Positions 1-64,000 of a DNA stretch of 64,000 bases are shown piece after piece. Both the position numbers and the translations under genes were made by a program. The first letter of the stretch is position 1. The number at the start of each line of letters is the position of its first letter. This DNA comes from Gracilimonas sediminicola. Lineage in GTDB: Bacteria; Bacteroidota; Rhodothermia; Balneolales; Balneolaceae. The notes beneath the pieces are model-generated. The model was not told the DNA's origin, ran no database searches, and saw nothing but the letters and a program-made list of their open reading frames with translations. The stretch spans positions 569,124 through 633,123 of the forward strand of contig NZ_JANDBC010000002.1 of the NCBI RefSeq assembly GCF_024320785.1, written 5' to 3'.

Positions 1-40
1 ACAACCACTTAACTCAATCAACTACAAAACCTTTACTGTT

Positions 41-229
41 ATGAAATCTGTTAAATCTCTTTTCGCCCTCATCGCTATCGTTTCTCTGTCTTTCGGATGT
101 GCTTCGGTTACCGACGCTTCCCTCAACGACGAGCTGACCAGCCAGCCTACCATTGAAACCACTACTACCGACAACGGCGTGTTTTCCGGCGGCGCAGATG
201 TGAAGCCTATCGTTGAAAAACCTTGGTAA
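41..229 (+). CDS. Small putative lipoprotein, 62 aa
   Basis: Short secreted protein of unknown function. Residues 1-19 form a signal peptide with two early lysines and a hydrophobic core, ending in LSFGC; Cys20 is the likely lipidated residue, although the Phe at -2 makes the lipobox imperfect. The mature part is only about 42 residues, rich in Thr, Ser and Asp, with no recognisable domain. It precedes the CHAT protein by 45 bases on the same strand, so co-transcription is possible but not shown. I do not recognise a family. Confidence 0.6.
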   Translation: MKSVKSLFALIAIVSLSFGCASVTDASLNDELTSQPTIETTTTDNGVFSGGADVKPIVEKPW

Positions 230-274
230 TAAAGTGGATTTCCTTACATTAAGACTTCAATAACATGATTAGTT

Positions 275-3200
275 GTGATCCTACTTTATTTAATACTTTT
301 TTTAGCTCCCTTTCCTACTGACACTGCCTATGTCGAAAAAACCGAGACACAGATAGCTGCGTATGTTTCCAACATCGAGAAAGGTCAAAATGTTAGCTTA
401 AACAGTTGGGCCATTCACGAGATTGCTTTACTTAATTGTGAAGGGCTTGATATAGTAAAATCATCTGTACAAAGCCTGGATGAAAAAGCTTCATTCTATA
501 ATGGAATTTCTTGTGATGAGTTGGATAAACACAGTCAATCTTTTTGGGATGAAGCAGAATCAAATCTCTATAACCAAATCATAGATAATGGTGATACTGT
601 CTCCACGAACATCATCGATTATGATGAACATCCCTTAATTCATTTTCGAATATTGATGGAAAATGAATTCCATTATTATTATTCCACAAATTATTTAAAA
701 AACGCATTAGATAACTGGCTTAGCTACATAAATTCAGAACAAACAAATGGCGGGCTGGAATATGCTATTGTTCTCTCAAATGTTATACGTACCGCTTATA
801 TACTCGATAGGTACGATGTGATTCAAGAAAATTATGAGAAATTTGTTAATCAGAATTGGTTACCAAATTCGATTCATAGATTAAGGTTGTTAGGTGCTTT
901 TGACTACACTTTTTATATCTATGGAGAATATGATAAATCCCTTCAGCTTCAGCGGAATTATTCTTTACCGCTGGCCATGTTTATTGGAAATAAAACTGAA
1001 ATAAATTCAATTAAAGTAAGGCAAGGAGCCTACTTATATTCTTTAGGGAAGTATCACGAGTCGAAAGCCATTTATGAAGAGCTGTATAATGAGTCAGAGA
1101 CCTTAGAAGAACAATACTCTCTTTTCACCAACTTGGGAGCTACCTATTTAAAGCTTGGGCAATCCAATAAATATATTACTTTTCAATTGCGGGCTTTAGA
1201 TCAAGAAATAGAGAAATATACAACCCGGTTAAATATCTATCGAAACTTGTTCATCTACTACAGTTCCATAAACGATGTAAATACGGCCCTGAATTACATT
1301 GAAAAGGCTCGCGAAGTAGCGATTGAAAGTCAGGATACAACCGAATTGGCATTAATCGATTTCTATTTAGGTTCTTTTTACTGGAACAATTATAAAGATG
1401 CTGAGAAGGCACTGGCTAATTTAAGTGCTGCTTCTCAAATATTTTCGGCGGAGAAGAATTACGAAACCTACATCGATTTGCTGGTTGAGAAAGGGACCAT
1501 TTTGAGCAAAATTGACTCTCTTTCAGAAGCAAGACAAACATTTCAGAACGTAAAGCAACTAACCCTTTCCCGCTCAGATACTCCTGATTATTTAGATGCC
1601 GTAGTCAATCTTACAGCTATTGATTTAAAGCAGAATAAAATTACAGAAGCCGCCAAAAACCTGGAAGATGTCCAGCTCTATTCGCTTGAGAATATGGATT
1701 TTCAATTATCAGTTAAATATCAAACCGTCAAATCGAACTACTTCAGCTTATCCGGTAATGACAGAGCCGCGATAGATAATCTTTTACCCGTCATTGATCA
1801 GGTAATTGACCGTGCCAAGAATAATACCGACACACAGGAAGGGTACTGGTCGGTAGAGGATGAATACCTGGATGCTTTTGAGCTAATTGTCGAACTGCTT
1901 ATTGATAATAACAGAAGCCCCGAAGCACTGGAAATTTTAGACCGGCTAAAAACCATAAACGACGCTACGCTCTATAACAGTCCTTTAGTTAAAGCAGCCA
2001 AGCTTACTGAAGAGGAATTAGCTGAAGAGAAAAAATTAAACCAGCGCATTCAGTCCCTCAGAAAAAAATATCTGAATGCGACTCAAGAAGAGCGGTTCCA
2101 AATAAACACTCAAATCGATCGTATTTCTGCTGCAAGGAATCAAATTTTGGCAGATGTAAACCTGGACAAAGAAGAGCCTTTGCCCCCAATTTGGTCGATC
2201 CAGCGTTCTTTAAATGATGATGAACTCTTGCTTCATTTCACCGAAGTGGGCACAAAACTGTATGTCAGTTACCTGACTTCCTCCCAAATCAGGATAAAAT
2301 TTTTCACCTTTGATAAGCAGCGCCAGGCTTTATTCTCGCAAATTGGAGATAACCTGGCATCCGGAAACACAAACCTGCTTGAGCTTTACCGGCTTCACGA
2401 GATTCTGGACCTGAAGGACATCCCAAATCAAATAAAACAGATTTCAGTTGTACCGGATAATTACCTGTACCGAATTCCCCTTGAGGTTCTGCCTACCGAA
2501 AAACCTGATTCACCGATCAGTTTTGGCAGTACCCGATACTTAATTGAAGATTATCACTTCCGATATTTTACATCACTGAAAGAATTTGATAGCAACCGCC
2601 GTACTTTTTCTGCCTCTACGGAAACTGACTTTTCAGGCTTTGCCATTTCAGACTTTCAAAATTTTAAAGGCACAAATTTGCCATCTTTACCTTATGCTAC
2701 GGTAGAAACAAACAACATCACGAATGTTCTTTCATCCTTCAATAACAAAAAAGTATTTACCGGTGATGCTGCCACTAAAGATATTTTTAAACAGAAAGTA
2801 GGCACTTCCCGGCTTGTTCATGTTGCCACGCATAGCGAAGTCTCTGAGAAAGACCCTCTTTTCTCCACCATTTACTTAAAGAATTCTTCTGACTCCGATA
2901 CCTTACAGTCCGATCAGGCTCTGTATGCCTATGAGTTATTTGATACCCCGTTAAACAGTGAATTCATTATGCTGAATTCGTGCAGTTCCGGATCCGGAAG
3001 TTACATTCAGGGAAGTGGTATTATGGGGATTAGTCGTGCCCTCAGGTATGCCGGGGCCAAAAGCCTGGCTTTAAACCTGTGGTCGGTAAATGATAAAGTT
3101 GCTTCGGAGTTTGCAACCGATTTTTATGATTTACTTAATGAAGGTGAAACTAAAAGTGAGGCCATCAGACAGGCAAAACTCAACCAGTTAAAAAGAGCCA

Positions 3201-3355
3201 ATGCCAATCCGCATTTCTGGGGAGCATATATGATGATCGGGAATCCTTCGCCGGTTACAAACAAATCAACAAATGCCGGCCTAATGTTTTCACTGTTAGC
3301 TCTTACAGGTCTGCTGGCTGGGTTTATCACTTACAGAAAAGAAGAGAGCGCTTAA
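275..3355 (+). CDS. Secreted TPR-CHAT domain protein (caspase-like peptidase fold)
   Basis: A 1026-aa protein starting at GTG, with a hydrophobic N-terminus (signal peptide or anchor). Residues about 150-560 are helical TPR-like repeats, about 615-670 a charged coiled coil, and about 690-1000 a CHAT domain. The predicted caspase-type dyad is present: His853 in VHVATHSEV and Cys903 in MLNSCSSGSG. A final hydrophobic helix (about 1000-1020) followed by RKEE could anchor the C-terminus. CHAT proteins are clan CD cysteine peptidases; in Bacteroidota-type genomes, large TPR-CHAT proteins are often encoded next to membrane TPR/anti-sigma-like proteins, as here (convergent gene at 3487). Substrate and partner are unknown. 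The GTG start gives a signal-like sequence at once; no in-frame ATG lies close upstream. Confidence 0.85.
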   Translation: MILLYLILFLAPFPTDTAYVEKTETQIAAYVSNIEKGQNVSLNSWAIHEIALLNCEGLDIVKSSVQSLDEKASFYNGISCDELDKHSQSFWDEAESNLYNQIIDNGDTVSTNIIDYDEHPLIHFRILMENEFHYYYSTNYLKNALDNWLSYINSEQTNGGLEYAIVLSNVIRTAYILDRYDVIQENYEKFVNQNWLPNSIHRLRLLGAFDYTFYIYGEYDKSLQLQRNYSLPLAMFIGNKTEINSIKVRQGAYLYSLGKYHESKAIYEELYNESETLEEQYSLFTNLGATYLKLGQSNKYITFQLRALDQEIEKYTTRLNIYRNLFIYYSSINDVNTALNYIEKAREVAIESQDTTELALIDFYLGSFYWNNYKDAEKALANLSAASQIFSAEKNYETYIDLLVEKGTILSKIDSLSEARQTFQNVKQLTLSRSDTPDYLDAVVNLTAIDLKQNKITEAAKNLEDVQLYSLENMDFQLSVKYQTVKSNYFSLSGNDRAAIDNLLPVIDQVIDRAKNNTDTQEGYWSVEDEYLDAFELIVELLIDNNRSPEALEILDRLKTINDATLYNSPLVKAAKLTEEELAEEKKLNQRIQSLRKKYLNATQEERFQINTQIDRISAARNQILADVNLDKEEPLPPIWSIQRSLNDDELLLHFTEVGTKLYVSYLTSSQIRIKFFTFDKQRQALFSQIGDNLASGNTNLLELYRLHEILDLKDIPNQIKQISVVPDNYLYRIPLEVLPTEKPDSPISFGSTRYLIEDYHFRYFTSLKEFDSNRRTFSASTETDFSGFAISDFQNFKGTNLPSLPYATVETNNITNVLSSFNNKKVFTGDAATKDIFKQKVGTSRLVHVATHSEVSEKDPLFSTIYLKNSSDSDTLQSDQALYAYELFDTPLNSEFIMLNSCSSGSGSYIQGSGIMGISRALRYAGAKSLALNLWSVNDKVASEFATDFYDLLNEGETKSEAIRQAKLNQLKRANANPHFWGAYMMIGNPSPVTNKSTNAGLMFSLLALTGLLAGFITYRKEESA

Positions 3356-3400
3356 CCAAACCAAGAAGTCACCGCGCCCGCCCGCCTTACTTAGATAAAA

Positions 3401-3433
3401 AAAGAGCTTACACTAATTAAGTATAAGCTCTTT
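3401..3433. terminator. Bidirectional hairpin terminator
   Basis: A perfect 10-bp stem, AAAGAGCTTA at 3401-3410 with TAAGCTCTTT at 3424-3433, has a 13-nt loop. A-rich sequence precedes it and T-rich sequence follows it. It sits between the convergent CHAT gene and the TPR gene at 3487, so it can end transcripts from both sides. Confidence 0.8.
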
Positions 3434-3486
3434 CTCATATTTCTTTCGCCGGTAAATTACGTGTGCAACACAGTCAGAATTCTATT

Positions 3487-4230
3487 CTATCTGCTCACGT
3501 TTTCCAGCGCATCCACATATGTTTTTGCGACTCGGCTGTAAGCACCATTGAGTTCATAGGCTTTTTGGAAAGCATCTCCCGCTTCTTCAAGACGATCCAA
3601 TTGGAAATACGTGTTACCTAAAAACCAGTACCCTTTTTCAAGAGTAAGTACTTCTATGTTTTCTTGTGCAGTAACAATTTTGAAATTTTCGATAGAGGAT
3701 GAATAGTTGCCGTTGTTATACTGAATTGAACCTAAGCTCAATGCAATCTCAGCTTTTAGTTGTGGCTCTGTGGCTTCTTCCAGCTCGGATTGGAGCAATG
3801 AAATCGCTTCCTGAACCTCCCCATCGGTAGCCAAACGAATAGCTCTTCGAATTACATCGCTGGTAACAGTAGCAGAAACCCCTTCAGCATCTCTAACAAC
3901 ATCTAATCCAATCTGTGCTATCGGGCTTACCGAGAAGTCACCGGAAGGATTCATATTTAACACCCCTACTACCGATGCTATCAAAATTACAGCAGCTGCC
4001 GCAGCATATTGGGCAACTTTTCGGAAAGAGTGTACTTTGGAAGATGGTTTTGCTGCTTGCTTACGGTCGATGACGGCCTTTAAATTGGCAACGCTTTTCA
4101 TGTAGTCCATGTAATATTCATCCTGAATAAGTTCAGACCACAATTCATCAACCTGCTCAGCATCAAGCCGACCGTTTACATACAGATCAATCTTCCTCTC
4201 TAATTCTTTATTAATCTTACTTTCTATCAT
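3487..4230 (-). CDS. Membrane-anchored TPR protein with anti-sigma-like topology
   Basis: A 247-aa protein. The N-terminal 70 residues are charged and presumably cytoplasmic, with a helical segment resembling the short sigma-binding or zinc-less N-terminus of anti-sigma proteins. A single membrane helix follows at about 73-91, then a periplasmic part with TPR repeats at about 150-245. No zinc-finger HxxxCxxC is visible, and no ECF sigma factor gene is adjacent. Its convergence with the TPR-CHAT gene suggests a shared signalling role, but this is inference. A TPR scaffold unrelated to sigma control is the alternative. Confidence 0.6.
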   Translation of the reverse strand: MIESKINKELERKIDLYVNGRLDAEQVDELWSELIQDEYYMDYMKSVANLKAVIDRKQAAKPSSKVHSFRKVAQYAAAAAVILIASVVGVLNMNPSGDFSVSPIAQIGLDVVRDAEGVSATVTSDVIRRAIRLATDGEVQEAISLLQSELEEATEPQLKAEIALSLGSIQYNNGNYSSSIENFKIVTAQENIEVLTLEKGYWFLGNTYFQLDRLEEAGDAFQKAYELNGAYSRVAKTYVDALENVSR

Positions 4231-4539
4231 TTTCGTTATTATAATAGTTGTGATTACTAACTGTGATGTGATAATGAAACGTTCAACAACAAATAACTCG
4301 AAAATTTACCGCCTTTATACCTCATATAGCACGTAATTGCCGTCATTTGTACTACCCATATCAAATTATCTCTGACAAGAGTAAGCTGATCGTTCTTTGT
4401 TACACATTTTTTTCAATTTTTTTTAAAAAAGTTATTTCGCTCTTTACTTCTTTTATTTAGAAGAGTATCTCACACAATAATGTTACAGTATTTTCCTTAA
4501 TCAGTAAGAATATTAAACGATTTTAATTATTGGACTTCC
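4231..4539. other. Divergent intergenic region, AT-rich
   Basis: This 309-base gap separates the divergent TPR gene and the TlpA-like gene and must hold both promoters. It is very AT-rich, with poly-T/poly-A runs near 4410-4430. I could not place a convincing TTTG/TAnnTTTG promoter for either direction, and I see no ORF or RNA gene in it. Confidence 0.5.
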
Positions 4540-5997
4540 ATGCCCGCTACTAACGCCTTCAAATATTTAACAATCTTCGCACTTGTCTTTGTCTCCTGCG
4601 GAAATAACCCGGCATCCCTACAGGGCAGCATCGATTACCTCGGAGATGCCAACCTCGTCATTCAGCAACAACCTGTTCATTACAAATACTCCCCGGTGCT
4701 AAGAGATACCCTGAACGTATCCGATCAAGGCTCTTTCTCTTTTACCACTCCTGTATCCTCCCGGCATATTCGCACTTTGCTGATAAACGATGAATCATAT
4801 CCTTTTATCTTATCCCCCGGAGCTGATTTAGAAATCACCATACTGAGGGCTGCATTCCCTGAAAATGTAAGCGTGGAAGGTTATCCTGAATCTTGGGGTG
4901 AACGATATAATCGCTACCTGACTGAGATTGAAGAAATCGAGACACAGATTCCCATTGAGGAAGAAAAGATTAAGGTTGGGGAAGATAACAACTTGCTTGA
5001 GCTGAGTGAAAGAAAATACCAAATTGCTGAAAAGCACCTTTCCGGCACGCCACTACGTGATTATTATCTGAAAGCAATCGGCGAGCACCTTGTATTTGCT
5101 GTCCGATCTATTGAATACAATCAGCGGTTCAATAAAAATTTTGATGCTGATTCTGCCAGAGAGCACGTTTTTTCTTTGGCCGATTCCCTCAATTTTTTCA
5201 CCATAAAATCACTGAAGGCCCAGCGAGCAGGAATACGTGACTTTGCCCACTATTACGCTCGCACTTTTGGCATTTACGACAGCGTTAAGTCTGCTTACGG
5301 GCAAGATTTGTCTGAATATGATATCAAACGATTGGCCTATGAGGAACTGAATGAGAAACGCCTTCAGGTGTTAGACCATATAGAAAGTCGTGATGCAATG
5401 GCTCACGCCCGAATGTACCTGGTGGCAGAACGAATTGGAGAGCAGGATTTGGAAACGGCAACTCCAAGTTATGAAGCCTACCTGGAAGACTTTTCTGATT
5501 ATCCTGAGTACACCGAATTCCTAACTTACTTCTACAATGAAATCAAATCAGTTTCCCCGGGCCAGCCAGCTGTTCCGTTTTCCCTGCCCGATATAGATGG
5601 AAATATCCATACTATGAAAGATTACCGGGGTAAGTTTGTACTGCTCGATTTTTGGGCGGGATGGTGCCAGCCTTGCCTGGAAGAGTTTTCCTACATGAAA
5701 GATATCTACGCCAATTACTCACGTGATGAACTCGAAATCATCGGGATTTCCAATGAAGCCGACAGCCTGGTTTGGGTGCAGGATATTAAGCGACTGGAAC
5801 TCCCATGGGTTCAGCTTTACGGAGGCAATGGGTTTGATGAAAAGACGTTCAAAGCCTATAAAGGCGGGGGAATTCCGTTCTATATTTTAGTTGATCCGAA
5901 TGGGGAAATTGCCCGATATAACGATGTTCGTCCCTCCTTTAATTTCACACCTGTTTTAGACAGTTTACTATCCGAATATAAAAACCAACTAAACTGA
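4540..5997 (+). CDS. TlpA-like thiol-disulfide oxidoreductase lipoprotein
   Basis: A 485-aa outer or periplasmic lipoprotein. The signal peptide ends in VFVSC with Cys20 as the lipidation site. The N-terminal half resembles the DUF4369-type domain found before thioredoxin folds in Bacteroidota. The C-terminal third (about 345-480) is an AhpC-TSA/TlpA thioredoxin domain with the redox motif WCQPC (Cys376, Cys379) and a conserved Gly-Ile-Pro loop (GGGIPFYILVD). It probably reduces or isomerises disulfides in exported proteins. Its stop codon overlaps the next start by one base (TGATG), so it is translationally coupled to the GH3-like gene. Confidence 0.9.
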   Translation: MPATNAFKYLTIFALVFVSCGNNPASLQGSIDYLGDANLVIQQQPVHYKYSPVLRDTLNVSDQGSFSFTTPVSSRHIRTLLINDESYPFILSPGADLEITILRAAFPENVSVEGYPESWGERYNRYLTEIEEIETQIPIEEEKIKVGEDNNLLELSERKYQIAEKHLSGTPLRDYYLKAIGEHLVFAVRSIEYNQRFNKNFDADSAREHVFSLADSLNFFTIKSLKAQRAGIRDFAHYYARTFGIYDSVKSAYGQDLSEYDIKRLAYEELNEKRLQVLDHIESRDAMAHARMYLVAERIGEQDLETATPSYEAYLEDFSDYPEYTEFLTYFYNEIKSVSPGQPAVPFSLPDIDGNIHTMKDYRGKFVLLDFWAGWCQPCLEEFSYMKDIYANYSRDELEIIGISNEADSLVWVQDIKRLELPWVQLYGGNGFDEKTFKAYKGGGIPFYILVDPNGEIARYNDVRPSFNFTPVLDSLLSEYKNQLN

Positions 5998-7115
5998 TGA
6001 TTCGACTGTTACCCATTCTGATAATCTTGTCCACCTTCTATGGTTGCCAACAAAAGGTCCCTCAACAAGAAGAAGTCATCGATTCAAAAAGACTGGGACA
6101 AATGCTGGTTCTGGGTTTCCGTGGTACAGAAATTGACGACAACCACCCGATAGTAAAAGATCTGAAGGAATTAAATATCGGCGGGGTCGTTCTCTATGAC
6201 TACGATTACGAACTTGAGAGTTTTGGAAGAAATATTGAGTCGCAAGACCAACTGCTCAAACTTTCCAGCGATCTGATTGCAAACGCTCCCATTTCACCAA
6301 TAATCGCTGTTCATCAGGATGGCGGCTTTCAGTCACCGCTCCACAGTTTATATAATGACTCAGAGGAATTAAAAAAAGGTTTTCTTCAGGATTCAGCATC
6401 ATCTGTTTCTTATTCCAGGAAATATGCACAGGAATTTACGGTTCTTAGTCTCAACACCAATTTCAATCCTCGTTTGGATTTACAAACCCCGTCAAATCAA
6501 GCTCCAAATCCGGAGATAATTTCTTCTGATCCCGATGTGGTAACGCAGCAAGCGGGCCACATTCTTGATGAATATGACAAGGAATTACTCTTCAGCGTAC
6601 CCAAGTACTTTCCGGGTTACAGCAGCGACTATCACCCTTCGGATTCGATAAATGACGTAACTGGTATTTGGACGGATGATTTCCTGCAGCCTTATCGTGC
6701 CCTTCTTTCATCAGATCGGGACGTTTGGGGAATCATGACCGCACACAGCTTCAATGCCAATATTGATTCCGTATGGCCCGGAACCCTGTCCGAAAAAACG
6801 ATCACAGGATTACTTCGTGATTCCCTCGGTTATGATGGTGTTATACTTTCTGATGATCTTCAAAAACCCATCATCACCAGCAAGTACAGCCTGGAAAATG
6901 CCCTTCAACAGGCCATTAATGCAGGGGTAGATATACTGGTTTTGGGCAATAATCACGCTTATGATGAACAAATAGCTAAACGGGCAATAGGCATCATCCA
7001 ACAACTGCTGCGAGAGGGAAAAATAGAAAAGGAAAACGTGGAAGCTTCTCTTTCCCGAATCGACTCCCTCAAAATAAATGTAATTGAAGGACTTTGTTCA
7101 TGCATGAATTTTTGA
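5997..7115 (+). CDS. GH3-like (NagZ family) lipoprotein with altered active-site motifs
   Basis: A 372-aa lipoprotein (lipobox TFYGC, Cys17) with an NagZ-like beta-N-acetylhexosaminidase fold. Recognisable blocks are an N-terminal LGQMLVLGFRG, the barrel motif MTAHSF, and GVILSDDL with the nucleophile Asp at 286/287. Other family motifs are changed: the usual DQEGG reads HQDGG, and the KHFPGHG segment with its downstream Asp-Ser-His loop reads KYFPGY with no obvious DSH. The general acid/base histidine may therefore be missing. Known NagZ enzymes cleave GlcNAc-anhydroMurNAc in wall recycling; this protein may be inactive, or act on another substrate or as a binding protein. It is coupled to the TlpA-like gene upstream. 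Confidence 0.8.
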   Translation: MIRLLPILIILSTFYGCQQKVPQQEEVIDSKRLGQMLVLGFRGTEIDDNHPIVKDLKELNIGGVVLYDYDYELESFGRNIESQDQLLKLSSDLIANAPISPIIAVHQDGGFQSPLHSLYNDSEELKKGFLQDSASSVSYSRKYAQEFTVLSLNTNFNPRLDLQTPSNQAPNPEIISSDPDVVTQQAGHILDEYDKELLFSVPKYFPGYSSDYHPSDSINDVTGIWTDDFLQPYRALLSSDRDVWGIMTAHSFNANIDSVWPGTLSEKTITGLLRDSLGYDGVILSDDLQKPIITSKYSLENALQQAINAGVDILVLGNNHAYDEQIAKRAIGIIQQLLREGKIEKENVEASLSRIDSLKINVIEGLCSCMNF

Positions 7116-7774
7116 CCATGGATTCAGAAATCATTGAAAAAACAGAAGAGTACGTAAGAAAGAAATTGCAGGGTGAAGGAACCGGTCACGATTGGTGGCA
7201 CATACACCGGGTAAGAAACACGGCACTTCAGCTGGCAAAGATTGAAGATGCTGATCTTTTTATCGTGGAACTGGCAGCCTTACTGCATGACATTGCTGAT
7301 CATAAGTTTCATGACGGGGATGAGGAAATCGGGCCGGCCACTGCCCGAAATTGGCTGGAAAATCTCGGTGTTGGTGAGTCCATCATCAACAGAGTATGCA
7401 CCATCATCCGAGATGTATCATTTAAAGGCGCTGAAGTTGAAACGAAGATGGATTCCATTGAAGGAAAAGTAGTACAGGATGCTGACCGGCTGGATGCTTT
7501 AGGCGCCATCGGGATTGCGAGGGCTTTTGCTTATGGCGGACATAAAGGCCGCGAACTATACAACCCGGAAATTAAGCCTGAAAGCCATGCTACTTTTGAA
7601 GCCTACAAGAAAAGCACCGGACCAACCCTTAATCATTTTTATGAGAAGCTGTTTCTGCTCAAAGACCGGATGAACACCCAAGCCGGAAGAAAAGAAGCGG
7701 AAAAGCGACATCAGTTTATGAAAGAATTCGTTGATCAATTCTTTTCTGAATGGGGCGGAGATTTTGAATTATGA
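7100..7774 (+). CDS. HD-domain phosphohydrolase
   Basis: A 224-aa cytoplasmic metal-dependent phosphohydrolase of the YedJ/YpgQ type. Metal ligands are visible in order: His in HDWWHIHRV near the N-terminus, the HD pair in LLHDIADH, and the C-terminal Asp in VQDADRLDALGAIG. Related proteins hydrolyse nucleotides; the substrate here is unknown. I chose the ATG at 7100 because GAAGGA lies at a good distance upstream; it overlaps the end of the GH3-like gene by 16 bases. A TTG at 7094 and an ATG at 7118 are alternatives. The stop codon lies inside the left arm of a long hairpin. Confidence 0.85.
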   Translation: MHEFLTMDSEIIEKTEEYVRKKLQGEGTGHDWWHIHRVRNTALQLAKIEDADLFIVELAALLHDIADHKFHDGDEEIGPATARNWLENLGVGESIINRVCTIIRDVSFKGAEVETKMDSIEGKVVQDADRLDALGAIGIARAFAYGGHKGRELYNPEIKPESHATFEAYKKSTGPTLNHFYEKLFLLKDRMNTQAGRKEAEKRHQFMKEFVDQFFSEWGGDFEL

Positions 7775-7812
7775 ATGTTGAATCACTGTAATCCAACATT
7801 CATAATTTCAAA
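7763..7812. repeat. Intergenic hairpin of 7-bp micro-repeats
   Basis: The left arm at 7763-7780 pairs with the right arm at 7794-7812, with 18 matched bases and one bulged T. The left arm reads as 7-bp units AATTATG, AATGTTG, AATCACT. It spans the end of the HD gene and the gap to the convergent S9 peptidase, and probably acts as a terminator for both. See the related hairpins at 13745, 26464 and 54868. Confidence 0.7.
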
Positions 7813-7815
7813 TTT

Positions 7816-10563
7816 CTAATCTCCCATATATGCTTCTCCTTTTATAATCCATTCCGGTTCACCTTCCCCTTTCAGGTAATAGTCGAAATACTCTTTCATC
7901 CGAATAGCGTAATCCAGTTTATTGGAAAATTTTTGAGGATGATGCGGTTCATCGTGATACTGAAGAAATACCACATCCTTGTTGTAGCGTCGCATAGCCA
8001 GGTACATCTCAATACTTTGATACCACGGCACGGCTCCATCTGCATCTCCGTGCATGATGAGCATCGGAGTGGTGATTTTATCCGCAAAAAACACCGGTGA
8101 GTTTTCAATGTACTTTTCAGGAGCTTCTATCAGGCTTTGCCCAATGCGGCTTTGAGTTCTTTCGTATTGAAACTGCCGTGCAAGCCCTGATCCCCAGCGG
8201 ATGCCACTGTACGCACTGGTCATATTACTTACCGGTGCACCGGAAACCGCAGCATCAAAAATATCGGTTTGGGTAACCATAAAGGCCGTTTGATAGCCAC
8301 TCCAGGAATGGCCATGAAGACCAAGCTTATCTTCATCGGCGATACCCATCTCAATCAATTTCTGTATGCCGGGCACCAAGCTCTTGGTTGCCGCAAAGCC
8401 CGGACGACCAATTTCAAAGCGAATATCAGGAAGAAAAACGACGTATTCGTCACTCACATATTGAGCAAAAACCGGGCGGTGATTGGTCTTCGGCTCATTG
8501 AAATCATGCAAGCGATCGGTAAAAAACCGATAGTAATACGTCATAATCGGATACCGCTTATCAGGATCATAATTATCCGGTTTGATGACCACACCCTGAA
8601 TATACTTTCCATCCAAGCTTAACCAGTCGATGAGCTCAGCTTTCCCCCAATTCCATTTTTTATGGAGGTCTTCATGAAGATTGGTCAGCTTATTTTTTCG
8701 TTTAAACTGCCGGTTGTTAGCCACCCAGATATTGGGAAATTCGTCGTAGGCTTCCCGCTTGTACAATATCGTATTCGCATCTTTCGCTTTATCCACAAAA
8801 GTAAATTTCTTGTCTTCTTCCAGCAGCCGACTGACACCTGTTTGATTTACTTTAGCTGAGTAAAATCCGAAATTCTTCTTCAGGTCGTGATAGGAAGTCA
8901 GTAATAACTCCTCATTATTGGCATACGGTTCCCCCCAATCCTTATCCATTCTTTCTATGCGGAAAATCCGTTTGGCTTCCCGGCCGGCCCCATCGGTAAT
9001 AGAGACGGGCTCACTGAAATCGGTTGGAAATCTCCAGATGTCGTACTTATCATAAATCATTACAGCACGATCATCTTCAACCCAACCGGCGATACCGTAA
9101 TCGGGCACCCGGGATGGGTAGTCATGATCTTCGTTATAGAATGGCACTTCCAGGTTTGCGGTAATATTCCGGGTTACCCCTTTTTCAATATCAAGCAGAT
9201 TCCAGTGCTTGTTTACATAAAATGCAGCAAACGTACCACCGGGCGAAAGGCTAACCCCTTCCGAAAGTTTCTTCCCAATCAACGTACGCTTTCCGGTTTC
9301 CAGATTTACATAATACCAGTCGTTGAAGAATCCTTCCCAGGTCATTTCTTTCATATAAGGAACCTGAGAACTTCCCAATACCACATTCGGATTATGAGCA
9401 ATATCAATTTCAGGCATTTCATGGTCGGCCAGCTGAACCCACTCATCGCTATCCAAATGATATACGGCGAGGTAAAGATGGTTTTTGGTTGAATTCCAGC
9501 TCTTCTTTTCATGCGTTTTGATTCGGGGATCATCTCCATGCCAAATATCCAGTCCCCGGTCTTCAATGATATCATCCACGTCGTAGATATCTATTTCATC
9601 GTCTTCAGCAGCATCTTTCCTGGCATCCAGCGCCGCCATTTCAGCATCCATGAAGCCAAAAAACAGTCGTTGCCCATCATTGGTAAAAGTGAGCTCGTTG
9701 TTAGATCGCAGCACATATCCCTCATTTCCGGCATCGGCATTTAACAGCGTTGACAACTCCTCATTTTGCGTATTCCAGATATGAACCGAAGCATTACTTT
9801 CAACATAAGAAGTATCATACGTAGCTTTGGTAAATGCCAGTTTTTGCAAATCATAGTCCCAGGTCAGGTTTCCGTATAATCCGTTTTCCACCAGGTCAAT
9901 AGCCCGGGAATCCTGATCATTCAAATCAAAAACATACAGCCCGTTTTCAGCGCCAGAGGTATCCGCCACAGAATAGGCCAGGTAGTTGGAAAGGCTGTCG
10001 AACTCCATTTTCCGCACAAATGGCAAAGAGAAAACAGAGCCTGATTCGGTGTTCCAGAGCGTAACCTCTGTACCTAACTTCTTATTCCCTGATTTGAGGT
10101 CTTCCACTTCTTTAGACTGATGATGCTGAATGGCAAGCCAGCTTCCATCTTCTGAAAAAGCAAAAGAACGAACACTGTCAAACTCCGTGATCGAGCCATC
10201 GCTTGTGGAAAGTAAAGACAGTCCTTGTTTCGGTTTATTCTTGTCGGATTTAAGTTCTTCCGCCAGGGGTACCTTCCGGAAAGCAGCTACCCAGGTCCCG
10301 TTTTGTGTGATTTCGGGCGATGCACCTAAAGTGATAGAATAGGTATTCCGTCCGTTTATGCTTTTCACCTCCACCCGGCCATCACCACGATCGGGCCACA
10401 CTTCATAAGCAACCCAATCGCCACTCGCTGACAGTTCTATGGAGCCGATGTCTTCAAATTTCATAACATCTTCGAAACTCAAAACTCCCTGAGCCGTAGC
10501 CCAAACCGGAAAAAGAAGAGCGGCAATTATAATGAGAAACAAACGATTTTTTTGTGAATGCAT
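7816..10563 (-). CDS. S9 family prolyl oligopeptidase-like peptidase
   Basis: A 915-aa exported serine peptidase. The signal peptide ends near ATAQG. The N-terminal two thirds is a beta-propeller-like region, and the C-terminal alpha/beta hydrolase domain carries the catalytic triad: Ser753 in GHSWSGY, Asp in MHGDADGAVPW and His in DEPHHPQ. Such enzymes cut oligopeptides in the periplasm or outside the cell. I start it at the ATG at 10563, which gives a classical signal peptide, rather than 17 codons upstream. Downstream it converges on the HD gene. Confidence 0.9.
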   Translation of the reverse strand: MHSQKNRLFLIIIAALLFPVWATAQGVLSFEDVMKFEDIGSIELSASGDWVAYEVWPDRGDGRVEVKSINGRNTYSITLGASPEITQNGTWVAAFRKVPLAEELKSDKNKPKQGLSLLSTSDGSITEFDSVRSFAFSEDGSWLAIQHHQSKEVEDLKSGNKKLGTEVTLWNTESGSVFSLPFVRKMEFDSLSNYLAYSVADTSGAENGLYVFDLNDQDSRAIDLVENGLYGNLTWDYDLQKLAFTKATYDTSYVESNASVHIWNTQNEELSTLLNADAGNEGYVLRSNNELTFTNDGQRLFFGFMDAEMAALDARKDAAEDDEIDIYDVDDIIEDRGLDIWHGDDPRIKTHEKKSWNSTKNHLYLAVYHLDSDEWVQLADHEMPEIDIAHNPNVVLGSSQVPYMKEMTWEGFFNDWYYVNLETGKRTLIGKKLSEGVSLSPGGTFAAFYVNKHWNLLDIEKGVTRNITANLEVPFYNEDHDYPSRVPDYGIAGWVEDDRAVMIYDKYDIWRFPTDFSEPVSITDGAGREAKRIFRIERMDKDWGEPYANNEELLLTSYHDLKKNFGFYSAKVNQTGVSRLLEEDKKFTFVDKAKDANTILYKREAYDEFPNIWVANNRQFKRKNKLTNLHEDLHKKWNWGKAELIDWLSLDGKYIQGVVIKPDNYDPDKRYPIMTYYYRFFTDRLHDFNEPKTNHRPVFAQYVSDEYVVFLPDIRFEIGRPGFAATKSLVPGIQKLIEMGIADEDKLGLHGHSWSGYQTAFMVTQTDIFDAAVSGAPVSNMTSAYSGIRWGSGLARQFQYERTQSRIGQSLIEAPEKYIENSPVFFADKITTPMLIMHGDADGAVPWYQSIEMYLAMRRYNKDVVFLQYHDEPHHPQKFSNKLDYAIRMKEYFDYYLKGEGEPEWIIKGEAYMGD

Positions 10564-10672
10564 GATTCTATACTTTGATGAAATGGATGTTCCAAATAAA
10601 GTGGATTCCCGCATCAGATGAAATCCTAAATCTGTTTGTTTTGGAATCTTTTACCTCAATAACTTTTCTGAT

Positions 10673-11248
10673 ATGAAAAACTCAGCCTACACCTATGATT
10701 ATTTTTTGGATGCTTTTGAGCAGGCTAAAATAACGGCCGAAGATCTTGTCCAAAGCGTAGATAATGATGTGTTTTTGCGAAAACCGAATGAAGACAAATG
10801 GTGTATGGGCGAAATATTGAACCATCTTTTACAGGCCGGGAATGAATATTTACCGCAAATCAAAAAAGGGCTCAACAGGCCGGATGAAGAATTAGCGAAA
10901 GGCGGTGAGCCCTTTACCCCCAACTTCCTCTTTCGGTGGTTTATACATATTGTAAGTCCTCAGTACAACCGTGCGGTTCCTACCGTTAAACCTTTTGAAC
11001 CGAAAAATGTGGACGAGATTAATCGAGAAGAAGTACTTTCTGACTTCCTTTCCCTTCAGGACGAATTCATTCACTTAATCAAAAAAGCCAAGTTGGAACA
11101 GCTAAATCTGGACCGGATAAAAACCCGCAATCCTATTATCAAATTTGTACCCATGTCCTTGACAGCCTGCTTTGGTGTACAGGAAGCCCACCAACGCAGA
11201 CATTTTGAGCAGATGAAAGCCTTGAAAGAGCAGTTTACTGAAGGTTAA
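10673..11248 (+). CDS. DinB family protein
   Basis: A 191-aa cytoplasmic four-helix-bundle protein of the DinB/YfiT superfamily. The three metal-binding histidines of the family are plausible in ILNHLLQ near residue 48 and in the C-terminal EAHQRRHFEQM. Family members are metal-dependent thiol transferases or hydrolases, many without known substrate. It stands alone, divergent from the S9 peptidase with a gap of about 110 bases that must hold both promoters. Confidence 0.85.
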   Translation: MKNSAYTYDYFLDAFEQAKITAEDLVQSVDNDVFLRKPNEDKWCMGEILNHLLQAGNEYLPQIKKGLNRPDEELAKGGEPFTPNFLFRWFIHIVSPQYNRAVPTVKPFEPKNVDEINREEVLSDFLSLQDEFIHLIKKAKLEQLNLDRIKTRNPIIKFVPMSLTACFGVQEAHQRRHFEQMKALKEQFTEG

Positions 11249-11375
11249 AGCCGCGGCCGTAAACGGCGTACTTGTGATCCGGAATACTTGGATGCTTAAT
11301 GCAATACTTCATTGTTATACTGATCTTTTCCGGTACTCAAGCATAGGATTCCTCCCTGCGGAATTCTAATGTTCA

Positions 11376-11843
11376 TCACCGGTCAAATTTGCGCTTCCGC
11401 TCCGGGTATTCATCATAAGGAAAGAGAAACAGTCCATAAGGCTCATGCCCCTCTTTGTCCACATCCTGATGGTGTCTTTGGTGAGCCCGCCGGATCAGCT
11501 TCATAATTTTATTATCACTGCTGAAGGGCACAAATCTTTTATGAGCAAAGAGGTCGTGAATGATAAAATACAACACTCCGTAAACGGCAACGCCTGCCCC
11601 AATCCCAAATGCCGGCGATGTAAACATAGTGATGGCCCCCTCTACCATCAGCCAAATGGAAACACCGGCAAAAAACAGCGAGAAAATATCATTCAGTTCA
11701 AACAAACCATGGTTCGGTTTGTGATGAGACTCATGAATGTTCCAAAGAATCCCGTGAAATAACCACCGGTGCACACAATACGAAACAATTTCCATCCCCG
11801 CGAAGCCCACGCCCATAAATCCGATTAAGTAAAGCCAATCCAT
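11376..11843 (-). CDS. crtZ: Beta-carotene hydroxylase CrtZ-type
   Basis: A 155-aa membrane di-iron hydroxylase of the fatty acid hydroxylase superfamily. The four histidine clusters are in order: HRWLFH, HESHH, HDLFAHKRF and HQRHH. Several hydrophobic segments separate them. Length and motif order match bacterial CrtZ, which adds 3-hydroxyl groups to beta-ionone rings to make zeaxanthin, so the organism is probably pigmented. No other carotenoid gene lies in the window, so the gene is detached from a crt cluster. A sterol-desaturase-like relative is the less likely alternative. Confidence 0.9.
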   Translation of the reverse strand: MDWLYLIGFMGVGFAGMEIVSYCVHRWLFHGILWNIHESHHKPNHGLFELNDIFSLFFAGVSIWLMVEGAITMFTSPAFGIGAGVAVYGVLYFIIHDLFAHKRFVPFSSDNKIMKLIRRAHQRHHQDVDKEGHEPYGLFLFPYDEYPERKRKFDR

Positions 11844-11941
11844 ACTGCCCTTTTGATTTGCGCTAATATTGTATCCTGATTTCCGATTAGCAAACTAAAT
11901 TTTTGAGATAATAGTTTACTCTTTCCGGTGATACACATATT

Positions 11942-11962
11942 TTACACATATAATATATGTAA
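11942..11962 (+). promoter_or_regulatory. Candidate operator/promoter of umuDC
   Basis: A 21-bp interrupted palindrome, TTACA-N11-TGTAA, contains an inner inverted repeat CATATA-A-TATATG and a TATAAT. It lies 14 bases before the umuD start. Its place upstream of an SOS-type operon makes a LexA-like operator plausible, but I know no consensus for this lineage and lexA is not in the window. Confidence 0.45.
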
Positions 11963-11976
11963 GCAAAGAGGTACGT

Positions 11977-12411
11977 ATGGAGGGACTAAAAATTTACCAG
12001 GGAGGGTCGGCCAAAAAACAGCGAAACGAGGTAAAACTTTCTCAAAAAGCGGAGACCGGATTTGTATCTCCGGCGGCCGATCATCTCCAAAAACCGCTGG
12101 ACTTGGAAGAATTGATTGTACACCGCCCCGCTGCTACGTTTTATGTGCGGGCTGAAGGAAACGCGATGAAGGCATCGGGGGTGCAGGATGGAGATATCCT
12201 TGTGGTGGATCGATCCGTACATCCATCAGATGGAAATATTGTGATAGCCGCGATCGAGGAGGAACCCGTAATCAGAAGGCTGGTTAAGAGAGGGTCGCGG
12301 CTATTTTTAATTTCTGATGATTCCCGGTTTGAACCGATCACCATCCACCCCGATACCAATTGGCTCATTTGGGGAGTAATCACTCACGTCATTCACCGGT
12401 ATGAAGTATGA
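11977..12411 (+). CDS. umuD: UmuD-like protein lacking the Ser/Lys catalytic dyad
   Basis: A 144-aa S24-type protein that aligns end to end with E. coli UmuD (for example SPAAD, the GDILVVDRS block, and a C-terminal GVITHVIH). UmuD is normally self-cleaved by a Ser60/Lys97 dyad after RecA contact to give UmuD', the partner of UmuC in DNA polymerase V. Here the GDSM motif reads GNAM, placing Ala63 at the nucleophile, and the VKKL block reads IRRL, placing Arg100 at the general base. The cleavage-site Cys-Gly is Thr27-Gly28. Self-cleavage therefore looks impossible. The gene overlaps umuC by four bases (ATGA), so the pair is intact as an operon. Confidence 0.9.
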   Translation: MEGLKIYQGGSAKKQRNEVKLSQKAETGFVSPAADHLQKPLDLEELIVHRPAATFYVRAEGNAMKASGVQDGDILVVDRSVHPSDGNIVIAAIEEEPVIRRLVKRGSRLFLISDDSRFEPITIHPDTNWLIWGVITHVIHRYEV

Positions 12412-13742
12412 TCCTGAACCTCGAAAACTTCAATAACCGAAGCTCCATTGCTTATGCAATGATTGACTGTAATAACTTTTATGCCTCGTGCGAACGTGCA
12501 TTCAACCCTTCCCTGGAAGGCAAGCCCATTGTAATTCTCTCCAATAATGACGGCTGCGTAATTGCCCGATCTGAGGAGGCTAAAGACCTCGATATCCCGA
12601 TGGGGGCACCCGAATTTAAGTTTCGTACATTTTTCAGGGAAAAGAACGTGACCGTCCGGTCTTCGAACTATCCGCTGTATGGAGATATGTCGAACCGGGT
12701 CATGGAAACCTTGCGGCACCTTACTCACGATATTGAGGTGTACAGTATTGATGAAGCATTTGCGGAAGTTTCCACCAACACCTTTTCTGATTTAGAGGAG
12801 TATGGACGCCACATCAAAGAGACGGTTTATAAGTGGACGGGAATTCCGGTTTCTGTAGGTATTGCCCCGAGTAAAACACTGGCCAAAATCGCTAATGAAA
12901 CAGCGAAGAGAAATCCCGTTTATAATGGTGTTTTGAGCTTGTGTGATAACCCCGTCGTAGATCAAATCCTGAAAAACATGCCGTTGCAAAAAGTATGGGG
13001 AATCGGGCATGGACTCACGGTCCGCTTAAACCGGTTTGACGTAAAGACCGCCTACGATCTTAAACAGAAAGTCGATTATAAACGATGGGTCCGAAAGCAC
13101 CTGAATGTGACGGGACTACGAACGGTGCTGGAGCTCAACGGACTCCCTTGTATGAAACTAAGCGATGCCCTCGATTCCCGTAAAGGCATTCTTACCTCCC
13201 GCATGTTTGGGAAGCCCCTGTACAACCTGGAACCCATTCAGGAAGCGGTAGCCACGTACATAAGTCGTGCCGGAGAAAAGCTGCGTGCCCAGAAAAGCGT
13301 GGCATCCTGCATGCATGTTACACTGATTGGAGACCGCTACGACAACCTGAAGGGTAAGTATAAATATGGTGGCGGCCACTTTTTCCAGGTTCCTACGGCC
13401 CACACCCCAACTATGATTCAAGCCGGAATGGCCATTTCAAAATCGGTATTCCAGCCGGACACCAAGTTCAAAAAAGCAGCGGTAATGTTAACCGGGATTG
13501 TACCCCACAGCGAAGTACAAATGGACTTATTTGATCCCGAATTATATACGCAGAAGCAGTTTCACTTAATGAATTGCATAGATCAGATTAACACACGCCA
13601 CGGCAGGAACACCGCTGCCTTCGCCGCCACTGGGCAACATCGAAAAAACAGCGAAGAGGCAAATTGGAAAATGAACCAAAATTATCTGAGTAAAAGATAT
13701 ACCACTGAATGGAAAGACATTATGACGGCTAAAACGAAGTGA
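12408..13742 (+). CDS. umuC: Y-family DNA polymerase V catalytic subunit
   Basis: A 444-aa translesion polymerase. Palm-domain catalytic motifs are intact: DCNNFYASCE near the N-terminus and YSIDEAF near residue 113. They are followed by helix-hairpin-helix and little-finger regions and the UmuC-specific C-terminal domain with a typical SKRYTTEW motif. QMDLF at residue 371 is a probable beta-clamp binding motif. It would copy past DNA lesions with its UmuD partner, whose processing site is lost here. It is translationally coupled to umuD and ends against a convergent FAD oxidoreductase. Confidence 0.95.
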   Translation: MILNLENFNNRSSIAYAMIDCNNFYASCERAFNPSLEGKPIVILSNNDGCVIARSEEAKDLDIPMGAPEFKFRTFFREKNVTVRSSNYPLYGDMSNRVMETLRHLTHDIEVYSIDEAFAEVSTNTFSDLEEYGRHIKETVYKWTGIPVSVGIAPSKTLAKIANETAKRNPVYNGVLSLCDNPVVDQILKNMPLQKVWGIGHGLTVRLNRFDVKTAYDLKQKVDYKRWVRKHLNVTGLRTVLELNGLPCMKLSDALDSRKGILTSRMFGKPLYNLEPIQEAVATYISRAGEKLRAQKSVASCMHVTLIGDRYDNLKGKYKYGGGHFFQVPTAHTPTMIQAGMAISKSVFQPDTKFKKAAVMLTGIVPHSEVQMDLFDPELYTQKQFHLMNCIDQINTRHGRNTAAFAATGQHRKNSEEANWKMNQNYLSKRYTTEWKDIMTAKTK

Positions 13743-13744
13743 AT

Positions 13745-13797
13745 AGTGATGGGGTGATATAGTGATATAGTGATATTTTTTTGGTCACTTCATCACT
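13745..13797. repeat. Hairpin with 8-bp tandem repeat between convergent genes
   Basis: The left arm at 13745-13757 and right arm at 13785-13797 match at 11 of 13 positions. Between them at 13754-13777 are three direct copies of GTGATATA (the last ending TT), then a T-run. The right arm overlaps the last codons of the convergent oxidoreductase. It probably terminates umuDC. Confidence 0.6.
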
Positions 13798-14891
13798 TCT
13801 GCGGCTTCTTTGCCCAGCTGCATGCCTAACGCCACTCCCATTCCACTGAGGCCGGCTACCACCGATGTCTTATTATTGATGCGCTGCAACATCGGGCTTT
13901 TAGTGCTCGTGAAACCCATAATTCCCGACCATTCCGTGTCAATCTCCCAACCCTCGGGAAGCCTTAAAACATCATTTGCGAATGATGTAAGGCTTTTTTT
14001 GATTTTTTGGTTCGTCCCAAACTCAGTTGTTGTTTCAACATCAATGTCTAAACTTCGGGCTCCTCCGAGAAGAAATCGATCCCCTTCCACTCCCCGGAAA
14101 TAATAGTAGCCACGATCAAAGTGATAGGTGCCTTTCCACTGCAGGTTAGGGATGGGTTTTGTCACAAACACGAATCCACGGCCGGGCTTTATATCAATAT
14201 CATCGAGAAGGGTTGATGTGAATGAGTTGGTAGCTACAGCCAGTTGCTCGCCTTCAAGCTCAATACCGTTTTCAAGAATCAGTACTCCATTGTCCTGATC
14301 TATACTTTCTACCTGCGACTGCCACCGGAATTCCACGCCCGCTGCCAGATTCTTTTCATAAAGAGTCCGCATCATTTTACCGGGGTGCAGACAACCTTCC
14401 TGTTTTATACTAATTGCCGGAAATCCATTATGCTCGCACTTTTGATAGACCTCCTCTAACCCGGCCGCTTCCCTCAGCCACCGGTTACAAATATCGAGAT
14501 GCTCTAAAGCCTGTTCATAAACCCGGGCATCAGTGAAAATTTCATAAGCCCCGGGTTCCCGGTAACCAATGTTTTTATCACCCAGAGTCTGGCGCAGTAA
14601 TCCCAATCCATGTATTCTTCTCCGGATGCGATCAATGATCTTGCTCTCTTCCTCAATCTCCATGTCAGCCATATGTTCGGTCACCGAACCGAAGCATGCG
14701 AAACCGGCATTTCGGGTACTGGCGCCGATGGGATAGAATCCACGATCCACCACCAGTACTTTTTTGGCCGGGTTATTTTTTTTAAAAAAATGAGCGATAG
14801 ACTGTCCCGTCAGGCCGGCACCCAGCACAATTAAGTCAAACTTCCGGCCATATAGTTTGGACTCCCAATAAGATCGTTCAGCCTGTATCAT
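13785..14891 (-). CDS. FAD-dependent oxidoreductase (DAO family)
   Basis: A 368-aa flavoprotein of the D-amino acid oxidase/glycine oxidase superfamily. The dinucleotide-binding motif GAGLTG is at residues 24-29, followed by VVDRG as the ribose-binding acidic end, and a C-terminal GLSGMGVALGMQLG that completes the FAD site. It probably oxidises an amine or amino acid; the substrate is not deducible. Its start overlaps the stop of the upstream amidohydrolase by four bases (ATGA), so the two are one operon and may act on the same N-acylated amino acid-like compound, which is inference. Confidence 0.85.
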   Translation of the reverse strand: MIQAERSYWESKLYGRKFDLIVLGAGLTGQSIAHFFKKNNPAKKVLVVDRGFYPIGASTRNAGFACFGSVTEHMADMEIEEESKIIDRIRRRIHGLGLLRQTLGDKNIGYREPGAYEIFTDARVYEQALEHLDICNRWLREAAGLEEVYQKCEHNGFPAISIKQEGCLHPGKMMRTLYEKNLAAGVEFRWQSQVESIDQDNGVLILENGIELEGEQLAVATNSFTSTLLDDIDIKPGRGFVFVTKPIPNLQWKGTYHFDRGYYYFRGVEGDRFLLGGARSLDIDVETTTEFGTNQKIKKSLTSFANDVLRLPEGWEIDTEWSGIMGFTSTKSPMLQRINNKTSVVAGLSGMGVALGMQLGKEAAEVMK

Positions 14892-16072
14892 TTGTGGTCA
14901 AAAACTAAAGAAGCCATGAGTGGAGTTGCAACCTCAAAAAACCGGTCATCAACATTATATTTTGGATGATGCCATGGATATTTGGAATCATATTCTTCGC
15001 TTCCACTTCCCACAAAAAAGAACGCTCCGGGAAAATGCTCCTGATAGAATGCAAAGTCTTCTCCGGCCATAATTGGGCGTTTTAACTCAATAGCCGATTC
15101 TTCGCCAAACAAGCCGGCCATAGTCTCAAGCACAGTACGGGCTTCTTTCTCTGTATTTATCACCGGCGGATATCCTTTGTTCAATTGAAACTTGTAGCTG
15201 CCTCCGGCCGATTCCGTGATTCCTTTTACCAACGCTTCCAATCGGTTATGAACTAAGTCTGCAGTTTCGGCCGTAAGCGTTCTGGCTGTTCCCCAAAGTT
15301 TTACTTTCTCGGGGATGATGTTATGAGCCGTCCCCCCCTCGACCCTTCCTACTGTAACCACTACCGGTTCGGTTGGGTCCACGCTTCGGCTGGCTATGGT
15401 TTGAACCGCGTTGATATACTGGGCGGATAAAACCACCGGATCAATCGCTTCGTGTGCCCGGGCTGCATGTCCGCCTTTACCAATAATCTCAACTTCGAAT
15501 TCATCGGGTGCTGCCATCAACGGGCCGACTTTGGTAGCAATAGTGCCGGGCTTGTGCATGGGGGAGGTATGCAATCCATAAATAGCTTGTACTCCCTGAT
15601 CTTGGAGGAAACCCGTTTCACTTAAAAGCCTTCCGCCTCCGGGCAGCTTCTCCTCCCCCGGTTGAAATACAAGCAGAACTTTTCCTTCAATTTCAGCCTG
15701 AAGCTCCTTCAAAATTTTAGCAGCCGTCAGTAAGTTGGAAGTGTGAGCATCGTGACCGCAACAATGTGCAGCTCCGGGATTTTGGGATATAAAATCTTTT
15801 TTTGCTTCCCCATTTTCCTCCATGGCCAGCGCATCAATATCTGCCCGGAGAGCAATCACACGGTCTGATTTTTTTCCCCCTTCTATTATCCCCACGCAAC
15901 CTGTTTCAAGGGGACTTTCAAATGGAATGCCAATTTTCTCCAACTCAGATTTAATGAACTTTGTGGTCTCAAATTCTTTATAACTAACCTCCGGATGCCG
16001 GTGTAAATATCTGCGCGTTTCGACCGCGTACTGGATATATTTATCAGTGAGTTGTTTAATTTGGGAATGCAT
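14888..16072 (-). CDS. M20D family amidohydrolase
   Basis: A 394-aa metal-dependent amidohydrolase of the hippurate/IAA-amino acid hydrolase group. Metal-binding motifs are visible: CCGHDAHTS near residue 103, the Glu pair in QPGEEKLPGG, YGLHTS, and a late MAGEDFAFYQEHFPG. The family removes acyl groups from N-acyl amino acids or related conjugates in the cytoplasm. It is first in a two-gene operon with the FAD oxidoreductase and is divergent from the DUF4097 gene. Confidence 0.92.
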   Translation of the reverse strand: MHSQIKQLTDKYIQYAVETRRYLHRHPEVSYKEFETTKFIKSELEKIGIPFESPLETGCVGIIEGGKKSDRVIALRADIDALAMEENGEAKKDFISQNPGAAHCCGHDAHTSNLLTAAKILKELQAEIEGKVLLVFQPGEEKLPGGGRLLSETGFLQDQGVQAIYGLHTSPMHKPGTIATKVGPLMAAPDEFEVEIIGKGGHAARAHEAIDPVVLSAQYINAVQTIASRSVDPTEPVVVTVGRVEGGTAHNIIPEKVKLWGTARTLTAETADLVHNRLEALVKGITESAGGSYKFQLNKGYPPVINTEKEARTVLETMAGLFGEESAIELKRPIMAGEDFAFYQEHFPGAFFFVGSGSEEYDSKYPWHHPKYNVDDRFFEVATPLMASLVFDHK

Positions 16073-16182
16073 GCGTATTCTTTGAATTCAAACGTTTGCT
16101 GATGATAAGGATATTATCTGATTCAACGTAACCTTTACAGCAGCGAATCGTACCTTTACGGGTCACAAAAACAGAAGGACAC

Positions 16183-17439
16183 ATGAAGAGAACATCCTGG
16201 GAAATAATATTAGCCGGCCTTTTTTTTGTAGGTATTGCCTTATACATCGTAGGGCAGCACTCTGAACCTGAAAAGCCCAAACGCACAGCCTTTGCAAGCG
16301 ATAGCATTCGCATAAACATAGATGGTGAAAAGCTGCATGTTGTTGAGCTTAAGAAACTCGAGAACCTTGAAAATTTAGAGAATCTGAAGAACCTCGAGAA
16401 CTTGAAGAATCTCAAAAACCTCAAGAATATCACTAATTTCTTGCCAGTCGAAATTCAGGAAGAGATTGAAGCTGAGATCAACCAAGCCCTGGAAGAACTT
16501 GAACAGGAAGGCATCAATGTTGATATAAATCGTGAAGAGGGAATTGTTTCCATTAACAAAGAAATGGCGGCAAGCCCCGGAAACTGGACGGTAGTTTCAC
16601 CGGGTGTTTTTGCTTATGTGAAAGAGTTTGATGCTTCAAACGTAGAGCTTACCAATATTAAATTACCCTTTGGCTCTGTCACAATTAAAGGCAGTCAGGG
16701 AAATCAGATTAGATTTACTGTTGAAGCGTCAGGACAAGTTTCAACAAAGGCAGATCTTGAATCGAGGATTAATACTTCAGCGAACATCAACTCAGGTAGT
16801 GCCAACTTTGAAATAAGCAGCCAAAGAGCTTTATCGAAAGATCAAAACATTCATTTACAGGCCACATTGATTATCCCGGAAACCATGAAAGTTTCTTCCA
16901 TAACACAGGCCGGGCATATAACCTCAGATAATGTAACCGGAGAACAAGTATATGAAACCAGGGGCGGACACATTAATCTTACAAATGTAACCGGAGATAT
17001 AAGTGCCAAAACCAGTGGAGGTCATATCACCGTAAACAATTCAGAAGGAAAACTTAACCTGCGCTCTCTTGGCGGACATATAAAGGCTCAGAATATTGTC
17101 GGATCAGTATTAATGAAAACTTCCGGCGGAAATTTAGTTGCTGAAGAACTATCCGGTTCTGTACAGGCACAGACAAATGGCGGTAATATTGAGCTTCACT
17201 TTGTGGATCTTCAAAATTCATCACAGGCAACCACCGGTGCCGGCACCATATCTATTCTCGTCCCCCTATCAACCAATGCAATGTTTGACTTATCCGGAAA
17301 TAAAGTTGAAATCGGTGGTGACCTTAACTTTCAGGGGGAGCAGTCATCAGGGGCAGCTAATGGTAAAATCGGTTCGGGAGAGGCTTCAGTTTCAGCAAAA
17401 ACAAACTATGGAAGAGTTACATTGAAGTCTTCAAATTAG
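16183..17439 (+). CDS. DUF4097-type beta-solenoid protein with L-(E/K)-N repeat
   Basis: A 418-aa protein with an N-terminal membrane helix (about 6-25) and a probable periplasmic body. Residues about 56-85 form ten tandem tripeptides of the type Leu-Glu/Lys-Asn. The C-terminal half (about 210-410) is a repetitive beta-strand domain of the DUF4097/adhesin-like type, with recurrent GGHI and GGN turns about every 20 residues, as expected for a beta-solenoid. Function is unknown; members are envelope proteins in Bacteroidota. It has its own upstream region, divergent from the amidohydrolase. Confidence 0.75.
   Translation: MKRTSWEIILAGLFFVGIALYIVGQHSEPEKPKRTAFASDSIRINIDGEKLHVVELKKLENLENLENLKNLENLKNLKNLKNITNFLPVEIQEEIEAEINQALEELEQEGINVDINREEGIVSINKEMAASPGNWTVVSPGVFAYVKEFDASNVELTNIKLPFGSVTIKGSQGNQIRFTVEASGQVSTKADLESRINTSANINSGSANFEISSQRALSKDQNIHLQATLIIPETMKVSSITQAGHITSDNVTGEQVYETRGGHINLTNVTGDISAKTSGGHITVNNSEGKLNLRSLGGHIKAQNIVGSVLMKTSGGNLVAEELSGSVQAQTNGGNIELHFVDLQNSSQATTGAGTISILVPLSTNAMFDLSGNKVEIGGDLNFQGEQSSGAANGKIGSGEASVSAKTNYGRVTLKSSN
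16348..16437 (+). repeat. Ten-copy 9-nt (3-aa) tandem repeat in DUF4097 gene
   Basis: Ten consecutive codon triplets encode LKK, then LEN three times, LKN, LEN, LKN three times and ITN. Leu is written with CTT, CTC, TTA, CTG and TTG and Asn with AAC and AAT, so the DNA repeat has decayed while the peptide pattern is kept. Confidence 0.9.
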
Positions 17440-17484
17440 ACCCTCTTTTCTTTAACCCTCCTTAAAAGAGCATTCAATCTCTTT

Positions 17485-17550
17485 CTTTGACATCAAAGAG
17501 TTTACAAAAGTTAGAATTCTGAACATTTCTCAGTGTATGCCATTGGCATA
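17485..17550 (+). promoter_or_regulatory. Palindromes upstream of small secreted protein
   Basis: Two short perfect palindromes lie in the leader: CTTTGA-CA-TCAAAG at 17485-17498 and TATGCCA-T-TGGCATA at 17536-17550. They could be operator sites for the gene at 17604, which also has a strong Shine-Dalgarno (AAGGAG), unusual in this window. Regulators are unknown. Confidence 0.35.
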
Positions 17551-17603
17551 TGTGCATATAACATGCATAAATCGCTAATAAAAGATAAGGAGAGGTTACT
17601 TTT

Positions 17604-17993
17604 ATGAGTACACTCAAAAAAATAAGTACAGGATTATTCGCAGCTTTATTCGGAGTATTCACAATTGCGATGACAGCACAAACGACTAACCCTGATCAAG
17701 AGTACACGCAGGCTGAAGCTAAAGAAGATGTTACTTTAATCGGAACGGTTATAGATGCTAAAACAGAAAAACCTATACCTGAGGTAGAGGTTGAAATCAC
17801 AAAAATAGATGAATCCCCTGAAACAAATAAAGAGGGCGAATTCATAACTGAAGACTTAACTACCGGTGAAACCTACACTCTGAAAATTGACCATGATGGC
17901 TATAAAGAGTACAAGAAAAAGGTAAAAACAACCAAAATGGAATCACCTACTATAGAAGTGGTTGTAGAGCTTAAACCAGTTGAGAAGGAATAA
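17604..17993 (+). CDS. Small secreted CarboxypepD_reg-like protein
   Basis: A 129-aa exported protein with a signal peptide ending near MTAQ. The mature part is a single carboxypeptidase regulatory-like beta-sandwich (about 45-125), with the typical GTVIDAKTEKPIPEVEVEI start and a GYKEYKKKV strand. It is very rich in Glu and Lys. Such stand-alone domains are of unknown role and usually bind or present other envelope proteins. An AAGGAG ribosome site and a strong terminator frame it as a single-gene transcript that could be highly expressed. Confidence 0.75.
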   Translation: MSTLKKISTGLFAALFGVFTIAMTAQTTNPDQEYTQAEAKEDVTLIGTVIDAKTEKPIPEVEVEITKIDESPETNKEGEFITEDLTTGETYTLKIDHDGYKEYKKKVKTTKMESPTIEVVVELKPVEKE

Positions 17994-18018
17994 GTACCTA
18001 CTCACTTAATTCTATTTC

Positions 18019-18052
18019 AAAAAAGGGCTTTAAGCAATTAAAGCCCTTTTTT
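18019..18052 (+). terminator. Strong intrinsic terminator
   Basis: A perfect 15-bp stem (18019-18033 with 18038-18052) encloses a GCAA tetraloop, with six T bases in the right arm. It ends the gene at 17604. Confidence 0.92.
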
Positions 18053-18137
18053 AAATATGCTTACAGAAGTCTACTAGATTGAGGATGAACAGAATGACCG
18101 GTTTCTAAATGATTACTGATGCATTATCTTTGGCTTT

Positions 18138-18905
18138 ATGACACCTAAAGTTCACCAAACCAAAGACGGTTCTTCAACTCTCTATTCAGATAGTTTTGAA
18201 CAATTTTATCATAATCCGAATGGAGCGGCATCAGAAAGCCTGCATGTTTTTTTTGAAACACCGGGATTGCTTTCATACCTGGATACAGCTGATTCATTAA
18301 CCATTTTAGAAATTGGGTTTGGCACCGGATTGAATTTCCTGCTGCTGCTTGATATCCTTAAACAGAAAGAGCTTAATATACCCGTAGAATTTTGGTCGGT
18401 AGAGGCTTTTCCCGTTGACCGGAGCACCTCATCTGAGTTCAACTTCAAAGAACATCTTAAACATCCGGAACTCAATGATCTGCTACCGGGCATTTTTGAT
18501 GGACTCAAACCGGGATTGAATAAGCTCCACCCCTTGCCAGGCTTAAGCGCAACGTTGAATCTCTTTTATGGAAAGTTTGAGGATTTTTCTCCGGAGAATG
18601 TACAAGCCGATTTCATCTTTCACGATCCCTTTTCACCCGAAGTAAATGAAGAGCTTTGGACCGGACATACCTTTGAACGGCTGGCTTCATATTCTAAAAA
18701 AGAAGCGGTTCTCGCCACCTACTGCGCAGCTTCAAAAGCCCGTGGAGCCATGTGCGCTGCCGGGTGGAAAGTTGCTCGTTCACAGGGCGCTTTGGGTAAA
18801 CGGGAAATGACGGTTGCTTCGCTTACCCCGGAACCACTGACTGCATTCAAAAGAGTTAACGAAGAGAGATTAGCTGAACGCTACAACACCGGAGATTTCG
18901 ACTAA
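18138..18905 (+). CDS. mnmD: tRNA 5-methylaminomethyl-2-thiouridine methyltransferase MnmD
   Basis: A 255-aa SAM-dependent methyltransferase matching the N-terminal half of MnmC (DUF752). It shows EIGFGTGLNFLLLL as the SAM-binding glycine loop and the family-typical FHDPFSPEVNEELWT. It would methylate the aminomethyl group at the wobble uridine of tRNAs reading Lys, Glu, Gln and similar codons. The oxidoreductase half of MnmC is absent, as is usual for MnmD outside gammaproteobacteria. It converges on engB. Confidence 0.88.
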   Translation: MTPKVHQTKDGSSTLYSDSFEQFYHNPNGAASESLHVFFETPGLLSYLDTADSLTILEIGFGTGLNFLLLLDILKQKELNIPVEFWSVEAFPVDRSTSSEFNFKEHLKHPELNDLLPGIFDGLKPGLNKLHPLPGLSATLNLFYGKFEDFSPENVQADFIFHDPFSPEVNEELWTGHTFERLASYSKKEAVLATYCAASKARGAMCAAGWKVARSQGALGKREMTVASLTPEPLTAFKRVNEERLAERYNTGDFD

Positions 18906-18958
18906 CCCAGAAATTGAGAGCCAAAATCATCTATTTATGGAAGGGATAAAACCGGGTT

Positions 18959-19558
18959 CTATTTGGAATGATTAACAAATTCGGAAATCAGATCTTTTAT
19001 CTCCGGAACGCCTTCTCTGGAATCTGATGAATACGGTAAAATCGGAATCTCAATATTCATCTCTTTAAGGATACGCCGTACCCTTGCTTTCGACTGGTTC
19101 ACTTTATTCCGGGAGATTTTATCCGACTTTGAAAGTACCACTGAAAACGGCTTTTCATTCATCGCCATCCAGTAGAAAAAATCTTCATCAAGCTGGCTGG
19201 GTTCATGCCGTACATCCACAACGTGCAGAATCAGACTCAACGACTCACGATCCAACAGATAATTGCGGATGCTTTTACCCCATCGCTCCCGTTCTTTCTT
19301 GGGAACTTTGGCATAACCATAGCCCGGCAGATCAACCATAAAAAACTCATTACCAATTTTATAGTAATTCATCTGCTGTGTTTTCCCCGGCACATTTGAT
19401 GTCCGTGCTATATTCTTCTTATTCAGAAGGGCGTTAATCAGCGAAGATTTCCCTACGTTAGACCGGCCCGCAAAACATACTTCAGGTAAGCTCGCCGGTG
19501 GACATTCTTCAAGTTTTGTGGCACTGGTAATAAATTTGGGCTGGGCGTTAAACATCAA
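18959..19558 (-). CDS. engB: Ribosome biogenesis GTP-binding protein YsxC/EngB
   Basis: A 199-aa TrmE-Era-EngA-YihA family GTPase needed for large-subunit assembly. G1 is GRSNVGKSSL, G3 is DLPGYGYA, and G4 reads LSKSDK in place of the canonical TKxD. The DLPGYGYAKVPK block is diagnostic for EngB. Its ATG overlaps the purF stop by four bases, so it is co-translated with purF, an arrangement that may link ribosome assembly and purine supply. Confidence 0.93.
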   Translation of the reverse strand: MMFNAQPKFITSATKLEECPPASLPEVCFAGRSNVGKSSLINALLNKKNIARTSNVPGKTQQMNYYKIGNEFFMVDLPGYGYAKVPKKERERWGKSIRNYLLDRESLSLILHVVDVRHEPSQLDEDFFYWMAMNEKPFSVVLSKSDKISRNKVNQSKARVRRILKEMNIEIPILPYSSDSREGVPEIKDLISEFVNHSK

Positions 19559-21063
19559 ACCAACTCGTTTTCTTCTTTCTCAACGCCAAAATTGACCGGC
19601 ACCGGGTAATTACCTGTAAAACAAGCCGTGCAGTAATCATGGCCGGAAGGATTTGCCTCTTTAACGGCGTCAACAAGTCCGTCTGCTGATAAATACCGGA
19701 GGCTGTCCACCCCAATTTCTTTGGCCATTTTCTCGATATCCCGGTCAAATTTATTAGCTATTAACTCATTGGGAGTTGGAAAGTCCATTCCGTAGTAACA
19801 AGGACTGATAATCGGCGGTGAACTCACCAAGAAATGAATTTCAGCCGGATTACATTCTCTGATCATATCAACCAGGTAACGGGAGGTTGTTCCCCGCACA
19901 ATCGAGTCATCAACGATAATAACAACCCGCCCCTCAATCACTCCCCGAACGGGGTTGAACTTGGTTCGCACTTTCTGTTCGCGGGATTTCTGCCCCGGTG
20001 AGATAAAAGTCCGGCCCACATAATGGTTTCGAATCAGTCCGATATCATACTTACAATCGTTGCCTAATTTATTGCTTTCGCTGGCATACCCAAGCGCGGC
20101 GGTGTTACTTGAATCGGGTACCGATATAACAACCGGTTTCTTACCCGTTGTGTTATTCTTCACGATATCAGTTAGTGGATGCTCTTTGGCCAATTGTTTA
20201 CCAAGATTACGTCGGATTTTATCAACCATCTCACCGAAAATCTTGCTGTCGGGGCGAGAGAAGTACACATACTCAAAAATGCACTGACTGGTACCTGTTC
20301 CCTCTTGTGGAGGTATAAAATAGGACTTCGGCTCGTTGTTTTCGTCGGCATCCTTGTCAATCACAATCACTTCGCCGGGCTGCACATCCCGAATGTATTC
20401 GGCATTGTTAATATCAAAAGCGCAGGTTTCGCTGGACACGCAGTATGCACCATCCACTTTACCCAAGGCAAGAGGCCGGAATCCGTTGGGATCTCTGACG
20501 GCGATCAGTTTGTCATCCGTAAGAATAACCAGACAGTAGGCACCCTCAATTTGTTCGAGTGCGTCCATAATCTGATCCATCTGGTCTTCCTTATCACTGT
20601 GCGAAATAAGATGCAGAATTAATTCGGTATCAGAGGTGCTTTGAAAAAGGACGCCTTCTTTGCGGAACCGCTCCCGGATTTGTTTGGCATTTGAAAGATT
20701 CCCGTTGTGCCCAATGGCCAGGTTTCCGTTCCGGTAGTGTACCCGAAAAGGCTGGATATTGGCCGGGTTTTTGGAAGAGCCTGAAGTAGAATAACGGTTA
20801 TGGCCTATAGCATTTTTGCCCCTCAGTATTTTCTTAAACACTTTGGATTTGCTGAACACATTCAAGACCAAGCCAAAGTCTTTATAAGCGGGCATAGAGT
20901 ACCGGCCTTTGTCGTCATCAAAATAAGAGGTAACTATTCCGGCCGATTCCTGTCCCCGGTGCTGTAAAGCGTGCAAACCGTAGTAGGTATGAAGGGCTGC
21001 ATCGGGGTGATTATAGATACCGTAGATTCCGCAATATTCGCGAGGCTTGTCGCTCATATTCAA
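19555..21063 (-). CDS. purF: Amidophosphoribosyltransferase
   Basis: A 502-aa enzyme for the first committed step of purine synthesis: PRPP and glutamine to phosphoribosylamine. The catalytic cysteine is Cys10 in REYCGIYG, after a short propeptide of nine residues as in the Bacillus type. The glutaminase domain is followed by a phosphoribosyltransferase domain with the PRPP loop VVIIVDDSIVRGTTS. Cysteines in TSQCIF, SPCYYG and DYCTACF fit the [4Fe-4S] cluster of the Bacillus-type enzyme. The second Met (codon 3) could also be the start. Confidence 0.96.
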   Translation of the reverse strand: MNMSDKPREYCGIYGIYNHPDAALHTYYGLHALQHRGQESAGIVTSYFDDDKGRYSMPAYKDFGLVLNVFSKSKVFKKILRGKNAIGHNRYSTSGSSKNPANIQPFRVHYRNGNLAIGHNGNLSNAKQIRERFRKEGVLFQSTSDTELILHLISHSDKEDQMDQIMDALEQIEGAYCLVILTDDKLIAVRDPNGFRPLALGKVDGAYCVSSETCAFDINNAEYIRDVQPGEVIVIDKDADENNEPKSYFIPPQEGTGTSQCIFEYVYFSRPDSKIFGEMVDKIRRNLGKQLAKEHPLTDIVKNNTTGKKPVVISVPDSSNTAALGYASESNKLGNDCKYDIGLIRNHYVGRTFISPGQKSREQKVRTKFNPVRGVIEGRVVIIVDDSIVRGTTSRYLVDMIRECNPAEIHFLVSSPPIISPCYYGMDFPTPNELIANKFDRDIEKMAKEIGVDSLRYLSADGLVDAVKEANPSGHDYCTACFTGNYPVPVNFGVEKEENELV

Positions 21064-21187
21064 AGCTCCAGATAATAAGTGATTAAGTAAGTGTTAAAGA
21101 TAAGAAATGATTCGGGGTTTCGGGAATTAGAACTCACAGAAGTTATCTACAGATTGTTCACATCAGTAGCTTGTATGAATCTTTCTA

Positions 21188-23326
21188 TTAGTTTGATGAA
21201 GCTTTGGGCAATTCAATGTAAAAGATGGACCCTTCACCCTCGGTGCTTTCAAACCAGATTTTTCCGTTCATACGCTCTACAAATTCTTTAGAAAGGCTCA
21301 ACCCAAAACCGGTCCCCTTTTCTTTATTGGTGCCTTCTCTTGTCCATGCTTTCTTTGAAAATACTTTACCAGCTTCCTCCTCCGGTATTCCTATGCCGGT
21401 ATCTCTGATAATAATCTTCACATTATGGGAATTAGGCTCAGCCTTAATCTCTATTTCATCACCTTTGCCCGTAAATTTGATGCTATTGGAGACTACATTC
21501 CTAACAACCAGTTGCAGGGCATTCTGATCAGCCAATACGTGCTCGTCTTCCGGAATATGGTGATGTACCTCTACCCCCTTTTTGTTCGCTATAAAAGTAT
21601 GGCTCGAGACAATCTCATCCACAACATTATGGATATTGATAGCACTGATTTCCATTTTCACACCCGATAACTGATCTTTGGCCCATGCAAGCAGATCTTC
21701 CATTACATGCACATTTTTTTGAATGGACATCTCAAGTTCCGGAATCAGCTGAGTGAGTTCCTCTTTTGAAATCACATTGTCTTTAAGAAGGTGGAGGATT
21801 CCCTGCATGGAAGTCATAGGCGTACGCAGGTCATGAGCTATGATGGCAAATAATTTATCTTTTGCTTTGTTAGCCTCTATAAGCTCCTCTTTTTGCGATT
21901 CCAGCACGCTGTTTATTTCTTCACGTTCGCGGGCACTTTTTCGCATCATTAACAACAGAACCACAATCAAAGCTATCACCAGCGAACCCACTACAATAAA
22001 TACATATTGCACCTGTAATCGCCTCTCCTGCTGTGCCTGTTTATCCTGCAATAACCGGTTCACCTCATTTTGACGATCCAGCTCAAGTTGATTCTCGAGT
22101 TCTGCGAGTGCTTGTTCTTTCTCGATACTCGTCAGGCTATCCGACAATTCTTTGTACAATTCTAAGTACTGAAGGGCATCCTCAAAGCGGTTGGCCTCCC
22201 GGTTGGTTTCGTAGAGTTTTTGCCGAATGTCCTGCATAAAAGGAGTGGCACCTAACCTTTCAGCAATATCTCTGGCATTTTCAAAGTATTGAATGCCTTC
22301 TTCATAGCGCTCCATTTCTCTGTACAAGTTACCAAGGCCGAAATTATTATAGTATTCGCCCTGTATGATACCCAGCTGCTGAGAATAAGCAAGTGACTCA
22401 CGAAACTGAGCTTCTGCTTTCTCATAATTGCCCAACTTCCCATTCAGTCTTCCAAGATTATATAGCACGATTACCGGGGGAGAATCCGGGCGGATTTGAT
22501 TATTCAGCTCCAGAGCCTCGTTATACAAATCTAATGCTTCCTGAAGCCTCTCCTGCCCGTTTCGGGTATTTGCAAGATTCAGGGTAGTTCGGTAAAGCTC
22601 AGGCTTGAGGTTTTTCTGCTCAGAAAGGGACTTCGCTTTTTCAAGATAGAACGCCGCTCTCTCGTAATTTTCTTCCTGGTTGTAAGCGTTACCGATGTTG
22701 TTGAGCGTTGTTGCCCAGAACGAAGTGTCACGGGTCATTTCAGCAAAGCGAACCGCATCCAGGTAGTACTCAAACGCCAGGGTAGTCTGCCCCAAATCGA
22801 GGTAAGCATTTGCCATATTTTGGCGAATGCCGGCATTGGTTCTGTCAATTTGAGCACTGTCTAACCGGGATACATACTTAAGGGCTTCTGCATAAGTTTC
22901 GATGGCTTTCGCATCTTCCCCTTTATATGAATAAGCCACCGCAAGCAGGTTGTAGAAATTCACTCTAAGCTTGCTGACAGGATACTTTTCAATGGCTTCA
23001 CTTAAAACAACGATAGCCGAATCTTGTCTTCGTTCGGTAATCAGGATATCTGCGTACCGAAGGCGCGACAGAGCTTTTCCTTTTTGAAACTGCAATTCAT
23101 CCGAAAGGCTGTCTGCACGCCGGGTTTTTCTGCGGGCTTCTGATAAATTACCTTGTTCAACATCCGACTCTGCCTCAGCAAGCCAGCGGAGCACACGGGT
23201 GCTGTCACTTTCACTCCTGATGTTCGCATCTTGAATAGCGTAAACAGGCTGAAGCGCTGCAATTATGAAGAAAAAAGTGAATAATAGATAAACTTTTGAA
23301 GGCATAATCATTATAAAAATGGGCAC
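21188..23326 (-). CDS. TPR-containing sensor histidine kinase
   Basis: A 712-aa membrane kinase. A signal peptide (start here or at codon 8, position 23305) is followed by a periplasmic array of TPR repeats (about 40-420), one membrane helix (about 437-457), a short coiled coil, then HisKA with the phospho-acceptor in AIIAHDLRTP and HATPase_c with the DTGIGIPEEEAGKVF and GTGFGLSLSKEF boxes. No receiver domain is fused and no response regulator gene is next to it, so its partner is elsewhere. The TPR sensor suggests that it reads protein-protein contacts in the periplasm. Confidence 0.92.
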   Translation of the reverse strand: MPIFIMIMPSKVYLLFTFFFIIAALQPVYAIQDANIRSESDSTRVLRWLAEAESDVEQGNLSEARRKTRRADSLSDELQFQKGKALSRLRYADILITERRQDSAIVVLSEAIEKYPVSKLRVNFYNLLAVAYSYKGEDAKAIETYAEALKYVSRLDSAQIDRTNAGIRQNMANAYLDLGQTTLAFEYYLDAVRFAEMTRDTSFWATTLNNIGNAYNQEENYERAAFYLEKAKSLSEQKNLKPELYRTTLNLANTRNGQERLQEALDLYNEALELNNQIRPDSPPVIVLYNLGRLNGKLGNYEKAEAQFRESLAYSQQLGIIQGEYYNNFGLGNLYREMERYEEGIQYFENARDIAERLGATPFMQDIRQKLYETNREANRFEDALQYLELYKELSDSLTSIEKEQALAELENQLELDRQNEVNRLLQDKQAQQERRLQVQYVFIVVGSLVIALIVVLLLMMRKSAREREEINSVLESQKEELIEANKAKDKLFAIIAHDLRTPMTSMQGILHLLKDNVISKEELTQLIPELEMSIQKNVHVMEDLLAWAKDQLSGVKMEISAINIHNVVDEIVSSHTFIANKKGVEVHHHIPEDEHVLADQNALQLVVRNVVSNSIKFTGKGDEIEIKAEPNSHNVKIIIRDTGIGIPEEEAGKVFSKKAWTREGTNKEKGTGFGLSLSKEFVERMNGKIWFESTEGEGSIFYIELPKASSN

Positions 23327-23407
23327 TGATAATAGTAAAAACTATTGCCTTATGTGTTTATCGGCTCTTTCTGTTGCTATAATAAATGAAAAAATTTGTG
23401 ATATAAA

Positions 23408-23431
23408 AAAACCCGCCTTAAAGCGGGTTTT
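23408..23431 (-). terminator. Terminator of osmC
   Basis: AAAACCCGC at 23408-23416 pairs perfectly with GCGGGTTTT at 23423-23431, and the A-run before it gives the U-tract on the minus strand. It ends the osmC transcript just before the kinase gene. Confidence 0.88.
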
Positions 23432-23458
23432 ATATCGGAACTTCTTACTATCTACCAG

Positions 23459-23881
23459 TTAGTTTTCAAGCGTGGCATCTAATTCTATGGTTACTCCACT
23501 CAACGCTTTGGATACGGGACATCCTTTTTTGGCTGCCTCAGCAATTTCCTGAAATTTATCGTTATCGATATTGGGCACATTACCCTTGGATGTCAACTTA
23601 ATGGTGGTAATAGCGCCGGCACCAGGATTAATCGTTACTTCTGCATTTGTCTGTACAGAATTTGGTGTGAAACCGGCTTTATCCAGCTCATTTGACAGTG
23701 CCATCGAAAAGCATCCGGCATGAGCGGCCCCGATTAATTCTTCCGGGTTAGAACCTGATTTATCTTCAAAACGGGTAGCGAAACTGTAAGCACCTTCATA
23801 GGAGCCACTCCCTACTTTCATTGTACCGTTTCCGGATTTCAAATTTCCATTCCAAACTGCTTCTGCTCTTTTTGTTGGCAT
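23459..23881 (-). CDS. osmC: OsmC family peroxiredoxin
   Basis: A 140-aa thiol peroxidase of the OsmC/Ohr superfamily, OsmC branch. The two redox cysteines sit in HAGCFSMAL and KGCPVSKAL, and SNPEELIGAAHAG is typical. It reduces organic hydroperoxides in the cytoplasm. It is a single gene with its own terminator. Confidence 0.93.
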   Translation of the reverse strand: MPTKRAEAVWNGNLKSGNGTMKVGSGSYEGAYSFATRFEDKSGSNPEELIGAAHAGCFSMALSNELDKAGFTPNSVQTNAEVTINPGAGAITTIKLTSKGNVPNIDNDKFQEIAEAAKKGCPVSKALSGVTIELDATLEN

Positions 23882-24093
23882 AATAATTGAATTAGTTTTG
23901 ATTGTAAGTCAATAATCTGAACAGCTTAAAAATGGATTACATTCCACACATTCGACAAACCATAAAATGTGGTTATGTAATTAATTAAGAAAGCTGGGTT
24001 TCCTTATCACCAAGTCTGAACTAAGCATTTTCAGACTGATCAGGCAAACCGAAATGAGAATGGCAAAGCACTGTTCACCTGATGCAACCTTTT

Positions 24094-24189
24094 GAGCGTC
24101 CGCAGGTCCTGGAAGCGTTGTAGAGGTGTGGTTGGTTAGAACCGTGAGCGTTAGTTACCGGCGAACGCTCCAAGGTCCTTCGGACGCTT
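24094..24189. repeat. Imperfect inverted repeat in a 440-base gap
   Basis: Arms at 24094-24120 and 24162-24189 are inverted copies with about 21 of 27 positions matching. Each arm also folds on itself; the right one contains CTCCAA...TTGGAG closed by GTCC-TTC-GGAC. The rest of the osmC to tRNA gap (23882-24324) has no ORF I can support. It may be a REP-like or MITE-like element. Confidence 0.55.
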
Positions 24190-24289
24190 GGAGGTTCTTC
24201 TCTTTTACGTTTCTCTGTTTCTTGATATACCTATCTCTGATTACACTTTAAACAATTTTCGCCTGATGCATTTTCTCTCCGTAAAACAA

Positions 24290-24323
24290 AAAAAGGCAGC
24301 TAAGTTTCCTTAACTGCCTTTTT
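24290..24323 (-). terminator. Terminator after tRNA-Gly
   Basis: AAAAAGGCAG at 24290-24299 pairs with CTGCCTTTTT at 24314-24323, extended by TAAG/CTTA with one mismatch. It lies directly 3' of the tRNA gene, and the upstream A-run provides the U-tract. Confidence 0.85.
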
Positions 24324-24324
24324 G

Positions 24325-24396
24325 AGCGGGAAACGAGATTCGAACTCGCGACCTTCTCGTTGGCAACGAGATGCTCTACCACTGAGCTATTCCCGC
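24325..24396 (-). tRNA. tRNA-Gly (anticodon GCC)
   Basis: The minus strand folds as a cloverleaf. The 7-bp acceptor is GCGGGAA/TTCCCGC with discriminator T, and the D arm is GCTC...GAGC. The anticodon stem is TCTCG/CGAGA around the loop TTGCCAA with anticodon GCC. The T loop is TTCGAAT. It is 72 nt, and the 3' CCA is not encoded. A terminator follows at once. Confidence 0.96.
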
Positions 24397-24527
24397 TTAT
24401 ATCAATAAATTTTTCTCTTCTCAGAGAGCACCAAATATAAGAGTGTTAGGAACTACAATTCAACCTTTTTTTAAAATCAATGCTGAATTTTTTCGAATAT
24501 CTTCGATTCAACGGTGATGTGTGTTAC

Positions 24528-26453
24528 CTAAATAGAGATTTGCTTCACGGAATGCAATAAACGTCCCAGGAATTTCTTCCCATACACTCTCTCCACATGC
24601 TGCATATCCGCTATGATAACCAATAACTCTTTGCTGCGGGAAAAGGCTACGTTCAGCAAACGGGGCACACTGAGCCCGTTTTTGGCTTCGTCAAACGGCC
24701 GAACGGAATAATGCCGCATGCTCCCATTCTGCCATTCACCGCTCATCACCGTATCAAATATTATGACTGACTTTTCCCTCCCCTGAAAGGTGTGAATAGT
24801 GCCCACTTCAATGTCTTTAAATCCGGATTCCCAAAGGTGATTCCGAACTTTATATACGCTGTTTCTGAATGGAACTATAATCCCGATGTTCTCCGGGGCA
24901 TAATTTCGGGTAAGGCGCTTCAGGCTTTCTTCAATCAGTTTATGGTGAACTTCATTGATTGGCTTGAAGCCTCGTTCTCCAGTTTCCTGTTCCAGATATG
25001 GATTGTACTTTGCGGTATCTACCAACGCCACCGAACCGGTTGTATCCGGCAAGGATTTCATCTCTTCTTCGGTTGTATCCGACTTCAGCCGGCCCTCGTA
25101 AAAAACAGAACTTATCACCCCGGCCAGGTCATCTTTCAGCCGGTATTGAACATCAAAAAAGCAGGTGAATTCAGGGTTCTCATCGTGCCAATTAAACAAC
25201 GCTTCCGTGGTATCTGATTTTGATACATAGGTGAAAATGTCCTGCTCCAAAAACTCACGGGCTTCCCGGTCGTTGGTAATCGCGATGGGTGGAAGCTGCA
25301 TCGGGTCGCCGGCAATAATCAGGTGATTCTTGCTTTTAGCAGCCATCAACAACAGATACGGAATCCCTGCCATCGAGCCTTCATCAACAACAACGGCATC
25401 GTAGCTGATTCCGTAAAACAACTCGGAGGTACAAACCTTGGCCATCGTGGTTGCCACCAGCTGCTTCTTTTTCAGCTCATAACGTTCATTCAGATTCATA
25501 AGCCGGTCAATTTTGTCTTCCAGCTCTTCTACTCCCCCGTGTTCATCTATCTTGTTACCTGCAAGCTGACATTCTAAATCCAGTTTTTCCGGAACCTCTT
25601 CCCCGTTGCGCATCATGTCGTCAATCTTTTCCTGCAGCGACTCATACTTACTGAGCGTATTACTCAACTGAACGGCATCGGCTTTTCGGCTGTCCAGTTT
25701 TGTTTTTACCTGATGCTCAAACAAGATGTCTTCCAGCCGGGGATCATCCAGTGCGGCTTCCCCGAAACGAGTCGTATTCTGCAGGCTGAACCCCGGATCA
25801 ATTTCATAGAGAGCGTCAATCACGCTTAACAACCCTACATCCACTGCCCGGTTAGTGTTAGAGACGAAAAGCACCCGTTTCCCCTCCTTCAATAAATTGG
25901 CTATGATGAAGCCCAATGTAGCTGTTTTCCCTGTTCCGGGTGGGCCCCACACATACAGAATATTGTTCTTGAGCGATTTTTCTATAGCTTCTTTTTGAGA
26001 AGGGTTGCGAAGGTCATCAAATACCGGCTCCGGGCTTTCCGTGCTTTCTTTGAAATTCTTTTCCGGCTTCAGGAGCGCTTTAAGCTGAGGGATTTCTTTT
26101 GATTTTTCCTGCAGGGTAAACAGGTGCTCCTGCATTTTTTTGAGCACATAATCATTCTCCCACTCCAGATATACCTCATCAACTTTTGGGCCTTTATTTT
26201 CGGGGAACTCAAGTCGTACTTTTTTGTCTTTAAATTCTACGGGGTGGACCTTGAATTCTTTGCCATCCATTTTGGCCCGGATTTCCTCGGCGAACTTAAG
26301 CCCCTGGTTTTGAGACTCAAACGTATAGATATACTCTCCTGAAATCTTTTCGAGTTCGCCGTTCATCAGCACGTCGGTAGATGGGGTTTCCCGAACAGCT
26401 TCAATTTCTTTAGCAATGGCTTCCAGAGCCTGTGTAATAACTTTTTTTATCAA
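24528..26453 (-). CDS. Superfamily 1 DNA2/NAM7-type helicase
   Basis: A 641-aa SF1B helicase-like ATPase. Motif I is GPPGTGKTAT near residue 170, motif Ia FVSNTNRAVD, motif II VVVDEGSMA (Gly where DEAS is usual), motif III AGDPMQLPPI, and the C-terminal motifs include VGTIHTFQGRE and NVAFSRSKELL. The N-terminal 130 residues are a family-specific region. It probably unwinds DNA or RNA; its biological role is not deducible. The start is TTG at 26453, and a later ATG (MNGELEKI) is possible. It follows the GntR gene across a long hairpin, so it may be transcribed separately. Confidence 0.88.
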   Translation of the reverse strand: MIKKVITQALEAIAKEIEAVRETPSTDVLMNGELEKISGEYIYTFESQNQGLKFAEEIRAKMDGKEFKVHPVEFKDKKVRLEFPENKGPKVDEVYLEWENDYVLKKMQEHLFTLQEKSKEIPQLKALLKPEKNFKESTESPEPVFDDLRNPSQKEAIEKSLKNNILYVWGPPGTGKTATLGFIIANLLKEGKRVLFVSNTNRAVDVGLLSVIDALYEIDPGFSLQNTTRFGEAALDDPRLEDILFEHQVKTKLDSRKADAVQLSNTLSKYESLQEKIDDMMRNGEEVPEKLDLECQLAGNKIDEHGGVEELEDKIDRLMNLNERYELKKKQLVATTMAKVCTSELFYGISYDAVVVDEGSMAGIPYLLLMAAKSKNHLIIAGDPMQLPPIAITNDREAREFLEQDIFTYVSKSDTTEALFNWHDENPEFTCFFDVQYRLKDDLAGVISSVFYEGRLKSDTTEEEMKSLPDTTGSVALVDTAKYNPYLEQETGERGFKPINEVHHKLIEESLKRLTRNYAPENIGIIVPFRNSVYKVRNHLWESGFKDIEVGTIHTFQGREKSVIIFDTVMSGEWQNGSMRHYSVRPFDEAKNGLSVPRLLNVAFSRSKELLVIIADMQHVERVYGKKFLGRLLHSVKQISI

Positions 26454-26463
26454 TGTAATGATG

Positions 26464-26525
26464 AATGATGAATGTTAAATGCTAAATGTTGAATTAGTAC
26501 CACATGTAATTCAACATTTAGCATT
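26464..26525. repeat. Hairpin of 7-bp micro-repeats before the helicase gene
   Basis: A perfect 19-bp stem (26478-26496 with 26507-26525) has a 10-base loop. The left side is a run of 7-mers AATGATG, AATGTTA, AATGCTA, AATGTTG, AATTAGT from 26464. It separates gntR from the helicase gene on the minus strand. Confidence 0.75.
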
Positions 26526-26541
26526 CCTAATTTAAAATTTC

Positions 26542-27435
26542 CTACTGATCCCAGAGTTCGGCCCGAATCATTTCGGAGCTTTTTTCTGACAGCAAATATT
26601 CGAGCCGTAACCGGTTTCGCTCCGGCACTTTCTGTTCCACCAGCCGGGCGCTTTCAGGGGTGTATAAGATAAGGTCTGATTCGCGAACAAAAAGCGGTAA
26701 AGATTTTCCATAAATGGTTCCTGCAACAAACGAGCCTTCAAAATGAATCGACCGTTTCAGTTCATCAATAATCTTGGGTATGGTTTCCTCGCTGCCCGTC
26801 ACCAAGCCGATCGTTGCAATTGCCGCACGGTCAACCATTGAGAGTAAAATATCAGGGTCATAATCATACACAATGGGAATAATGAGCAGGCTTTCCCTGA
26901 GACTTCTGAAATTACTCATTAGGTGAATGGGCACAAATAGAGCATCGTATTTTGCCGCACTTTCATATTCATCTACATCAATAACCTGGCTTTTTACGCC
27001 TACCTGTTTTTTGATTGCATCCGAAAGCATTTTACCCAGCTCATGGTTCTCACCCACACTTGCACAGGTTTGAATGCGATCGGGCCATTCCATAAAACCC
27101 AGCTGTTCCTGGAAAAGTAATTCTATCTCTGATTCATCCAGTCCATAGCCCACCAGCTCTTCTACCAGAGCCTGAATCTTTTCTCCCCCAACTTCCAGCC
27201 GTGCAGATTTGTCCAGCAGGGTTGTTTGATTTTTTACGGTGAATCCGCGTCCCTGCTCTCCCAGAATCAAACCTTCTTCTTCAAGTATGTGATAGGCCTT
27301 TCTTACGGTATGAAAACTGGCTTCCAGCTGTTGCCCAAGCTCCCGGGTTGAAGGCAGCATTTCCCCCACCTGAAACTGCTTGGTGGCAATCATCAACCGG
27401 ATACGATCGGCGATATGTTTGGCAGAGGTTTTCAA
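26542..27435 (-). CDS. GntR family transcriptional regulator
   Basis: A 297-aa regulator. Residues 1-70 are the GntR winged helix, with the typical STRELGQQLEASFHTVRKAYHILEEEG recognition region split around Ser-Thr-Arg. The remaining 220 residues are a ligand-binding-like alpha/beta domain that is neither FCD nor UTRA by eye and might resemble periplasmic-binding folds. It lies 27 bases after pdxJ in the same direction, so it is likely co-transcribed. Effector and targets are unknown. Confidence 0.85.
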   Translation of the reverse strand: MKTSAKHIADRIRLMIATKQFQVGEMLPSTRELGQQLEASFHTVRKAYHILEEEGLILGEQGRGFTVKNQTTLLDKSARLEVGGEKIQALVEELVGYGLDESEIELLFQEQLGFMEWPDRIQTCASVGENHELGKMLSDAIKKQVGVKSQVIDVDEYESAAKYDALFVPIHLMSNFRSLRESLLIIPIVYDYDPDILLSMVDRAAIATIGLVTGSEETIPKIIDELKRSIHFEGSFVAGTIYGKSLPLFVRESDLILYTPESARLVEQKVPERNRLRLEYLLSEKSSEMIRAELWDQ

Positions 27436-27462
27436 ATTGCAGAATTACACCATGGGGTACGT

Positions 27463-28185
27463 TCAGGCATAATCCTCCATAATCTCTAAATACGCCTTCA
27501 CGGTTTTTTCCAATCCCCAATAAACGGATTTACTGATCAGTGCATGGCCAATGCTTACATCATGCAAATGCGGTACCGTTTCCAGCAAATCAGGGAGGTT
27601 GTCAAGGTTCAAGCCATGTCCGGCGTTTACTTTCATGCCTAACTCGTTTATCAGCTTGGCTCCTTTTCTCAATCTTGTAAGTTCGTGCCTGCGTTTTTGA
27701 GGATCGGCATTAGCGAACGTTCCGGTATGTAATTCAATAGCATCGGCTCCAAGTTCTGCTGCCAATTCAATATCCTCGGGATTGGGATCCAGAAAAAGGC
27801 TGATTTCAATATTCGTTTCTTTCAGCTTTGGGAATACCCGGTTTTTGTAATCATCGATTACCGATTTCATTTTCAATCCGCCTTCGGTAGTCAGCTCTTC
27901 CCTTCCTTCCGGCACAAGGGTACATAAATGAGGTGCAATATCAGTGCAGATATCAATCATTTCATCTGAGGCAGCCATTTCAAAATCCAGGGTACCGCGA
28001 ACTGATTCTTTCAACCGGTAAACATCTTCATCCCGAATATGGCGCCGGTCTCCCCGTAAATGAAATACGATGCCCGAAGCGCCTGCTTTTTCACAAACCT
28101 CTGCTGCTTCAATAGGGTCGGGGTATCCTTCACCCCGCGCATTCCGAAGAGTAGCTACATGATCAATATTGACTAATAGATTCAT
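27463..28185 (-). CDS. pdxJ: Pyridoxine 5'-phosphate synthase
   Basis: A 240-aa TIM-barrel enzyme that condenses 1-deoxyxylulose 5-phosphate with 3-amino-2-oxopropyl phosphate in the DXP-dependent vitamin B6 pathway. Typical blocks are NIDHVATLRNARG at the start, HLRGDRRHI, ELHTGTFAN and VNAGHGLNLDN, plus the C-terminal SIGHALIS phosphate site. Length fits the family. Confidence 0.96.
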   Translation of the reverse strand: MNLLVNIDHVATLRNARGEGYPDPIEAAEVCEKAGASGIVFHLRGDRRHIRDEDVYRLKESVRGTLDFEMAASDEMIDICTDIAPHLCTLVPEGREELTTEGGLKMKSVIDDYKNRVFPKLKETNIEISLFLDPNPEDIELAAELGADAIELHTGTFANADPQKRRHELTRLRKGAKLINELGMKVNAGHGLNLDNLPDLLETVPHLHDVSIGHALISKSVYWGLEKTVKAYLEIMEDYA

Positions 28186-28279
28186 TGTGTTGTAATTGGT
28201 TTTCTGAAAATCAGAATTCGATATTTAAAAGTAAGCATATCCCATTATATTTACAGACGAGAATAAAAATCATCCGGCT

Positions 28280-28846
28280 ATGACAAAGGGTACACTTATT
28301 GGTTTGGCTTTATTTCTGTTTGCGGGTTGTGGAACGGTAGAACGAGGCACTATTCCCTGGGAAGAGAACTCACCCGGAAATCCACCGGCTTCCACTCCTT
28401 CTGACGCTGACGAAAATGATACAAGATCCGGTAAAGAGTCCGGCACCTTTGTTGAATATTCCATGCCACCCTCCGTTCAGGAGAAGCAGGAATTTTTAGA
28501 GCTCGCCTACAACGACTGGAAAGGAACCCCATATCTGTTGGGAGGATCAGGCTATGATGGGATCGATTGCTCCGCTTTCATGCAGGTGGTGTTTGAAGAT
28601 TATTTTGGGATGCAGATACCCCGAACCACCCGCGAGCAATTGCAGTCCGGCAAAGAAGTAAAAAAATCACAGGTTCTAACGGGGGATTTGGTCTTTTTCA
28701 AAACCGGGCGGACAACCTATCACGTAGGAGTAATGATTAACCGGGATAAATTTCTGCATGCATCAACAACGAATGGGGTGAAGATTTCCGGGTTGGATCA
28801 CCCCTACTGGATGGAAACGTATTTAACTACGAAAAGGGTTTTTTAA
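28280..28846 (+). CDS. NlpC/P60 family lipoprotein peptidase
   Basis: A 188-aa lipoprotein (LFAGC, Cys17) with a Pro/Ser/Asp-rich linker and a C-terminal NlpC/P60 cysteine peptidase domain. The catalytic Cys is in GIDCSAFM, the His in TYHVGVMI, and the third polar residue in FLHAST. It resembles E. coli Spr/NlpC, which cut peptide cross-links in peptidoglycan. It is divergent from pdxJ and stands alone. No SH3 domain is present, unlike the paralogue at 35747. Confidence 0.9.
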   Translation: MTKGTLIGLALFLFAGCGTVERGTIPWEENSPGNPPASTPSDADENDTRSGKESGTFVEYSMPPSVQEKQEFLELAYNDWKGTPYLLGGSGYDGIDCSAFMQVVFEDYFGMQIPRTTREQLQSGKEVKKSQVLTGDLVFFKTGRTTYHVGVMINRDKFLHASTTNGVKISGLDHPYWMETYLTTKRVF

Positions 28847-29048
28847 AAGTCTCCCCTTAAAAATTGTTCTCCTAAACATTGTACCTTTTCTGATTGAACC
28901 CACGCCGACGTAATAAATTAACTTTCGTTTACATCATATCAGCTGCGCTGTCCCCATTAAATTATTATTATGATTTTTAGACCTGATTTCACATTTTAAA
29001 TCAGATAAAATTATAAAGTCATTGCCCTCATAAGGTTACAGATCAAGC

Positions 29049-29561
29049 ATGTTAGGAAGGAAAAAGTTTGAACTCTTTTTTGAGCAATATTTCGATGATA
29101 TTGTTTCCTTCTTGTCTTATTACACATCGTGCCCAAGGGAGTTGGAAGACTGGACCCAGGAAGTTTTTCTTAAAATCTGGGAGGCCCGGGATAATATCGA
29201 CCCCGACCACCCGTCCGTAAAGGGATACATCATAAAAACGGCACGAAACCACGCCCTTAAGCAGCTGCGAAATCAGAAGAAATACGACAGCTGGCTTCAG
29301 AATCACATTCTTGATTTGACCAAAACCCATCCGCCCAAAGAGCCCGTAATCAATCCTCCCAATTTTGATGACGCCTACCAAACCGCACTCTCCAAAATAC
29401 CTGAACGTGCTCAACAAGCTTATTTACTTAGCCGAGAAGAAGGGCTGAACTATAAGGAGATTGCCAAGACAATGAATATTTCTCCTAAAACAGTGGAAGG
29501 GCAGATCAGCCATGCCCTCAAAATCCTCCGGGAAGAACTGAAAGACTTTCGGTACCTGTAA
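29049..29561 (+). CDS. ECF RNA polymerase sigma factor (FecI-like)
   Basis: A 170-aa sigma-70 family protein. Region 2 is at about 15-75 with ELEDWTQEVFLKIWE; region 4 is at about 110-165 with EGLNYKEIAKTMNISPKTVEGQISHALK as the helix-turn-helix. It is followed at 112 bases by a FecR-type anti-sigma gene and then a SusC-type receptor with STN domain. This is the standard cell-surface signalling order, in which receptor occupancy frees the sigma factor to transcribe the transport genes. It is probably self-contained for this locus. Confidence 0.93.
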   Translation: MLGRKKFELFFEQYFDDIVSFLSYYTSCPRELEDWTQEVFLKIWEARDNIDPDHPSVKGYIIKTARNHALKQLRNQKKYDSWLQNHILDLTKTHPPKEPVINPPNFDDAYQTALSKIPERAQQAYLLSREEGLNYKEIAKTMNISPKTVEGQISHALKILREELKDFRYL

Positions 29562-29672
29562 AAATATCCCTCCCACAACGCGCTCAGAAGGTCCTTTTAT
29601 TAGAATATGAATTTTAAGTAAGGGTAGGCCCTGATTTTTGGATATTAGTAATAAAGGCAACAATTAAATCCT

Positions 29673-30749
29673 ATGAGAAAAGCGCCGGAAGATCAGTTAT
29701 TAGTGAATTACCTTTTGGGGATATGTACTCCAAAAGAGCTTGATTTCGTTGAGCAATGGTTGGCTCAATCTCCCGGTAATGCTGAGGTTTTAGAGCAGGT
29801 TTTAGAAAAATTAAATAAAGCCAGCCATACTCCGATTAGTAAAGAGCGATCCAAGAAACGATTATTTCGGCAAGTTGAGTCAGATTTAATAGCTGCCCGT
29901 TTTTTTTCCAAAGCAGCCCCTACTAAAGTAAAAGAACAGCAGGAGACTACTTCTTCCGGCTTTCAAAAAACATCTTTGGTTGTTAAGAGTCTTGCGCTGG
30001 TTGCTGTGGTATCCATCGCCCTCGTTTTTACATTCCAGATAAGTAAGTCCTCCAATCCCTCCGAAGCATCTCACATTACAGAATTACATGAACGGCAGCT
30101 CTCTTATGGGCAAACCTCCACTTTCCGGTTTAATGACGGTTCGGTAATTACATTGAATGGCGGTAGCACCCTCCGCTACCCTGAACAGTTTAGCCCGCAA
30201 ACAAGAGAGGTTTACCTGGAAGGAGAAGCTTTTTTTGATATCGCCCCGGACCAAAACCGCCCTTTCATCGTGCATGTGGGAAATACCACAACTCGGGTTT
30301 TAGGCACGTCTTTTAACATTAAGGCCTACAGTAACGATGAGAAAATTCAAGTCACAGTAATTGAAGGTAAGGTGGGGGTTTCCGGCAAGCCAAATGAAAA
30401 TGGAGGTAGTGCACCCGAACAACCCATTATTCTTGGGGAAAACCAGTGGGCCACCTATCACCAAAGCGGAGAATTTTTTGAACAAGGTGAAGGAAATATC
30501 TGGGAACAGATTGCCTGGAAAGACCAAGTTTTGATTTTTAATGATAAGCCTTTCTCTGAAGTAGCTAAAATGCTGGAGAGGTGGTACGGAGTAGATATAA
30601 TTTTACAAGGCGAACAGCTTCAGGATGCTAAGCTCAAAGGAGAGCATAAGAATATGAGCCTTGAACGAGTGTTACAGTCTATACAATTTATTTTGGGAAT
30701 AGAATACACCATTGAAGAGCAGGTTGTGACGATACAAGCTGCCGAGTAG
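29673..30749 (+). CDS. FecR-family anti-sigma factor
   Basis: A 358-aa single-pass membrane protein. The N-terminal 95 residues are cytoplasmic and helical and should bind the sigma factor. A membrane helix lies at about 100-120. The periplasmic FecR domain is at about 130-245, with the classical TSTFRFNDGSVITLNGGSTLRY start split by a turn, and a DUF4974 domain at about 280-355 can contact the STN domain of the receptor. It sits between the sigma factor and susC genes. Confidence 0.93.
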   Translation: MRKAPEDQLLVNYLLGICTPKELDFVEQWLAQSPGNAEVLEQVLEKLNKASHTPISKERSKKRLFRQVESDLIAARFFSKAAPTKVKEQQETTSSGFQKTSLVVKSLALVAVVSIALVFTFQISKSSNPSEASHITELHERQLSYGQTSTFRFNDGSVITLNGGSTLRYPEQFSPQTREVYLEGEAFFDIAPDQNRPFIVHVGNTTTRVLGTSFNIKAYSNDEKIQVTVIEGKVGVSGKPNENGGSAPEQPIILGENQWATYHQSGEFFEQGEGNIWEQIAWKDQVLIFNDKPFSEVAKMLERWYGVDIILQGEQLQDAKLKGEHKNMSLERVLQSIQFILGIEYTIEEQVVTIQAAE

Positions 30750-30855
30750 GATTTATACAAAAAAAGGCCCGAATTAATCACTCATGTTCGCGCATCGGAT
30801 TAAAACGGACCTCTAATTTTAACAGGCATCTTATGCCCATTAACATTGGTAATCT

Positions 30856-33800
30856 ATGAAAATAATAACCTTCAGAACAATCCTTTATATGTCTTTCTGT
30901 ACTATTTGGGGATTTATATTCAGTTTCATAACCGCAACAGCATTGATGGCCGGAACAACTTCGGCTCAAAGTGTTAGTGAAGTAGATGTAACCGTTGAAT
31001 TTGAGCAGGCAACAATTCAGGAAGTTTTTAAAGAAATAGAGCGACAAACGGCTTTTAAATTTCTTTATGAAACGACTGTAATTGAGTCGAGCAATAAACG
31101 CATTACCATTCCTAAAATGACGGCAACGGTAGAAGAAGTTCTAATGACCGTAACCGGACAAACAGGATTGCGGTTTCGGCAAACCGATAACACCCTGGCC
31201 GTACAGTTGCCTGAACAGGAACGGTCAGCCAACCAAAGCCCCATACCGGAAACCATCTCGGGTACGGTAACCGATGCAGAAACCAATGAACCTTTGCCGG
31301 GTGTAAACATCCAGGTTAAGGGAACAACCATTGGTACTTCTACCGGCCCCAATGGGGATTATGAGCTCGATGCCCCTTCCCTGCAAGACACCCTTCTTTT
31401 TTCATTTGTAGGATATGAAACGCAGGAAGTACCCATTAATGGAAATACACAAATCGATGTGGCACTGGTGGTGGTTCCTTTAAGCCAGGATCTATTAGTA
31501 ACTGCACTTGGCATTAATCGCTCCGAACGTTCTATAGGTTATGCCACCCAGCAGGTGAATGGAGAAGACCTGACCTACTCCAACGAGAATAACGTTATCG
31601 GATCTCTTGCAGGTAAAATAGCGGGGGTGCAGGTAACGGGATCATCCGGAGCCAGCCTTGGCGGAACGCAGTCTATTAAAATACGCGGGGTGAATTCTAT
31701 TAATGGTGAAGGCCAACCCCTTATCGTTATTGACGGCACGCCCATTTCGAACGCAAATTTTGCGGGAAGTGCCGGTGAAGATTATGGGAACATTGCCCAG
31801 GATATCAACCCGGACGACATACAGTCTGTGAACGTGTTAAAAGGGCCAGCTGCCTCTTCCTTGTATGGAATCAGAGGGCAGTATGGAGTAATCATGATTA
31901 CTACTAACAAGGGAAATGAAGCCGGAGGAATTGAGGTTCAGATCAACTCCAACCTTTCTTTCCAGCAAGCCGGCAACTTTATGCGTTACCAGAACAAGTA
32001 TGGTGGCGGCTCGTCCCAAACATGGAGAACATTGCCTAATGGTGACAAGTATGTTCAGGTTAATGTGGATGAGAGCTGGGGACCAAAAATGGACGGAACT
32101 CTGGTCCGTGAATATTTCAGTTTCTATCCACAGGATCCGCAATACGGACAGCTTACCCCTTTTGATGCTCACCCCAATAACATTCAAAACTTTTTTGAAA
32201 CCGGTTATACCGCCGACAATGGCGTTACCATTTCCGGTGGAGAAGAGCGCACAAATTTCAGGCTCAGCTTCAATGATACCAAGATCACCGGTGTCTATCC
32301 CAACACGTATTTAAACAGAAATAACCTGGGGTTAAGCGCCAATATTGAGGCCAGCGACAAATGGGATTTTTCTGCTAATATCAATTACGCTGCCAACGAA
32401 GCCCGCCGCCCTCCACAGGGCTCTCAGTTTGGGTCTCGGTACTTCCGGCAGTGGTTTCAACGAAACCTTGATATGGGAAGACTGAAAGATTACAGATATC
32501 CCGATGGAACGGTTATGCACTGGAATATGAGATCTCCAAGTTCTTCGACCGGAGAAATCACCAATAAATCCCCTTTATACTGGGCCAATCCATACTTCGA
32601 GGCTTATGAAAATACAAGCACCGATAGCCGCGACCGGGTATTTGGCAATGTAGGCGCTCACTTTGAAGCCCTGCCTAACCTCGTTGTGAGTGCTAACATC
32701 CGGGGAGATATTTATATCCAGAATATTGAAGGAAAAACCGACTTTGGTGGCACTTCTACCCCCGGATATTCAGTTGGTAAGTATGAGAACAAGGAGATGA
32801 ATTACGAGTTATCAGCTCAGTATCAAAAAAGCTGGGCAAATGTATCCCTGGATGCCACCCTTGGAACCAACTTATACGATCGTAATTACTCTTACATCTC
32901 CCAATCAACAGTGGGTGGACTTACATCACCGGGTTATTTCAACATCAACGCTTCTGTTGATCGCCCGAATGTGTTTAATTACCTGGAGCAAAAGAAAATT
33001 GTAAGTGCCTACGGCCTGGTTTCGCTCGGCTTCTCAGATACCTATTTCCTTGATTTAAGTCTGAGATCCGACAAATCTTCAACCCTTCCTAAAGACAACA
33101 ACTCATACCTGTACCCTTCCGTCTCAGGTAGTTTTGTGTTTAGCGAGTTATTAGACCTGGAGGCACTTTCATTTGGTAAGCTCCGTGCCAGCTTTGCACA
33201 AGCCGGTTCCGATTTAAGTCCTTATTTAACTACCCCCGTTTACAATGTGGGCAGTGTTTATGATGGACAGAATACCTTGGATGTACCGTCAAACATCAAT
33301 AATCCGGACATAAAACCGTCGTTCTCTACATCTTACGAGGCAGGTTTTGATATCCGGTTCTTTGATCGTGTAGGAATGAACTTTACCTATTACCTGCAAC
33401 AGAACAAGAATCAGATTATCCCGCTCAATATCTCGGGAACCACCGGGTACGGATCAGCTATTATCAACGCCGGGCTTATCGAGAATAAAGGGATTGAAGT
33501 CAGCTTAAACGGTACTCCCATTCAGCAAAGAGACTTTGTTTGGAATTCCACCTTTAACCTGAGCCGTAACACCAATGAAGTTGTGAAGTTACACCCCGAC
33601 ATCGATTTATATAATCATGGTTCTACGGTGTACTCTTCAACAGCCAGTTACCTGAATTCCTATGAAGGCAAAACCTACGGAAGCCTGGTTGGGCGTGCCT
33701 ATCAGCGTGATTCTGAAACGGGAATGATTCTTCTTGATGATGATAACCTCCCACTCTGGACAGATGCTACCCACAATTTTGGGTCTGTACTGCCTGATTT

Positions 33801-34353
33801 TACCGGTGGGTTTCAGAATTTATTCTTCTACAAAAACTTTAGTCTGTCCACTATGATCAGTTTCCAGGTAGGCGGACAATTTTTCAGCCGTTCAGAAATG
33901 CTTGCAACCCGAACGGGTTTACACAGCCAGACTGCGGCTAAAAACGATAAAGGAAACAACGTGCGTGATCCCGTCAGTGAAGGTGGCGGCGTGAAAGTAC
34001 AAGGTATCTCTGCTTCAACAGGACAGGAAGTTACAGCCTACGTAGATGCCCACGACTACTTCGACCTTATTGGTGATGAAGTATATGAGGACTGGGTAAT
34101 TGACGCTTCCTACATCAAGCTAAGCGAGGTTAAACTCGGCTATACATTTGGGGATAAGGTTATGTCCAGAATCCCTGTGAAATCGATTAATGTAGCCGTG
34201 TTTGCTAATAACCCGCTTATGATTTGGCAAAAAGCACCTCAGGGTCTCGATCCTTCAGAGTTGTCATCAGGCAGCCAGGACATTACCTGGTACGAATCCG
34301 GACAGTTAAATACCGTCCGTTCTTATGGCTTGAATGTAAAACTAACCTTTTAA
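30856..34353 (+). CDS. SusC/RagA TonB-linked outer membrane receptor with STN domain
   Basis: A 1165-aa outer membrane protein. After the signal peptide (to about TTSAQS), an STN signalling domain lies at about 45-110, a CarboxypepD_reg-like domain at about 130-205, the TonB plug at about 225-335 (RIRGVNSINGEGQPLIVIDG-type core), and then the 22-strand barrel ending in VKLTF. It imports a large ligand with its SusD partner, driven by TonB, and signals through FecR. The STN domain makes it a transducer as well as a transporter. The ligand is not identifiable from sequence alone. Confidence 0.95.
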   Translation: MKIITFRTILYMSFCTIWGFIFSFITATALMAGTTSAQSVSEVDVTVEFEQATIQEVFKEIERQTAFKFLYETTVIESSNKRITIPKMTATVEEVLMTVTGQTGLRFRQTDNTLAVQLPEQERSANQSPIPETISGTVTDAETNEPLPGVNIQVKGTTIGTSTGPNGDYELDAPSLQDTLLFSFVGYETQEVPINGNTQIDVALVVVPLSQDLLVTALGINRSERSIGYATQQVNGEDLTYSNENNVIGSLAGKIAGVQVTGSSGASLGGTQSIKIRGVNSINGEGQPLIVIDGTPISNANFAGSAGEDYGNIAQDINPDDIQSVNVLKGPAASSLYGIRGQYGVIMITTNKGNEAGGIEVQINSNLSFQQAGNFMRYQNKYGGGSSQTWRTLPNGDKYVQVNVDESWGPKMDGTLVREYFSFYPQDPQYGQLTPFDAHPNNIQNFFETGYTADNGVTISGGEERTNFRLSFNDTKITGVYPNTYLNRNNLGLSANIEASDKWDFSANINYAANEARRPPQGSQFGSRYFRQWFQRNLDMGRLKDYRYPDGTVMHWNMRSPSSSTGEITNKSPLYWANPYFEAYENTSTDSRDRVFGNVGAHFEALPNLVVSANIRGDIYIQNIEGKTDFGGTSTPGYSVGKYENKEMNYELSAQYQKSWANVSLDATLGTNLYDRNYSYISQSTVGGLTSPGYFNINASVDRPNVFNYLEQKKIVSAYGLVSLGFSDTYFLDLSLRSDKSSTLPKDNNSYLYPSVSGSFVFSELLDLEALSFGKLRASFAQAGSDLSPYLTTPVYNVGSVYDGQNTLDVPSNINNPDIKPSFSTSYEAGFDIRFFDRVGMNFTYYLQQNKNQIIPLNISGTTGYGSAIINAGLIENKGIEVSLNGTPIQQRDFVWNSTFNLSRNTNEVVKLHPDIDLYNHGSTVYSSTASYLNSYEGKTYGSLVGRAYQRDSETGMILLDDDNLPLWTDATHNFGSVLPDFTGGFQNLFFYKNFSLSTMISFQVGGQFFSRSEMLATRTGLHSQTAAKNDKGNNVRDPVSEGGGVKVQGISASTGQEVTAYVDAHDYFDLIGDEVYEDWVIDASYIKLSEVKLGYTFGDKVMSRIPVKSINVAVFANNPLMIWQKAPQGLDPSELSSGSQDITWYESGQLNTVRSYGLNVKLTF

Positions 34354-34364
34354 ATCAGAGAACC

Positions 34365-35747
34365 ATGAAAAAATTATTCATACCTATTACACTGATTGTA
34401 TTTGCGATTTTCAGCAGCTGCGATCTCGTCGAATTCAACAACATAAATAATAATCCCAACCAGCCCAGTGATGCTGCAGCACCTCAGCTTATAGCAAACG
34501 CAATGCTCTCGCTGCCGGGTTTGAGTTCATCACCCAACGCACAATACATGGCCCAGTATTTGGCCGAAACCCAATATGTAGATGCTTCTTTATACCCTGA
34601 AGGCGGAACCAGCTTTTACGGATGGTACCAGGGGCCACTGGTTAATCTTAAAACCGCAGAAGAAGTAGCTACCACCGAAAACCAAAAAGCCGTTGCCAGA
34701 ATCCTGAAAGCTTATATTTTCTGGAACGTAACCGACCGCTGGGGAGATATTCCCTATTCTGAGGCCTTGCAGGGTACCGAAGAATTCACCCCCGTTTATG
34801 ACACTCAGGAATCCATCTATGAAGATCTGTTTGCTGAACTTAAAGCAGCAGCCGATCAAATTGATCAATCCGGAAGCCTGAGCAATGACATCATTTACGA
34901 AGGTGATATGGGGAAATGGGTGAAATTCAGCAATTCCCTGCGCTTGCTGATGGCTCTGCGGCTATCAGAGGTTAACGCATCATTAGCAGAAACCGAATTT
35001 AATGATGCGTTGAATGACGGTGTTTTTACCTCCAATGAAGACAACTTTCTGTTTCAGCATTTAGCTGATGCGAATAATCAAAACTACTGGTATGGACAAA
35101 TCGTAGATCCTCCGATCCGGGAGTGGTGGGCTTTGACCGTTAGCCTGGTAGATTTAATGGATCCTTATAATGACCCCCGCCTGCCTGTTTACGGCAACGA
35201 AGTGAGAAATGGAGGCGGATATGCAGGTCTTCAGTTTGGAGAAGAAGATAGCATTGGAACCGAAGACTTTTCCCTGTTAGGCTCTGACATTTATGCTCAG
35301 GATGCACCCGTTTATTTAGTAACCTATGCGGAAGTTCTATTTGCACGCGCAGAAGCTGCAGCCCTAAACTGGACTACCGAAGACCCCGCAACCAACTATA
35401 ACGATGCCATCGAAAGCTCAATCGCCCAATGGACCGGAGATGCCAGCCAGGCTACAGCCTATTTGGCTCAACCGGATATTACCTTCGATCCCGGCAACGC
35501 CGTTGAACAAATTTCAACCCAGCGGTACATTCATTTGTTTATGCATGGATATCAGGCCTGGGCTGAATGGCGGCGAACCGGTTACCCGGACAACCTGGTG
35601 CAACCTAATGGTAATGCCGTCCCCCTAAGGCAGAGTTACACTTCTGACGAAGCCCTCAACAATACTCAAAATTATGAAGAGGCTATCCAGCGTCAGTTTG
35701 GTGGACAGAATTCTATCTATGGCAGGCTATGGTGGGATCAAGATTAA
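34365..35747 (+). CDS. SusD-like outer membrane lipoprotein
   Basis: A 460-aa surface lipoprotein (lipobox IFSSC, Cys19) of the SusD/RagB superfamily, SusD-like_2 type, with the typical start FNNINNNPNQP and four helical TPR-like pairs. It caps the SusC barrel and binds substrate. I start it at the ATG at 34365, 11 bases after susC, because this gives the lipoprotein signal; the frame is open further upstream inside susC. Its stop overlaps the next ATG by one base. Confidence 0.93.
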   Translation: MKKLFIPITLIVFAIFSSCDLVEFNNINNNPNQPSDAAAPQLIANAMLSLPGLSSSPNAQYMAQYLAETQYVDASLYPEGGTSFYGWYQGPLVNLKTAEEVATTENQKAVARILKAYIFWNVTDRWGDIPYSEALQGTEEFTPVYDTQESIYEDLFAELKAAADQIDQSGSLSNDIIYEGDMGKWVKFSNSLRLLMALRLSEVNASLAETEFNDALNDGVFTSNEDNFLFQHLADANNQNYWYGQIVDPPIREWWALTVSLVDLMDPYNDPRLPVYGNEVRNGGGYAGLQFGEEDSIGTEDFSLLGSDIYAQDAPVYLVTYAEVLFARAEAAALNWTTEDPATNYNDAIESSIAQWTGDASQATAYLAQPDITFDPGNAVEQISTQRYIHLFMHGYQAWAEWRRTGYPDNLVQPNGNAVPLRQSYTSDEALNNTQNYEEAIQRQFGGQNSIYGRLWWDQD

Positions 35748-36964
35748 TGCAAAATTCGTCAATAAAATCTATGAAATACTTAGTACATCCATTAAAACTG
35801 GCTTTGGTTTTAATTCTGTTGTTGGGAGCTTGTAGCGGGCCCCGGCAACAGACCCTCCGGGGATTAATAGACCAGGTGGAAAATTCTTTTGTTCCTGATT
35901 CAAGAGTGGATCAATTTAACGTGCAGGTTTCAGGGGGAAGTCCCTTTCTCCTGACCGGAGAAACGACAAATGCTGAAGCTAAGCAAGCACTGCTCGATTC
36001 CCTTGCAAAAGCTAACATCTCCTATATAGACAGCATTAAAGTATTGCCTTCTGCTGAATTGGGGGATAAAATTTATGGCATAGTCAATAATTCTGTGTCT
36101 AATATAAGATCCGAACCAAGACATTCAGCTCAGCTTGCTACGCAGACTTTACTGGGAATGCCCCTTCAGGTTCTGAAAAAAGATGGCGGATGGTATTACG
36201 TTCGTACACCGGAGGATTATTTATCCTGGATTGACAGTGGCGGTATGCACCGAGTGAACAAGTCTGAATATCTTGAATGGAAATCAGCTGAAAAGCTCAT
36301 TTACCTGGATACCTATGGATTTGCTTACTCCTCTCCATCAAAAAATTCGGAAAAAGTAAGTGACCTGGCTGCCGGAAACATTCTGAAGCTGGAAAGTTCA
36401 AATGGAAGTTATTATCGAATTTCATATCCCGATGGACGTGAGGGCTTTATCCCTAAAAGTGAAGCTACTCCATTCTCAGACTGGACTGAAGATCTGGAAG
36501 CTACCCGGGAGTCGTTAGTTCAAACTGCCAAAAGTATGATGGGCATCCCGTATCTGTGGGGAGGAACCTCCACTAAAGGTGTGGATTGTAGTGGTTTTAC
36601 TAAAACTATATACCTCATGAATGGCATGATTATTCCACGAGACGCCTCTCAACAGGTGCATGCAGGCGTAAAAGTAGACGATGAGAAAAACTGGGACCAA
36701 CTGCAGCCGGGCGACTTATTGTTTTTTGGAAGTCCTGCTACCGAAGACAGAAGCCGCAGAGTGGTACATGTTGGGATGTGGATTGGCGACAATCAGTTTA
36801 TACATTCCTCAAGGCAGGTGCGAATCAGCAGTGTGGATTCTACCGCCTCCAACTATGATGCCTATAACACCGGCCGATACCTCGAATCCCGCCGATATCT
36901 TGGAAATATGGAAGGGAACATCATCCGAACCCAAGCCATGTATGATGAAATAAACCTGCCGTAG
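35747..36964 (+). CDS. SH3-NlpC/P60 cell wall peptidase lipoprotein
   Basis: A 405-aa lipoprotein (LLGAC) with two SH3b-like modules (about 110-180 and 190-250) and a C-terminal NlpC/P60 domain. The catalytic Cys is in GVDCSGFT, the His in VVHVGMWI, and the third residue in FIHSSR. The layout matches gamma-D-glutamyl-L-diamino acid endopeptidases of Bacteroidota that trim wall stem peptides. The start at 35747 shares a base with the susD stop; an ATG at 35771 is an alternative. Coupling to susCD suggests that the transporter handles wall-derived peptides. Confidence 0.9.
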   Translation: MQNSSIKSMKYLVHPLKLALVLILLLGACSGPRQQTLRGLIDQVENSFVPDSRVDQFNVQVSGGSPFLLTGETTNAEAKQALLDSLAKANISYIDSIKVLPSAELGDKIYGIVNNSVSNIRSEPRHSAQLATQTLLGMPLQVLKKDGGWYYVRTPEDYLSWIDSGGMHRVNKSEYLEWKSAEKLIYLDTYGFAYSSPSKNSEKVSDLAAGNILKLESSNGSYYRISYPDGREGFIPKSEATPFSDWTEDLEATRESLVQTAKSMMGIPYLWGGTSTKGVDCSGFTKTIYLMNGMIIPRDASQQVHAGVKVDDEKNWDQLQPGDLLFFGSPATEDRSRRVVHVGMWIGDNQFIHSSRQVRISSVDSTASNYDAYNTGRYLESRRYLGNMEGNIIRTQAMYDEINLP

Positions 36965-38158
36965 TTAGCGGGAAGTAAATATATGCTTCATCATCCGCTT
37001 GTAGTCATCGGTTAGTTCAACATCGCGGCGTTTCATCATGGCCTGCATCACTTCGATTGCCTTTTCAAACCGATAAATAGCAGGCCCCCTTGGACCAAGC
37101 CAGGTAAACGAGTCGATTACTTTTGGGGAAAGTTCATCTATAAACACATTTGAACTTACCCCACAAATGGTCCCTGTATTTAGCATAGTATTAATGGCTG
37201 TTTTGGAATGATCGGCCATCACCGTTCCAAGAAACTGCCGGCCCGTTTGGATAAGATCCTTCGTAATCCAGTCGGTTACATCGATGTTTTTATAGTCGTT
37301 CTTAAGATTTGAAGTGATGGTATTAGCTCCGAGGTTCACCCATTGCCCGAATATGGAATTCCCGGCAAATCCATCATGAGCCTTGTTTGAGTAGGAATGA
37401 AAAATACACCCGGCAACTTCTCCTCCCACTTTGCAGACCGGACCAATTGTGGTTCCATCATAAATTCGCGCTGCCATTTTTACCGTTGCTCCTTCACCAA
37501 CTACAACGGGTCCTCTGAGAATACTGCCGGCTTCTATAGTAGCGCCATCACAAATGACTACCGGCCCTTTTTCAGCGATAAAAATACACCCCGGTTCTAT
37601 ATGGACATCTTTTCCTATAAATGTATTTTTGGGATGATAAACGGATTCAGGAATCTCTTCTTTCTGTTCTGAAATTGACTTCAACCCCAAAAGCTGAATG
37701 TCTTTTTCAATTTCATAAGAATTTAGTGAGAGTAAATCCCACAAATGATCGAGGTGAATAACTTCCTTTACCTCAATTGTATCCAAGCCAGCGTCGTTAA
37801 AGCTGTTTTCACTAAACATTTTCGCAGAGGACTTAGCATTCACCTTAGCCGCAACCGTAACTCCTTTGAACACCAGTTTTTGTCCTTCTTGAAGAGCCTT
37901 CAACGCACCGAGGAAACTTTGGGAGGGCAACATTCTTGAGTTGAGCCATAGTACCTCCTCATTCCCTTCTACCTTTCCTTTTTCAAAAACGCCATTCAAA
38001 TAATCCGGCAATAACCGACTAAACTCGCTGTTTTCGAGCGACTTAATCCATTTCTCCCGAATTGTAAGTACCCCCACCCTCAGATCATCCATTGGCCGTG
38101 TTAAGGTGAGTGGCTGGAACCTTTTAACCTGATCATCATTAAAAAAACAAATCCCCAT
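36965..38158 (-). CDS. GlmU-like putative sugar nucleotidyltransferase/acetyltransferase
   Basis: A 397-aa protein of the Bacteroidota GlmU-family type. The N-terminal 170 residues are a degenerate nucleotidyltransferase region (FNDDQVKRFQPLTLTRPMDDLRVG). The C-terminal half is a left-handed beta-helix with hexapeptide repeats (IEPGCIF, GATIEAGSILRGPVVVGEGATV in short turns), as in acetyltransferases making UDP-GlcNAc. It is divergent from glmS, with 109 bases between starts. The context suggests that it performs the GlmU steps after GlmS in amino-sugar synthesis; which of the two activities it keeps is unclear. Confidence 0.85.
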   Translation of the reverse strand: MGICFFNDDQVKRFQPLTLTRPMDDLRVGVLTIREKWIKSLENSEFSRLLPDYLNGVFEKGKVEGNEEVLWLNSRMLPSQSFLGALKALQEGQKLVFKGVTVAAKVNAKSSAKMFSENSFNDAGLDTIEVKEVIHLDHLWDLLSLNSYEIEKDIQLLGLKSISEQKEEIPESVYHPKNTFIGKDVHIEPGCIFIAEKGPVVICDGATIEAGSILRGPVVVGEGATVKMAARIYDGTTIGPVCKVGGEVAGCIFHSYSNKAHDGFAGNSIFGQWVNLGANTITSNLKNDYKNIDVTDWITKDLIQTGRQFLGTVMADHSKTAINTMLNTGTICGVSSNVFIDELSPKVIDSFTWLGPRGPAIYRFEKAIEVMQAMMKRRDVELTDDYKRMMKHIFTSR

Positions 38159-38267
38159 ATGTATAAGCAGTGTTTATTAGTATGAAATTATAATCGTCAT
38201 TCTTTAAACTTCGCATTATATTTAAGGATTAAATAAGCCAAAAAAAATTTTTTAATAGTTAGACTGT

Positions 38268-40100
38268 ATGTGTGGAATTGTAGGGTACATTGGCGATCAA
38301 CAAGCCAGCAAAATTATTATCGATGGGCTCAAGAGACTTGAATACAGGGGATATGACTCAGCCGGATTAGCCGTCATAAACGGAGAGCTAAAGATCAAAA
38401 AAGGGAAAGGGAAAGTTGCTTCTCTTGAGAAAATGATCACCCCATCAGAGAATGGAACCGTAGGAATTGGTCATACCCGGTGGGCTACTCATGGCGAACC
38501 TAATGATATCAATTCTCACCCACATACCGGCCAAAATGGCAAGCTGGCTCTTGTTCATAACGGCATTATCGAGAATTATAACACCCTGAAAAAGAAATTA
38601 AGCGATCAGGGATACACCTTTTATTCGGAAACTGATACCGAAGTACTTACCAAGCTGATCGAAAGCTTTCTCGAAAAAGATGCTTCAGATCTGAAGAAGG
38701 CCGTTCAATTAGCACTACATCAGGTGAATGGTACGTATGGAATCGCACTTGTCCATTCAGATTTCCCGGATCAAATCGTGGTAGCACGTAAAGGTTCGCC
38801 ACTCTTACTTGGTGTTGGGGAAGGTGAAATGTTAATCGCTTCCGATGCATCCGCCGTAGCTGCTTATACCGATAAAGTTATTTACCTGGATGACGGCGAA
38901 ATCGCAGTCATCAGAAAAGACGATTACACAGTAGAATCTGCCGACCAGATAGAGCTATCCAAGGAAATTCACGAACTTGCTTTAAGCCTTGAAGAAATTG
39001 AGAAAGGCGGGTATGACCATTTCATGCTCAAGGAAATTTTTGAGCAACCCAAAGCTCTTTCCGATTGCCTGAGAGGTAGAATCAATGCTGAAGAAGGCAC
39101 AGTCACCCTCGGCGGCATCGAAGGAATTATGGATCAGCTGGTAAACGCCAGAAGAATTATTATTGCGGCTTGTGGTACCAGCTGGCATTCGGGATTAGTG
39201 GGCGAATATTTGTTCGAATATCTGGCCAAAGTTCCGGTAGAAGTAGAATACGCTTCAGAATTTCGATACAAAGAACAGCTTATTGGAGAAGGCGATGTGA
39301 TGATCGTGATTTCTCAAAGTGGTGAAACTGCCGATACCCTTGCCGCACTGCGGGAGGCAAAATCACGAGGGGCATTGGTTCTGGGTGTGGTTAATGTTGT
39401 TGGATCTACCATAGCCAGGGAAACCGATGCCGGCGTGTATATTCATGCAGGACCTGAGATTGGGGTTGCATCCACCAAGGCATTTACTGCACAGGTAACA
39501 GTTCTCACTATGATGGCAATTAAACTGGGACTGTATAAAAAGACCATTGACAATAAAGAAGCTAAAAAACTGATTGGCGAGTTAGCACAGATCCCCGCCA
39601 AAATAGAAGAGATTTTAGAATCTACCGATGAAATCAAGGAAATTTCGAATCTGTTTTCCTATGCTCCCAATTTCTTGTATTTAGGTCGTTCTTACAGCTT
39701 TCCCGTTGCCCTTGAAGGTGCGTTAAAGCTCAAGGAGATCTCATACATTCACGCTGAAGGATACCCGGCTGCCGAAATGAAGCACGGCCCCATTGCGCTG
39801 ATTGATGAAATGATGCCGGTGGTGGTAATCGCTGCAACCCAACACACCAACGACAAAATGATCAGCAATATTGAGGAAGTGAGAGCGCGAAAGGGAAGAA
39901 TAATTGCTATCACAAATCCCGGAAATGAAGAAGTAGAAGATCTTGCCGAGTTTAAATCCATTGTTCCTGAAACCATGGATGTGCTTTCTCCATTATTGAC
40001 GGTGATCCCTCTTCAGTTGCTTTCTTATTACATCGCTGTTAATCGTGGGTGTAATGTAGATCAGCCCAGAAATCTGGCCAAAAGTGTAACTGTTGAATAA
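38268..40100 (+). CDS. glmS: Glutamine-fructose-6-phosphate aminotransferase (isomerizing)
   Basis: A 610-aa enzyme making glucosamine 6-phosphate from fructose 6-phosphate and glutamine, the entry to UDP-GlcNAc. Cys2 (MCGIVGYIG) is the glutaminase nucleophile. Two SIS sugar-binding domains follow (SQSGETADT, and EGALKLKEISYIHAEG in blocks), and it ends in the conserved LAKSVTVE. I see no glmS ribozyme-like sequence in the short leader. It is followed by a 400-base gap with DnaA boxes. Confidence 0.97.
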   Translation: MCGIVGYIGDQQASKIIIDGLKRLEYRGYDSAGLAVINGELKIKKGKGKVASLEKMITPSENGTVGIGHTRWATHGEPNDINSHPHTGQNGKLALVHNGIIENYNTLKKKLSDQGYTFYSETDTEVLTKLIESFLEKDASDLKKAVQLALHQVNGTYGIALVHSDFPDQIVVARKGSPLLLGVGEGEMLIASDASAVAAYTDKVIYLDDGEIAVIRKDDYTVESADQIELSKEIHELALSLEEIEKGGYDHFMLKEIFEQPKALSDCLRGRINAEEGTVTLGGIEGIMDQLVNARRIIIAACGTSWHSGLVGEYLFEYLAKVPVEVEYASEFRYKEQLIGEGDVMIVISQSGETADTLAALREAKSRGALVLGVVNVVGSTIARETDAGVYIHAGPEIGVASTKAFTAQVTVLTMMAIKLGLYKKTIDNKEAKKLIGELAQIPAKIEEILESTDEIKEISNLFSYAPNFLYLGRSYSFPVALEGALKLKEISYIHAEGYPAAEMKHGPIALIDEMMPVVVIAATQHTNDKMISNIEEVRARKGRIIAITNPGNEEVEDLAEFKSIVPETMDVLSPLLTVIPLQLLSYYIAVNRGCNVDQPRNLAKSVTVE

Positions 40101-40111
40101 AGCACTGGTGT

Positions 40112-40215
40112 TGTGGATAACTCAATCGTTGAATTATCCACATACCAAAAATCACATAATTTGCAGCCTGAAATAAATATTTCTTAAAATTTTTTATTTA
40201 AGCAGCTGTGGATAA
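40112..40215. promoter_or_regulatory. Cluster of three perfect DnaA boxes with AT-rich tract
   Basis: Consensus DnaA boxes TTATCCACA/TGTGGATAA lie at 40112-40120 (minus sense), 40134-40142 (plus sense) and 40207-40215 (minus sense). The first two are arms of a near-perfect 31-bp palindrome with the inner stem TCAA-TCG-TTGA. A very AT-rich tract is at 40163-40202. This could be a replication origin, a DnaA titration or reactivation site, or, for the first pair, an mRNA 3' hairpin of glmS. The rest of the 40101-40507 gap shows only a 24-codon ORF. Confidence 0.6.
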
Positions 40216-40277
40216 CTTGACTTTTATCGTATAATTGCTTTCAATCCATTTCCTCTTTGGTTAGTAATTATTCTAAA

Positions 40278-40352
40278 ATGAGAAACTGGAAGGCTTTTAT
40301 ATTTAAAATCGTGGTGCTTGTGCTGGTGGGCATTGTAATATTTACAGGCTGA
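40278..40352 (+). CDS. Possible 24-aa membrane micropeptide
   Basis: A short ORF encodes MRNWKAFIFK followed by a 14-residue hydrophobic stretch, with a net positive N-terminus, like a single-span micropeptide. There is no clear ribosome site and no homologue that I recognise. Its place between glmS and the Hpt gene gives no hint of function. It may be a chance ORF. Confidence 0.25.
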   Translation: MRNWKAFIFKIVVLVLVGIVIFTG

Positions 40353-40507
40353 TTCACCTTTACATTTATTCTCCTCTTCACTTTACAGGGCATGGATATT
40401 CTGTGTTTCCAGGAACCTCTTCCAGAAAAATAATACCCATATTTGAATACTTTATTTATAAAAAGTTACCTACATTTGTTTCATAAAGTTTAAAGGACTA
40501 CTGGTTT

Positions 40508-40855
40508 ATGGGGAAAATTGATCTGAGTTATTTGGAGAATATTACCGGGGGCGACAACGAGGTTATGGTTGAAATGATAGACCTCATGTTATCAGAAACT
40601 CCCAAGCATATTGATAAGATTAAGCAGGCACACCAAGAAGAACACTGGAAAGAATTGGGGGCTGAATCTCACAAATTGAAACCTATGTTTTTGTATGTAG
40701 GTCTTACCGCCTTAAACGAAATAGCCCAGGATTTAGAAAAGTTTGGTAAAGAGACAATCAATCTTAAATCAATTCCGGGTTTAATAGATCAACTTGAGCA
40801 AGGATATCTGGAAGTTGTAGATGATCTTAAAAATAAAAAGCAAGAGCTAAGCTAA
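40508..40855 (+). CDS. Histidine phosphotransfer (Hpt) domain protein
   Basis: A 115-aa stand-alone Hpt domain. The phosphorylatable residue is His55 in AESHKLKPMFLYVGL, which matches the HxLK(G/P) motif, within a four-helix bundle. Such proteins shuttle phosphate between hybrid kinases and response regulators. No kinase or regulator lies nearby; the kinase at 21188 has no receiver domain. Its end overlaps the convergent GNAT gene by nine bases. Confidence 0.85.
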   Translation: MGKIDLSYLENITGGDNEVMVEMIDLMLSETPKHIDKIKQAHQEEHWKELGAESHKLKPMFLYVGLTALNEIAQDLEKFGKETINLKSIPGLIDQLEQGYLEVVDDLKNKKQELS

Positions 40856-41278
40856 TACCATCTGTAGGTGGTCGATATCATCTACCACATAGACTTCTCC
40901 CTCTGCCTTAAAACCAAAGCCATTATAGTATTTTTCTAAAGCTGCCTGAGCTTCAATCCGAATCGGTTTTTTGTCGCATAGCTCAATTCCCTTTTTGATA
41001 AGCCTTTCGCCTAAACCGGTACCTCTGAACTCCGGGTCAACGACGATCCGACCCATATTAGCTTCATTTTCATACTTTACTCCATAGGGAAAAATCCGCA
41101 GGTAAGCCGCCAGCTTTTCTTCATCGTAGATCAACAGGTGTTCTGCTTTGGCATCAGCTCCATCAATATCCTCATAGAAACATTGCTGCTCTATGATAAA
41201 TACGTTTTGCCTTAGCCTGAAAATATCCTGCAGCTGAACGGAGCTGAGTTCTTCAAATGATTTATGTATCGTTTCCAT
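40847..41278 (-). CDS. GNAT N-acetyltransferase (ElaA-like)
   Basis: A 143-aa acetyl-CoA-dependent N-acetyltransferase. The acetyl-CoA loop is seen in RIVVDPEFRGTGLGERLIKKG (motif A, split RGTGLG), preceded by YLRIFPYG strands. It resembles the ElaA subgroup. Substrate unknown. It converges on the Hpt gene with a nine-base overlap of the coding ends. Confidence 0.88.
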   Translation of the reverse strand: METIHKSFEELSSVQLQDIFRLRQNVFIIEQQCFYEDIDGADAKAEHLLIYDEEKLAAYLRIFPYGVKYENEANMGRIVVDPEFRGTGLGERLIKKGIELCDKKPIRIEAQAALEKYYNGFGFKAEGEVYVVDDIDHLQMVLA

Positions 41279-41358
41279 CCAATCAATTTTTAGTTTAATG
41301 TAACCATTTTGCGGTCGGGTTCGTACAGAAAGGCCACTTTTAACAAAATTCCACCATT

Positions 41359-41688
41359 ATGATTTGGGCCTGGTTATTAAACAGTATTTCCATCTACGCC
41401 ACTGCAAGCTTACTTAAAGGAGTCGAAATTAAGAATTTCTGGAGTGCTGTTTTTGTTGCCGCTCTTCTCGCGATTATAAACGTATTTGTGAAGCCGATTC
41501 TATTAATTTTGAGCTTACCAATCACCATTCTCACATTCGGCCTTTTTGTATGGGTTATTAACGCCGGCCTCATCATGCTGGTGGATGCCATGGTAGACGG
41601 ATTCAAAGTTAAAAGCTTTGGCTGGGCACTTGCTTTCGGGCTGGTGATGTCTATGATTAGCTGGGCTTTGTTTAAGTTATTTGGATAG
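41359..41688 (+). CDS. Phage holin family (PF04020-type) membrane protein
   Basis: A 109-aa protein with about four membrane helices, matching the so-called mycobacterial 4TM phage holin family common in bacterial chromosomes (typical features FVAALLAIINVFVKPIL and a late Asp in MLVDAMVDGF). Despite the name there is no phage context. Function unknown. Confidence 0.85.
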   Translation: MIWAWLLNSISIYATASLLKGVEIKNFWSAVFVAALLAIINVFVKPILLILSLPITILTFGLFVWVINAGLIMLVDAMVDGFKVKSFGWALAFGLVMSMISWALFKLFG

Positions 41689-41716
41689 ACCATAGCCTAC
41701 CAACAACCTGAAATAA

Positions 41717-41743
41717 AAAAGGCTGCCTTCCCGGCAGCCTTTT
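41717..41743. terminator. Bidirectional terminator
   Basis: AAAAGGCTGCC at 41717-41727 pairs perfectly with GGCAGCCTTTT at 41733-41743 around a 5-base loop. It lies between the convergent holin-family gene and the dehydrogenase gene and has an A-run on the left and a T-run on the right. Confidence 0.92.
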
Positions 41744-41768
41744 CTTGTGTACTGTATTTAAACGTTCA

Positions 41769-42779
41769 TCAAATATTGTCGCACACAGCCTGAGTGAATG
41801 TCGAAGTAGTACCTTCACCTCCAATATCCGGCGTGCAATACACCTTCTTCTCTACCAGTGTTTTATAAACTGCTTTTCGAATGTTTTCAGCAATCTGCTT
41901 TTGATCAATATGCTCCAGCATCATTAATGAAGAAAACAAAAGCGCCATCGGGTTGGCCACGTTCTTCCCAACAATATCGGGAGCGGAACCGTGAACAGCT
42001 TCAAACATCGCAGCATCATCACCGATATTAGCAGCTCCGGTAACTCCAAGTCCACCAACCAAGCCTGATGCCAGGTCAGACAGAATATCTCCAAACAGAT
42101 TGGTGGTAACTACCACATCAAACTGCTGGGGACGAAGCACCATTTGCATGGCCATGTTATCAACAATCAGGTCCTGAAACTCGATGTCTTTATATTCTTT
42201 AGCAATCTTTCTGCCAACCTCCAGGAATAAACCGGTAGTCAGCTTTAGAATGTTAGCTTTGTGAACCAGCGTCACTTTCTTTCGCTCATTCTTAACGGCA
42301 TACTCAAAAGCAGCACGGATAATTTTCTCGCTGGCTTCCTCTGTTACAACTGCAATAGCTTCTGCGTGTTTCTTATTATCCGCCTCTTCTATCCATTCTT
42401 CCTTTCCGATATATAAACCCTGAGTGTTCTCCCGGAAGAGTACCATATCCACTCCCCGGAATGGGCTGTCGATACTTGGCAGTGTACGAGCCGGCCGGAT
42501 GTTGCTATACAAATTAAATTTTTGCCGAAGTGCCACATTCACCGACCTGAATCCTGATCCAACGGGCGTAGTCAGGGGTCCTTTCAGTGATATCCGATGC
42601 TCATCCAGAGCTTCAATGGTTTCTTCAGGAAGGGGATTTCCGGTTTCTTCGTAGGCTTTCAGTCCTGCCGAGCATTCAATCCAATTGATCTCAGCTCCTG
42701 CTTCTTCCAGAATAGTAGTTACGGAATTAGTGATCTCCGCCCCGATTCCATCACCGGGGATTAACACAACATTTTTCAT
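41769..42779 (-). CDS. Isocitrate/isopropylmalate dehydrogenase family protein (probable NAD-IDH)
   Basis: A 336-aa beta-decarboxylating dehydrogenase. The substrate-binding block [21 protein letters not shown], the catalytic region with the Tyr in [29 protein letters not shown], and the metal site [15 protein letters not shown] are all visible. The sequence is closer to NAD-type isocitrate dehydrogenase than to LeuB by eye, with no leu genes nearby, so a TCA-cycle role is more likely. Homoisocitrate or tartrate dehydrogenase cannot be ruled out. Confidence 0.88.
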
Positions 42780-42906
42780 TTATTGATCGGTCTTTATCTT
42801 GAAATTTTTCGAACCGTAAATATACCGATATATACTCCCAAATGTGAGTGCTGCTTATTTTTTGGAATGAAAGACGTTCGCTTCAGCTTTTACTAATTAA
42901 AAGGAT

Positions 42907-44331
42907 ATGAAGAGATCCCTTATTTGGTTTAGAAATGATCTTCGTTTACACGATAACGAAGCGTTGGCTAAAGCCTCACAAGCCGAGGAAATTTTACCCG
43001 TATATATTTTCGATCCCCGACATTTTGAGACGACCTCCTTTGGGTTTCCAAAAACCGGTGCACATCGGGCAAGATTTTTACTGGAGTCGCTGGAGAACCT
43101 CAAATCGAATCTCCAAAAACATTCCCTTGATTTAATTTTCAGAATGGGTAAGCCTGAAGAGATTTTACCTCGGCTAATGGAAGAGCATAGCATCGATCTT
43201 GCTTTTACCCACAAAGAAATTACCCGAGAGGAAATTAATGTTGAGGAAGGCATCAAAAATAAAATTGGCGATAAACTGAGTTTTGTTTGGGGAAGCACAC
43301 TGTTTCACATCAATGATATCCCGTTCTCAAAAAATGAAATCCCGGAGGTATTCACACAATTCCGGAAGAGAACGGAAAAGCAATCGGAAGTAAGAAAAGA
43401 ACTCAAATTTCGCAGTGACGTAAAGCAGGTTCGGGATGTTAACTCAGCCCCATTACCTTCGCTAAAGGATTTAGGGCTTGAAGCTATCCCCCGAGATGAC
43501 CGGGGCGTAATTGATTTCAAAGGCGGCGAGGATGAGGCCTTGCAACGACTGCAGGAATATTTCTGGGAAAAAGACCAGTTGAAGAACTATAAATACACCC
43601 GAAACGGCCTTTTAGGAGCTGATTATTCCTCAAAGTTCTCCCCCTGGCTTGCTAACGGATGCCTTTCACCCCGCAGAATTTATTGGCAGGTAAAGAAATA
43701 TGAGGACGAACGTACAAACAATGTTTCCACCTACTGGATGATATTTGAACTGATCTGGAGAGATTACTTTCGGTTTTCGGTCTGGAAACACGGCGATAAA
43801 CTGTTTTGGCAATCCGGCATCCAATCCAAAGAAAGAACATGGAGGACCGATCGTAAAGATTTTAAAAAATGGGCTGAAGGTAACACCGGAATTCCTTTTA
43901 TTGATGCTAACATGCGTGAATTGAACGCTACCGGCTACATGAGTAACCGTGGCCGGCAGAATGTAGCGAGTTTCCTTGCCCAGAATCTGAATATAGATTG
44001 GAGAATGGGAGCCGAGTATTTCGAATCGCTGTTATTGGATTACGATCCGTGCAGCAATTATGGAAATTGGGCTTACAACTCAACGGTAGGTCACGACCCG
44101 AGGAACCGGTATTTCAACATTATCAATCAGGCTGAGAAATACGATAAAAAGGGTGAGTACGTACGGCACTGGATACCGGAGCTTGAAAAAGTCCCTAAAG
44201 AATTTATCCATGAACCGCATAAAATGAATCCCGAACAACAAACGTTACATTCCGTAGAGATTGGAGATTCATATCCAAAGCCGATGATAAACCTTGAGGA
44301 AAGTTATGAAGAAATCAAAGCAAGAGAATAG
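42907..44331 (+). CDS. DASH-type cryptochrome/photolyase
   Basis: A 474-aa flavoprotein. The N-terminal photolyase alpha/beta domain starts with LIWFRNDLRLHDN and the DASH-typical FGFPKTGAHRARFL. The C-terminal FAD domain has SPWLANGCLSPRRIY, ELIWRDYFRF, and GAEYFESLLLDYDPCSNYGNW in blocks. Cry-DASH proteins repair cyclobutane dimers mainly in single-stranded DNA. Two tiny genes follow with overlap or near-overlap, forming an operon that ends in a DUF2256 gene, a common neighbour of such photolyases. Confidence 0.92.
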   Translation: MKRSLIWFRNDLRLHDNEALAKASQAEEILPVYIFDPRHFETTSFGFPKTGAHRARFLLESLENLKSNLQKHSLDLIFRMGKPEEILPRLMEEHSIDLAFTHKEITREEINVEEGIKNKIGDKLSFVWGSTLFHINDIPFSKNEIPEVFTQFRKRTEKQSEVRKELKFRSDVKQVRDVNSAPLPSLKDLGLEAIPRDDRGVIDFKGGEDEALQRLQEYFWEKDQLKNYKYTRNGLLGADYSSKFSPWLANGCLSPRRIYWQVKKYEDERTNNVSTYWMIFELIWRDYFRFSVWKHGDKLFWQSGIQSKERTWRTDRKDFKKWAEGNTGIPFIDANMRELNATGYMSNRGRQNVASFLAQNLNIDWRMGAEYFESLLLDYDPCSNYGNWAYNSTVGHDPRNRYFNIINQAEKYDKKGEYVRHWIPELEKVPKEFIHEPHKMNPEQQTLHSVEIGDSYPKPMINLEESYEEIKARE

Positions 44332-44566
44332 AAGTCGTATTCTTCCGATGAAGAGAAATCGAGGTCAGGATGATTCCGTATCACCAACAGAGGTGACTAA
44401 GAACTTATTTACCGATGTCTGGAAAGATCATGTTGACGAAGTACGAACAATGGCAGGAGAGCTGCAAAGTGAAAAGATGGCAAGTATCACCCGAAAAGCA
44501 AAAGCCGTTGTTCTGAATCAAACTAAAAAGTCCGCCCGATTATCCCTTGTCAAAAGCGATGACTAA
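44306..44566 (+). CDS. Small basic protein between cry-DASH and DUF2256
   Basis: An 86-aa, Lys/Arg-rich protein I do not recognise. It has no signal peptide or membrane segment, an N-terminal basic stretch ([20 protein letters not shown]) and a helical middle. I chose the ATG at 44306 because GAGGAAAG lies just upstream; it overlaps the photolyase end by 26 bases and ends one base before the DUF2256 start. Tight packing argues that it is real and functionally linked to DNA photorepair, which is inference. Confidence 0.7.
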
Positions 44567-44567
44567 G

Positions 44568-44702
44568 ATGAGAAAGAAATCGGACTTACCTGAGAAGATT
44601 TGTCCGGTTTGTAATCGCCCTTTTAAATGGCGAAAGAAATGGGAAGATGACTGGGAGAATGTAAAATACTGCAGCGAGGGTTGTCGCAGAAATAAAAATT
44701 AA
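44568..44702 (+). CDS. DUF2256 family zinc-ribbon-like protein, 44 aa
   Basis: A 44-aa protein with CPVC...YCSEGC (Cys12, Cys15, Cys35, Cys39), the four cysteines of a small zinc-binding fold, and the family-typical RPFKWRKKW between them. DUF2256 proteins are commonly found next to photolyase/cryptochrome genes; the role is unknown. It starts one base after the preceding stop, and its stop overlaps the convergent SDR gene by four bases. Confidence 0.88.
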
Positions 44703-45415
44703 AGTCGATCCCACACCCATTCGGGTACCAATTTGGCAACCCAGGCCAACAGCTGCCAGCGCTTGGTTACATATACGTAATTTTTCCTCTTTTCTATACC
44801 GGTTACCATTTGGCTTACAGCTTTTTCTACCGGTGCCACCCAGAACATTCCTTTCGCCCGCTCTGTCATCTCTGTCCACACGTAGCCGGGACGAATTTCC
44901 GTGATCGTTATATCGGCATTCATCCGCTTCGCTTTTTGCCGGTATCCCTTCATATAATTTGAAATAAAATGCTTGGATGCGGTATAGGCAGCTGCACGGT
45001 GATGAGCCAACAATGCTGCCATTGACGACATCCCTACTATATGACCGCTTTCCCGATTTCTGAAATAATCCATCGCAAAATGGCAACCGTGGGCAAAGGC
45101 CAGTGCATTTACCTCAATCAGTTTTGATTCTGCTTCCCAGGGCGGCAGCATCTGAATGCGCCCGATGCCTGCATTCAAAATCATGACATCCATTCCGCCC
45201 ATTTCATCGATGAGGCTGTTATATACCTCTTCCGCTTTTTCGTGATTGGTTACATCCAGGGTTCTGATGAATGCGATGTCTCCGATTTCATCTTTCAGCT
45301 CTTGCAACCGCTCCGTTCGCCTTCCCATCAAGCCGACCTTGTGCCCTTTTGAAGTGAGTTGAAGGGCCAGTTCTTTGCCGATTCCGGAAGTGGCGCCGGT
45401 AATTAGGATATTCAT
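44699..45415 (-). CDS. Short-chain dehydrogenase/reductase
   Basis: A 238-aa Rossmann-fold oxidoreductase. The cofactor loop is TGATSGIG and the NAG motif is LNAGIGR. The catalytic Ser-Tyr-Lys is seen as MSSMAAL...YTASKHF, and a PGYVWTEM block follows. A hydrophobic C-terminus ([14 protein letters not shown]) may bind membranes. It is the last gene of a four-gene operon with DUF4956, HlyD-like and TolC-like genes, and its ATG overlaps the stop of the TolC-like gene (ATGA). The substrate may be what that envelope system handles. Confidence 0.9.
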
Positions 45416-46650
45416 TCTATGAGCATTAAGTCTTCTGACAGGTAATTAGTTAGCGGACTCTTAGCGAGCGCATCATAAGTATAAAGAAAATCGACAAACT
45501 GTGATAATACCCGAAACCTCGATTTCAAAATTACTTCGTCCAGTTTAGCAATGCCTTCCTGTAAATCCAGGATGGTGAGTGGATCAAAATCTTCGCTATT
45601 GGCTAGGTTGTTTTGCATGGCTTTCAAATTCAGTTCATCCACCTTTTTAAGCATAAGCCGGTGCTGGGCGATTAAATTTTTCAAGTGCTGGTACTCCCTG
45701 ATTTTATTGATTGAATCGCGATGCTGCTCAAATTCGAACTCTCCTTCCAGTTCTAACTCATCCAGCTTTCTTTCCGCAATCTGAGGCTTGTTATCCTTAA
45801 AAATCGGAAGCGTAACCCCAACCGAGAACCCATAATTAGATTTTCGGTTAGTAAAAGGAAAGTATTCAAGCTGAGCATATCCGATGTCAAAATCCGCTTT
45901 TTCTACTCTGCCCTCCTGCCGGGCAACTTCTGCCCGTTGGGATATCAGATCCAGCTCTACTGATGGGTTTGATTGAGTCGCGATATCTGCGGCAAGCTCT
46001 TCAATGGTTTCTACCTGAATAAGTGAAAAATTGATCCAATTTAAGTCACCGGTATCAAGAATAAGTTCTATTTCGGCCTTTATCCGGTTTAACTCAACCA
46101 ATGATTCTTCAAGCTTTTCAATGGCCTCCACCTGATCCAGTTTTGCTTCGGAATAATCCTTTCCGTCAAAAAGTTCACTTTGCAGGTTCTCTTCCATGAT
46201 GTTGGCTTTTCGGGAAATGATATCCAAACTCTCTTCTACCATCGCTGCCAACTCCCGGTTAAGGAAATATTCTAAAGCCAGCTCATAACGCATCATTAAA
46301 TTCTCTTTGTACTCCCGCCTTTTCTGAAGCTCTAACTCTTTTCGGGTGGCGTTAAAAAATGCGTTATTCCGTCGAATTCTCCATGGATTCCCCGGTCTCA
46401 ATCGCAATGCATACTGCAGGTCTTCGTAGGTTTGTTCGTCGTTTCCCATGCGTAGTTCAACTTCTTCCAGGATGGGATAGCGATAATTGCGGGGCTTTAA
46501 AAATGCCCTTTGAGCGTCAAAATGAGATGTATTTCGGTCTTCAAATGCGGTGAGCAGAAAATCCGATACGGTATGCTGTGCTATTGCTTTGAACGGGTTG
46601 GATAACACAAGAATGATAAATACGGTCAGAAAGAGGAAAGCAGTTCTCAT
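45412..46650 (-). CDS. TolC-like outer membrane efflux protein
   Basis: A 412-aa exported protein (signal peptide ending near KAIAQ) dominated by long coiled-coil helices (about 95-260 and 290-395), with a short beta segment KSNYGFSVGVTLPIF that is typical of TolC-family barrels. It is somewhat short for the family. It overlaps the HlyD-like gene by four bases upstream and the SDR by four bases downstream. With the HlyD-like protein it should form an envelope-spanning channel. Confidence 0.8.
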   Translation of the reverse strand: MRTAFLFLTVFIILVLSNPFKAIAQHTVSDFLLTAFEDRNTSHFDAQRAFLKPRNYRYPILEEVELRMGNDEQTYEDLQYALRLRPGNPWRIRRNNAFFNATRKELELQKRREYKENLMMRYELALEYFLNRELAAMVEESLDIISRKANIMEENLQSELFDGKDYSEAKLDQVEAIEKLEESLVELNRIKAEIELILDTGDLNWINFSLIQVETIEELAADIATQSNPSVELDLISQRAEVARQEGRVEKADFDIGYAQLEYFPFTNRKSNYGFSVGVTLPIFKDNKPQIAERKLDELELEGEFEFEQHRDSINKIREYQHLKNLIAQHRLMLKKVDELNLKAMQNNLANSEDFDPLTILDLQEGIAKLDEVILKSRFRVLSQFVDFLYTYDALAKSPLTNYLSEDLMLIE

Positions 46651-47645
46651 CTTATGATAATTTTCTCTCCAACAGGCAGGTCGTTTTTCTCCGGGATTTC
46701 AATAAAAACTTCCAGGCCAAACGTTTGAATGGTGGTTGTTTTCTGAAGGACTTCGGGTAATAACACTACCGAACCAAAACCAATAATAGATCCTGTAGTT
46801 TGCAGATCGGGATGCTCCATTGAGCGCACCGTTACCGTTTGCCCCAATTGCTGGCTGCGATCTTTTTTACCAACCAGATACCCTACCACAGAAGTAGGAT
46901 TAACCGGGTTAATCGAGATCAGCGATGTAAATTCCTGAACCTGCTCGTTGGGTTTTATATATACGTTCTCAATAACTCCGGAAAAGGTAGCATACTTATT
47001 CAGGTTGCGATCTTCCTGCATCTTCCAGTTTAATTCCTGCCGGGCAAGTTCAATTTTGGCCTCCAGCTGAGACTGATCAAAAGTATGATCTTGTTTCAAA
47101 TCAGCAATTCGGATATTAACGGCTTCCAGCTCAAGCTCACCTTTTTGTCGAATGGACTTAATTTGAAGCTGAAGAGTTCCTAACGTATCGTCTTCAAGAT
47201 TTGTAGTTCTGTTGGCTAAAATGGAATCCGTTAGCGACCGGTTTAATTGGATGCGACGCTGCAATAATTCAACTTCATTCTCAATTTCATTGCGGATTAT
47301 CCTTTTCTGAGACTCCAAAAGTTCCAGTTCCGATTCCAGCAGTTTTTGTTGCTCTATCTTCTGCGATTCGTAAATCTCCAGCTCTTTTCGAAGCTTTTGT
47401 ATTTCCAGGTTAAGCTGTGGGCTCTCTAATTCCACCAGAATCTCGCCAGGCTCTACCGTTTGTCCCGGAACCACATGCACATTTTTAACAACCGCCGGCT
47501 TCTCAATGTTGATATTATAAATTTTGGAATACGTGACCCCAACAAACGATTTACTCCCTTTGAAGTATTGGGAATTCACCGCAAAAAGCCCGGCAAACAG
47601 AAGCGCTATAAACAGGTAAAAGGAATTTATTTTTTTGAGCATCAT
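46647..47645 (-). CDS. HlyD-like periplasmic adaptor (membrane fusion protein)
   Basis: A 332-aa adaptor. One N-terminal membrane helix (about 8-24), a split biotinyl-lipoyl half with KNVHVVPGQTVEPGEILVELESP, a long coiled-coil hairpin (about 80-215), and a second lipoyl/beta-barrel half. These proteins connect an inner-membrane pump to a TolC-type channel. Here no ABC, RND or MFS pump is in the operon; the only inner-membrane partner encoded is DUF4956, ten bases upstream. Confidence 0.87.
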   Translation of the reverse strand: MMLKKINSFYLFIALLFAGLFAVNSQYFKGSKSFVGVTYSKIYNINIEKPAVVKNVHVVPGQTVEPGEILVELESPQLNLEIQKLRKELEIYESQKIEQQKLLESELELLESQKRIIRNEIENEVELLQRRIQLNRSLTDSILANRTTNLEDDTLGTLQLQIKSIRQKGELELEAVNIRIADLKQDHTFDQSQLEAKIELARQELNWKMQEDRNLNKYATFSGVIENVYIKPNEQVQEFTSLISINPVNPTSVVGYLVGKKDRSQQLGQTVTVRSMEHPDLQTTGSIIGFGSVVLLPEVLQKTTTIQTFGLEVFIEIPEKNDLPVGEKIIIR

Positions 47646-47654
47646 TCCTCCACG

Positions 47655-48332
47655 TTAATTGTTTTCCTGGAAATCTTTGAAAGTAATGCGGACCCGCAGC
47701 GTATGTTCAATGGCCCTCATTTCTTCCAAAAACTTTCGGTTGTCACCTTCGTGCATAAACTCAATCTGGTACTCATAATCGTACCGGCCATTATTTCTGG
47801 CGGTGATTTCAACATCGTCGTAATCGGTGCAGTACTTATCTAAAATAGCCAGCACCCGTTCGTGACCTTTTCCGTCCTGAAGACGAAAAGTGAGCGTTCC
47901 CCGAATCCCATCCTTTGTGCTAAACGGACTTAAATGAAGCACCAGTGCCATGGTGCAAAAAAGTATGGTTCCCACAAAAGCAATGGTATACCCAAAAACC
48001 CCGATAGCTAAACCCACACTCAGAGAAGCAAAAATAAACAGGATATTGCGGACGTCCTGAATCCGGGTTCGGAAACGAATCATAGCTAAAGCACCAAAAG
48101 CTCCTAAACCCCGAGCCAAGCTGTCACCAATAGCCATCATCACCATAGCAGCAACAATGGAACCCAGAGCCAGTCCCTGGAAAAAATTCTTGGGGTACTG
48201 GTGACCTGAAAACGTCACCTTATGGGTAATCGCAATCAAGGAAGAAAGAGCAAAAGCCCAAACCAATGAATAGAAAACATTCAGTAAGGTTGGGTAATCA
48301 TAAACCGGCTGGTCCGGGAATAATTCGAACAT
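47655..48332 (-). CDS. DUF4956 membrane protein
   Basis: A 225-aa protein with four to five membrane helices (about 20-155) followed by a soluble alpha/beta domain of about 75 residues that resembles a ferredoxin-like regulatory fold. The signature GLGAFGALAMIRFRTRIQD between helices is typical of the family. DUF4956 genes are often near VTC-like polyphosphate and CotH genes; neither is seen here. It is the first gene of the adaptor/channel operon. Function unknown. Confidence 0.88.
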   Translation of the reverse strand: MFELFPDQPVYDYPTLLNVFYSLVWAFALSSLIAITHKVTFSGHQYPKNFFQGLALGSIVAAMVMMAIGDSLARGLGAFGALAMIRFRTRIQDVRNILFIFASLSVGLAIGVFGYTIAFVGTILFCTMALVLHLSPFSTKDGIRGTLTFRLQDGKGHERVLAILDKYCTDYDDVEITARNNGRYDYEYQIEFMHEGDNRKFLEEMRAIEHTLRVRITFKDFQENN

Positions 48333-48434
48333 AGTATAATTTACTGGCTCTGAATGCTCAGAGGCTGATCAAAATTTTTATGGATCAATTATACCGTTCT
48401 TATCGGCCCCGAAAAAATGAAATTAAATTAACCT

Positions 48435-48986
48435 TCAGGCTCTCTGGAAAGCAGGTGTTTTGGTTTTCGCATATTCAAAGGCTCCAAACATTACACCAGA
48501 GTAAAACAAGTCACCGATTACGGTGTAATGGAAAAATGGGATACCGGCTGTGTAGCTCATCAACAAGCCTTCAATACCCTGCGGATACATGGGGTTGCTT
48601 AACCAAACTCCAAAATTGGTAACCAGGAAAAAGATAACAGAAGCACTTAAACTACCAGCAATCACCGTTGTGGTGTTCACTTTCTTCAGAATAAAAATAC
48701 CGGCTACTACGATGAGAGCGATAGCGCCGTACATCCAGTAAAACCCGGGTGTGAAGAGCGTAAAACCGCCATAAAAGTTTGCATACAACAGGTTATTAAC
48801 CAGCAGATCACTGAAAAACATAGCAAAAAGGGGTACCAGGAAAGAAAATTTCTTATCCGTGAAATACGCTGCCCCAAAAATAGACATAGATCCTATAGGA
48901 GCGAAGTTATAGGGATGCGGGATAATACGTGAGAGTGCCGCAATTATGATAAAGCCGGATAAAACTATAAAACGTTTCTTATTCAT
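48435..48986 (-). CDS. DUF6580-type membrane protein (ECF S-component-like)
   Basis: A 183-aa protein with five or six membrane helices, similar to a Bacteroidota family of putative transport proteins that look like substrate-binding components of ECF transporters (pattern RIIPHPYNFAPIGSMSIFGAAYF, VTNFGVWL, HYTVIGDLFYSGVMFG). I start it at the ATG at 48986 because the upstream extension reads through a terminator hairpin. No ATPase partner is nearby. I see no riboswitch in its leader. Confidence 0.75.
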   Translation of the reverse strand: MNKKRFIVLSGFIIIAALSRIIPHPYNFAPIGSMSIFGAAYFTDKKFSFLVPLFAMFFSDLLVNNLLYANFYGGFTLFTPGFYWMYGAIALIVVAGIFILKKVNTTTVIAGSLSASVIFFLVTNFGVWLSNPMYPQGIEGLLMSYTAGIPFFHYTVIGDLFYSGVMFGAFEYAKTKTPAFQRA

Positions 48987-49025
48987 TGATCTGATTGATG
49001 CTTGATATGAACCCCTAAAATAAAA

Positions 49026-49055
49026 AAAGCATCGCCTCAAATGAAACGATGCTTT
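49026..49055 (-). terminator. Terminator of the YceI-like gene
   Basis: AAAGCATCG at 49026-49034 pairs with CGATGCTTT at 49047-49055, with an A-run to the left that is a U-tract on the minus strand. Confidence 0.85.
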
Positions 49056-49078
49056 CGAAATATCCGGTATTTCTTAAT

Positions 49079-49702
49079 TTATTTTGTGGAACTGTTGCCT
49101 TTTTTGCTGTTTAGCTCAAGGTTAAGGTCAACAGTTACTTCATCACCGATTACCGCATCAGAAGCCCAGTCGCCGGTTCCAACGGTATAGTCGGTTCGGT
49201 CAACGGTTGTAGAGGCTGTGATACCTGCCACAATAGTATTTTCTTTCATTGGGTTGTCTTTCATACCCAGCAAAGTAAATGGCAGTGCAATTTCTTTGGA
49301 TACATCTTTAATCGTGAGCGTACCGTTTGCTACAAACTTGTTGTCTCCGGTTTTCTCAATATCAGAGCTTTTAAATGTGATGTGTGGCCATTTTTCTGCG
49401 TTGAAAAAATCCGCTGTTTTCAGGTGACCGTCTCTTCTCTCGTTGTCTGTATCAATGCTGTTCACCATAATCTTAACATCGATCATGCTTTCTTCAAGAT
49501 TATTCGGATCGAAGTTAACGGTAGCTTCGTAGTTATTGAATTCACCATTTACCGGTGTAAAGAAGTGAGTTACTTCAAAATTTACTGCACTGTGGGCTTT
49601 GTCAATCGTCCAGCTGGTGGCTGCATATTTTGTTAATGCCAAAGATGAAAGCGCGAAAATAGTTAATGCTAATACGGATGTTATTTTATTTAATATTCTC
49701 AT
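49079..49702 (-). CDS. YceI family periplasmic lipid-binding protein
   Basis: A 207-aa exported protein. A signal peptide of about 28 residues is followed by a lipocalin-like beta-barrel of the YceI family: WTIDKAHSAVNFEVTHF at the start, DVKIMVNSIDTDNERRDGHL and the FFNAEKWPHITFKS signature. Family members bind isoprenoid or fatty-acid chains in the periplasm. It has its own terminator. Confidence 0.93.
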   Translation of the reverse strand: MRILNKITSVLALTIFALSSLALTKYAATSWTIDKAHSAVNFEVTHFFTPVNGEFNNYEATVNFDPNNLEESMIDVKIMVNSIDTDNERRDGHLKTADFFNAEKWPHITFKSSDIEKTGDNKFVANGTLTIKDVSKEIALPFTLLGMKDNPMKENTIVAGITASTTVDRTDYTVGTGDWASDAVIGDEVTVDLNLELNSKKGNSSTK

Positions 49703-49965
49703 GGTTGTGTAATAGTTATTGATTTTAGATTTATGCTAATGCCTCAACACAGCCAATCGGGAAATAATTTCCTTTAATGTTAAATCATTATTAAGCCTCA
49801 ATCCCTTTTATAAAAGGAATAGCCTGCTTTACACCCCCGGCTAATGTTAGAAGGTGTAAAAACATGGAGAACGGAGAACATTTATTTCGGCCAATGGTTT
49901 GCATTAGTAGAATAGTTACCGTTAGTTATTCATTAATAATTCAATACTTAAACAAAATACCTTTT

Positions 49966-50481
49966 ATGAAAAAATTAGTGCGTTATTCATTTGTTATAAT
50001 TTTGGGTGCAGTTCTTAGCACAGCTACTGCTTTCGCTCAACAACAGCAAATGCCGCCTCAACCTGAACCTTTAAGCCCTGAAGAAGTTACTGATGAGCAA
50101 CTCGAAATGGTTGTTAATGTATCTGAAGCTGTTCAAGGTTTGCAGAAAGAGGCTGACATGCAGATGAGAGAAGTTATTGCAGAAGAAGAGATGGAGTATA
50201 GCCGTTTTCAGCAGATTATGATGGCTCAGCAAAATCCACAAATGGCCGGACAGGTAAATGTAACTGAAGATGAAAAGCAAACCCTTCAGAAAGTACAGCC
50301 TAAACTACAGGAAATAACTATGAAAGTTCAGCAGGGTTATATGACTGCTATTCAGGATGAAGGACTTTCTCCTCAGAAATTTCAGCAGATTGCACAAGCT
50401 ATTCAGGCACATCCTGAGGTGGCAAAACGATTTGAAGAAATTAAGAGTGAATCTGCTCCGGAAAGCGGAAGTGACGGTTAA
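49966..50481 (+). CDS. DUF4168 secreted protein
   Basis: A 171-aa exported helical protein with a signal peptide ending in AFAQQ. The mature protein is Gln/Glu/Met-rich and has two helical hairpins typical of DUF4168, with a C-terminal GLSPQKFQQIAQAIQ motif. I start at 49966, which yields the signal peptide; the frame remains open for 34 codons upstream without one. Function unknown. An intrinsic terminator follows. Confidence 0.85.
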   Translation: MKKLVRYSFVIILGAVLSTATAFAQQQQMPPQPEPLSPEEVTDEQLEMVVNVSEAVQGLQKEADMQMREVIAEEEMEYSRFQQIMMAQQNPQMAGQVNVTEDEKQTLQKVQPKLQEITMKVQQGYMTAIQDEGLSPQKFQQIAQAIQAHPEVAKRFEEIKSESAPESGSDG

Positions 50482-50509
50482 TCCTCACCACTGTTGACAT
50501 TGATTTCAA

Positions 50510-50538
50510 AACTCGGTGCATTTGCATCGGGTTTTTTT
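50510..50538 (+). terminator. Terminator of the DUF4168 gene
   Basis: AACTCGGTGC at 50510-50519 pairs with GCATCGGGTT at 50524-50533 (two G-U pairs), followed by a T-run to 50538, where the convergent mpg gene ends. Confidence 0.8.
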
Positions 50539-51136
50539 ATTTACTGATCCATTTTGATCCTTTTACCGTGAAACGCCACGGCAGCCCGGCATCTTCACCG
50601 GCGTAATCCACTCCTATTCTGGGACTCGCTTCTATCTCCTCTTCCTCGAATTTAATCTCACGATCTTCAACCCAGATTATATCCCCGAGAAGATCACACT
50701 CATTATTTGAAGTAGTAATTCCCATTGCCTGGGACAGTTTTCCGGGGCCATTCGTAATTACAGGCTGTAGTTTATCCTTCCCTCTTCTCTGAACCATAAC
50801 ATCCTCACCTTCAATAGGTTGAATAGCCCGAATCAGAATAGCATCAGCCAGGCCTTCCTTGTTGGTCACAACATTAAACAGGTGATGGATTCCATAGCAT
50901 AAATACACGTAAGCATAGCCCGGAGGGCCATAAATGGTTTCTGTACGAGCCGTTCGAACATCCGGATAAGCATGGCAGGCCCGATCTGTTCGTCCGTTAT
51001 AAGCCTCGGTCTCTACAATAATTCCTGCTGTTTGTAATCCATCAAAATTCGTGCAAATCACCTTCCCGATTAATTCCTTGCTGATTTGCACCACCTCATC
51101 TCGTTCATAAAAAGACCGCGATAGTTTTGACGACAT
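50537..51136 (-). CDS. 3-methyladenine DNA glycosylase (AAG/MPG type)
   Basis: A 199-aa base-excision repair enzyme removing alkylated purines. The catalytic Glu lies in GIIVETEAYNG, and YLCYGIHHLFNVV and ILIRAIQPIEG are typical of the AAG/MPG fold. Its start shares one base with the stop of the upstream yihY gene (TGATG), so the two are coupled. Confidence 0.94.
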   Translation of the reverse strand: MSSKLSRSFYERDEVVQISKELIGKVICTNFDGLQTAGIIVETEAYNGRTDRACHAYPDVRTARTETIYGPPGYAYVYLCYGIHHLFNVVTNKEGLADAILIRAIQPIEGEDVMVQRRGKDKLQPVITNGPGKLSQAMGITTSNNECDLLGDIIWVEDREIKFEEEEIEASPRIGVDYAGEDAGLPWRFTVKGSKWISK

Positions 51137-52149
51137 CAGGATATAGCTGTGTATGGATTTTCTTCAATGGCTGGGCGGTTTCCTAAAAACACATCCTTGT
51201 AGGCCCTCGCCATAATTGCGCTGATCACAAACAAGAGAGCTGTATAGAACGTCCAAACGCCCAACAGAATAAGAATGGTGTATCCCTGATAAAAGTACCG
51301 ATACGTTGAAAAAGCATATTCCAGGTAGGCACTTAAGCCGAATTTTGCGATCTCGAACAGCAAGGTATAGGTTAAAGCTGCCATCAGGGCTACTTTTGGC
51401 TTAATCTTGCGCTCGCTCACAAACCGGAACACCACATACAAGATCATAAAGGCAAGAATAATGGGCAGTACTATATTCAGAAAGTCATAAATCCAGGGAA
51501 GCTCGATGACCATATCGGTAAAGGGAATTTGGATTCGGCTGAGGTTAAAAAGGGAGATCGTGGAAATGGCGAGGCTGAAAAACAGGAATACGGTTCCTAT
51601 CAAACTGAAGCCAAAGAAATTATAAACCACATCCATAAGAGGATGCTTGCGTTCTTTGATATCGAAGGTATCGAAGAGAACATGCTTCAGGCTGTGCAGC
51701 AATCCCTGAGTAAAAAACATCAACACAATAATACCGATGATCCCAAAAATCTGGCGAGCCCCAACCAACGGGCGAAGCAGCGATTCTATCGTCACCGCTC
51801 CCTGAAATACATCGTTATTCTGTGTTTCGTAGGTGAAGCTGGGGAAAAACTCCCGGCCGTATCGTACAATTTCGTTAAAGGCCTCATCCACCGAAAGTAC
51901 ATACCCGATAATAGAAATCAGGATTAAGACGAACGGTATGGCACAAATAAATAAATTGAACGTGATGGCTGAAGCATTAAAAAAGATATCTTTTTTGCCC
52001 GCCAGCTTTAAAACCCGTTTCCAAAATTCTTTGTGTTTCTCCACAAGATGTATACAATTTGATGAAGGGTAAAATTCGCAGGATGCTGAGTTAATTCCAA
52101 ACAAACATTTCACGCATAGTTTTTCAGGTAATACATTGGTAAGTTCCAC
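51136..52149 (-). CDS. YihY/virulence factor BrkB family membrane protein
   Basis: A 337-aa inner-membrane protein with about six helices. The core (from KDIFFNASAITFNLFICAIP, about residue 53) is the YihY/UPF0761 pattern. The first 35 residues are Cys-rich and unlike the family; a GTG at 52044 would start the protein nearer to its usual length, so the N-terminus given here may be too long. It is divergent from mutS and coupled to the glycosylase gene downstream. Confidence 0.85.
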   Translation of the reverse strand: MELTNVLPEKLCVKCLFGINSASCEFYPSSNCIHLVEKHKEFWKRVLKLAGKKDIFFNASAITFNLFICAIPFVLILISIIGYVLSVDEAFNEIVRYGREFFPSFTYETQNNDVFQGAVTIESLLRPLVGARQIFGIIGIIVLMFFTQGLLHSLKHVLFDTFDIKERKHPLMDVVYNFFGFSLIGTVFLFFSLAISTISLFNLSRIQIPFTDMVIELPWIYDFLNIVLPIILAFMILYVVFRFVSERKIKPKVALMAALTYTLLFEIAKFGLSAYLEYAFSTYRYFYQGYTILILLGVWTFYTALLFVISAIMARAYKDVFLGNRPAIEENPYTAIS

Positions 52150-52196
52150 ACCTTAAATCAGCAATCTATCAGCATAAAAACAGGTATTTCGAGCGC

Positions 52197-54866
52197 ATGA
52201 GTGCTAAGAAAAAGCAGACTCCGCTGATGCGGCAGTATTTTAAGATTAAAGACGAACATCCCGGCACTATTCTACTATTTCGGGTTGGAGATTTTTATGA
52301 GACTTTTGCTGATGATGCCCAGCTGGTAAGTAAAGAATTGGGCATTACGCTCACCAAGCGAAATAATGGCGGTGATCAAACTCCCCTTGCCGGCTTTCCC
52401 TACCATGCCCTGGACAATTACCTGCCCAAACTGGTTAAAAAGGGGTATAAAGTAGCGGTTTGTGATCAAACCGAAGATCCCGAAGAAGCCAAGAAAGCCG
52501 GGCGTAAAATTGTGGAGCGGGAAGTTACCGAGATCACAACACCCGGCGTTACCATGTCGGAAAAGCTGTTGGATCACAAACGAAATAATTATATCGCCTC
52601 CCTCCATTGGGATGGCTCAACAGTCGGGGTTGCCTTCTCTGATATATCTACCGGGGAGTTTGCCCTCAGTCATGTAGATGAAAAGAACCTGGACAGCCTG
52701 CTTGCCGCCATCCAGCCATCAGAAATTCTGGTTCAGCAAAAAAAGAAGAACAAGCTGGACGAAAAGCTCACCCACCATAACATAAGTTATATCGAGGATT
52801 GGGTATATGATGGGGATTACGGATATAACCTGCTCACCGAACATTTTGAGACCCACTCCCTTAAAGGTTTTGGTGTTGAGAACCTGAAAGTGGCTCATGT
52901 TGCCGCCGGCTCTCTGATGCATTACATGCAGGAAACGCAGAAAGCTTATTTACGTCACCTGCGCCGGCTGTACGCCTATGAAAGCAGTGAATTTATGAGC
53001 CTGGATGCCGCCACCAAACGGAACTTGGAACTCACCGCCAGTATTCAGGAAGGCGGAACGGACGGCACGTTAATTTCCATACTTGATGACACCTGCACGG
53101 CTATGGGCGGGCGTTTACTGCGCCGTTGGATTATGCGTCCGTTAAAAAGACTGAAGCCCGTTCAGCAGCGCCTCGATGCGGTTGAAAAGCTCTACAAAAA
53201 TACCGACATCCGGCAAACCCTCCGTGAAGAATTGGAGCAGGTTGGCGATATGGAGCGACTCATTTCCCGGATTGCGGTTGGCCGTACTAACGCACGTGAC
53301 GTGGTTCAGCTGAAACTTTCTCTGGCTCAAATTCCGAGACTGAAATCCCAGTTTTCAGGTATTGATGATCCACTACTTGAGAATATTTCGAGCCGATTAA
53401 AATTGTTAATTGAAGTTCAGGAACGAATTAATACTGCCCTTAAAGACGATCCACCGGCCAGTGTGCGAGACGGTGGCATGATTGAAGACGGGTTTAACGA
53501 TGAGCTGGATGAACTTCGCGATATCGCCAAGAACGGAAAAAAGTATATAGCCAAGATTAAAGACGACCTGGCGAAAGAGCATAATATTCCCTCCCTCAAA
53601 ATCGGCTATAACAAAGTGTTTGGCTACTACATTGAAGTAACCAACACGCATAAAGACAAAGTGCCGGAAAGTTTTATCCGAAAGCAAACGCTGGTGAATT
53701 CCGAGCGCTACATCACCCCGGAACTGAAAGAGGTGGAAGAGAAAGTACTATCTGCTGAGGAACGCAGCAAAACCCTGGAGTATGAATTGTTTGAAGAACT
53801 GAGGCTGTATGTTGCCGAGTTTGCCGATGACGTTCAGCAGGTTTCTCACGCCATTGCCGAGCTGGATTGCCTGCAGGGTTTTGCCGAAATCGCCTTCCGG
53901 AATAATTATGCCAAACCGGAAGTGGGTGATCATGAAGAAATTGACATCAAAAAAGGTAGGCACCCCGTAGTTGAAAAGTCGCTGCCTATGGGTGAGCCAT
54001 TTATACCCAACGACATTAAGCTGGATAACGACGAACAGCAGATTCTGATTATTACCGGGCCCAATATGGCCGGTAAAAGTATCATTCTCCGCCAAACCGG
54101 ACTCATTGTCTTGCTGGCCCAGGTAGGAAGTTTTGTTCCTGCCAAAGAAGCCAAAATCGGCCTGGTGGATAAAATCTTTACCCGGGTAGGCGCTTCAGAT
54201 AACCTGGCTGCAGGGGAAAGTACGTTCCTGGTTGAAATGAACGAAGCGGCCAACATTCTCAACAATGCCACTCCACGGTCCTTGATTTTACTGGATGAAG
54301 TGGGTCGCGGAACTTCTACTTTTGACGGGTTGAGTATCGCCTGGTCGCTGGCTGAGTATTTACATAACCATGCGCCTGTGGCTGCAAAAACCCTCTTCGC
54401 CACGCATTACCATGAGCTGAATGAACTGGAGCAGATGTATGAGCGAACCAAAAATTTCAACGTTCAGGTAAAAGAACATGACGACAAGGTGGTGTTTCTG
54501 CGGAAGCTCATCCCGGGCGGAGCCGATCATAGTTATGGAATTCAGGTAGCCGACATGGCCGGACTCCCGCAGGTTGTAATTGAACGGGCCAAAGAGATCC
54601 TGAAGAACCTGGAAAGTCACAGCCTCGACATCACCAACAAAAACGGGACTATTGAGAATGAGGCTTCATCGAAAAAAGAAGCGGCCAAGAATCTCTCTGA
54701 GAAAGTAGAAAAACAGCCCGAAACCTCTCAGATGACGATGTTCCAAACACACGTAGATCCCCGAATTGAAACCGTACTGAATAAACTGGAAGCCACAGAT
54801 CCGAACCGAATGACACCGATTGAGGCGCTGATGCTGATAACCGAATTAAAACGCCTGGTTGATTAA
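52197..54866 (+). CDS. mutS: DNA mismatch repair protein MutS
   Basis: An 889-aa protein of full length. The mismatch-binding domain I carries FRVGDFYETF with the intercalating Phe and its Glu. Connector, lever and clamp domains follow, and the ATPase domain has Walker A TGPNMAGKS, LLDEVGRGTSTFDG, and ATHYHEL. A late QMTMF is a likely beta-clamp binding motif. It recognises mismatches after replication. It is followed by a long hairpin and era. Confidence 0.98.
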   Translation: MSAKKKQTPLMRQYFKIKDEHPGTILLFRVGDFYETFADDAQLVSKELGITLTKRNNGGDQTPLAGFPYHALDNYLPKLVKKGYKVAVCDQTEDPEEAKKAGRKIVEREVTEITTPGVTMSEKLLDHKRNNYIASLHWDGSTVGVAFSDISTGEFALSHVDEKNLDSLLAAIQPSEILVQQKKKNKLDEKLTHHNISYIEDWVYDGDYGYNLLTEHFETHSLKGFGVENLKVAHVAAGSLMHYMQETQKAYLRHLRRLYAYESSEFMSLDAATKRNLELTASIQEGGTDGTLISILDDTCTAMGGRLLRRWIMRPLKRLKPVQQRLDAVEKLYKNTDIRQTLREELEQVGDMERLISRIAVGRTNARDVVQLKLSLAQIPRLKSQFSGIDDPLLENISSRLKLLIEVQERINTALKDDPPASVRDGGMIEDGFNDELDELRDIAKNGKKYIAKIKDDLAKEHNIPSLKIGYNKVFGYYIEVTNTHKDKVPESFIRKQTLVNSERYITPELKEVEEKVLSAEERSKTLEYELFEELRLYVAEFADDVQQVSHAIAELDCLQGFAEIAFRNNYAKPEVGDHEEIDIKKGRHPVVEKSLPMGEPFIPNDIKLDNDEQQILIITGPNMAGKSIILRQTGLIVLLAQVGSFVPAKEAKIGLVDKIFTRVGASDNLAAGESTFLVEMNEAANILNNATPRSLILLDEVGRGTSTFDGLSIAWSLAEYLHNHAPVAAKTLFATHYHELNELEQMYERTKNFNVQVKEHDDKVVFLRKLIPGGADHSYGIQVADMAGLPQVVIERAKEILKNLESHSLDITNKNGTIENEASSKKEAAKNLSEKVEKQPETSQMTMFQTHVDPRIETVLNKLEATDPNRMTPIEALMLITELKRLVD

Positions 54867-54867
54867 G

Positions 54868-54956
54868 AATGTGTTGACGTGTTAAAGTGCTTATGTGTGT
54901 TCTGTGCAAGCCTAAAAACACATAAGCACTTTAACACGTTAGCACGTCAACACATT
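54868..54956. repeat. Long hairpin of 8-bp micro-repeats between mutS and era
   Basis: The left arm (54868-54901) and right arm (54917-54956) form an almost perfect hairpin. The left arm is made of 8-mers GTGTTGAC, GTGTTAAA, GTGCTTAT, GTGTGTTC. The complement of the right arm is GTGTTGAC, GTGCTAAC, GTGTTAAA, GTGCTTAT, GTGTTTTT, one unit more. The arms therefore differ by exactly one 8-bp unit. Confidence 0.9.
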
Positions 54957-54961
54957 AATAC

Positions 54962-55852
54962 ATGAAAAAAATGGAAGACAAACCCCACAAATCCGGATAT
55001 GTAGCAATTATCGGGAAGCCGAATGCCGGTAAATCTACCCTGATGAATTATATTCTGGGCGCCAAGATTTCCATCACTACCCATAAGGCACAAACGACCC
55101 GTCATCAGATTGTGGGAATATTTTCGGATGAGGATACTCAGATCGTTTTTCTGGATACTCCCGGTGTTATCTCACCAAGGTATGAGCTTCAAAAAGCGAT
55201 GATGAAAACCGTGGAGCGTGCACGTAGTGATGCCGATGTGATCCTCTTCATCCATGACCCTATGGATAAGCACCCTACAGATGATGTAATTGAACTTATA
55301 AAATCCATCAACAAACCGGTGTTCCTGGTTGTTAATAAAATGGATGCCGCAAATGATGAAAAAGCCCGCAAATCGGCCGAGCAGATTCAAGAGAAACTGA
55401 AGATTCGCTCCACACATTATATCTCAGCAACTGCCGGAACCGGCGTGCAAGAATTGATGGAAGATATTCGTGGATGTTTATTGCCCGGACCTCCCTTCTA
55501 TCCTAAAGAAGACCTAAGCGAGCATCCGGTCCGTTTCTTTGTTTCAGAGCTGATTCGTGAACAGATTTTTCTCCAATTTCACCAGGAAATCCCGTATTCC
55601 TGTACGGTAGAAGTAGTTTCTTATGATGCCGATGTGGACATTGACCGCATCCATGCCGACATCATCGTGAACCAGAAATCCCAAAAAGGCATGCTGATTG
55701 GCAAAGGCGGAACAGCCATCAAAGAGCTGGGCATTGAAGCCCGGAAATCGGTTGAGGAATTCATTGGCAAACAGGTGTATTTGGAGCTTCATGTGAAGGT
55801 CAGAGAAAAGTGGAGAGAAAAAGAAGGGTGGGTTCGTAATTTGGGGTATTAA
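54962..55852 (+). CDS. era: GTPase Era
   Basis: A 296-aa GTPase for small-subunit ribosome assembly. G1 is GKPNAGKST, G2 TTHKAQTTRH, G3 DTPG, G4 VNKMD, and the C-terminal KH domain carries GMLIGKGGTAIKELG. Length and domain order match Era. It directly follows the mutS hairpin and has no visible terminator before the repeat element downstream. Confidence 0.97.
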   Translation: MKKMEDKPHKSGYVAIIGKPNAGKSTLMNYILGAKISITTHKAQTTRHQIVGIFSDEDTQIVFLDTPGVISPRYELQKAMMKTVERARSDADVILFIHDPMDKHPTDDVIELIKSINKPVFLVVNKMDAANDEKARKSAEQIQEKLKIRSTHYISATAGTGVQELMEDIRGCLLPGPPFYPKEDLSEHPVRFFVSELIREQIFLQFHQEIPYSCTVEVVSYDADVDIDRIHADIIVNQKSQKGMLIGKGGTAIKELGIEARKSVEEFIGKQVYLELHVKVREKWREKEGWVRNLGY

Positions 55853-55853
55853 T

Positions 55854-56025
55854 GGAACGCAGATGACGCGTATACGACAGATTCCCAAATGACTTCGTTT
55901 GTTTTCACCTTGAGATTTTGATGTAAAGTCTTCTCATTTCAGAAATTTTATAACGATCTTAAATTGATTACACGCATACATTTAAGATCAATGAACATCT
56001 GTTCAATACCTGTCGTCTGTGTTCC
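55854..56025. repeat. Nested inverted-repeat element downstream of era
   Basis: Outer arms at 55854-55882 and 55997-56025 are inverted copies with about 22 of 29 matches (shared core GGAAC, CAGA, GAC, GTAT, ACAGAT). Inside lies a perfect 10-bp inverted repeat GATCTTAAAT at 55955-55964 with 55980-55989. There is no ORF. It looks like a small MITE-like or folded repeat copy, directly after the era stop codon. Confidence 0.6.
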
Positions 56026-56075
56026 CTCAAAAAAATAACTTGCGCCTTCCGAATTCTACTCTTAACATTAGTGTA

Positions 56076-56153
56076 ATGAAATTTTTCCGACAAAATATTA
56101 TCAGCTCTTGTGCAACTATGTGTTGCATGTGTATGTGCATGGCGCAGACATAA
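56076..56153 (+). CDS. Met/Cys-rich leader peptide of the methionine operon
   Basis: A 25-codon ORF whose second half reads SSCATMCCMCMCMAQT: five Cys and four Met codons within 11 residues, ending 382 bases before metY. A random 25-codon ORF would hardly have this composition, and it lies exactly where a trp-type attenuator needs it: base-paired segment 1 sits just before the Cys/Met run and the stop codon overlaps segment 2. It would sense charged tRNA-Cys and tRNA-Met by ribosome stalling. There is no clear Shine-Dalgarno, which is usual in this lineage. Confidence 0.8.
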   Translation: MKFFRQNIISSCATMCCMCMCMAQT

Positions 56154-56217
56154 GGGCTGAGATTACGTAAATAAATTTACACGAGCCCTTTTGAATGCAA
56201 CTCAGAAGGGCTTTTTT
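56103..56217 (+). promoter_or_regulatory. Ribosome-stalling transcription attenuator (segments 1-4)
   Basis: Segment 1 is AGCTCTT (56103-56109), segment 2 AAGGGCT (56152-56158), segment 3 AGCCCTT (56184-56190), and segment 4 AAGGGCT (56206-56212) plus a T-run to 56217. Pairs 1:2 (one G-U), 2:3 and 3:4 are mutually exclusive. The 3:4 stem extends to 11 bp (56184-56194 with 56202-56212, one G-U) and is the terminator. The 2:3 antiterminator encloses a perfect GTAAAT-AA-ATTTAC hairpin (56167-56180). A ribosome at the leader stop codon would mask segment 2 and allow termination; stalling on Cys/Met codons would free it. Confidence 0.82.
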
Positions 56218-56258
56218 GTTGGATTATATTTTAATCGTTCTTTTACAACAGTTGCATT

Positions 56259-56383
56259 CTCATTAAGAAAGGTGGAGGGATCAGGTCCTTTGAAGCCTTG
56301 GCAACCGTCCCGACAATTTATTTGTCAGGAAAAGGTGCTACGTCCTGTCTGTCACATAAAATTTATGTGATGGAAAAGATGAG
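56259..56383 (+). promoter_or_regulatory. SAM-I (S-box) riboswitch aptamer
   Basis: The conserved core is present: GGTGGAGGGA, then CCTTTGAAGCC and GGCAACC, and later AAAGGTGC and CGTCCTG, in S-box order. P1 is CTCAT (56259-56263) with ATGAG (56379-56383). P4 is the TCACATAAA/TTTATGTGA hairpin. It should bind S-adenosylmethionine and repress metY expression through the terminator at 56410. Confidence 0.93.
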
Positions 56384-56409
56384 TTCGAACAGATATTGGT
56401 TTTGACATA

Positions 56410-56447
56410 AAGCCTCTTTCGGATTCATCTCTGAAAGAGGCTTTTTT
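56410..56447 (+). terminator. Riboswitch expression-platform terminator
   Basis: AAGCCTCTTTC at 56410-56420 pairs perfectly with GAAAGAGGCTT at 56433-56443, followed by Ts to 56447. The P1 3' strand AGATGAG (56377-56383) can pair with TTCATCT in this hairpin's loop (56424-56430, one G-U), a plausible switch when SAM is absent. Confidence 0.9.
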
Positions 56448-56489
56448 GGTTTTAAGGAGCCTCATCAGAGAGATGCAAAATCTTAATAG

Positions 56490-57863
<1,374 letters not shown>

Positions 57864-57882
57864 CCACGATTAGTACTCCTTT

Positions 57883-57916
57883 GCAGGTTCGGTGGAAATC
57901 CGGGCCTGCTTTTTTT
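57883..57916 (+). terminator. Hairpin with T-run between metY and metX
   Basis: GCAGG (57883-57887) pairs with CCTGC (57905-57909), with an inner CGG/CCG stem, followed by seven Ts. It lies within the presumed operon and may cause partial termination, lowering metX-hom relative to metY. Confidence 0.65.
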
Positions 57917-57982
57917 AACAACAGAATTAAACTTAGAAAGTCCTTTATGCAAACCCCGAGGGATGCGCGAAACTGAAGAAAT

Positions 57983-59029
57983 ATGAACAAAGACATCAAA
58001 ATCACAACCCTGAATAAAAGCTGGACGACTGAATCCGGCTATAGTTTTAGTCATGTAGATATTGCCTGGAAAAGCTGGGGGACTCTCAATAAAAGCAGAG
58101 ATAATGTTATCCTGATTTGTCATGCCCTGACCGGGCATGCCGCCGCCGATGAATGGTTCAGCGGGTTGTTCGACAAAGGGGGCATTCTCAATCCTGAAAA
58201 GCACTTTATTCTGTGCATCAATATACCGGGTAGCTGCTATGGTTCTACCGGCCCTGCTTCCATCAACCCAGAAACGGGAAAACCCTGGCAGGCAGATTTT
58301 CCCGACATCACCATTCGGGATATCGTCGCCTTCCAACAGCTTTTGCTGGATCACTGGGATATTCAGGGCATTGAATTAGTGATTGGCGGATCTTTAGGAG
58401 GAATGACGGCGCTCGAGTTTGCGATCATGGATGACCGGATTAAATCGGCCGCTTTGTTTGCAATGGGAAAATCTCACTCGCCCTGGGCCATCGGTATTAG
58501 CCAGGCGCAGCGAATGGCTATTCATGCTGATGAGCGCTGGAATAACGGTTTCTATGACCCCAAAAATCCACCGACCAAAGGACTCACCGCTGCCCGAGCC
58601 ATGGCGATGCTCACCTATCGAACCCCGGAGAACTATGCCCGAAAATTTGGACGAGAAGTTCACCCTGAAAAGAGAATTTTCCAGGTCGAATCATATCTCA
58701 ATTACCAGGGAGAAAAGCTGGCAGGCCGGTTTGATGCAAACTCTTACATCACCCTGTCAAAGGCGATGGACTCTCACGATGTATCCAGAGGCCGGGGGAG
58801 TTTTGAAGAAGTGCTTGGAGGTGTGCATCAACCGGTATTAATTGTTGGATTTGAAAGTGACAAATTATATCCACTCAGCGAACAACAAGAACTGGCAAAA
58901 CTGATCCCCAACAGCCGGCTTGCCGAGTTGAAATCTCCCTATGGCCACGATTCCTTTTTAATTGAATTTGATCAGTTGAACACTCAATTACACTCATTTT
59001 ATCACTCACTCACTGAAGTAAAACCATGA
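57983..59029 (+). CDS. metX: Homoserine O-acetyltransferase
   Basis: A 348-aa alpha/beta hydrolase-fold acyltransferase giving O-acetylhomoserine, the MetY substrate. The catalytic Ser is in GGSLGGMTALEF, the Asp in VGFESDKLYP and the His in PYGHDSFLIE; CHALTGHAAADEW is the typical oxyanion region. Acetyl rather than succinyl specificity follows from pairing with MetY and is inference. It overlaps hom by four bases (ATGA). Confidence 0.95.
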   Translation: MNKDIKITTLNKSWTTESGYSFSHVDIAWKSWGTLNKSRDNVILICHALTGHAAADEWFSGLFDKGGILNPEKHFILCINIPGSCYGSTGPASINPETGKPWQADFPDITIRDIVAFQQLLLDHWDIQGIELVIGGSLGGMTALEFAIMDDRIKSAALFAMGKSHSPWAIGISQAQRMAIHADERWNNGFYDPKNPPTKGLTAARAMAMLTYRTPENYARKFGREVHPEKRIFQVESYLNYQGEKLAGRFDANSYITLSKAMDSHDVSRGRGSFEEVLGGVHQPVLIVGFESDKLYPLSEQQELAKLIPNSRLAELKSPYGHDSFLIEFDQLNTQLHSFYHSLTEVKP

Positions 59030-60126
59030 CACTAACACTTAAGAAAACAACTACCGACACTCATCAAGAGCTTTCCGTACAAAGAAAGAACATAAACCTT
59101 TTCATTGCCGGTTTAGGCGCTGTGGGAGGCACCCTAACCAAACTCATCCGGCAGCTGGATCACTCACTTTATGAGCTGAATGTGATCGGCGTTTGCAACA
59201 GCAAATTCACCCAATGGAACCCGGATATGGAGCAGGTAATCAGTAAAAGCCGGCTGACCGATGGCGAGCCTACTGACTGGAACAGCATCCCCGTCGAACT
59301 GGTAAACAGGAGCGACGGCAACCTGATTTTTATCGATGCCACCGGAAGTGAAATCGTTGCCCAACAATTTCAATACCTGTTGGACAACGGCGTACATATC
59401 GCCACGCCCAGCAAGCGAGCTAATTCATTTAGCCAGGATTATTTTGATGGGTTGATCAATGCAAACAATTCAGGCCGGGCACAATACCGGTATGAAACAG
59501 CGGTAGGTGCCGGACTTCCTGTAATCAGCACCCTCAAAACCTTACTGAACAGTGGAGATGAAATCACGAAAATCACCGGAGTAGCTTCAGGAACCATGAC
59601 TTACCTGTTCACCCAATTACAGAATGGTGTTCCATTCAGTGAAGCGGTTAAAAAGGCTAAGGATGGCGGATATTCAGAGCCGGACCCAAGAGATGACCTT
59701 TCCGGCGAAGATGTGGCACGTAAATTCCTGATTCTGGCACGCACCAGTGGCTATAAATTTGAACGGGATCAAATCCGGGTGGATACCCTTGTTCCGGAAA
59801 AGCTGATTTCACTTTCTACAGAAGATTTTTTGCAACAATTACCCGAATACGATGGCCATTGGAAAAGTCGCAATGCACAGGCTATGGTCAACAACCGGAA
59901 GCTAAGATATGTGGGCACGTTTACACCGGATGGCATCAGCGTTGGCATTGAAGAGGTAAAGGGCGACTCTCCCCTTGGCGGATTGCAAGGAACAGATAAC
60001 CTCATTCAGATTTACACCAAACGATATAGCACCTCTCCCATTATTGTGCAGGGACCTGGAGCCGGACGAGAAGTAACCGCAGCCGGTGTATTAGGGGATA
60101 TTATTGATATTGCGGGGATTTTGTAA
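59026..60126 (+). CDS. hom: Homoserine dehydrogenase
   Basis: A 366-aa NAD(P)-dependent enzyme reducing aspartate semialdehyde to homoserine. The N-terminal Rossmann motif is AGLGAVGG, and the catalytic and substrate region includes YETAVGAGLPVISTL and GVASGTMTYLFTQL, with YSEPDPRDDLSGEDVARK as the signature. It resembles the dehydrogenase half of ThrA/MetL, without an aspartokinase or ACT domain. It completes a hom-metX-metY set that supplies homocysteine, and it abuts the RAYT gene exactly. Confidence 0.94.
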   Translation: MTLTLKKTTTDTHQELSVQRKNINLFIAGLGAVGGTLTKLIRQLDHSLYELNVIGVCNSKFTQWNPDMEQVISKSRLTDGEPTDWNSIPVELVNRSDGNLIFIDATGSEIVAQQFQYLLDNGVHIATPSKRANSFSQDYFDGLINANNSGRAQYRYETAVGAGLPVISTLKTLLNSGDEITKITGVASGTMTYLFTQLQNGVPFSEAVKKAKDGGYSEPDPRDDLSGEDVARKFLILARTSGYKFERDQIRVDTLVPEKLISLSTEDFLQQLPEYDGHWKSRNAQAMVNNRKLRYVGTFTPDGISVGIEEVKGDSPLGGLQGTDNLIQIYTKRYSTSPIIVQGPGAGREVTAAGVLGDIIDIAGIL

Positions 60127-60726
60127 TCATGAGCTGAAGTACTCGTCAGTCTTCCAATTTTCGGGATTCCGCTTTATATAGTTTGAGATTGTTTCAAATG
60201 ATTTCCTATCTCTAATTATGTGATCGTAATATTTGGGTTGCCATTTAAAACCCGCATCAATTTTTCTGGCACCTTTAGTGACTCCAATTTTGAACCCCCG
60301 GATAATTGAAGGCAGGTTCCTGGATTGAGGTCCGAATTTGTTCAGTGATTTTTGACGGCTCCGGGACTGATAAGCTCGGTTTTGTGTATCTACGTTATTT
60401 CGGCCATCATTTTCTTTATTAATGATAATGATTCCATGAACATGATTGGGCATAATTACAAATTCACCCAATTTTACGAATGGAAAATGTTCTGGTATTG
60501 TCCGCCAACAAGATTCGGAAATTTTACCTATTTCTGTTAATTGCAGAATGTTTTGATTCGAACGTAGAGACACAAGATTATGTGTCTCTACGTTATGGAC
60601 AATGTCTCCGAAATAGTTCAATCGATTATGCGTACATATGGTCACAAAATAGACCCCGTTCCAATCATAATCCCATGATTTTAATCTTACAGTTTCTGTC
60701 CGATACCTACCCCGTCTTTTATTCAT
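60127..60726 (-). CDS. REP-associated tyrosine transposase (RAYT, Y1_Tnp)
   Basis: A 199-aa HUH/Y1 transposase-like protein. The HUH motif is in MPNHVHGIII, and a likely nucleophile Tyr is in QPKYYDHIIRD, followed by ETISNYIKRNPENW. RAYTs are single-copy, non-IS domesticated relatives of IS200/IS605 that process REP hairpins. Two segments of the protein (VETHNLVSLR and VDTQN) are encoded by copies of a REP-like palindrome, in the same frame. Otherwise the frame looks intact. Confidence 0.9.
   Translation of the reverse strand: MNKRRGRYRTETVRLKSWDYDWNGVYFVTICTHNRLNYFGDIVHNVETHNLVSLRSNQNILQLTEIGKISESCWRTIPEHFPFVKLGEFVIMPNHVHGIIIINKENDGRNNVDTQNRAYQSRSRQKSLNKFGPQSRNLPSIIRGFKIGVTKGARKIDAGFKWQPKYYDHIIRDRKSFETISNYIKRNPENWKTDEYFSS
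60561..60594. repeat. REP-like 14-bp palindrome inside the RAYT gene
   Basis: AACGTAGAGACACA at 60561-60574 and TGTGTCTCTACGTT at 60581-60594 are perfect inverted copies with a 6-base loop. A degenerate half copy lies at 60382-60397 (TTGTGTATCTACGTTA), in the same reading frame of the transposase. GTAGAGAC-type palindromes are widespread repeats in several phyla. Confidence 0.85.
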
Positions 60727-60809
60727 CTTCTCTTTCCCCTTTTTGCAAATCTGTCATTTTGAAACGACATTCCTCTAAAATAGAAAAATATTAATCAGCT
60801 GAAATCCTG

Positions 60810-61949
60810 ATGAGATCGATACCTTATATATTGTTCATTTTATTATTCACTTTTAATAGCGGCTTCTCACAGGATCGTCAACGCCCCCGCGACCTTGGGA
60901 TTAAACCGGGTATTTTAACTCCGGGTCCATTGAATGCCATAACCGATGTGGAAGGTGTACAGGTTGGGCATAAAACAATTATGGAAGGAGATAATATCCG
61001 AACCGGGGTAACCATGATTTTGCCCCATGATGGAGATCTGTTCAAAAGCCGGGTTCCGGCAGCTGTCTATGTTGGTAATGGCTTCGGAAAAGCATTAGGC
61101 TTTACACAAATCCGGGAACTGGGCGAGATTGAAACTCCCATCGGGCTTACTAATACGCTGAGTATTCATACAGTAGCAAACGGCATAACAGATTATGTTC
61201 TGCGACAGCCCGGCAATAAAAATGTACGCTCGGTAAACCCGGTGGTTGGAGAAACCAATGATGGATGGTTGAATGATATCCGAGGGCGGCATGTGACTAT
61301 TGAGGATGTTTTTGAGGCCATTGAAAATGCCCGATCAGGTTTGGTTGAAGAAGGAAGCGTGGGAGCCGGAACCGGTACTTCTGCACTGGGATTTAAAGGA
61401 GGAATCGGAAGCTCATCCCGTCAGCTACCCGCAAAGTTTGGTGGCTATACCGTAGGTGTGTTGGTTCAGTCAAATTTTGGAGGTGTGTTAACAATAGACG
61501 GTGCACCGGTTGGGGAAGAACTGGAGAATCATTACCTGTCCAGCGAAGTACCTTACGATGTGGACGGTTCTGTAATGATTATCGTAGCTACCGATGCCCC
61601 TCTCCTTTCCAGAAACCTCGAGCGGCTGGCTAAGCGAGCATTCCTTGGAATATCCCGGGTGGGTGGCTTTGCCTCCAATGGCAGTGGAGATTACGTGATT
61701 GCTTTTTCAACCCATAAAGATGTACGTATTGAAGGGGCAACCTCCGGCTCAACCCAAACCTATACGGAACTTAAAAACTCGGCCAACACCCCTCTTTTTC
61801 TTGCAGCTGTAGAAGCAACCGAAGAAGCCATCCTAAATTCCCTGTTTATGGCTACCACGGTAACCGGAGACCGCGGCCACACCCAACAGGCTCTTCCTAT
61901 ACCGGAGGTATTGGAGATCATGGAAAAGTATAACCTGCTGGAACCGTAG
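60810..61949 (+). CDS. P1 family (DmpA-like) peptidase
   Basis: A 379-aa exported protein (signal peptide ending near SGFSQ) of the DmpA/BapA aminopeptidase family, self-processing N-terminal nucleophile enzymes. DLGIKPGILTPGPLNAITDV is the typical start, and GSVGAGTGTSALGFKGGIG and QSNFGG are family blocks. The expected Gly-Ser cleavage point is in ASNGSGDYVIAFST, where Ser would be the nucleophile. Members remove D-amino acids or beta-amino acids from peptides. Confidence 0.92.
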   Translation: MRSIPYILFILLFTFNSGFSQDRQRPRDLGIKPGILTPGPLNAITDVEGVQVGHKTIMEGDNIRTGVTMILPHDGDLFKSRVPAAVYVGNGFGKALGFTQIRELGEIETPIGLTNTLSIHTVANGITDYVLRQPGNKNVRSVNPVVGETNDGWLNDIRGRHVTIEDVFEAIENARSGLVEEGSVGAGTGTSALGFKGGIGSSSRQLPAKFGGYTVGVLVQSNFGGVLTIDGAPVGEELENHYLSSEVPYDVDGSVMIIVATDAPLLSRNLERLAKRAFLGISRVGGFASNGSGDYVIAFSTHKDVRIEGATSGSTQTYTELKNSANTPLFLAAVEATEEAILNSLFMATTVTGDRGHTQQALPIPEVLEIMEKYNLLEP

Positions 61950-62037
61950 CATACGTTCTGATGTATTGATAGGTGATTATTGTTTTAGGCAATGTCTTAA
62001 AGTACATTCTACCTTTTACTCTTATAAACATTTTGAA

Positions 62038-63129
62038 ATGCCCTGCTTTCTCAAGAAAAATATAATCGCCTGTGTTATCCTGCCCGCGGTTCTGTTATTT
62101 GTGGCATTTCCCTTTGTATCTGTTATCGGGCAGTCTTCACAATCCATCACAATACAGGGACGGGTTTTAGATAAAGAGAATGGCTCGCCGCTGGTTTCCG
62201 CTCATGTTTACATTTCACAAACCAAAGTGGGCACGGCCACCGATCGTAATGGAGAGTTTAGCTTTACCACAAAAATGAGTGGAGAAAAAACCCTGGTTGT
62301 TAGTTTTTTGGGATTTAAAACCAATGCCAAATTGATTGATCTTGATGAGGAGAAAACGCCGCTGACTTTTGTTTTTGAGATGGAGCCGAATCAATTTGAT
62401 CTGGACCAGGTGAATGTATCAACCTCAAATAAAGAGTGGCTGAATAACTTCGGGAAGTTCAGAAGGTATTTTATCGGTGATGATGCCCTGGCTCAGCAAA
62501 CATCCATTGAGAATCCGTGGAGCATAAGTTTTGAAACAGATAAAAATGATAATCTGGTGGCCACTGCCTCCCAGCCTTTGATTGTCAAAAACGATGCTCT
62601 TGGCTATGAAATTGAAATTGACCTGGTGAATTTCACCTTGTATAAAAATGAAGATGCCAGTGCTTACACCTACTATTCCAGTTTTACAGAAATGTCGCCG
62701 GAAAAAAATTCGGACATCAATAGCTGGAATACCAATCGCGAACGAGCATACAAAGGCTCCTTCGAGCATTTCCTGATTAGTTTGTATAACGATAACCTTC
62801 GAGTCAATGATTTTGAGGTAGTGTACCTGGGCAGCTTTGATCCGTTTACCATTAATGAGTTTATAAAAACCACCCCCGAGGAAAACATCACAAATGAGCA
62901 GGGTGTAAAAGTGTATCGCCTTGAAGACCCCGTTGACGTTTTATATGGAGATAGAAATAACAACTTTCATCAGAGAGAACGCTCCCGGATTACTCCCCTC
63001 ACAGAGGTAGGTGTATTTATAGTTACTGAAGACGGGAAACTGAAAAACCCAAAGTCATTACGACTCGATGGAGTTTGGGCTTCGCACCTGATCGCTAATC
63101 TTTTACCTATAGAGTATTATAAGAATTAG
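62038..63129 (+). CDS. CarboxypepD_reg-like envelope protein
   Basis: A 363-aa exported protein. The signal peptide is from the ATG at 62038 (MPCFLKKN) to about VIGQ; a longer ORF upstream lacks one. Residues about 36-115 form a carboxypeptidase regulatory-like domain (GRVLDKENGSPLVSAHVYI, FSFTTKMSGEKTLVVSFLG in blocks), followed by a 250-residue domain of unknown function. It is similar to the Bacteroidota proteins that have a CarboxypepD_reg domain but no barrel. Function unknown. Confidence 0.8.
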   Translation: MPCFLKKNIIACVILPAVLLFVAFPFVSVIGQSSQSITIQGRVLDKENGSPLVSAHVYISQTKVGTATDRNGEFSFTTKMSGEKTLVVSFLGFKTNAKLIDLDEEKTPLTFVFEMEPNQFDLDQVNVSTSNKEWLNNFGKFRRYFIGDDALAQQTSIENPWSISFETDKNDNLVATASQPLIVKNDALGYEIEIDLVNFTLYKNEDASAYTYYSSFTEMSPEKNSDINSWNTNRERAYKGSFEHFLISLYNDNLRVNDFEVVYLGSFDPFTINEFIKTTPEENITNEQGVKVYRLEDPVDVLYGDRNNNFHQRERSRITPLTEVGVFIVTEDGKLKNPKSLRLDGVWASHLIANLLPIEYYKN

Positions 63130-63367
63130 GTTTTCTCGGCTGTTTATTCCTTTATATATACTCGATTGAAAGGCCGCTCTTAAATAGTCTACCACTCTCT
63201 CCCACAACCCAAAAATTACCCCTCATTTTCCGCACTGAATAATCTTCAATCCGGCATAGAGCGTGTTTACCCCATATATATACAAGATATGTTTGGCTTT
63301 TAAAAAAGTTGCTTCAATAGGCAAAAAACCCACACCGGCATTGATTTAACTTTCTGAGGGAAAGCTC

Positions 63368-63423
63368 TTGACACAAAGTGGTACTTTAGGGTACATTGTG
63401 GGGTGAAGTGGGAGATAGTGGGG
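63368..63423 (+). promoter_or_regulatory. Promoter and MraZ-box array of the dcw cluster
   Basis: TTGACA (63368-63373), 18 bases, then TACATT (63392-63397) forms a sigma-70-like promoter. Immediately after come three direct repeats GTGGGG (63398), GTGGGA (63408) and GTGGGG (63418) with exact 10-base period. MraZ is known to bind GTGG(G/T)-type repeats before its own gene, so this is the likely autorepression site. The rest of the 63130-63474 gap has no ORF I can support. Confidence 0.75.
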
Positions 63424-63474
63424 ACTGCTCTCCTTTTGATCTAATTTAAGCAATCTAAAACACGCAGGGATATC

Positions 63475-63942
63475 GTGCCAAGTTTTAAAGGACAATACGA
63501 GCATAGTATAGATGCCAAAGGCCGCGTAGCCTTCCCTGCCAAGTTACGCAAATCTTTAAGCCCCGCCGCACAAGAACGCTTCACTATTGTACGCGGACAG
63601 GAACCTTGTCTTTATTTATATCCCGAAGACGAGTGGTCGAATGTTGAAGAGAAACTGTCGCGCATAAATAACTTCACAAAAAAAGGCCGCCTGGCTAAAC
63701 GAAACTTCCTGCGCTACGCGGAAGATGTGTCCCTTGATAAGCAAAACCGGATAGCCCTGCCCTCTGACCTCACTGAATATGCAGAAATTAACGGGAAAGC
63801 CGTATTCCTCGGAATGGGCGAGTATATAGAGGTATGGGATCCTGAGAAATTGGCCGAGGTTGATGAAGCAATGGACGACGGTGCCTTCGAAGAGATTTTT
63901 GAACAAGTGATGGGAGATGAACCGGAAACCGATGGTGCTTGA
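63475..63942 (+). CDS. mraZ: Transcriptional regulator MraZ
   Basis: A 155-aa protein with two SpoVT/AbrB-like MraZ repeats: GQYEHSIDAKGRVAFPAKLRK at the start (split around DAKGR) and VSLDKQNRIALPSDL in the second. It begins with GTG at 63475, preceded by AGGGA at correct spacing. It is the first gene of the division and cell-wall cluster and normally represses it. The stop is one base before the rsmH start. Confidence 0.95.
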   Translation: MPSFKGQYEHSIDAKGRVAFPAKLRKSLSPAAQERFTIVRGQEPCLYLYPEDEWSNVEEKLSRINNFTKKGRLAKRNFLRYAEDVSLDKQNRIALPSDLTEYAEINGKAVFLGMGEYIEVWDPEKLAEVDEAMDDGAFEEIFEQVMGDEPETDGA

Positions 63943-63943
63943 G

Positions 63944-64000
63944 ATGACGACATATCACCAACATATCCCGGTTTTACTTAATGAATCGGTAGAAGGACTT
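63944..64000 (+). CDS. rsmH: 16S rRNA m4C1402 methyltransferase RsmH (N-terminus, cut by window end)
   Basis: Nineteen codons are visible, beginning MTTYHQHIPVLLNESVEGL. HIPVLLNE matches the invariant start of RsmH/MraW (H-x-PVLL-x-E), and the place directly after mraZ is the standard dcw order. The rest lies beyond the window. Confidence 0.92.
   Translation, partial: MTTYHQHIPVLLNESVEGL

Follow-up and report, generated by a model that had tools for sequence, protein, structure and literature searches.

A probable Cys/Met leader-peptide attenuator in series with a SAM-I riboswitch upstream of metY-metX-hom in Gracilimonas sediminicola and its relatives

In Gracilimonas sediminicola, the genes metY, metX, and hom are preceded by a short open reading frame (ORF) rich in Cys and Met codons, which is followed, in this order, by an intrinsic terminator, a boxA-like site, a SAM-I riboswitch, and a second terminator. 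It is very probable that the leader element is a ribosome-mediated transcription attenuator that responds to the supply of Cys (and probably of Met) and acts in series with the riboswitch. This reading is based on the observed anatomy of the region, its conservation, the matched pairing of its RNA segments, and their geometry relative to a ribosome on the ORF. Judged by its sequence, the element is real and conserved; new is the Cys/Met attenuator in series with a SAM-I riboswitch, while leader-peptide attenuation as such is known. The window referred to below is the whole stretch of DNA that was analyzed, with a length of 64,000 nucleotides.

Anatomy of the metY upstream region

A first-pass annotation had described a 25-codon ORF with five Cys and four Met codons within 11 residues, four pairing segments followed by a U-run, and a stop codon overlapping segment 2. 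All of these features, the ORF as well as segments 1-4, were confirmed base by base (Table 1). The encoded peptide, MKFFRQNIISSCATMCCMCMCMAQT, contains five Cys and four internal Met codons, with CATMCCMCMCM as the 11-residue stretch. The pairings 1:2, 2:3, and 3:4 can all form from the segments at the positions listed; the 1:2 pairing includes one G-U pair, the 3:4 pairing extends to 12 bp (56183-56213, -16.8 kcal/mol), and the TAA stop codon shares two bases with segment 2. The region 56090-56225 folds with -47.4 kcal/mol (z -4.5), and 1 of 200 shuffles was at least as good. A chance ORF was rejected because shuffled sequences rarely or never reach the Cys or Cys+Met density of the leader: in the 200-nt region upstream of the riboswitch, an ORF with at least five Cys in 12 codons arose in 7 of 5000 dinucleotide shuffles, and the nine Cys+Met observed in 12 codons compare with a maximum of six in a second set of 5000. 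The sequence TGYTGYATGTGY occurs at three places in the genome; at the other two it lies inside long open frames and is read in another frame.

Table 1. Coordinates of the regulatory features and genes around the metY leader, numbered within the window
Feature	Position	Strand	Details
era	ends ~220 nt upstream		gene preceding the leader
Predicted promoter, TTGCGC-17 nt-TAACAT	56040..56068	+	sequence and conserved spacing
Leader peptide ORF, MKFFRQNIISSCATMCCMCMCMAQT	56076..56153	+	ATG 56076, TAA 56151-56153; 25 codons
Segment 1 (protector), agctctt	56103..56109	+	pairs with segment 2
Segment 2 (antiterminator 5' arm), aagggct	56152..56158	+	overlaps stop codon
Intrinsic terminator, segments 3 and 4 with U-run	56183..56217	+	-16.8 kcal/mol
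Segment 3 (terminator 5' arm core), agccctt	56184..56190	+	within intrinsic terminator
Segment 4 (terminator 3' arm core), aagggct	56206..56212	+	followed by U-run 56213-56217
boxA-like element, CGTTCTTTTACAA	56236..56248	+	NusB/NusE site by sequence only
SAM-I riboswitch aptamer (RF00162)	56257..56385	+	67.4 bits, gathering threshold 44.4
Intrinsic terminator of SAM-I expression platform	~56409..56447	+	15-bp stem into T6 run
metY, O-acetylhomoserine sulfhydrylase family	56535..57863	+	TIGR01326, 694 bits, cut-off 495
metX, homoserine O-acetyltransferase	57983..59029	+	NF001209, 362 bits, cut-off 331
hom, homoserine dehydrogenase-like	59026..60126	+	best model match 368 bits, below cut-off 726

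The SAM-I riboswitch and the second terminator (read from the fold of 56253-56460) had been missed by the first-pass annotation. As the riboswitch with its own terminator lies between the leader element and metY, metY-metX-hom stand behind two terminators in series. The earlier reading of a leader-peptide attenuator before these genes is supported, with the qualification that the leader is not the sole control, since a SAM-I aptamer follows in all 70 loci of the same order that were compared. A T box leader was rejected because the window has no Rfam T-box match; tRNA and SAM were the only families there to score at or above the gathering threshold. With regard to the genes themselves, the best match of hom is the C-terminal half of a bifunctional aspartate kinase/homoserine dehydrogenase model. 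A second SAM-I riboswitch of the genome (L172, C3:172618-172736) lies before a gene that, from its translated start, we take to be metH; no Cys leader or boxA was seen there on inspection by eye.

Conservation of the leader in the order

Among 57 relatives, a metY orthologue was found in 52, and five have distant matches only (G023, G024, G029, G041, and G047). Two orthologues were left out, one being split (G009) and one partial (G052), which gave 50 upstream regions (L001-L050); the addition of 20 of 25 further genomes of the same family (L071-L090) brought the set to 70 same-order loci. None of the loci L092-L103 enters any count. Nine of them come from genomes already among the 70, and L092 (Balneola sp.), L093 (Aliifodinibius salipaludis), and L103 (Balneolales bacterium) are the same as loci in that set. 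The loci are related (17 locus pairs have a 60-mer in common within their last 600 nt, and the 67 leaders described below comprise 64 distinct peptides), so that the conservation counts are not independent.

A SAM-I aptamer is located upstream of metY in 70/70 loci, and a Cys-rich ORF directly upstream of the aptamer was assigned in 67 of them, with none in L034, L035, and L050. At least two Cys are found in 67/67 of these leaders, at least three in 61/67, and an internal Met in 65/67. Since the leaders were picked for their Cys/Met content, with hand-assigned start codons (four being GTG or TTG), the fair tests are the blind counts. An ORF with at least three Cys in 12 codons was found in 61/70 loci, compared with 9.9% of shuffles and 4/70 on the reverse strand; with at least four Cys, the numbers are 37/70, 1.0%, and 0/70, respectively.

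It was also considered that the first terminator responds to translation in general, as under starvation or antibiotics, and to no particular amino acid. By geometry, segment 2 would be freed wherever the ribosome stalls, provided that this is well ahead of the ORF's end. There would be no reason for such a codon-neutral sensor to retain Cys codons, however, and in 23 overlapping close pairs 18 of the 27 changed Cys codons are synonymous, so we give this explanation next to no weight. The pattern of Cys residues bears on a further proposal, namely an arrest peptide or metal/redox sensor in which the nascent CCMCMCM would bind copper, zinc, or a thiol reagent and stall the ribosome, the signal then not being tRNA charging. 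The Cys/Met density does resemble that of soft-metal ligands, but the number, order, and spacing of the Cys residues vary widely (CCMCMCM in L001, CCCSMC in L019, SCTMRC in L049, and CSKQLCKQC in L038), and the genes under control serve sulfur amino acid metabolism and stand behind a SAM switch. A metal- or redox-sensing peptide is thus highly improbable.

The leader transcript is probably leaderless, starting at about the ATG at 56076. A TTG followed by 16-19 nt and TA at a fixed place before the ATG was found in 45 of the 67 leaders, as against 4.7% of mononucleotide shuffles, and in 34 of these 45 the TA is located 13 nt before the ATG; the spacing of a leaderless promoter is missing from 22/67. 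It is from this spacing that the transcription start is predicted at or next to the ATG.

The motif between the first terminator and the aptamer is conserved as well. CGTTCTTTTACAA differs by one mismatch from the boxA consensus GYTCTTTAANA, which was taken from PMC5725501 and had been derived for gamma-proteobacteria. The exact consensus is present in 21/70 same-order loci and, with at most one mismatch, in 39/70 (mononucleotide shuffles 0.4%, control region 0/69). A GTTCTTT-type motif lies within 32 nt of the aptamer in 67/70 loci (2.2% expected), including L034, L035, and L050 despite their having no leader, and GTTCTTT also occurs in 4/20 loci of other orders. Nus machinery is best known from rRNA. 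In the genome under study, the boxA-like sequences GTTCTTTATAA and GTTCTTTGACA lie behind the tRNA-Ile/Ala pair downstream of the 16S gene, and a looser motif, GTTCTTAGACA, was seen by eye before 16S. Through a boxA-like site placed between the two terminators, the Nus machinery would be involved as well; the motif might instead pair with AAAGA in the 3' strand of the aptamer.

A hairpin with a T-tract follows the ORF in 62/67 same-order leaders and is missing in five; L038, whose hairpin has no real U-tract, is counted among the 62 but is doubtful. Five loci of one genus (L027, L029, L031, L032, and L033) have a leader for which no intrinsic terminator was found, its stop codon being located 22-57 nt before the aptamer. 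In four of them (L027, L029, L032, and L033), a long helix near the aptamer is predicted to join the beginning of the ORF to its end. Separately, 20 of the loci L001-L050 (e.g., L004, L008, and L018) have a further open frame, 162-213 codons long, between the riboswitch and metY; the ten proteins of these frames that were printed look alike and resemble a CoA-binding-domain protein.

Segment pairing and ribosome placement

When segments were permuted among loci, the own 2:3 duplexes (mean energy -13.7) were stronger than the permuted ones (-11.0, sd 0.3), and the same was true of the 1:2 duplexes (-17.2 vs -14.8, sd 0.4), in both cases beyond all 60 permutations. The own 3:4 hairpins also exceeded the permuted ones (-17.9 vs -12.8, 40 permutations), a test that is biased by the selection of these hairpins for strength. 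Little follows from the fact that the 2:3 pairing reaches -8 or better in 62/62 loci, because permuted segments already average -11. In the terminator alignment, C-G is changed to T-A at one pair in 5/45 sequences; apart from this change, its columns were not used as covariation evidence because they are blurred by one-base shifts.

A narrow window for segment 2 missed pairings in the last codons of some leaders; the permutation results for 1:2 and 2:3 come from a wider window, still near the stop codon, and the search was therefore repeated over the whole leader with a shuffle control. The best partner of segment 3 had an energy of -13.7 kcal/mol, compared with -7.4 kcal/mol (sd 0.25) in shuffled leaders. 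The ribosome footprint was modelled from -15 to +14 nt. In 60/62 loci of the unconstrained search, at least 70% of segment 3's best partner would be covered by a ribosome that has reached the stop codon and would also lie 3' of one stalled at the first Cys codon; shuffled leaders show the same geometry in a mean of 17/62 (maximum 26). When segments were permuted among loci in the whole-leader search, the placement was kept in 57.8/62 on average, with an energy of only -11.1 (sd 0.26); placement survives permutation because the segments are alike across loci. With a ribosome at the last Cys codon, segment 2 stays accessible in only 44/62 geometries. In some genera, segment 2 lies within the last codons, the peptides ending in ..PHLQPED and ..EYTGG directly before the stop codon, which looks as if the peptide had been extended to carry segment 2.

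These results also bear on an alternative in which metY is regulated by the SAM-I riboswitch alone, the hairpin before it being the 3' terminator of era and the ORF fortuitous. Such an arrangement would agree with era ending ~220 nt upstream, with a complete aptamer, and with the 20 sampled loci of other orders, in which SAM-I precedes metY without a comparable leader. It does not account for a segment-3 partner at the stop codon of a Cys-rich ORF in 60/62 loci (shuffled mean 17), nor for own pairs that beat permuted ones. Furthermore, L035 and L050, which belong to one genus, keep the C-terminus of era upstream (by eye) and SAM-I downstream and have no leader, and a search of the 420 nt ahead of their aptamers gave no terminator. 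This argues for a terminator that is part of the leader element instead of the era transcript, and the reading as an era 3' terminator was rejected; control by SAM-I alone is very unlikely. The comparison of relatives, which the first-pass annotation had put forward as a check, upholds its reading of a leader-peptide attenuator: a Cys-rich leader is kept in 67/70 loci, its Cys changes are mainly synonymous (18/27), and the 1:2 and 2:3 pairings match within loci better than under permutation.

Proposed mechanism and sensed amino acids

In the proposed mechanism, the mRNA, probably leaderless, would start at the ATG of the leader ORF, and the leader would be translated. With ample charged Cys-tRNA (and probably Met-tRNA), the ribosome would reach the stop codon and cover segment 2, so that the 3:4 terminator would form and transcription would end near 56217. 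With charged Cys/Met-tRNA in short supply, the ribosome would stall in the Cys/Met run and mask segment 1; segment 2 would then pair with segment 3, no terminator would form, and the polymerase would pass the boxA-like site. It would subsequently enter the SAM-I riboswitch, whose terminator would form if SAM is high. Two terminators with separate signals would amount to AND logic, with metY-metX-hom expressed only under a shortage of charged Cys/Met-tRNA that coincides with low SAM. If true, a single leader RNA would join a translating ribosome (reading Cys/Met-tRNA) and a SAM aptamer to decide on homocysteine and methionine synthesis.

Cys is favoured as the dominant amino acid sensed, and Met is probably sensed too. 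The reverse, an attenuator that is real and chiefly Met-sensing with the Cys codons being secondary, is unlikely. Internal Met codons in 65/67 leaders would fit it, as would Met-dominated leaders elsewhere that have terminators and a pairing segment 2 (L118, L190, and L196) and Met-only ORFs in L125 (by eye) and L141; against it, each of the 67 leaders of the order has at least two Cys, and those of L031 and L038 contain Cys without internal Met.

The sulfur metabolism of the genome was examined from its proteins. No CysE (serine acetyltransferase) and no CysK/M match above cut-off was found in it. One protein (L217) matches the cysteate synthase model with 461.9 bits (cut-off 600) and the cystathionine beta-synthase (CBS) model with 449 bits (cut-off 510), both below cut-off; one cystathionine-gamma-synthase family protein scores above cut-off; and there are four strong Cys_Met_Meta_PP proteins, MetY included. 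Because CysE and CysK/M are missing from these matches and a CBS-like protein and a cystathionine-gamma-synthase family protein are present, cysteine may come from homocysteine (the product of MetY) or be made by MetY itself, as the name of the MetY family model covers both activities; we suggest this with caution. No such Cys/Met ORF was found upstream of the CBS-like gene (L217) or of one distant relative (L218).

Distribution beyond the order

From the other orders of the class, 20 of 39 metY matches were sampled. SAM-I precedes metY in 20/20 of these loci, and in the 330 nt that precede the aptamer none of the 20 has an ORF with more than four Cys+Met in 12 codons; an ORF with at least six was found in 56/70 same-order loci, compared with 0/20 in the other orders. 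Conservation of the leader over the whole class was rejected on these grounds. As four of the 20 loci have an ORF with three Cys in 12 codons (4.2% of shuffles), a weak or eroded Cys leader may be present in a few of them.

In the wider phylum, two sets were counted. Among the matches listed, the 68 named loci L104-L171, grouped according to their record titles, consist of 40 that were counted, 17 cyanobacterial loci, and 11 that were set aside as being too short or from other or uncertain phyla (L108, L109, L115, L129, L138, L146, L153, L154, L157, L161, and L165). The second set is a sample of 40 of 59 places in same-phylum genomes. ORFs with at least six Cys+Met in 12 codons lie no more than 450 nt from metY in 20/40 of the named Bacteroidota/Ignavibacteria loci among the matches listed and in 13/40 loci of the phylum sample, with none on the reverse strand in either set and 2/5900 in shuffles; the sets overlap by two, since L118/L197 and L134/L198 are the same contigs. 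The row for other orders was left out of this wider count, as it reached only 8-210 nt upstream of the aptamers. An ORF with at least six Cys+Met was found in 0/17 cyanobacterial loci, and a Nostoc candidate (L117, L124) was dropped because it lies ~850 nt upstream of metY. Since such ORFs precede metY elsewhere in the phylum, this kind of leader, as far as the codon runs indicate, is not confined to the lineage of the window.

Several arrangements can be distinguished. The order of the window (leader, terminator, SAM-I) recurs in L106 (labelled Ignavibacteria), L137 and L164 (Bacteroidetes bacterium), and L140 (bacterium BMS3Abin03), where segment 2 pairs with -7.1 to -15.7 kcal/mol, values that carry no permutation control. 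In L118 (Melioribacter), L190, L191, L196, and L197, two Met-rich leader ORFs stand in series before metY, and no SAM-I was found at threshold; L118 and L190 have a terminator and a pairing segment 2 for both leaders, and L196 has them for the first, the one examined. The terminator stem of L205 and L206 is quite unlike the others, and their segment 2 differs accordingly.

Bacteroidia such as Pontibacter and Rufibacter have the SAM-I aptamer ahead of a polycysteine ORF, which starts just behind it and ends ~90-240 nt before metY. There is no consistent terminator: the best hairpin with a T-tract reaches -10 kcal/mol or better in 5/17 loci and is absent in two, and Rho-dependent or translational control is possible. 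If the reading given below is true, SAM would gate translation of the cysteine-sensing ORF in these loci.

A few further ORFs were noted on the side. SAM-I immediately followed by an ORF that ends in a run of Cys (and Met) and then by metY, without a consistent intrinsic terminator, was observed in L114, L119, L120, L130, L132, L139, L142, L144, L145, L152, L155, L162, L166, L170, and L171. A Met-only short ORF (..TGMMMGRMSM..) lies upstream of metY in L125 (by eye) and L141, with no SAM-I at threshold. L104, L105, L215, and L216 share a similar short peptide (~LFYASRPV.EH.S.YF.GNFLCC) between SAM-I and metY that ends in Cys-Cys.

We lean toward the view that ribosome-based sensing of Cys/Met combined with SAM-I is a widespread logic for metY in Bacteroidota and Ignavibacteria. 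It would be realized in several arrangements: leader and then SAM-I (Balneolales and genomes such as L106, L137, L140, and L164), two leaders without SAM-I (the Melioribacter type), and SAM-I followed by a polycysteine ORF (Pontibacter, Rufibacter, Cesiribacter, and others), the last without a consistent intrinsic terminator. If true, the system would offer a testable AND gate together with a natural series of rearranged versions in which to study how such switches are built and swapped.

Comparison with known systems

Leader-peptide attenuation has long been established, the classical attenuators being those of the trp, his, thr, and ilv type. These share with the present element a short ORF with regulatory codons, segments 1-4, an intrinsic terminator, and a stop codon at segment 2. 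The element described here differs in its Cys and Met codons, in an mRNA that is probably leaderless, and in the riboswitch that follows. Mycobacterial leaderless polycysteine sORFs are reportedly cysteine-responsive attenuators (Canestrari 2020, cited in PMC13236596). As in the present case, the mycobacterial systems have a run of Cys codons in a short ORF before sulfur genes; they are reportedly leaderless, which is probable for the present mRNA. In the accessible portion of PMC1262725, Cys-run leader ORFs are predicted before the cys operons of mycobacteria (Actinobacteria), without conserved terminator hairpins; unlike in the present element, a Met run or a SAM riboswitch is not mentioned there.

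On the taxonomic side, PMC2965389 (2010), in the part available, describes leader-peptide systems as known only in Proteobacteria and Actinobacteria and adds Firmicutes. A survey of leader genes in Bacteroidetes and other phyla (PMC4833913) has, in its available text, no word beginning with "cys". Searches of an open-access library, from which subscription papers are largely missing, turned up, among the matches listed, neither a Cys/Met leader attenuator in this phylum nor one combined in series with SAM-I; the first-pass annotation knew of no described Cys/Met leader of this kind in the phylum. If true, classical attenuation would extend to cysteine in a phylum for which these searches yielded no such case.

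The closest counterparts of the series arrangement are RNA tandems. According to the available part of the review PMC9481103, T box(Met)/SAM-I tandems exist, some of them before metX and metY, with "A AND NOT B" or "NOT A AND B" logic; the main text of this review, in the form available, contains neither "peptide" nor "attenuat". Such tandems likewise place a sensor of charged tRNA in series with SAM-I before met genes, but their sensor is a tRNA-binding RNA, whereas here it would be the translating ribosome. The Xanthomonas SAM-I riboswitch also binds uncharged initiator tRNA (PMC7270179, available text, in which "leader peptide" and "uORF" do not occur). Like the present system, it integrates SAM and the Met-tRNA state at a met operon; unlike it, it does so in one translational expression platform. 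SAM-I (RF00162) is itself the second module of the leader described here, which differs from a SAM-I riboswitch on its own by the preceding independent attenuator and the boxA-like site.
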